22,049 nucleotides of DNA, taken from the IMG/VR virus record IMGVR_UViG_3300028925_007187, positions 1 to 22,049 of that record, one strand, 5' to 3'. Numbering within the stretch: the first letter of the stretch is position 1; each line of letters opens with the position of its first letter. The position numbers and the translations under genes are program-made. Below the pieces are notes generated by a model. That model was not told the DNA's origin and searched no databases. It was given only the letters and a program-made list of their open reading frames with translations. Of this stretch, positions 1-22,049 are shown one piece after another. This DNA comes from a virus.

Positions 1-45
1 GGAAAATAGGGGGATAATCTTGGGCGACTTTCCCCCGATGACTTT

Positions 46-402
46 TTAACGAAGATCGTACAGCCAACATTCCATGTGGCCCCCACTCTCACGTTTACGG
101 GCGTGAGGGGTCTGTTCAATCAGGCCAGCATCTACGGCCTGCCTCACTGTCCCACAAATACTTTCGCTACTTTTTTTAAACAACCGCGCCAAATCTCTGC
201 TGGTCATTGGGCCGTGCTTTCGCAGAGCATTCAAAATTGGCTCGAACGCGCTGGTATTTGTTTTGCTGGGCGATGATTTTGGCATATCGCACGGCAAAGT
301 GGGTCGCAGTGGCTTGCCACGCAACTCTCCCGTGGTTCTAATAATTTTTGTCTGGCTGCGCTCAAACTCCAGCATCTTCTGGCCTAGCTTCTCTTCATTC
401 AT
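46..402 (-). CDS. Winged-helix DNA-binding protein, small
   Basis: A 118-aa protein. Its C-terminal half (about residues 52-118) reads as a winged helix: helix 'EPILNALRKHGPMTSRDLA', recognition-helix region 'SSESICGTVRQAVDAGLIE', then a basic turn (HARKRE) and a closing strand ending 'ECWLYDLR'. The N-terminal half is basic and probably unstructured. The start is supported by GAGGGAG about 5-6 bases upstream of the ATG. It is the last complete gene of the leftward operon, 12 bases after the 60-aa gene. The fold is inferred from the pattern of hydrophobic residues and the typical 'aGLIe' wing entry. A role as a phage regulator or accessory replication factor is a guess. The closing strand resembles the end of the 189-aa protein at 11495-12064. 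Confidence 0.6.
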   Translation of the reverse strand: MNEEKLGQKMLEFERSQTKIIRTTGELRGKPLRPTLPCDMPKSSPSKTNTSAFEPILNALRKHGPMTSRDLARLFKKSSESICGTVRQAVDAGLIEQTPHARKRESGGHMECWLYDLR

Positions 403-414
403 CTGTTTTCTCCC

Positions 415-597
415 TCAAATGTGATAATCGTTGCGTCTCAATTCCCTAACGTATCGGTCAAGTTCCTCCTGTGCCGACCACAAATTCTGCTTTGTATTTG
501 GTAGTGGATCAGATTTATATGCGGCGTCCTGACAGCGATCAACTACACCCCTCAAAAACTTTAATTCAGCGTTCTGCGCTGGTGTTAGTGCCTCCAT
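415..597 (-). CDS. Small hypothetical protein (60 aa)
   Basis: A 60-aa, largely helical, charged protein with no family I recognise. It begins MEALTPAQNAELKFLRGVVD and ends in an Arg-rich helix (ELDRYVRELRRNDYHI), so it may form a coiled coil or bind nucleic acid. AGGGAG lies about 6 bases upstream of the ATG. The next gene upstream in the operon ends at 598, immediately before this start, so the two are probably translationally coupled. Coding is supported by the good ribosome binding site and by the unbroken chain of genes on this strand. Confidence 0.55.
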   Translation of the reverse strand: MEALTPAQNAELKFLRGVVDRCQDAAYKSDPLPNTKQNLWSAQEELDRYVRELRRNDYHI

Positions 598-741
598 TTA
601 TTTCTCCCTCTGTTTTAACGTTATCTCCAGATGTTCGGCGTAGGCCGATTTTCGTTCTTTATCGTACTGCTTTTCCAGCAGTAGCTTTCGCAGGCGTATG
701 TTTTCCTCACAAACACGCTCATATTCTTCCCGGTTAATCAT
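598..741 (-). CDS. Small coiled-coil hypothetical protein (47 aa)
   Basis: I chose the ATG at 741, giving MINREEYERVCEENIRLRKL and so on, 47 aa. The frame is open further upstream, but that extension would overlap the VRR-NUC gene and looks unlike the rest. The chosen start has GGAG and AAAGGG upstream and sits 16 bases after the VRR-NUC stop. The protein is almost wholly charged helix with heptad-like spacing (ENIRLRKLLLEKQYDKE), suggesting a short coiled coil. Function unknown. Confidence 0.5.
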   Translation of the reverse strand: MINREEYERVCEENIRLRKLLLEKQYDKERKSAYAEHLEITLKQREK

Positions 742-757
742 GCCCTTTAAACTCCAT

Positions 758-1132
758 TTAACCACCAAAAAACTCCAGCACTTGTTTTGACGCATCGCCA
801 GCGCCCTTTCCCACAATCACAGTATCCCCCACCGATTCCAAATAACTAATGATTTTTTTCTGATCGGGGGAAATTCTGCCACCCTTGACCCTCTTCATTT
901 CGACCCACAGATTGCAGGAGGGGATATAAAGATCGGGTATTCCTCTGGTCACACCCTCAGCCTTCAGACGTGTCGCCACGCTGATAGACCGCTTCTCCCC
1001 ATTCGGGATCGCAAAGATTAAAACTTTCGGATACCTCGCCCGAAACCAGTTTATAAATCCCACCTGCTCTGAATGCTCAGAATGGGATGTCTTCAAGACT
1101 AAAATCTGCGAACGGCCCTTCTTGCGCCTCAT
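758..1132 (-). CDS. VRR-NUC domain nuclease
   Basis: A 124-aa single-domain nuclease of the VRR-NUC type in the PD-(D/E)XK superfamily. Visible motifs are the entry helix with an acidic residue (SEHSEQVGFINWF, about 17-29), 'PNG' (43-45), 'GIPDLYI' with catalytic Asp67, 'WVEMK' giving the E78-x-K80 pair, and Gln91 in the following helix. Phage and bacterial relatives cut branched or flap DNA, so a role in resolving replication or recombination intermediates is likely. The ATG at 1132 is preceded by GGAGAG at good spacing. A longer form from a TTG at 1174 is possible but has no such site. The gene starts inside the end of the helicase gene (56-base overlap), so the two are translated together. 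Confidence 0.85.
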   Translation of the reverse strand: MRRKKGRSQILVLKTSHSEHSEQVGFINWFRARYPKVLIFAIPNGEKRSISVATRLKAEGVTRGIPDLYIPSCNLWVEMKRVKGGRISPDQKKIISYLESVGDTVIVGKGAGDASKQVLEFFGG

Positions 1133-2732
1133 ATTTTCTCTCCACCTGTGTGTAATCAAACTGAACAACCTCAAAATATTTAGGATCGTATGTGCTTGGC
1201 TTGATCTTAATTCTGCTAGGCTGGACCCACCACTGACACTCGTTTAGCGCCTCGTCGGTTGTGTCGGCACCAGACATTAACAACCCCCGCCGCGCCTGAT
1301 ACTTGCTGGCCGCATAGCCCCCGTGATCGGGGCAGAGCCATTCGTTAACTGATAGCAGCCCAGCGTAGTATGTGACCTTGACCGAATCAGGCTTCCCCTC
1401 CTTGCGGTGGCGATGATAAATAACGCTATCAACATCGACCCATTCGTCCTTCACTTGCCCCGACAACATGGCCCCAGAATAGCTGTTTGAATTGTGGTTC
1501 AAAGTGGGTGGCGGGAATTGATGGCCGCACACATGGCATTGCAACGCCGCTGCAAAGCACATGGCTTGGCAAGCCTCGCACATTTTCACGGGTGCCGTAC
1601 CCTCGCCTGCCCCTGCCGACTTATCCTTGGGTTTTACCCTATCAAAAAATCCGTGACGCTGAACATTGGCTCCGAAATCACAGACCAGACAATCCTTCTT
1701 GCCTTCGGCCACCCTCGTACCCCTCCCAATCATCTGGATATAGAGTCCACAACTCGCGGTTGCTCTGCACAAACAAACAACGTCCACGGCAGGGTGATCA
1801 AATCCAGTGGTTAAGACGTTAACATTAATCAGGCATTTAAGTTCGCCGCTTTTGAAATCGGCAATCGTTTGCTCCCGCACGGCGCTGCTGTCGTTACCTG
1901 TTACCACGCCGACATCAATGTCGTGCGCCTCAAATTCAGCCTTCAGCATGAACGCGTGATTTACGCCGCTGCTAAACACCAGCCAGCTTTTGCGATCCGC
2001 GCTCAGTTCCACAATCTCAGCAACCGTCTTCCGCACCAGTTCGGGATCAGACGCAGCCGTGGCAAGGTCGCTCTCAATAAACTCGCCGCCCCGTTTTTTT
2101 ACGTTGGTCAGATCGATCTGGTTCAGACCGCCTTTGCTAATGACAGGCGACAGGTAGCCCTGCTCCATCAGCATCGACACAGGGATGTCATGAGCGATGC
2201 CATCGAACAGAGCGGATGCACCTTTGTGGAGATAGCCACTGTCCAATCGATAGGGTGTGGCTGTCAGGCCCACCACTTTTGTCGCGGGGTTACACACCTT
2301 CAGATCGGCAATAAACCTGTTGTATCGCGTCTCAGTATTTTTGGGCAGCATGTGCGCCTCATCGATCAGAATAAGGTCTGGCGCAGGAATGATGTCATAG
2401 GCGCGTTCCCAGACCGACTGGATGCCAGCAAATGTGATGGGGCGGTCTAAGACCTTCTGTTTCAGCCCTGCACTGTAGACCCCGAAATCAGCCTCTGGAT
2501 ACAATTCCAGCAGGCCATTGGCCCCCTGCTCCAAAAGCTCTTTGACGTGGGTAACAATCATCACACGGGTGCCAGAAAATGACATGGCGTCCTTTACGAT
2601 CTGCGCTATGATGGCTGTCTTGCCCGATCCCGTTGGGGCCACGATCAATGGATTATCGCCTGACTTACTTGCCCAATAGTTGTACAAGCCATCGACGGCT
2701 TCTTTCTGATAATCGCGTAATTCAAAGGTCAT
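1077..2732 (-). CDS. RadD-like SF2 DNA helicase with zinc finger and SSB-like tail
   Basis: A 551-aa superfamily 2 helicase. Visible motifs are Walker A APTGSGKT (32-39), DEAH (124-127), motif III TAT (157-159), a second RecA lobe with 'LTTGFDHP' (308-314), and motif VI QMIGRGTR (333-340). A CxxC...CxxC zinc finger follows (Cys385, 388, 399, 402) and then a C-terminal domain. This order matches the RadD/YejH group, which acts with SSB in recombination and replication repair. The last residues, ADFSLEDIPF, closely resemble the acidic SSB C-terminal peptide (E. coli SSB ends in DFDDDIPF). The phage's own DUF669 SSB candidate lacks such a tail. The gene lies between the HNH and VRR-NUC genes and overlaps both. 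Some annotations would just say DEAD/DEAH box helicase. Confidence 0.93.
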   Translation of the reverse strand: MTFELRDYQKEAVDGLYNYWASKSGDNPLIVAPTGSGKTAIIAQIVKDAMSFSGTRVMIVTHVKELLEQGANGLLELYPEADFGVYSAGLKQKVLDRPITFAGIQSVWERAYDIIPAPDLILIDEAHMLPKNTETRYNRFIADLKVCNPATKVVGLTATPYRLDSGYLHKGASALFDGIAHDIPVSMLMEQGYLSPVISKGGLNQIDLTNVKKRGGEFIESDLATAASDPELVRKTVAEIVELSADRKSWLVFSSGVNHAFMLKAEFEAHDIDVGVVTGNDSSAVREQTIADFKSGELKCLINVNVLTTGFDHPAVDVVCLCRATASCGLYIQMIGRGTRVAEGKKDCLVCDFGANVQRHGFFDRVKPKDKSAGAGEGTAPVKMCEACQAMCFAAALQCHVCGHQFPPPTLNHNSNSYSGAMLSGQVKDEWVDVDSVIYHRHRKEGKPDSVKVTYYAGLLSVNEWLCPDHGGYAASKYQARRGLLMSGADTTDEALNECQWWVQPSRIKIKPSTYDPKYFEVVQFDYTQVERKYEAQEGPFADFSLEDIPF

Positions 2733-3315
2733 GGGAAACTCTTTTTTCCGCTTGTAGCCTTGCAGCCACTGCCTCGTTCATTGTTAAAAACGTACCAAGA
2801 TTAGTTTTTCTGCCATCAATATTCATCGACGCCCTCCACTTCCCTTTGTCTTTTAAAAAGCTAACGCCCTTGACGCCTGATGTGTTGGCCTTGCTGACGC
2901 CAGTGTTCGCAGACTGCTCACGCGCCGTGACCTCTCGCAAATTTACTATCCTGTTATCGCAGCCATCTCTGTTAATGTGATCCACAGAGTTAGGCCAAAT
3001 AGGATAGTGGCCGTGATGCAGAAAAAAGGCCACGCGATGCGCCAGTAAATTCTTATCCCTTCCTTTATAGGAAAGGCTTCCAGTCAAATAATGACACGTT
3101 GATCGACCCGTTTTTAATCTGCGATTTAGGGATAATCGTCCACTGCGCTCTTTGTTATATTTAGCCGCAGCACCCGCAGCACTAACAAACGAACTGCCCT
3201 CGCCAGTGTCGTAAAAATCTTCCTCTGATCGATCCTGTGCGTAAATCAGTCCAGCCTCTGGATCATAGAGAAACAAACGCCGCATCAATTCCAAATCTTC
3301 CCACCAGTTTTTCAT
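2722..3315 (-). CDS. HNH endonuclease with AP2 DNA-binding domain
   Basis: A 197-aa protein with two domains. An HNH_3-type nuclease is visible around 'LAHRVAFFLHHG' and 'SVDHINRDGCDNRIVNLREV'. The expected metal and catalytic positions are the first His (about 93), the Asp-His pair (about 112-113) and the Asn residues that follow. An AP2/ERF-type domain covers about 146-190 (SGVKGVSF...KWRASMNIDGRK...LGTF). This combination is typical of free-standing phage homing endonucleases. I chose the ATG at 3315, which overlaps the stop of the Cas4-like gene (TGATG context) and has AGGGAGAGG upstream. The 3' end overlaps the helicase start by 11 bases. It is probably a selfish element settled between two replication genes, although it could have been adapted to phage needs. 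Confidence 0.9.
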   Translation of the reverse strand: MKNWWEDLELMRRLFLYDPEAGLIYAQDRSEEDFYDTGEGSSFVSAAGAAAKYNKERSGRLSLNRRLKTGRSTCHYLTGSLSYKGRDKNLLAHRVAFFLHHGHYPIWPNSVDHINRDGCDNRIVNLREVTAREQSANTGVSKANTSGVKGVSFLKDKGKWRASMNIDGRKTNLGTFLTMNEAVAARLQAEKRVSHDL

Positions 3316-4232
3316 CACGAAAACCTCTCCCTCAATTTTGCGCTATTGTCTTGGTTGCGAATGACGCCATGTGGCGTCTGATACTCCACGAAATCATCGC
3401 CAGCGTCTATGATCTCCCAATCGCTTGGAACCATAAACGGATTAAACAGGTGGCCCCCCGCGCCCTCCTTGCGGCTCCAAGTGCCGTCCCTCTCTGGGGT
3501 GCTGTGTGCGTCTGTTCTGGCATTAACCTCTGGCAGTTCACCGCCGTGGCAAATCGGAATATAATTGCAAAACCGACAGGCAAACTTTGACGGGTCGTGG
3601 CTGATTTTGCTGGGTGGCTTTTCATCAAAGATAATATTGCTGGCCTTGCTAATCAACATCTCACCCTCGGCCCGATCCCGCTGAATCCGCTCTGCGTAAA
3701 TCTCATCGTTATTTTTATTCACAGCAAAAAAATAGCAACGATCAATGTCAGCCAAATGCATCCCGACCTGGCACTGCGCCCAGTAAACGGGCTTGCTAAT
3801 TCGGACTCCCTTCATCTTTGTTTTGGAAAAGCTCTTATCGTTCATCGTTTTAAATTCCAAAGTGTGCGGCTCTTTGCTCTCAGGAAAGCCAACGCCAATT
3901 CCATCTAAGCTCAATCCAAAGTGACCCCCGCAGGCCGTGTAATTTATCTGCTTGCCTGTCTCTGGATCGACCTCCCAGACCTCGACCCCAATTGCCCGAA
4001 GGTTTGCCACGATCCGCTCTTCCTCGCGGTCACCCGTTTCAAACAGGCGCAGCATACGCCCCTCAAAGCTCTGCGTACTTGCGTGTCGAAACTGATACCA
4101 GAGCGCCCGACTGCACGGGTTGCCTATCTGGCTCCCCCCCAGATGCGGCCTGTGGCCGTTATCGCGGCTGGCCTCATAGTGTTCGTAAATCTTCTGCACT
4201 GTCGTAGGCTGCATGTATTTTTCAAGGTTCAT
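3315..4232 (-). CDS. Cas4/RecB-like PD-(D/E)XK nuclease with Fe-S cluster cysteines
   Basis: A 305-aa nuclease of the Cas4/RecB (PDDEXK_1) type. Visible residues are Cys40 in 'NPCSRALWYQF', His104 ('GGHFG'), Asp110 ('SLDGIG'), the Glu126-x-Lys128 pair ('LEFKT'), Gln153 in 'YWAQCQVGMHL', and the cysteines Cys219, Cys222 and Cys228 in 'ACRFCNYIPIC'. The four cysteines, one near the N-terminus and three near the end of the nuclease core, fit the 4Fe-4S staple of Cas4/AddB-type enzymes. It is probably an exonuclease that prepares single-stranded ends for the Sak4 and DUF669 proteins of the same operon. The C-terminal 75 residues form an extra, unknown domain. There is no CRISPR array or other cas gene nearby, so a CRISPR role is unlikely. 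Confidence 0.9.
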   Translation of the reverse strand: MNLEKYMQPTTVQKIYEHYEASRDNGHRPHLGGSQIGNPCSRALWYQFRHASTQSFEGRMLRLFETGDREEERIVANLRAIGVEVWEVDPETGKQINYTACGGHFGLSLDGIGVGFPESKEPHTLEFKTMNDKSFSKTKMKGVRISKPVYWAQCQVGMHLADIDRCYFFAVNKNNDEIYAERIQRDRAEGEMLISKASNIIFDEKPPSKISHDPSKFACRFCNYIPICHGGELPEVNARTDAHSTPERDGTWSRKEGAGGHLFNPFMVPSDWEIIDAGDDFVEYQTPHGVIRNQDNSAKLRERFS

Positions 4233-4493
4233 TTAAAACATTTCCCCTTGGTCAATATCGCTAGGTTTCCAAGTAATATCACAAAGTTGGTAGCTCTGGA
4301 CAAACTCGGAAAACTTGGCTTTATGAAATTTTCCTGATGGAGTAATCTGTTTTAAATCTTCGACAGACATACGCATTTGCTCTCCCTCATGCTCAATAAT
4401 CAACCCACCCTCACGAATTGCATCTTTGAGTTCATAATCTCTGACAGAGACAAATTTACCCAACCAAAGTTTCCTCACAAGTTTATGTTTCAT
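4233..4493 (-). CDS. Hypothetical protein (86 aa)
   Basis: An 86-aa protein of unknown family. It has a basic N-terminus (MKHKLVRKLWLGKFVSVRDY), a central strand-rich part with 'GGLIIEHEGEQMRMSVEDLKQI', and an acidic end (DIDQGEMF). The start has GGAG upstream (GAGAGGAGCCAAGATG). Its stop codon directly abuts the start of the Cas4-like nuclease. A hairpin lies just upstream of this gene, between it and the DUF669 gene. The alternating strand pattern suggests a small beta domain, but I cannot name a function. Confidence 0.7.
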   Translation of the reverse strand: MKHKLVRKLWLGKFVSVRDYELKDAIREGGLIIEHEGEQMRMSVEDLKQITPSGKFHKAKFSEFVQSYQLCDITWKPSDIDQGEMF

Positions 4494-4516
4494 CTTGGCT
4501 CCTCTCTATTTGTAAA

Positions 4517-4540
4517 ATGGGGCAGCAAAAGCCGCCCCAT
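4517..4540 (-). terminator. Hairpin with short U-run between DUF669 and 86-aa genes
   Basis: Read on the - strand this is a 10-bp stem (AUGGGGCGGC / GCUGCCCCAU) closed by a UUUU loop and followed by UUUUAC. All ten pairs form in the - strand RNA (one G-U). The + strand version has an A-C mismatch, so the element belongs to the leftward transcript. The U-run is short, so it may be a weak or partial terminator, or an mRNA-stabilising or processing hairpin that sets the ratio of SSB/Sak4 to nuclease mRNA. A similar hairpin lies at 11444-11467 in the rightward operon. Confidence 0.6.
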
Positions 4541-4551
4541 CGCAAAATAGA

Positions 4552-5016
4552 TTACCGCTTCCAAGGTGGCGCTGCCGCCGCCTGTGGAGCCGCCGCAGGG
4601 GCCGCTGTGGCAGCGCCGTTGGTTTTTGCACCTGAGTAGCCCTTGATCTCATTGCTGGCGCTGTACTGTCCATCTGCGGCCTTAACTGCCAGCTTCACCA
4701 GCAGAGGCTTGTCGTGCAGTTCGCTGCTGTCGCGGGGCGTCATAACGCCTGTGGCGTGGCAAATCGCAGACAGAGTGCGCTGTGCTATGTCCACTGCAAT
4801 CTGGTTCGGATTGTTGAGGTTCAATCGATCTATCAATTTGCGGCCAGCGTACTGGCCCTCGACAATCTCCAGACCAAGCTGAAGATACGAGCCAGTCATA
4901 GCCTTAGTCGGCTTCTCCTCGCTCTCGACAATTACTGCCGAATAGTTTCCCGCTGGTAGCGGCTCATATGTTGCGGCTGGTTCAATAGCCGCTGCGTTAA
5001 ATCCGTTCAGTTCCAT
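4552..5016 (-). CDS. DUF669-family phage ssDNA-binding protein
   Basis: A 154-aa protein that fits the DUF669 family, regarded as phage single-stranded DNA-binding proteins. Visible features are 'LPAGNYSAVIVESEEKPTK' (20-38), 'GSYLQLGLEIVEGQYAGRKL' (42-61) and 'DRLNLNNPNQIAVDIAQRTL' (63-82). A strand region follows ending near residue 126, then a low-complexity Ala/Pro linker and a short aromatic-basic tip, PPWKR. Classical SSBs end in an acidic peptide; this one does not, while the helicase of the same operon does. It lies immediately downstream of the Sak4-like ATPase, the usual pairing, and should coat ssDNA for annealing. The low-complexity C-terminus contrasts with the ordered N-terminal 125 residues. 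Confidence 0.88.
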   Translation of the reverse strand: MELNGFNAAAIEPAATYEPLPAGNYSAVIVESEEKPTKAMTGSYLQLGLEIVEGQYAGRKLIDRLNLNNPNQIAVDIAQRTLSAICHATGVMTPRDSSELHDKPLLVKLAVKAADGQYSASNEIKGYSGAKTNGAATAAPAAAPQAAAAPPWKR

Positions 5017-5031
5017 GTGAGTTTTCCTTCT

Positions 5032-5787
5032 CTACTCTGCTACAAAATCTGCAAATGGGTTGCGGTCAAACGTGAAGGCCAGAGGCTCACTAATGTTAAA
5101 CCGATTTTTCGTCACGCTCGACGCCTGCGGGTGGCAGATGATCTCTCGCTCCCCCGTCGAAATCGCACGTTTTTTGTCGCCATCACCGCCACGAACAAAT
5201 GTTTTCAGCCTGATCATGCCCACCATATCGACATTGTCAGTGTAATGAGGGATCGACTTCTTGTGCATCCGCACGGTGTATCGTGCGTAGCTTTCTTGAT
5301 CTGGCAGGTCGAGCATCTCAGTATCGGCGTGGCCGATGAAGACTATGTTGAGTCCTTTTTCGTAGGCGAGTGATCCCGCCCATTCCCTGATCTGCCTGTG
5401 CCTTTCAGCCGCTGTGCTGTAGCCAGCGCCGTAACCGCCGCCAGCTTGATTGATGCTTTTTGCCTTTGGATCAGCAGCCACAATCTCTGCCTCGACCATC
5501 GTCGCAAGCTGGGTGATCGAATCAATCACCAAGGTTTTGTGGTCGTGCTTCTGGGTGGCAAGCGCCTCAATCGCGTCCAGCACGTCCTGTGTGGACGTTG
5601 CCAATGGAAACAGGTTGACGTTATCATTACCTGCAAGGCTGGCTGTGCCGTCCTCTGTCCTGATGAAAACAGGGCTGGGAAACATAGCTGCAAGCGTAGT
5701 TTTTCCCATGCCACCTTCGCCAAACAGAGTGCAGATGATAGGCCGCTGGCCGCTTGGCTTGCTCAGTGTTTTAAGATCAATCGCCAC
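5032..5787 (-). CDS. Sak4-like RecA-fold ATPase (AAA_24), single-strand annealing/recombinase
   Basis: A 251-aa phage nucleotide-binding protein of the AAA_24 type, the group that contains Sak4 recombinases. It has Walker A GEGGMGKT (23-30), a following 'FIRTEDG' strand, Walker B 'TLVIDSITQL' (85-94), and a 'LNIVFIGHADTE' strand that fits the sensor position of a RecA core. It is about the size of a bare RecA core without N- or C-terminal extensions, as in Sak4. Relatives promote single-strand annealing together with an SSB, and the DUF669 gene follows 15 bases downstream. Its start overlaps the preceding 87-aa gene by 11 bases. ATPase family membership is clear; the annealing role is inferred from context. 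Confidence 0.9.
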   Translation of the reverse strand: MAIDLKTLSKPSGQRPIICTLFGEGGMGKTTLAAMFPSPVFIRTEDGTASLAGNDNVNLFPLATSTQDVLDAIEALATQKHDHKTLVIDSITQLATMVEAEIVAADPKAKSINQAGGGYGAGYSTAAERHRQIREWAGSLAYEKGLNIVFIGHADTEMLDLPDQESYARYTVRMHKKSIPHYTDNVDMVGMIRLKTFVRGGDGDKKRAISTGEREIICHPQASSVTKNRFNISEPLAFTFDRNPFADFVAE

Positions 5788-6040
5788 TGTACATATTCTC
5801 CCAACTTTTTCTGTCTGCTGCCAACGATGACATCTCTTTCAAAATTGCCTCTTGAGTTTCAACAACGTGTAAAAAGTCGTATCCGTCATGGACGTAATTG
5901 AAGATCAACATTGAATTATTGCCGCCCAAATGTTTATCATCCATGACAAACCGCTCTATCATTTTTACGTGATCTAAATTGACAATAACGGTCTTTGTCT
6001 CATCCATAACTTTTTGTCTCAAAGAAATCCAACAAGCCAT
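5777..6040 (-). CDS. Hypothetical protein (87 aa)
   Basis: An 87-aa protein that begins MACWISLRQK and contains 'TVIVNLDHVKMIERF', a strand pattern seen in small FlbD-like or phage beta-barrel proteins. The C-terminal part is helical (ETQEAILKEMSSLAADRKSW). It starts at an ATG that overlaps the previous stop (TAATG) and ends inside the Sak4 start (11-base overlap). A shorter form from the ATG at residue 12 is possible. It is the gene immediately before Sak4, so a role in recombination is conceivable but not shown by the sequence. Confidence 0.7.
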   Translation of the reverse strand: MACWISLRQKVMDETKTVIVNLDHVKMIERFVMDDKHLGGNNSMLIFNYVHDGYDFLHVVETQEAILKEMSSLAADRKSWENMYSGD

Positions 6041-6258
6041 TACTCAATCCTCCATGCCCGAAAGCTGCCATTGTCCTGCTGTTGACAACGCACCAGCATT
6101 CCCATCCGTTTTCCCGTGTTGCGAATTGATGTGGCCTGCGACTGCTCATCAACCACAACGCTGTCTCCAACGTCCATTTTACCCAGCAAATCTTTCCACT
6201 TGCCCGACCTGTCCCGCGAGGGTGCCGTCATTGGCACCCCTTTCTCAATTTTAAACAT
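6040..6258 (-). CDS. Hypothetical phage protein (72 aa)
   Basis: A 72-aa protein. I chose the ATG at 6258 because AGGGAG lies 7 bases upstream and the codon overlaps the stop of the 21-aa gene (TAATG). A TTG two codons earlier has no such support. The sequence 'FKIEKGVPMTAPSRDRSGKW' followed by 'LLGKMDVGDSVVVDEQS' and 'RMGMLVRCQQQDNGSFRAWRIE' matches a type of short phage protein I have seen repeatedly in phage replication regions. It looks like a small beta-rich fold with a 'GD' turn. Function unknown. Confidence 0.75.
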   Translation of the reverse strand: MFKIEKGVPMTAPSRDRSGKWKDLLGKMDVGDSVVVDEQSQATSIRNTGKRMGMLVRCQQQDNGSFRAWRIE

Positions 6259-6323
6259 TACCAATCTCCCTTAAATACGAGGGCGAATACCTCGTCCAAA
6301 ATTTCATCTATGCTGCGGTTCAT
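6258..6323 (-). CDS. Putative micro-gene (21 aa)
   Basis: A 21-aa reading frame, MNRSIDEILDEVFALVFKGDW. Its ATG overlaps the stop of the 51-aa gene (ATGA) and its stop overlaps the next start (TAATG). The product would be an acidic amphipathic helix. The overlaps on both sides are the same arrangements that join the longer genes here, and the frame carries the ribosome binding site of the next gene. It may be a true microprotein or just a coupling leader that carries ribosomes across the gap. Conservation in related phages would decide. Confidence 0.4.
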   Translation of the reverse strand: MNRSIDEILDEVFALVFKGDW

Positions 6324-6475
6324 TTTGTAAACTCCAAGTCTGGGTGGTCGCGCCACCTGTTCAATTTACGCTCTAACCTGAGTTTTGTTGGTCGCCAACT
6401 TGCAGAGCCGTCCATCACAACGATAGCGTCCAGAGCAGCAATCAGCATCTCAAGCTCGACATCAGTCAGGCTCAT
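6320..6475 (-). CDS. Small hypothetical protein (51 aa)
   Basis: A 51-aa frame, beginning MSLTDVELEMLIAALDAIVV and continuing with SWRPTKLRLERKLNRWRDHP to the stop. It starts within the stop of the preceding gene (TGATG) and ends within the start of the 21-aa frame (ATGA), filling a stretch that would otherwise be a gap. Two helices separated by a short turn are predicted by eye: an acidic-hydrophobic first helix and a basic second one. This is the look of a small helix-hairpin protein. Function unknown. Confidence 0.6.
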   Translation of the reverse strand: MSLTDVELEMLIAALDAIVVMDGSASWRPTKLRLERKLNRWRDHPDLEFTK

Positions 6476-6858
6476 CACACCACCTCAATCTTGACGCCGA
6501 TCTTGCCAGCTTTTGTTTCAAAGGCAGGCGCGATCTTGGCCCACAACTTTGGCTCATTAGCCAACAAGTAGCGGCAACCAGCGGCATCTGCGCTGATTGT
6601 GTGTTTCACAGGGTGTAGGCTAGTTGGAATTTTACGGCTGAGTTTGTCCCAAATAATTGCGTCAACTTTACGGCTGACAGGCTGTGTCAGTGTAACTTTG
6701 TGGCCGTCCAATTTGTGGGAGATGCTGCCCTCGTCTTTGGCTTCCAGGGCTGCTGCGATCTGCTCTTCAATCGCGTGGCGCTTTGCTGTCAGCGACTTTT
6801 CTTCTGCCTTAATTACCAGCCAATCGGCGGCAAGAATATCGACATTGATATTGTCCAT
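6475..6858 (-). CDS. Conserved-type phage hypothetical protein (127 aa), first gene of the leftward operon
   Basis: I chose the ATG at 6858 (MDNINVDILAADWLVIKAEE) because GGAG lies 6 bases upstream. A GTG at 6882 or an ATG at 6870 would add 4-8 residues. The N-terminus is a long charged helix (about 12-45) that reads like phage proteins of the 'aadWL..k..e..a...R..iE..ia' kind, followed by 'HKVTLTQPVSRKVD' strands and a C-terminal domain ending KIGVKIEVV. Such proteins are common just before phage recombination genes, but their function is not known to me. As the first gene after the divergent promoter it should be expressed earliest and most strongly in this operon. Confidence 0.75.
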   Translation of the reverse strand: MDNINVDILAADWLVIKAEEKSLTAKRHAIEEQIAAALEAKDEGSISHKLDGHKVTLTQPVSRKVDAIIWDKLSRKIPTSLHPVKHTISADAAGCRYLLANEPKLWAKIAPAFETKAGKIGVKIEVV

Positions 6859-6976
6859 TTCGTTCTCCATTTTTTCATTCACACTTTTTCTACACGCCGA
6901 TCTTTACTAAACTGTTTTGAGCATGTAAAGCTCTTTTTTGAAATAATGCAAAAATGGAGCGAAAAATGGACGATAT
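6848..6976. repeat. Imperfect inverted repeat spanning both divergent gene starts
   Basis: The arm at 6870-6848 (- strand) reads ATGGAG-6 bases-ATGGAC-1 base-ATAT. The arm at 6954-6976 (+ strand) reads the same with identical spacing. Each arm holds a GGAG ribosome binding site and the ATG of its outward gene. The arms differ in the six-base spacer (aacgaa versus cgaaaa) and at one later base. It could be an operator for the HTH protein, a duplication, or chance convergence around start signals. Confidence 0.6.
6859..6965. promoter_or_regulatory. Divergent promoter/operator region
   Basis: This AT-rich stretch separates the leftward replication operon from the rightward HTH-primase unit, so it must hold the start signals for at least one of them. 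Leftwards, TTTACA (about 6928-6923) followed after 17 bases by TAAAGA is a weak sigma70-type candidate. Rightwards, TTGAGC at 6917-6922 and AATAAT at 6942-6947 are 19 bases apart, longer than ideal. GAGC-7 bases-GCTC (6919-6933) is a small dyad in the centre. The hexamers are only approximate. Confidence 0.5.
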
Positions 6977-7145
6977 GATACCCCTTGAGACCATACGGGA
7001 CGCCCTGCAAGATCGCAGACTGACCGTTGTCGCACAGAAATCTGGGCTGTCGCACCCCACCGTGAAGGCCGTGCAGCAGGGCAATGAACGAATCAGTTTG
7101 AACACTTGGAGAAAATTGTCAGAATATCTCACCGTGTATAAATAG
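6966..7145 (+). CDS. Cro-like helix-turn-helix regulator
   Basis: A 59-aa protein from the ATG at 6966, which has GGAG 6 bases upstream. An ATG at 6954 would add four residues but lacks a ribosome binding site. It is a compact HTH of the Cro/XRE kind: 'IRDALQDRRLTVVAQKSGLS' gives the first and second helices, 'HPTVKAVQQGNERISLNTWRKLSEYL' gives the recognition helix and the following helix. It sits at the divergent promoter, the classical place for a switch protein. There is no integrase or larger repressor partner in the window, so it probably times early transcription rather than lysogeny. The inverted repeat around its own start is a candidate operator. Confidence 0.8.
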   Translation: MDDMIPLETIRDALQDRRLTVVAQKSGLSHPTVKAVQQGNERISLNTWRKLSEYLTVYK

Positions 7146-7158
7146 AAGGTCAAAAAAA

Positions 7159-9450
7159 ATGACTAAAGTGGAAGAGTATTGCGAGAAGCTGGGCTGGTAT
7201 CTAGTTACGATACCCGCTGGCACAAAAGGCCCAACCCGTTTTGGCTGGCAGAAGCCAGAGCAGGCACTGAGCGATCCAGAAACAGCGCGTCTGTATTACG
7301 AGCAGAACCCCACCCATAATGTGGGGCTGTTGCATGGGGCGTCTGGAACCTGTGCAGTGGACATCGATCATGTCGAATACACCAAGCTGATCTTTGAAGA
7401 ACTGGGCATCGATTTCTCAGAGCTAATGCAGTCGGCCCCCCAGATTATTGGGCGCGAAAATCGTGGCAAGTTAATCTTCAAGGCACCGCCCGATTTAATC
7501 ACCCATAAAATTAGTTGGCCCGTCGAGGGCGATCCGCGCAAGACCGAAGTGGTCTTTGAGCTACGCGCTGGGGCCGTGCAGGATGTGCTGCCGCCATCAA
7601 TTCACCCAGATACGGGCCGTCCTTACGAGTGGTCTGGTCGTTCAATCTTCGATGGTCTGCCAGAGCTACCGCCGCAACTTTTAACAATCTGGAGGGAGTG
7701 GGATAAATTTCGGCCACAGATGCAATCCATATGCCCGTGGCGGCGTGAGCCAGAATTTCAGCCACCGCGCAGGCCAAGACCAAAGGGTGACGGCACCAGC
7801 GTGATCGACGCCTTCAACGAGGCGCACGATATGCACAGTTTATTAATCCAGTACGGCTATAAACAAACCGCCAAAGATCGATACCTGTCGCCCAACAGCA
7901 CGTCCAAGCTGGCAGGCGTCAAAGTATTTGAGGATGGTCGCGCCTTCAGCCACCATGCCAGTGACCCGTTTGATTCGGCCCACAGCTTCGATTGCTTTGA
8001 GCTATGGACGCAGTACGAACACACGGGAAACGTCACTAAGGCGGTCAAAGACGCCGCTGCGTTCTTAAACGTGACCAACAATCCAGATTACGAATATGAT
8101 CAAGAGGCCATTGAGCATGGCGCAAAGGTTGCGGCATCAATTATGTCCAAGCCAGCAGCCAAGGCCGAGCCGCTGGGCAATATCCCAGATCATCTGCTGT
8201 CGATCCCCGGTGTCTTGCAGGACGTGGTCAATTATTATTCGATCACCGCCATCAAGCCGCAGCCGCAGTTTGCCGTCCAAGCGGCCATCGCCTTTGGCTC
8301 CACAGTAATGGGCAGGCGCTGGGTGACAAACCAGCGGAACTTCTCCAGCTTGTATCTGCTCAACATTGGTGAGACAGGCAGCGGCAAAGAACACAGCAAG
8401 ACCGTATTGGAGCGGCTGCTGGAAGAGGCTGGACTGGAAGACCTGATAGGGCCAGCGGGGTACACGTCTGGTGCAGGGGTGATGTCCACCCTGACCAAGA
8501 AGCCAGTTCACGTCAGCGTGATCGATGAGATGGGCCGTATGCTCAAGTCAGCAGCGGCCACGGGGATGCAGCACAAGGCTGACGCTCTAACCAGTATAAT
8601 GGAATGCTTCGGGCGCACAGACGGGGTCATGCGGCAGGCTGGATACGCAACCAACACAATGAAGGCGTCTGAGGCCGAAAAGTTGGAGAAGGTGGTGAGG
8701 CGTCCATCCCTGACGCTGGTGGGCATGTCCACGCCATCAGAATTTATGAAGGCAATCGGAGGGGGCGATGTGGCGTCTGGGCTGCTGAACAGGTTCCTGA
8801 TCGTGAAAACCGATATTGGCGTCCAGCTATCGCAGGAAATCACAACGTCTACAATTTCAGAGCGGCTGAAGTCTTGGGCCACTGATCACGCCCACGCCGT
8901 TAACGGGACGTTAGACCCCGGCTCCACGCACGATGTGCCGCCATCCCCAATGGAGGTCAGCTTCACACCAGAAGCCAAGGCGATCCTACGGCGCTACGAG
9001 GAGCGGCTGGTTGACGCCATTAGGGCAGAGGCAGGCACGGGGCTGGAGGCCATGTACAATCGCTCCAGAGAGATCGCCATGCGCCTGTCACTGATCATTG
9101 CCAGGTCAATGGGACAGGAAAGTATTGGCCTGGATGCGATGCAGTGGAGTATCGATTACGTCGAGCATTACGCCACCGAAACCATCAAGATGTTTAAGGC
9201 CAATATGGCTGATGGCCCCTTTGATGCAGCCTGCAAGGCAGTGTTTGCCAAGATCGAAGGCGCGGGGCTGGGGGGCATCACTGAGAGCCAGATTACCAGA
9301 TCGGTAGGGGCATTCGCAAATATGGATCGGCGCAAGCGTGCAGATGTTCTGGACGCTCTGGCGAATGATCGTGGCATAGAGTGCCGAAACTTAAACGAGG
9401 GCAAGCGGGGCCGTCCGACGATGGCTTGGTTTGCTCCAAGCATCCAATAG
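7159..9450 (+). CDS. Primase-helicase: Prim-Pol domain fused to a DUF3987-like ATPase
   Basis: A 763-aa two-part replication protein. The N-terminal 180 residues are a bifunctional primase/polymerase (Prim-Pol, AEP) domain. It carries the metal-binding 'AVDIDH' (Asp68, Asp70), 'FELRAG' (133-138) and 'VLPPSIHPDTGRPYEW' with His149. A middle region (about 215-305) links it to a helicase-type ATPase with Walker A GETGSGKE (404-411), Walker B 'VSVIDEMG' (452-459), a sensor strand 'LTLVGMSTP' (518-526) and an arginine in 'SGLLNRFL' (540-547). The C-terminus (about 690-763) looks like a winged helix. It probably primes and unwinds phage DNA, standing in for separate primase and DnaB. No DNA polymerase gene is seen in the window, so the Prim-Pol domain or a host enzyme may do synthesis. 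It starts 13 bases after the HTH gene. Confidence 0.92.
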   Translation: MTKVEEYCEKLGWYLVTIPAGTKGPTRFGWQKPEQALSDPETARLYYEQNPTHNVGLLHGASGTCAVDIDHVEYTKLIFEELGIDFSELMQSAPQIIGRENRGKLIFKAPPDLITHKISWPVEGDPRKTEVVFELRAGAVQDVLPPSIHPDTGRPYEWSGRSIFDGLPELPPQLLTIWREWDKFRPQMQSICPWRREPEFQPPRRPRPKGDGTSVIDAFNEAHDMHSLLIQYGYKQTAKDRYLSPNSTSKLAGVKVFEDGRAFSHHASDPFDSAHSFDCFELWTQYEHTGNVTKAVKDAAAFLNVTNNPDYEYDQEAIEHGAKVAASIMSKPAAKAEPLGNIPDHLLSIPGVLQDVVNYYSITAIKPQPQFAVQAAIAFGSTVMGRRWVTNQRNFSSLYLLNIGETGSGKEHSKTVLERLLEEAGLEDLIGPAGYTSGAGVMSTLTKKPVHVSVIDEMGRMLKSAAATGMQHKADALTSIMECFGRTDGVMRQAGYATNTMKASEAEKLEKVVRRPSLTLVGMSTPSEFMKAIGGGDVASGLLNRFLIVKTDIGVQLSQEITTSTISERLKSWATDHAHAVNGTLDPGSTHDVPPSPMEVSFTPEAKAILRRYEERLVDAIRAEAGTGLEAMYNRSREIAMRLSLIIARSMGQESIGLDAMQWSIDYVEHYATETIKMFKANMADGPFDAACKAVFAKIEGAGLGGITESQITRSVGAFANMDRRKRADVLDALANDRGIECRNLNEGKRGRPTMAWFAPSIQ

Positions 9451-9462
9451 GGGGAGCGAGTT

Positions 9463-9894
9463 ATGAATAATTATGTGCAGGTTATCGCAGGGCTTGTCGT
9501 GTTCTACGTCGGGCTGAAGATGTTTGCAGGGGGCATGAAGTCTATGGCCGTGCCTACGCACTTAAACTACTGGCTCGGCCATCCGCTGTGGATGTTTGTA
9601 GGCGGAATAGTTTTGACGATGCTGTGGCAATCGTCGTCACTGAGTACAACGGCAATCGTTGCGTTGGTTGCCAGTGGTGTAGTTCCGCTGCCAGCCGCCG
9701 TGGGGTTCATTTTAGGCGCAAATATTGGCACCTCCGCCACCGCCCACATCGCCGCCGCTATGGTCAGTGGGGGATATCCAAGCGGTGATGCGATGCGTAT
9801 CGCCGTAGTGCATACATTAGTAAACTGCCTGATGGCAGCATCACTGCTGCCCTTCGTCCATCACATCGCGAGGCTGGCAAGCAGGCTGGGATGA
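9463..9894 (+). CDS. Half-size Na+/phosphate cotransporter-like membrane protein (Na_Pi_cotrans repeat)
   Basis: A 143-aa hydrophobic protein with one copy of the PNaS (NptA/SLC34) repeat. It has 'QSSS' at 56-59 within helix 44-74, 'GANIGT' at 85-90, and the later 'AVVHTLVNC' helix that matches 'a..H..FN' of the family (His117, Asn121). Hydrophobic spans are about 7-25, 44-74, 77-101 and 111-133. Complete NptA-type transporters carry two such repeats in inverted orientation plus more helices, so this is about one half. It could homodimerise into a transporter, modify a host transporter, or have lost transport. Phage genes for phosphate uptake (pstS, phoH) are well known as marine auxiliary genes, but this family is not the usual one. 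GGGGGAG precedes the ATG, 12 bases after the primase stop. Confidence 0.85.
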   Translation: MNNYVQVIAGLVVFYVGLKMFAGGMKSMAVPTHLNYWLGHPLWMFVGGIVLTMLWQSSSLSTTAIVALVASGVVPLPAAVGFILGANIGTSATAHIAAAMVSGGYPSGDAMRIAVVHTLVNCLMAASLLPFVHHIARLASRLG

Positions 9895-10010
9895 TTAACT
9901 GCATGAATTACTGCATCACTAAACATTGGGGTATTTGTCAATGATTTCAACGGGTTATGTATTTTGTGTATTTTCTGCATTTATTGCGACACCTTGGGGG
10001 CGTCTATACT

Positions 10011-10064
10011 CCTCACCCTCCACCCCCCCCCTCATACATAGGTGGGGGTAGGGGGTGGGGGGGG
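10011..10064. repeat. C-tract/G-tract pair with G-quadruplex potential
   Basis: A C-rich stretch (10011-10032, with a run of nine C) is followed after eight bases by a G-rich stretch (10041-10064, runs of 2, 5, 5 and 8 G separated by single T or TA). The two can pair imperfectly into a hairpin. Alternatively, the G strand could fold into a quadruplex, since the eight-G run can supply two of the four G-tracts. No U-run follows, so it is not a standard terminator. Confidence 0.7.
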
Positions 10065-10075
10065 CAGTAATACAC

Positions 10076-10117
<42 letters not shown>

Positions 10118-10140
10118 AACAAGGTACTTAGGGCAGTCTG

Positions 10141-10170
10141 ATTTATTGCATTTACTGATCTGCAATAAAT
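10141..10170. repeat. Perfect 10-bp inverted repeat ATTTATTGCA / TGCAATAAAT
   Basis: The two 10-base arms (10141-10150 and 10161-10170) are perfect reverse complements with a 10-base spacer. A further ATTTATTGC lies at 9979-9987, giving three copies of the word in the gap. The centre-to-centre distance of 20 bases, two helical turns, suits binding of a dimeric protein. No T-run follows the second arm, so terminator activity is unlikely. Confidence 0.75.
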
Positions 10171-10206
10171 AAGCAAAAAATAAAGTAAATAATTTATCGA
10201 TGGCCC

Positions 10207-10239
10207 TTGATATATCCGTAAAAGTATCTTATCTATAAT
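10207..10239 (+). promoter_or_regulatory. Candidate promoter for the middle rightward operon
   Basis: A perfect -10 hexamer TATAAT lies at 10234-10239, and the 71-aa gene starts at 10263 with GGGAGAG between them. The best -35-like word, TTGATA at 10207-10212, is 21 bases away, longer than the normal 16-18. The promoter may therefore rely on the -10 element or on a phage activator, for which the sigma4/alpha-CTD-like protein of this operon is a candidate. Confidence 0.5.
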
Positions 10240-10262
10240 TGTAGAAACAGGGAGAGACGAAC

Positions 10263-10478
10263 ATGACCGAGTGGACAACAGCAGAAAAGATCGAAGGCGT
10301 AAAAGAGGCCATCGCAGACAGCAAGGCAGAGCTTGCCATCCCAGAATTTGACGGTGGATCATGCCACAAAATTGCCAGCCAAATACTGGCCGAGGCAGAG
10401 CGCCAGCTAAAGGCACTCAAAATAGATATGGAGTACGAAGAATTGTTTGGCGACTACACAGGAGTAAATCACCAATGA
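10263..10478 (+). CDS. Small acidic hypothetical protein (71 aa)
   Basis: A 71-aa protein, first gene of the middle operon, preceded by GGGAGAG 9 bases before the ATG. It is mostly helical (TAEKIEGVKEAIADSKAELA, then KIASQILAEAERQLKALK), ends in an acidic 'MEYEELFGDY', and shows no family I recognise. Its stop overlaps the next start (ATGA). Being first after a promoter-like TATAAT, it should be made early and in quantity. Small acidic early phage proteins often bind host proteins, but nothing in the sequence proves this here. Confidence 0.7.
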   Translation: MTEWTTAEKIEGVKEAIADSKAELAIPEFDGGSCHKIASQILAEAERQLKALKIDMEYEELFGDYTGVNHQ

Positions 10479-10642
10479 GCGATCTAGAAGCATTCACGCT
10501 GGCGCTGCGCCTATCAGTAACCGCGCCAACAGATGAACTCGCAGAGGGGCCACTGCAAATCGCGCAGGAACTCTCAAGGCGGCTAACCGCCGATCAAGTC
10601 AATCAGGCCAAATCAATCATCGAACTGGAGGCAGCACAATGA
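10475..10642 (+). CDS. Small hypothetical protein (55 aa)
   Basis: I chose the ATG at 10475, which overlaps the previous stop (ATGA), over a longer frame open from 10361 that would lie inside the previous gene. The product begins MSDLEAFTLALRLSVTAPTD and ends with SIIELEAAQ. A helix, a Pro/Thr turn and a second helix (LTADQVNQAKSIIELEAA) are visible. It is joined to the following gene by another ATGA overlap at 10639, so translation is coupled along the row. Function unknown. Confidence 0.65.
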   Translation: MSDLEAFTLALRLSVTAPTDELAEGPLQIAQELSRRLTADQVNQAKSIIELEAAQ

Positions 10643-10836
10643 GTGGCGCAACCGCAGCAGAGTTTAAAAAGTGGGAAGATCACGCCAAGAGCGTGGACTA
10701 CCACGCCCTCGTATTCATTATAGATGATTGCCGCAATGCGCGGGAAGCCATGAAAGGCTGGAACCCAGTCAAGGAAAACTTCTACGCCGATCAGGGCATG
10801 ACATACAGCGACGAACTTAGAAGGAGGATCAAATGA
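10639..10836 (+). CDS. Small hypothetical phage protein (65 aa)
   Basis: A 65-aa protein, ATGA-coupled on both sides. The stretch 'DDCRNAREAMKGWNPVKENF' followed by 'YADQGMTYSDELRRR' resembles short phage proteins that occur in rows of tiny early genes. The pattern of a helix with a central Cys and a final Tyr/Arg-rich helix is recognisable but carries no known function. It has no membrane segment or signal. Confidence 0.7.
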   Translation: MSGATAAEFKKWEDHAKSVDYHALVFIIDDCRNAREAMKGWNPVKENFYADQGMTYSDELRRRIK

Positions 10837-11063
10837 CTAATTTTAAAATAATCCGCAGTGCCATTCGCACCGCGCAAAACGGCGCTAAAATTCGAGTCAA
10901 ATTGGGTGGCAGCACGGGCGATAATGCCTTCGCAGATTGCATCAATGATCAGGTCGATGATCTGTGTGCAACATTAGGCGTCAGCCACTTAGACATCAGG
11001 TGGGATGACCACAAAGAAATCTTTTTCAGATTGCGTGGCGTTTTTTGGAGGGCAATCGTATGA
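10833..11063 (+). CDS. Small hypothetical protein (76 aa)
   Basis: A 76-aa protein with a mixed helix-strand pattern: 'KIIRSAIRTAQNGAKIRVKL' at the N-terminus, two Cys residues (in 'FADCINDQ' and 'DDLCATLG') and a basic-aromatic C-terminus (FFRLRGVFWRAIV). The start overlaps the previous stop, with AGGAGG just upstream. The stop overlaps the next start (ATGA). I recognise no family. The basic aromatic end could contact nucleic acid or another protein. Confidence 0.65.
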   Translation: MTNFKIIRSAIRTAQNGAKIRVKLGGSTGDNAFADCINDQVDDLCATLGVSHLDIRWDDHKEIFFRLRGVFWRAIV

Positions 11064-11230
11064 ACCAAGACGATCTCGACACGCTCACAGAGGTGCGCCA
11101 AGAAATTAGGCGCATCAATCAAGCCGCAATGAGAACCATCTTCAATCCAGCAGCAACAGAAGCACTGGAGGAATTAATACAGAAAGGAACCAATCAAATA
11201 AATCTTGCAGACAGTGAAAAATCTTCTTGA
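11060..11230 (+). CDS. Small hypothetical protein (56 aa)
   Basis: I chose the ATG at 11060, which overlaps the previous stop and has GGAGG at 11047-11051. An upstream ATG at 11045 lies inside the ribosome binding site region and adds only MEGNR. The product, beginning MNQDDLDTLTEVRQEIRRIN, is almost all helix and could be a short helical hairpin. It is the last gene of the ATGA-linked row. 57 bases without a gene follow before the 49-aa gene. Confidence 0.65.
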   Translation: MNQDDLDTLTEVRQEIRRINQAAMRTIFNPAATEALEELIQKGTNQINLADSEKSS

Positions 11231-11287
11231 ATATATCCAATTAATCGCTATCTGTAGGTCACAATCAAAAAAAGAAAGGAAGTCAAA

Positions 11288-11437
11288 ATGAAGTTAAGCG
11301 TCAAGAAACTCTGCAAAGGTAAAACCAAAGCAGAAATTCGTGAACTCGCAATCGAAGAAATTCTTCCATTTGTGAAAAACCGCGAAGAAGCAGTCTACGC
11401 ATTCGACAAGCTGCAAAAAATATACAACGAAATGTAA
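11288..11437 (+). CDS. Small hypothetical protein (49 aa)
   Basis: A 49-aa frame starting MKLSVKKLCKGKTKAEIREL and ending KLQKIYNEM, with a strong ribosome binding site (AAAGGAAG) before the ATG. It is a basic N-terminus followed by two helices. The sequence composition and the stand-alone ribosome binding site support coding. It lies directly before the hairpin at 11444-11467. Function unknown. Confidence 0.65.
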   Translation: MKLSVKKLCKGKTKAEIRELAIEEILPFVKNREEAVYAFDKLQKIYNEM

Positions 11438-11443
11438 TGCGAA

Positions 11444-11467
11444 AGGGGGCGGTAAAAACTGCCCCCT
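11444..11467 (+). other. RNA hairpin between small genes
   Basis: AGGGGGCGG (11444-11452) pairs with CUGCCCCCU (11459-11467) around a UAAAAA loop, with one G-U pair. No U-run follows, so intrinsic termination is unlikely. It closely parallels the hairpin at 4517-4540 of the opposite operon in sequence (GGGGCGG...CUGCCCC) and in the place of its G-U pair. A processing, stabilising or protein-binding role is possible. Confidence 0.6.
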
Positions 11468-11494
11468 CGTCAAATCAATCAACAGGAAAAAACA

Positions 11495-12064
11495 ATGGAA
11501 CTTCAAAAAATTCACGGGCTGATAACCAATATCACCCAGCACTACAGCGCATTTGCTGTAGATGCCGAAGGCCAAAACACCTTCATAACCAACAACCTCG
11601 CACGGTTCTTGCAACTATCCGTGGGCGATCAAGTGCTAATGGACGTAGTGCCAAATCACCCAGACAAGGCCGAAACCATACCGTACCGAGCAGTCGGCTG
11701 CGTAAAGCTCAAGGAAAGCCTGCCAGAGGAAGAGCCACAGGACGAGCCAGAACCAGATAATGGTGTGCTGGAGCAGCTTCTGAACGAGTGGACAGAGATA
11801 AAGCAAAACCCGCAGGAAATAATGGGAACAATCAATCTGCTGCTCAAAGATGCCGACACGTATCTCATAACTTCAGAGGTGGTCGCAGCATACCGAGAGG
11901 AGCAGCCAGATCAAGCAGATGTCAGCGATAAAGATATCAATAATGCCTGCCACCGCCTCTTCAAGCAGTCAAAAATAGCAAGGGCCGAGGTGTGGGCAAA
12001 GCCAGATCAATCAAAGTGTAGCTATAATCTGTGGGCATACGATGCATCACGGTTCACGATATGA
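11495..12064 (+). CDS. OB/cold-shock-like N-terminus fused to a winged-helix-like C-terminus
   Basis: A 189-aa protein in three parts. Residues 1-70 look like a small OB or cold-shock-like barrel: 'IHGLITNITQHYSAFAVDAE', then 'NTFITNN', 'LSVGDQVLMDVVPN' and 'RAVGCVKL'. An acidic Pro/Glu linker covers 73-90. The C-terminal 75 residues (from about 115) read as a winged helix: 'TYLITSEVVAAYREEQ', 'DKDINNACHRLFKQSKIARA', then 'YNLWAYD'. The last strand resembles the end of the 118-aa winged-helix protein at 46-402. An RNA- or DNA-binding regulator is plausible. AACAGG precedes the ATG. The assignment rests on pattern reading, not on a named family. Confidence 0.65.
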   Translation: MELQKIHGLITNITQHYSAFAVDAEGQNTFITNNLARFLQLSVGDQVLMDVVPNHPDKAETIPYRAVGCVKLKESLPEEEPQDEPEPDNGVLEQLLNEWTEIKQNPQEIMGTINLLLKDADTYLITSEVVAAYREEQPDQADVSDKDINNACHRLFKQSKIARAEVWAKPDQSKCSYNLWAYDASRFTI

Positions 12065-12261
12065 GCCTAGAACGCATCGAAGAGTTGGGTCAGATTTTGT
12101 CAAAACTTGACCTGACAATACAGCACATGCTGTCATGCAAAATAACGCCCGATGACTTTCCAGACCTCAATGACGCGCTAACCATACTAGAAGAGGCCAG
12201 AAAAATGCTGAGAGAAACATACCAAAACGTCAGGACAGAACATGACCAGACAGGCAATTAA
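12061..12261 (+). CDS. Small hypothetical protein (66 aa)
   Basis: I chose the ATG at 12061, overlapping the stop of the 189-aa gene (ATGA), over an earlier in-frame start inside it. The product begins MSLERIEELGQILSKLDLTI and is a run of amphipathic helices (DLNDALTILEEARKMLRETY), probably a small helical bundle or coiled coil. Its 3' end overlaps the next gene by 20 bases. No family recognised. Confidence 0.65.
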   Translation: MSLERIEELGQILSKLDLTIQHMLSCKITPDDFPDLNDALTILEEARKMLRETYQNVRTEHDQTGN

Positions 12262-12448
12262 ACGAGAGCAGTTCACAGTCGATCACCTGACATTTGAACT
12301 GACAGACACGACATACGCAGTGATAGCTGGGGAGGCCGTACACGCAAAGGATCGACGCCCACTGTTCACGGGCGTCATCACTAAAGGAACAGCAACAGAG
12401 CTACGCAGACTGGCTCACCAGTTTGATGAACGGGAGGATAAATTATGA
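12242..12448 (+). CDS. Small hypothetical protein (68 aa)
   Basis: A 68-aa protein, strand-rich in the first two thirds ('FTVDHLTFELTDTTYAVIAG', then 'RPLFTGVITKGTATELRRLA') and ending in a charged helix. A small beta-sheet domain is likely. It starts within the previous gene and its stop overlaps the ATG of the sigma4/alpha-CTD-like gene (ATGA). It is therefore translated together with that gene, and could be a partner, but no function can be read from the sequence. Confidence 0.65.
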   Translation: MTRQAIKREQFTVDHLTFELTDTTYAVIAGEAVHAKDRRPLFTGVITKGTATELRRLAHQFDEREDKL

Positions 12449-13011
12449 TCGATTGCGATAAAATAAACCTAAATGAATATGCCCTTAAATTAAAACGCGA
12501 GGGAAAAACATTTAAGCAAATAGGCGATGAGCTTGGTGTAAGCAGAGAGCGAGCAAGGCAGAGGGTCGCGTGGGCAAGTAGACATGAAGACAAGCTAGAG
12601 CGGCATGAAGCTGCCACAACAATGGGCGATCTGTTCATGTCAGAACGAGCAATGAACACAATAAAAAATCTTTCGGCTTTTGATATGACATTTGATGAAT
12701 TTCTGGACAATGTTAGCCATAAAAAAATGATGTATACACCTAATCTTGGAAAGGTTACCGCCAAAGAAATAATAAATACGCTCAAAGAAAAAAACGTCTC
12801 AAAAGAAAAGCTGGCAAAATGGCAAGGGAAAAACAAAAAAATAAAACCATATCAGGCAATCGCAATCACTATCCAAAGCGTCTGCGAAAACCCTGACATT
12901 CAACCACATGATCGCAGAAAAGTAATATTTAAAACACTTGAGCCAATGCTAAACGAGATATTTGGAAGCGATTACGAACCATATGAAGAGGGAAAGAAAA
13001 ATGATCGTTAA
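12445..13011 (+). CDS. Putative transcription factor: sigma region-4-like HTH fused to an RNA polymerase alpha-CTD-like domain
   Basis: A 188-aa protein. Residues 21-45 ('KTFKQIGDELGVSRERARQR') match sigma70 region 4.2, whose signature is 'TLEEVGKQFDVTRERIRQ' in E. coli. Residues 66-117 resemble the C-terminal domain of RNA polymerase alpha. 'TPNLGKVTAKEIINTL' (98-113) mirrors E. coli 'TPNLGKKSLTEIKDVL'. 'RAMNTI' (68-73) mirrors 'RSANCL', keeping the DNA-contact positions equivalent to Arg265 and Asn268, and Gly102 matches Gly296. A third, helical and basic region (118-188) is unknown. I infer a phage regulator that binds promoter DNA and may act on host RNA polymerase in place of sigma4 or alpha-CTD contacts. 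The gene is more AT-rich than its neighbours, which may mean a different origin. A homing-type or Cro-type HTH is less likely. Confidence 0.8.
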   Translation: MIDCDKINLNEYALKLKREGKTFKQIGDELGVSRERARQRVAWASRHEDKLERHEAATTMGDLFMSERAMNTIKNLSAFDMTFDEFLDNVSHKKMMYTPNLGKVTAKEIINTLKEKNVSKEKLAKWQGKNKKIKPYQAIAITIQSVCENPDIQPHDRRKVIFKTLEPMLNEIFGSDYEPYEEGKKNDR

Positions 13012-13282
13012 ATCTTGGCAATTCAGAGGCTACGATTGGAGCCAAGATATGCCAGAATGGCTGAAGCCAGAATGCTCAAAACGTGCGGGAAGCGCACACT
13101 TGTGGATACACACGCAGGAAGGTGAGACGGGCGCAGCATCAGGGCAATACATCGCAATCAATATGCGAGGCCACGTCAGCATTCACAACACAAAGCCCGA
13201 CGGCTGGGGCAAAGAAATTATCGCAGGCGCTGCCTTCGCAACCCTTGTCGCAATTGTCGCCATCGCAATGCTCTCCCTTTAA
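13001..13282 (+). CDS. Small tail-anchored membrane protein (93 aa)
   Basis: I chose the ATG at 13001, preceded by GAGGG 8 bases upstream. Longer in-frame starts (12962, 12983) lie inside the previous gene. Residues 1-70 are soluble ('SWQFRGYDWSQDMPEWLKPE', 'SAHLWIHTQEGETGAASGQY'). Residues 72-93 form one membrane span (EIIAGAAFATLVAIVAIAML) ending three residues from the C-terminus, so the protein is tail-anchored with its bulk on the cytoplasmic side if the usual topology holds. It is the last gene before the terminator. A pinholin- or superinfection-exclusion-type role is conceivable, but neither is shown. Confidence 0.75.
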   Translation: MIVKSWQFRGYDWSQDMPEWLKPECSKRAGSAHLWIHTQEGETGAASGQYIAINMRGHVSIHNTKPDGWGKEIIAGAAFATLVAIVAIAMLSL

Positions 13283-13313
13283 TCGATGGCAATTAACGGG
13301 AGTTGACATCAAG

Positions 13314-13336
13314 CCCCGCCAAGGCGGGGTTTTTTT
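13314..13336 (+). terminator. Strong intrinsic terminator
   Basis: CCCCGCC (13314-13320) and GGCGGGG (13323-13329) form a perfect 7-bp GC stem with a two-base AA gap; the innermost pair would open to give a workable loop. Seven T follow (13330-13336). It lies 31 bases after the tail-anchored protein gene and before the terminase genes, so it separates the middle operon from the late packaging block. It shows the late genes need their own promoter or antitermination. Confidence 0.92.
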
Positions 13337-13406
13337 ATCATAAGAACGACAACCCTTTTTTTTAATTTAATTTTGCATTATATAGAAATAACAGGAGGGC
13401 CGCATC

Positions 13407-13856
13407 ATGGCGAAAAAAACAACTGAGAAAAAACCAATGGGCAGGCCACCGTTTAAGGTATCAGATGAAGTGTTGGCAAACGCCACACGGTATATGTCGC
13501 AGGGTCTAAACGTCGATCAGTGCGCCAGAATGCTGGGCATTAGCAAGTCCACATTGATGCTTCATCAATCCAACAATTCGGACTTATCGGACAGCTTAAA
13601 AAGGGGGAGGGTTCAAGGAATTGAGGCCGTGACCAATACGCTGTTCAATAAAGCCGTCGAGGGCGACAACGTCTCAATGCTGTTCTGGCTCAAAAATAGG
13701 GGCGAGGGTGAGTGGGTCGAGAAAGTTGTCACCGACAACACAAACAAAAACACAACGCAATTAGACCTTACGAGGATATCCGATGAACAAATCAGTTCAC
13801 TTGAAGCAGCTTTTGGGCAGCTTGACATTGGAACAGGTGAGAGCGGAGAAATATAA
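13407..13856 (+). CDS. terS: Terminase small subunit
   Basis: A 149-aa protein with the layout of phage terminase small subunits. It has a basic N-terminus (KKTTEKKPMGRPPF), an HTH DNA-recognition part ('MSQGLNVDQCARMLGISKST', about 31-50), a second helical region, and the characteristic 'AVEGDNVSMLFWLKNRGEGE' followed by W (oligomerisation core, about 89-110). It should recognise the packaging start on concatemeric phage DNA and guide the large subunit. A strong ribosome binding site (AGGAGGG) precedes the ATG. It is the first gene after the terminator, so a late promoter is expected in the AT-rich 13337-13395, where I find no clear hexamer pair. Its 3' end overlaps the large-subunit frame by 74 bases. 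Confidence 0.85.
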   Translation: MAKKTTEKKPMGRPPFKVSDEVLANATRYMSQGLNVDQCARMLGISKSTLMLHQSNNSDLSDSLKRGRVQGIEAVTNTLFNKAVEGDNVSMLFWLKNRGEGEWVEKVVTDNTNKNTTQLDLTRISDEQISSLEAAFGQLDIGTGESGEI

Positions 13857-15291
13857 GCGAAGCCTGCATGAGTTTACGAAAGCCGCATGGCCGACGATTG
13901 AACCGGGTGTGCCGTTCAAAGATAATTGGCATCTTCAAGCAGTATCTGAACATCTTCAAGCAGTAAAAGAAGGCGAAATTAAGCGCCTGATCATCAACGT
14001 GCCGCCACGACACATGAAGTCAATCAGCGTGGCCGTGGCGCTGCCTGCTTGGACTTGGGCCACACAACCATCCAAGAAGTTCCTTTATGCGTCTTACGCC
14101 GCCTCCCTGTCGATCAGGGATAGCACCAAGTGCCGAAGGCTGATCGATAGCCCGTGGTACAAGGCGCACTTCGGTGACAAGTTTAAGCTGACCGACGATC
14201 AAAACCAGAAACAAAGATTTGAGAATGATCACACAGGCTATAGGATCGCCACCAGTGTCGGGGGCGCTTTGACTGGGGATGGGGGAGATATCATATGTAT
14301 AGATGACCCTCACAATTCGATAGAAGCAGATAGTTCTAAAGTTAGGGAGGGCGTTCTGGAGTGGTGGGACCAAGCCATGCAGACACGCCTTAACGATCCG
14401 CAGACGGGCGCGTTTGTCATCATCATGCAAAGATTGCACGAACAAGACCTCACGGGCCATATACTCGCAAATGAGCTAGGCAATGAGTGGGATCACCTAT
14501 GCCTGCCTGCCAGATACGAAATCGGCCACCCTACGCAAAACAGATCAAGCCTTGGCTTCACAGACCCCCGCACAGAAGAGGGAGAGCTACTGTGGCCCGA
14601 CAGGATGGATGAGAATACCCTGACCACCCTAGAGCGGTCTCTCGGCTCATACGCAGCCGCAGGGCAGCTACAGCAGCGGCCAAGCCCCAAGGGCGGTGGT
14701 ATCCTCAAGTCAAGCTGGTGGGTGCCGTGGGAGCGCGAAGAGCTACCCGAAGTATCTTATGTAATCCAGTCTTGGGATACAGCCTTTGAAACCAAAGAAA
14801 GCTCCAGCTACAGCGCCAGAACAACGTGGGGCGTGTTTAAACACAATGGTCACGACTGCCTGATTGTGTTGGATATGTGGTACGATAAAGTTAACTATCC
14901 AGAGCTACGCAAGCTGGCGCAGGAGGCATACGATGACTGGGAGCCAGACGCAGTTTTGATAGAGAAGAAGGCCAGCGGAGCAAGCCTTTTGCATGACTTG
15001 AGGCAGGCTGGGGTGCCTGTCTTGGCCTACAGCCCAGATCGTGATAAGGTGGCTCGCGCCCACGCATCGTCGGCACTGCTAGAGGACGGCAGAATTTACT
15101 ACCCGAAACGCAAATGGGCCGAAGATTTGATCTCAATATGTGCCAGTTTTCCAGCGGCAAAAAATGACGATGTCGTTGACACCTGCACCCAAGCGTGGCT
15201 AAGACTGCGTAAGGGCTGGTTCTTAGGCCACTCGGCAGACCCAGACGAAGACGATGAACCAGAGACGCAAAGGATAACTCTCTATGGCTGA
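13783..15291 (+). CDS. terL: Terminase large subunit (packaging ATPase-nuclease)
   Basis: A 502-aa terminase. The ATPase part shows the Walker A-like 'VPPRHMKS' (73-80), 'LYASYAASLSIRD' (101-113), Walker B 'IICIDDPH' (170-177), and a coupling strand 'GAFVIIMQRLHEQD' (209-222). The RNaseH-fold nuclease part shows 'QSWDTAFE' with Asp332, 'VLIEKKASG' with Glu394, and 'KNDDVVDT' with Asp462/463/466. It pumps DNA into the procapsid and cuts concatemers. The ATG at 13783 gives a 74-base overlap with the small subunit. A later TTG or GTG near 13825-13840 is possible, since similarity to known terminases begins about residue 14. A 15-base exact repeat within the gene creates HLQAV twice (50-62). The gene ends inside the portal start (8-base overlap). 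Confidence 0.95.
   Translation: MNKSVHLKQLLGSLTLEQVRAEKYKRSLHEFTKAAWPTIEPGVPFKDNWHLQAVSEHLQAVKEGEIKRLIINVPPRHMKSISVAVALPAWTWATQPSKKFLYASYAASLSIRDSTKCRRLIDSPWYKAHFGDKFKLTDDQNQKQRFENDHTGYRIATSVGGALTGDGGDIICIDDPHNSIEADSSKVREGVLEWWDQAMQTRLNDPQTGAFVIIMQRLHEQDLTGHILANELGNEWDHLCLPARYEIGHPTQNRSSLGFTDPRTEEGELLWPDRMDENTLTTLERSLGSYAAAGQLQQRPSPKGGGILKSSWWVPWEREELPEVSYVIQSWDTAFETKESSSYSARTTWGVFKHNGHDCLIVLDMWYDKVNYPELRKLAQEAYDDWEPDAVLIEKKASGASLLHDLRQAGVPVLAYSPDRDKVARAHASSALLEDGRIYYPKRKWAEDLISICASFPAAKNDDVVDTCTQAWLRLRKGWFLGHSADPDEDDEPETQRITLYG
13930..13965 (+). repeat. Exact 15-base tandem repeat inside terL
   Basis: CATCTTCAAGCAGTA occurs at 13930-13944 and again at 13951-13965, with six bases between (21-base period). 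It encodes HLQAV-SE-HLQAV. The period is seven codons, so the reading frame is kept and the helix gains two turns. This is consistent with a small duplication that was tolerated or with a sequence constraint. Confidence 0.85.
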
Positions 15292-17746
15292 TCCAAATGT
15301 AATCCCGTTTGCCGAGGGCGCACCCGCAGATGACCTGATGGTCGAAACCCTTCCAGACGGTGACGTGCTGATCGGTGATCCAGAGCTAGACGATATCGAT
15401 GAGAGCGACAGCGGCTTTGATGCAAACCTCGCAGAAGAGATCGACGCACGGGAATTATCGGCCAAGGGCGCGGAGCTTGTGTCGTATTACGAAAACGATG
15501 AAGCCGCCAGAGATGAATGGAAGACCCGGTACAAGGCTGGCCTTAAAACTCTAGACCCAGACGGGGGCTTAGATGAAAGCGAAGACGAGAGAGCCACCCG
15601 TGGCCTGTCCATCGTTGTTCACCCCCTGATCGCAGAAGCGGCAACCCAGTTTAATGCCAAGGCCATTGCAGAGCTTTACCCGTCAGGTGGCCCAATCAAG
15701 TCGGTCATCATTGGTCAGCCCGATGAGGAAATCGAAGAGCAGGGCCGCAGGGTCAGAGAATTTATGAACTATCAGATCACAGAGGAAATGCCCGAATACT
15801 TTCCCGATCTGGATCAAATGCTGTTTCACCTACCGCTGGTCGGCCAGACGTTTAAAAAGGTGTGGTGGGACGTAAATCTCGACAGGCAGTGCAGCCAGTT
15901 CGTCAAGGCCGAAGACTTTTGCGTGGCTCCAGATAGCAAAGACCTCTACACATCCCCACGCTACACCCACATCATCAGAATGCCGAAAAACGAATATAAT
16001 CGCTACGTTCAAAACGGCTACTACCTCCAGACAATCGATGACGGCAGCGAAGATATCGATCCAGCCGACAGCGTAATTGGCGAAATCGAGGGAGTTGATG
16101 AGTACGACACCAGCGATGACGTAATCACACTGCTGGAAATGCACCTCTATGATCTGTTCGACGGCATTGATGGCGAGGAAATGGATGAGGACGATCAGGA
16201 CGATAACGCTGTCGCCCTGCCGTATTGCATCACAATCGATTACGACAATCAAAAGATCGTGTCGGTCAGGCGCAATTGGCGCGAGGACGATGAGCTAAAG
16301 AAACGCCGCGACTGGTTTGTGTCGTACAAGTTCCTGCCGGGTTTAGGCTTTTATGGCTTCGGCCTGTATCACATGATCGGTGGTCTGGGTAAGGCCGCGA
16401 CAGGATCGCTCCGCGCCCTGCTCGACAGTGCCGCATTCAGCAATATGCAGGGCGGGTTCAAGCTGCGCGGCCGTGTCACTGGCGGCGATCTGCAAGTATC
16501 CCCCGGTGAATTTGTCGATCTCGACAGCACCGTCGATGACGTGACGAAGGCCATCATGCCCCTGCCGTTTAAGGAGCCGTCAAGTTCGCTGTTTAATCTG
16601 CTGGGCTTTATGGTCGATGCGGGACAACGCTTTGCGTCCACAGCCGATCTAAACGTGGGTGACGTAAATCCCAACGCGCCAGTCGGATCGACGGTGGCCC
16701 TGATTGAGCAGGGATCAAAGGCGTTCAGCGCAATTCACAAGCGCCTGCACTACGCGCAGGGCCAAGAATTTAAAATGCTGGCGGCTCTAAACGCAGAAAA
16801 TCTGCCAGAAGAGTTTACGTTCTCACGGGCTGGCGCAGCCGAAACGATATATGCCGCTGACTTTGATGAGCGCATTGACATCGTGCCTGTATCCGATCCC
16901 AACATATTCAGCACCGCCCAGCGCATCGCGCAGGCGCAGGCCGTTCTGCAAATGGCGCAGGCCGCACCGCAGCTTCACGATATGTACCAAGCGTACAAGC
17001 GCATGTACGAGGCGATCCGCATTCAGAACATCGATGAAATCTTGAAAAAGCCAGAAGAGGCGGTCCAGATGGACCCCATCGATGAAAACATGTCGGTGAT
17101 GTATGGCAAGCCAATCCGCGCCTTTATTGAGCAAGACCATGAGGCGCACATCGCGGTGCATATGCAGTTTCTGCAAGACCCATCTTTGGCAGGCAACCCC
17201 GGCGCTAAGGCCATGCAGCCGATCTTAATTGCCCACATCGCGGAGCATATCGCGCTGCTGTACCGCCTCAGAATGCAGGCAGGCGTGGCAATGGAACTGC
17301 CCCCACTGCCAAACTTCAAAGACCCCGACTTTAAATTTGAGGACGTTGATCCAGAGCAGGATCGCATTATCAGCCAACGGGCCGCAGAAGTGGTTAGGGC
17401 CGCACCCCAGATGAAGCAGATCGAAGCCATCAGGGGCGTTGGTCAGCAGGGCCAAGGTCAGGGCAATCCGTTGGAATACGCGCAGCAATTGGCAAAGCTG
17501 GAGACCGAGGCCCTCACGGCCAGAACGCAGGCGCAAATTGCTGCCGACCAGGCCAAGGCACAGTCCAACATTCAGATCAAGCAGGCAGAGGCCAAGCAGG
17601 ATATGCAGATCGAAATGGCAAAGGCGCAGGCCGACTTGCAGGCGAAGGTTACAAAGCTGGAGGCCGAATTGCAGCTTGAGCGAGAGAAGAACGCCGCGAA
17701 AATTCAAATGGAGGCAATGAAGAATGTACCCCCCGCGATCCTATAA
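15284..17746 (+). CDS. Portal protein (large, podovirus/P22-type)
   Basis: An 820-aa protein placed directly after the large terminase, as portals usually are. Its sequence features fit large podovirus-type portals: 'HPLIAEAATQFNAKAIAELY' followed by 'PSGGPIKSVIIG' (about 110-146), 'LPLVGQTFKKVWWD', 'FVKAEDFCVAPDSKDLYTSP', a basic 'VRRNWREDDELKKRRDW' region, and 'YGFGLYHMIGGLGKAATGSL' in the core. The last 100 residues are a long Gln/Ala/Lys-rich coiled coil (about 725-810), like the barrel of P22-type portals. The N-terminal 60 residues are strongly acidic. It should form the dodecameric ring through which DNA is packaged and ejected. Assignment is by position and motif pattern; no structure was compared. 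Confidence 0.85.
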   Translation: MADPNVIPFAEGAPADDLMVETLPDGDVLIGDPELDDIDESDSGFDANLAEEIDARELSAKGAELVSYYENDEAARDEWKTRYKAGLKTLDPDGGLDESEDERATRGLSIVVHPLIAEAATQFNAKAIAELYPSGGPIKSVIIGQPDEEIEEQGRRVREFMNYQITEEMPEYFPDLDQMLFHLPLVGQTFKKVWWDVNLDRQCSQFVKAEDFCVAPDSKDLYTSPRYTHIIRMPKNEYNRYVQNGYYLQTIDDGSEDIDPADSVIGEIEGVDEYDTSDDVITLLEMHLYDLFDGIDGEEMDEDDQDDNAVALPYCITIDYDNQKIVSVRRNWREDDELKKRRDWFVSYKFLPGLGFYGFGLYHMIGGLGKAATGSLRALLDSAAFSNMQGGFKLRGRVTGGDLQVSPGEFVDLDSTVDDVTKAIMPLPFKEPSSSLFNLLGFMVDAGQRFASTADLNVGDVNPNAPVGSTVALIEQGSKAFSAIHKRLHYAQGQEFKMLAALNAENLPEEFTFSRAGAAETIYAADFDERIDIVPVSDPNIFSTAQRIAQAQAVLQMAQAAPQLHDMYQAYKRMYEAIRIQNIDEILKKPEEAVQMDPIDENMSVMYGKPIRAFIEQDHEAHIAVHMQFLQDPSLAGNPGAKAMQPILIAHIAEHIALLYRLRMQAGVAMELPPLPNFKDPDFKFEDVDPEQDRIISQRAAEVVRAAPQMKQIEAIRGVGQQGQGQGNPLEYAQQLAKLETEALTARTQAQIAADQAKAQSNIQIKQAEAKQDMQIEMAKAQADLQAKVTKLEAELQLEREKNAAKIQMEAMKNVPPAIL

Positions 17747-18005
17747 TTTGCCCCCGATAAATCCTGCGGCCTTCGGCGGTCAGCCGACAGAGCAAGCGCA
17801 GGGTGCGCGGCCCCCGCCTCCCTCCCAAGGTGGGGGTCAGCAGCCCATAGACATGAATAAGTATTTAATTAATAAAGTGGCGGAGATTCGGCGGCGCATG
17901 GGCGCTGGTGACATGGGTGCCTTGACGGCGATATCGGACGCCGCACAGGTTCCAGTACAGCAGCCCCCAACGCAGGGGCCACCCCAACAACAGGAAATGG
18001 CGTGA
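17724..18005 (+). CDS. Pro/Gln-rich hypothetical protein (93 aa)
   Basis: A 93-aa protein whose start overlaps the portal end by 23 bases. It is low-complexity at both ends (GARPPPPSQGGGQQP and VQQPPTQGPPQQQEMA), with a short helical part in the middle (MNKYLINKVAEIRRRMG, then 'DMGALTAISDAA'). Such proteins next to portals may be small scaffolding or decoration proteins. No family is recognised and nothing enzymatic is visible. The overlap with the portal frame and the unbroken frame support a real gene. Confidence 0.6.
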   Translation: MYPPRSYNLPPINPAAFGGQPTEQAQGARPPPPSQGGGQQPIDMNKYLINKVAEIRRRMGAGDMGALTAISDAAQVPVQQPPTQGPPQQQEMA

Positions 18006-18039
18006 TAATTGATGCTAGATATCGGATGGAGTTTTAGAG

Positions 18040-18840
18040 ATGTGCGGTGGATATGGTAACGAAGACAGCAACAAAGATGGTGACGTAAATCTTGCTGATT
18101 TCTTCAGAGACATCACAGACGGCGGTGGTGAGGGTCGATCTGGCGCACGGTTTAGCAGTGGCGACACAGGTGGGCTAGACCAGAACCAAGACAATTACAT
18201 CTCTGAGCAAGAATATATGCGGGGCGAAACGGCATCTAATATCAATGACCGAGAGGGCATCGAAGGTGGTCGTGTCGGCGATGCGTACAATAACTCTAGG
18301 AACTTTGTCAGCAACTTCTCAAATAAATTTGGCGCACTGCCACAGGGATCGATAATAACAGAGGCGGCGTTGGGGTCACAATATGGGACTGATATTAAGA
18401 CCACAGGATTGCCTAATTTCTTGCAGGGCGGTGGCTTTACGGGCGCTGCTATCAGGGGCATTGGAAACGCAATCGGGGGCGCTCAAGATATGGTTATGCA
18501 GCCGATCCAAAAATTTATGCCCCAAAGTAATGAAGATATTGATCCAATAGTTGCAGATGCGGCAGCAGTTAACAGCGCCAGTAGCATTTTTAATCGCGAC
18601 AGGGGCGACATACCAAACGATGTTCTTAGCGCCGCTATAGCAGCAAGATTAAGGCAATACCCACAGCTAAGAAATAGGCCAGCCGCTAATGCTGATGACC
18701 CATATTATCAGGATATGAATAATGTTCCTACAGGTTATGCTGTGAGAGATGATAGTTCGGGCAATGTAACAGTCACTTACAGAAACGGTGTAAAAAAGGT
18801 GTTTACTAAAGCAGAATTTAACAAAAACTTTAAGATATAA
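18040..18840 (+). CDS. Unknown virion-region protein with two EF-hand-like calcium loops
   Basis: A 266-aa protein. Near the N-terminus lie two 12-residue EF-hand-type loops. The first is D9-S-N-K-D-G-D-V-N-L-A-D20, which has the dockerin-like Asp at position 12. The second is D47-Q-N-Q-D-N-Y-I-S-E-Q-E58, with the canonical Glu. Both have the right ligands at positions 1, 3, 5 and 12. The central part is Gly/Asn-rich with 'LQGGGFTGAAIRGIGNAIGG', and the end has a short strand repeat 'DDSSGNVTVTYRNGVKKVFT'. Calcium-stabilised capsid or tail parts are known in phages, so a virion component is plausible. GGATGGAG precedes the ATG. The gene is more AT-rich than the portal. Confidence 0.65.
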   Translation: MCGGYGNEDSNKDGDVNLADFFRDITDGGGEGRSGARFSSGDTGGLDQNQDNYISEQEYMRGETASNINDREGIEGGRVGDAYNNSRNFVSNFSNKFGALPQGSIITEAALGSQYGTDIKTTGLPNFLQGGGFTGAAIRGIGNAIGGAQDMVMQPIQKFMPQSNEDIDPIVADAAAVNSASSIFNRDRGDIPNDVLSAAIAARLRQYPQLRNRPAANADDPYYQDMNNVPTGYAVRDDSSGNVTVTYRNGVKKVFTKAEFNKNFKI

Positions 18841-18855
18841 AAACAGGAGAACGAC

Positions 18856-19470
18856 ATGAACCCCGACCTTGAACTAATTAAGCAATACGCACAGGCCATA
18901 CAAGCAACGGGAATGCTGGAAGAAGACACCGTAAATGGCATTACCGCAATGGTTGAGAAGGCACGGCAGCAATTTAACACCGCTGATGAGCAGGGCATTC
19001 CGCGAGAAACCCTACAACTTTTGCCCGACGATCAACGCGCAGCAATGCAGGAAGTCCTGATGCAAGTGCAACGGTCTTTTAACGCACGGTCTGAAGGCGA
19101 AATGATGAATGCAAGAAGTCAATTGGCGCGGGGTAGAGCGATGCCAGAAGGACTTAACGAGCAAGAACTGAATAATTTTGAAGCGGAAAGGCGAGCAGCA
19201 ATTCAATCTGATAGAATGAGTGTAAAATCTTCTAGAATGAATCAAGATGGTTCAACGGATATAGTTATGAGTGATGGGTCATTAAAACGTGTTCCAACTA
19301 ATTTTGGCGAAATGTCAGAAGGCGAAATATCTCCCGACACCATTTATGAAAATATCGATGGATTGGACATTGCGCGGAGACCTACTGCACCAGCAACATC
19401 GCTACGCCCAAAACCACGCCCAACAAATCTAGGCACAATGGGCCAGACGCGCCCACAACTACGACCATAA
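18856..19470 (+). CDS. Hypothetical protein (204 aa)
   Basis: A 204-aa protein of unknown family. The first 110 residues are charged helix ('LELIKQYAQAIQATGMLEED', 'DDQRAAMQEVLMQVQRSFNA'). A middle stretch has 'DGSTDIVMSDGSLKRVPTNF', a strand-turn pattern. The C-terminus is a disordered Pro/Arg/Thr tail (RPTAPATSLRPKPRPTNLGT). AGGAG lies 8 bases before the ATG. Lying between portal-proximal and small basic genes, it could be a scaffolding or internal virion protein, but the sequence itself does not say. Confidence 0.65.
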   Translation: MNPDLELIKQYAQAIQATGMLEEDTVNGITAMVEKARQQFNTADEQGIPRETLQLLPDDQRAAMQEVLMQVQRSFNARSEGEMMNARSQLARGRAMPEGLNEQELNNFEAERRAAIQSDRMSVKSSRMNQDGSTDIVMSDGSLKRVPTNFGEMSEGEISPDTIYENIDGLDIARRPTAPATSLRPKPRPTNLGTMGQTRPQLRP

Positions 19471-19482
19471 AAGGAGGCCGAC

Positions 19483-19788
19483 ATGGCACAGGTAGAAGTC
19501 GAAAACATGGAAGACAATGCGGCCCTCTTTATGGCAAAGATGGGCTTCCCACATAATGCAGACGGCCTTGATCTGTCCGACGATCAGTTAATTAACTTCC
19601 TGCTGCTGTGCCATCACTCAATGGTTGGAATTGATGGCGAAGATGCCATGTACGAAGACGATTACGCAGACGTTGATGAAGAAATGATGGAAGTGCCAAG
19701 CGGCGGCAAAGACATGAAAATCAAGGTTATGAAACTTGATGGCAGTAATGTCCAAGACATGATGAACAAGCTGCTTGGCGGTCACTAA
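19483..19788 (+). CDS. Acidic hypothetical protein (101 aa)
   Basis: A 101-aa strongly acidic protein, with a strong ribosome binding site (AAAGGAGG) before the ATG. It carries 'EDAMYEDDYADVDEEMMEVP' in its middle, a Cys/His pair in 'LLLCHHSM', and a short basic-hydrophobic strand 'KDMKIKVMKL' near the end. The stop overlaps the start of the 44-aa basic gene (TAATG). An acidic protein coupled to very basic neighbours could be a partner or chaperone for them, which is speculation. Function unknown. Confidence 0.65.
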   Translation: MAQVEVENMEDNAALFMAKMGFPHNADGLDLSDDQLINFLLLCHHSMVGIDGEDAMYEDDYADVDEEMMEVPSGGKDMKIKVMKLDGSNVQDMMNKLLGGH

Positions 19789-19922
19789 TGCCCGTTATGA
19801 AGGTCAAGGGCGGCTACCGCTGGGGCAGCAAGGGCAAGGTCTATGCAACCAAGGCCGAAGCAGCCAAGCAGGGCCGTGCCGCCCACGCCGCTGGATACGG
19901 CAAAAAGAAAAGGGGCAAGTAG
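19788..19922 (+). CDS. Tiny Lys-rich protein (44 aa)
   Basis: A 44-aa frame: MPVMKVKGGYRWGSKGKVYA, then TKAEAAKQGRAAHAAGYGKK and a basic end. The ATG overlaps the preceding stop (TAATG) and its stop abuts the next ATG. The 'GGYRWGSKGKVYATKAEAAK' pattern is one I have seen in small proteins of podovirus-like phages beside portal genes. It could bind DNA or packaged genome ends. Being so short, it is easily missed, but the perfect coupling on both sides supports it. Confidence 0.75.
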   Translation: MPVMKVKGGYRWGSKGKVYATKAEAAKQGRAAHAAGYGKKKRGK

Positions 19923-21473
19923 ATGGCAGGGCCGTTTAATTTAAATGCTTTATTGAGAGCATCGACAGCAACAGGAAATCCCATTGGCGCTCTTGGCCCC
20001 TTGTTCAGTGGCAAAGTACCGGGGGCCAATCCTTCATTCGGGCCGACTGGCCGCATTTCGACCCGTGTTCCAAGAGAAGGAACGCCGAAAACTGGTGGTG
20101 ACCGACCAAAGTCAGAAGTCTATAGTGGTGGCCTTACAATTGGCAGATCAGCTATGGAAGGTCTTGGAAATTCAAAATACGACATATTAGGCAAAAATAT
20201 GGAATTTTTGGCGTCTGGTCGGAAAGCGGAAACAGACCCAAAGAAAAACACATATGAAGATTTGGAGACATATTTTCCCGGCTTTAAAGGCATAAGAGGG
20301 CTACCAGAGGCAGACGCAGCAGATTTTGTTAGCGCAATGCAGCGAGAAAATCTAAACTGGATCATGGATAAACTGCCTGCTGAGTTTCAAGATCGCGCTA
20401 AATATTGGTACGTTGGTGCCAATAGATTTTCTGAAGAGCTTGCAATTAAATACGGTTTACCAAGGCAATCAATGTCTGGCGTATTGGCGGCTCTATCCCC
20501 CCAAATGGATTGGTTTAAAAACGCATCTCTTGGTGAGCGTGTTGTCGATGCCGTAATTAACAACCGTGCATTTCCTTGGTCAGAAGAAATGACCAATGTT
20601 GCGAAGCGATATCCAACATTTGTGGCGACAGAAAAGGGAAGCCCAAATAAAGGAATTTGGGAAAGCATCAAGGGTAAATCGTATCAAGACCTTGAGACCA
20701 TAGAGCAAAAAGCAATGTGGGTTAGAGCGTATGACCAAGCCCACAACCCCAGTACATATCGCGCTCTTACGCCAGAAGGCGACATTGGCGACATAATTGG
20801 GACGAAAGGTAAGAACACTGCTGCGAGTATTGGCTGGGGCAGCTTTGGCGACATTGGAAAGGCCATTAAATCCATTGAAAGCGGTGGTGATTTTAATATC
20901 ATATCTGATGCAATGGGCAACAATCATAAAGTCAGAAACTTCTTTAATAATATTGAAGTTCCATTCTCTGACATGGGCGATGTTACAATCGACACACACG
21001 CCATTGCGGCTGGTATGATGCGGCCATTGGCTGGCACCGACCAGCTAACGACACAAGGGTTGGGCATGGCTGGGGGGGCATCAAAAGGAACGGGAGCAAA
21101 AGGTTTATATGGCTTAACGGCAGATGATTATAGATTTGTTGCAGATCAACGTGGGCTTTTACCAAGAGAAACGCAGTCTATTATTTGGGAGGGCATAAGG
21201 GGTCTTTTCAACAATAAAAGCGTTAATTTAAAAACAAAGGTTAATTCTGTTTGGTCTGCTGTTGATCGTGGAGAACTTACGCCAGATCAAGCGCGTGATT
21301 TCATCGAAGAATATTCTGGAAAATTCAACACTGGCGTGATTGCCCCAAGAACAAACCGATCAATTGCTGGTGGTAATACCACCATGTTTAGTGTGCCGCT
21401 GGCAATAGGTGGCGCTGCGCTAGGCGCATTGCCATCTGAGGATGAACTGCCACCAGAAGAGGACGGTATCTAA
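19923..21473 (+). CDS. Large virion-region protein with HhH-glycosylase-like core (tentative)
   Basis: A 516-aa protein starting right after the previous stop. Its first 110 residues are Gly/Ser/Pro-rich and look flexible. The core (about 130-370) is helical: 'WYVGANRFSEELAIKYGLPR', 'SGVLAALSPQMDWFKNASLG', 'AMGNNHKVRNFFNNI' (330-344) and 'DVTIDTHAIAAG' (353-364). The last two pieces recall the helix-hairpin-helix and the '(A)VDTHV' catalytic-Asp segment of endonuclease III-type DNA glycosylases, with Asp357 at the equivalent place. The C-terminus has a hydrophobic stretch (MFSVPLAIGGAALGAL) and an acidic tail. I have seen similar cores in other phage virion-region proteins of unknown function. 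It may be an ejected internal protein that acts on DNA. The glycosylase link is a hypothesis. Its codon and base use is more AT-rich than the portal. Confidence 0.6.
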   Translation: MAGPFNLNALLRASTATGNPIGALGPLFSGKVPGANPSFGPTGRISTRVPREGTPKTGGDRPKSEVYSGGLTIGRSAMEGLGNSKYDILGKNMEFLASGRKAETDPKKNTYEDLETYFPGFKGIRGLPEADAADFVSAMQRENLNWIMDKLPAEFQDRAKYWYVGANRFSEELAIKYGLPRQSMSGVLAALSPQMDWFKNASLGERVVDAVINNRAFPWSEEMTNVAKRYPTFVATEKGSPNKGIWESIKGKSYQDLETIEQKAMWVRAYDQAHNPSTYRALTPEGDIGDIIGTKGKNTAASIGWGSFGDIGKAIKSIESGGDFNIISDAMGNNHKVRNFFNNIEVPFSDMGDVTIDTHAIAAGMMRPLAGTDQLTTQGLGMAGGASKGTGAKGLYGLTADDYRFVADQRGLLPRETQSIIWEGIRGLFNNKSVNLKTKVNSVWSAVDRGELTPDQARDFIEEYSGKFNTGVIAPRTNRSIAGGNTTMFSVPLAIGGAALGALPSEDELPPEEDGI

Positions 21474-21631
21474 TGTCACTATATAAAAACATCGCCAACA
21501 AGAAGGCTCGGATCAAGGCTGGCTCTGGCGAGACAATGCGAAAAGTGGGTGCCAAGGGCGCACCAGCCAAGGGCGCGTTTAAACGTGCAGCCCTAACCGC
21601 GAAAAAACCAAAGAAAAAAGGCAAGAAATAA
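21473..21631 (+). CDS. Tiny Lys/Ala-rich protein (52 aa)
   Basis: A 52-aa frame, MSLYKNIANKKARIKAGSGE, then TMRKVGAKGAPAKGAFKRAA and a Lys-rich end. The ATG overlaps the preceding stop (TAATG), and its TAA shares one base with the next ATG. The 'KARIKAGSGETMRKVGAKGA' stretch is a pattern I recognise from short conserved proteins of marine podovirus-like phages close to capsid genes. Highly basic with a Lys tail, so DNA or RNA binding is likely. Function not known. Confidence 0.75.
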   Translation: MSLYKNIANKKARIKAGSGETMRKVGAKGAPAKGAFKRAALTAKKPKKKGKK

Positions 21632-21804
21632 TGGCCGCTGGTATTAAACATTACTTTAAGAACGGCAAAGAGCATACGGGCGCAACACACAAGGACGCCA
21701 AGGGCAAGGTCATGTCTGGCGCAAAGCACACGGCGTCCAGTAAGTTCTTAGTCCACATGAAAGACCTGTCGGACACCGCAAAGAAAAAGGCGAAATCAGC
21801 ATGA
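21631..21804 (+). CDS. Tiny Lys/His-rich protein (57 aa)
   Basis: A 57-aa frame, MAAGIKHYFKNGKEHTGATH, then KDAKGKVMSGAKHTASSKFL and a Lys-rich end. It is coupled by overlap to both neighbours (TAATG in front, ATGA behind). The first part, 'KHYFKNGKEHTGATHKDAKG', has a strand-turn-strand feel, and four His are spread over the chain. Similar short proteins lie next to portal or capsid genes in other phages. Function unknown; nucleic-acid binding is the natural guess from the charge. Confidence 0.75.
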   Translation: MAAGIKHYFKNGKEHTGATHKDAKGKVMSGAKHTASSKFLVHMKDLSDTAKKKAKSA

Positions 21805-21911
21805 CAGAACTAAGCAAGGCGCAGCAAAAAATTGCCAAGCAGGCCAAGCCTAAAAGAAAAATAACTGGGGCTGACTTTAAAAAGCTGAAGAAAAAGAAAA
21901 AGAAAAAATAA
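21801..21911 (+). CDS. Tiny poly-Lys-tailed protein (36 aa)
   Basis: A 36-aa frame, MTELSKAQQKIAKQAKPKRK, then ITGADFKKLKKKKKKK. It is ATGA-coupled to the 57-aa gene and its stop overlaps the next start (TAATG). Two short helices and a tail of about seven Lys make it one of the most basic proteins in the window. The unbroken coupling at both ends supports coding, but at this size conservation would be needed to be sure. Confidence 0.6.
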   Translation: MTELSKAQQKIAKQAKPKRKITGADFKKLKKKKKKK

Positions 21912-22049
21912 TGCCTGACAATTACGCACGGGGGGAAATTGGCGCACTGTCTGGTATCAGAGAGCAATATCCTATGTTCTCTGACATTGAGGTTTCTGAT
22001 CAACGAAACTCAGGCATTCAGAATGGCCGAAAGTTAGAGTTTACCGAAG
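21911..22049 (+). CDS. Partial gene at the right edge (46 codons seen)
   Basis: An open frame begins at the ATG overlapping the previous stop (TAATG) and runs off the window. The visible part starts MPDNYARGEIGALSGIREQY and continues PMFSDIEVSDQRNSGIQNGR. No family can be named from 46 residues. By position it is part of the virion block and could be the capsid-proximal scaffold or head protein. Confidence 0.6.
   Translation, partial: MPDNYARGEIGALSGIREQYPMFSDIEVSDQRNSGIQNGRKLEFTE

Follow-up and report, generated by a model that had tools for sequence, protein, structure and literature searches.

Results

A half-size PNaS gene downstream of a phage primase

The window (the whole stretch of DNA analysed, a 22,049-base viral fragment that is also the complete source record) carries an intact open reading frame on the plus strand, running from an ATG at 9463 to a stop codon ending at 9894 and encoding a product of 143 amino acids. 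This product is related to the Na+/Pi cotransporter-type (PNaS) proteins, and it is the single PNaS match in the whole record. The features of the locus are as follows.

7159-9450, plus strand: upstream gene for a primase/polymerase with a DUF3987 helicase, 763 aa (PF09250, E=1e-19; PF13148, E=1e-17; phrog_3022)
9451-9456, plus strand: ribosome-binding site GGGGAG, read from the sequence, 6 nt 5' of the ATG and directly 3' of the upstream gene's stop codon (9448-9450)
9463-9894, plus strand: half-size PNaS gene (PF02690, E=1.1e-15; SLC34A2a, E=2.7e-20; 56-67% identity to half-size genes of other virus contigs)
9469-9540, plus strand: predicted TM1, aa 3-26 (AlphaFold2 model), with the conserved GL-x2-FY-x-GLK-x-F-x-GG
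9583-9672, plus strand: predicted helix pair, aa 41-55 and 58-70, with QSSS at the turn (AlphaFold2 model; element lengths match both repeats of a two-repeat model)
9628-9639, plus strand: QSSS motif, aa 56-59, invariant in 68 members
9715-9741, plus strand: GANIGT-x2-T, aa 85-93 (GANIGT, aa 85-90), invariant in 68 members
9811-9825, plus strand: H-x3-N motif, aa 117-121, in the last helix, with H117 and N121 invariant

The half-size gene follows the primase/polymerase-helicase gene on the same strand after a gap of 12 nt, and co-transcription of the two is probable. The packaging and portal genes of the window are 76% identical to those of Roseobacter phage CRP-901, in which no homologue was found and a hypothetical gene, gp10, adjoins the primase. 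The source phage is uncultured and probably marine. Its likely host group, the Roseobacteraceae and their relatives, carries full-length PNaS (Na/Pi symporter) genes on plasmids. A defence-system role for the half-size protein was considered and dropped, as PADLOC gave no match for it.

On the 3' side, the gene is followed by a non-coding gap (9895-10262) with a C-rich/G-rich inverted stretch at about 10020-10070 and then AT-rich inverted repeats at 10076-10117. This gap had no match in Rfam and could be a replication origin or a regulatory hub.

Family membership and conserved motifs

The window protein scored 58.3 bits against the Pfam family Na_Pi_cotrans (PF02690), for which the cut-off is 29.1, and the same cut-off was exceeded by all 28 half-size virus records searched. 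In the match to zebrafish SLC34A2a (9z60), the two repeats of the transporter scored equally against it (43.0 bits for repeat 1 versus 42.8 bits for repeat 2). The two inverted repeats per chain that define the cellular PNaS architecture are absent, the window protein being one repeat, and against the model of SLC34 proper (NCBIfam TIGR01013) it reached 47.7 bits, below the full-length cut-off of 306. The claim of the first-pass annotation, that a phage here encodes a single PNaS repeat whereas cellular forms carry two inverted ones, was borne out by the comparisons with PF02690, with SLC34A2a and with two-repeat proteins. The family goes unrecognised by the phage family library PHROGs v4, whose profiles gave no match to the window protein and a best value of E=0.007 among the 68 members.

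An alignment of 68 half-size representatives contained 46 invariant columns at a mean column identity of 83%. The spacing from QSSS to GxNIGT is fixed at 25 aa in the family and is equal in the repeats of SLC34A2a, and the H-x3-N motif lies within AVVHTLVNC (aa 114-122). By alignment, residues Q417, S418, S419, T451 and T454 of the Na2-Pi-Na3 region of human NaPi-IIa, together with N227, correspond to the invariant Q56, S57, S58, T90, T93 and N121, a correspondence counted from published residue numbers (PMC6325988) and motif alignment, with no structure used. The Na1-associated residues T200, Q206, D209 and D224 of NaPi-IIa are not conserved in the half-size family, the position of D224 being T118. 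Phage-specific changes were also seen in TM2, which reads GTIW in most members and GTSATAH in the window protein.

Predicted structure and inventory of parts

AlphaFold2 produced a confident model of the window protein with a pLDDT of 91.7 and a pTM of 0.84, in which TM1 is followed by a short helix, then the helix pair that turns at QSSS, then TM2 and finally a long TM3. A two-repeat relative modelled in the same way (pLDDT 81) showed the same order of elements in each repeat, with hairpin helices of 15 and 13 residues, identical to those of the half-size protein. We infer that the helix pair in the model is a re-entrant hairpin, a reading based on the finding that the two cellular repeats have loops of opposite charge.

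QSSS, GANIGT and H-x3-N each occur once in the half-size protein, in an SLC34-like order, so two copies would supply the inventory of a whole transporter. In SLC34A2a an H-x3-N helix follows each repeat. Among 26 two-repeat proteins, this helix was absent from repeat 1 in 25, present after repeat 2 in 25 and found again at the C end in 22. In the bacterial YjbB-type PNaS proteins (L205-L252 and other two-repeat loci), the H-x3-N layout looks like a permutation of that in the SLC34/NptA type.

A fold search with the half-size model gave no significant match (best 9x2m_F, a sorbitol PTS protein, E=0.16, TM 0.46). The two-repeat control model found no PNaS structure in the same kind of search either, so the fold is probably missing from that library, and nothing can be concluded from the lack of a match.

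The half-size form is standard in virus contigs

A search for the short form in other phages, proposed in the first-pass annotation, found it to be the standard form in virus contigs. Scanning IMG/VR with the pattern T-x3-QSSS-x25-G-x-NIGT returned at least 120 loci; among the pattern matches listed, 108 of 111 complete ORFs were single-repeat (142-214 aa as called) and three were two-repeat (561-582 aa). A profile scan extended this to at least 580 related virus stretches. A single-sequence scan of viral contigs with exact 8-mers, a seed too specific for this purpose, gave no match. Of 188 half-size ORFs, among which some contigs are represented twice, 187 have 87-89 aa between QSSS and the stop codon, and the median dN/dS was 0.065 over 370 pairs; the family is under strong purifying selection.

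These results dispose of the idea that the gene is what remains of a broken or decaying two-repeat gene, or a contig artefact, which we regard as scarcely credible: cellular genes are indeed two-repeat, but the hundreds of relatives, their equal length and fixed C-terminal end where checked, and the purifying selection rule out decay, so this refutation, put forward in the first-pass annotation, fails. The suggestion that the gene represents an unusual route was not supported, since the half-size form is common in uncultured phages and PF02690 genes have been reported from phages before (PMC9038755).

The gene was single copy in 28 of 28 virus records and in 19 of 19 records of 37-88 kb (some common to the 28). 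No second half-repeat gene was seen elsewhere in the records tested, which reach 88 kb, the window itself being a fragment; with one copy per record, no second half was seen as a partner.

Neighbouring genes varied widely, which indicates that the half-size gene is present in unrelated phage groups. ThyX was encoded within six genes in 35 of 152 contexts, and other neighbours were DnaB, primase, DNA polymerases of two unrelated kinds, integrase, MazG, ribonucleotide reductase (RNR) and T4-like head genes, with genes of replication and nucleotide metabolism frequent. The contigs are likely of marine origin. Metabolic genes near half-size PNaS genes (set A2) included those for an ammonium transporter (PF00909), a PnrA-like binding protein (PF02608) and ribonucleotide reductase.

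Occurrence in cells and in other phage sets

Across 84,980 bacterial and archaeal species genomes, a scan with two exact motifs, which would miss divergent half-size genes, found four relatives, one of them half-size and the rest two-repeat. The sole half-size match (L123) is 59% identical and lies on a contig of uncertain origin in a Chloroflexi MAG (NAT137); it was the only strong match among 151 genomes of Chloroflexi, and the contig could be of mixed origin or a phage placed in the wrong bin. The neighbours of L123 are IMP dehydrogenase-like and isocitrate lyase-like genes and phage-like small genes. For another phylum, 59 genomes were examined, and almost every PF02690 match exceeding the cut-off fell in a two-repeat ORF; one 222-aa frame was at a contig end. 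No close relative was found among 50,697 phage genomes, a set that may leave out the records nearest the window; matches in Listeria and Staphylococcus 'phage' records were of low identity, and each such record was hit at two places, as would be expected of two-repeat genes. Among the sequences scanned, half-size PNaS is a virus-associated family nearly absent from cells.

Origin of the single repeat

When repeat sequences were placed in a tree, the half-size proteins grouped in a separate clade next to the cellular repeats 1 and 2. Midpoint rooting joined this clade to the repeat-1 side, and constraining the three groups to be clades carried no cost (delta lnL 0.2); the roughly 95 columns of the alignment are too few to settle deep rooting. 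We rejected an origin by simple truncation of either repeat of the sampled cellular proteins: the tree places the half-size proteins beside both and inside neither, with closeness to repeat 1 compatible (the AU test was indecisive). The family may be of the unduplicated ancestor type or an old, diverged single repeat. The parallel with an unduplicated ancestor drawn in the first-pass annotation is a possible one and fits the tree. Being found in hundreds of virus contigs and almost never in cells, the half-size gene may be a living example of the transporter before its halves fused.

Loop charges and topology

In cellular PNaS proteins the loop corresponding to aa 26-41 is positive in repeat 1 and that corresponding to aa 102-112 in repeat 2, which is what inverted repeats require. 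The corresponding loops of half-size proteins both carry almost no net charge, and the C-terminal tail carries about two K/R throughout, so the window's form is not exactly balanced. This form is near neutral and has no N-terminal extension, and about half of the family bears a lysine-rich N-terminal extension, mostly of net +3 to +6. The extension appears to be translated, since Leu -7 and Val -3 are conserved despite variation at the third bases, and its charge would favour an N-in orientation and speak against simple dual topology in that subgroup. Positive-inside analysis allows dual topology in the window's form and gives a mixed picture across the family, given the N-in bias of the lysine-rich subgroup.

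In virus contigs L036, L104 and L158, for example, the start region has a conserved K-x-L-[WIY]-K-K-V-x-K-M-[DE]-L and looks translated. Many members with the extension also have an AAAGG-like Shine-Dalgarno sequence 5' of an internal ATG, and dual starts are possible in this subgroup.

Discussion

The gene at 9463-9894 is, on the evidence of its sequence and conserved motifs, a complete single-repeat member of PNaS, belonging to a virus-associated family of its own and holding one copy of every element that cellular transporters have twice. Our best inference for its function, to which we give slightly less than an even chance, is that it forms an antiparallel homodimer that moves phosphate with Na+. 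Two copies would insert in opposite orientations, and the inverted pair would form a pseudo-two-repeat elevator transporter with two QSSS hairpins, two NIGT-x2-T segments and two H-x3-N helices. Such a dimer could carry phosphate, or a similar anion, together with Na+ into the infected cell, where the imported phosphorus would feed phage DNA synthesis. Transport would probably be electroneutral because the Na1-site residues are absent, and this is the weakest step of the proposal.

The family match, the prevalence of the half-size form in virus contigs, its fixed C-terminal end, the purifying selection, the single copy per record, the inventory of parts, the equal scores of the SLC34 repeats, the separate clade, the stand-alone fold, the invariant site residues and the near-zero loops all speak for this proposal, as do the neighbouring ThyX, DNA polymerases, DnaB, RNR and MazG genes. 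Against it stand the lysine-rich extension of about half of the family, the two or so K/R of the C-terminal tail, the unconserved Na1 residues and the full-length PNaS genes of Roseobacteraceae and relatives, whose products might be the partner of the half-size protein.

Other arrangements could account for some of these observations. First, a dimeric transporter or channel of the PNaS fold might act on another substrate, such as another anion, or as a Na+ leak. The unconserved Na1 site and the phage-specific changes in TM2 fit this idea, and to our knowledge many bacterial PNaS homologues are without proven phosphate transport; it is nevertheless unlikely, as every residue that aligns with the Na2-Pi-Na3 region of NaPi-IIa is invariant. 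Second, the half-repeat might pair with a two-repeat PNaS protein of the host, or replace one of its repeats, and so block, open or redirect it. Plasmid-borne symporters in the likely hosts would provide the target, and the N-in bias of the lysine-rich subgroup suits a partner better than a dual-topology dimer. We consider such modulation quite unlikely, however, because invariant substrate-site residues are needless for a mere blocker and because the unrelated phage types that carry the family would each time need a compatible host protein. Finally, and a shade less probable again, the protein could form a parallel or higher oligomer of fixed N-in orientation, as the apparently translated extension of about half of the members would allow; the cellular relatives combine two inverted repeats (PMC6325988) and the window's form has no extension, both of which argue against a fixed orientation.

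Returning to the antiparallel homodimer, a larger claim would be that this virus-specific transporter is also the surviving or re-evolved counterpart of the pre-duplication SLC34 ancestor, and that one gene of the lysine-rich subgroup could even yield two isoforms of opposite orientation through an internal start preceded by a Shine-Dalgarno sequence; taken as a whole, we find this tentative and on balance doubtful. The usual view is that transporters with inverted repeats arose from dual-topology dimers of single-repeat proteins, and few transporter families are known to have living single-repeat forms. With a half-size PNaS family borne by viruses, common in uncultured phages and almost missing from cells, the state of the SLC34 lineage before duplication would become open to test. 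For phages, it may offer a Na+-coupled route, beside pstS and phoH, to raise the phosphorus supply in infection. In the open-licence literature searched, the half-size nature of these proteins, their abundance in viruses, their near absence in cells and the structural consequence appear to be undescribed.

The general idea of a phage PNaS protein for phosphate uptake is not new. According to the available part of one report, PF02690 genes occur in eight subgroup I HMO-2011-type phage genomes and were proposed to aid phosphate uptake (PMC9038755). Like our probably marine contigs, these marine phages carry PF02690, and ThyX, present within six genes in 35 of the 152 half-size contexts, is frequent in HMO-2011-type phages; the size or repeat number of the genes is not described in that part of the account. 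They are possibly of the same family as the half-size genes, a likeness drawn from description and not from compared sequences.

Compared with the SLC34/NptA-type transporters (PNaS, TC 2.A.58, PF02690, TIGR01013), the half-size protein is homologous over nearly its full length to each repeat, has QSSS, GxNIGT and HxxxN in the same order at similar spacing and keeps the aligned Na/Pi-site residues, but has one repeat in place of two inverted ones, does not conserve the Na1 residues and has no terminal domains. Proteins of the YjbB/TIGR00704 type consist of two repeats and a further C-terminal region; their repeats are both homologous to the half-size protein (about 16-56 bits each), whereas the latter has one repeat in a separate clade, and in the YjbB type repeat 1 lacks the HxxxN helix, which comes again at the C end. 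EmrE/SMR (PMC4560821) and Fluc (PMC3755343) are not PNaS proteins, and we claim no sequence relation to them. Their dual topology rests on experiment, and the principle we propose here is the same, namely one small protein that inserts in two orientations to form an antiparallel dimer.
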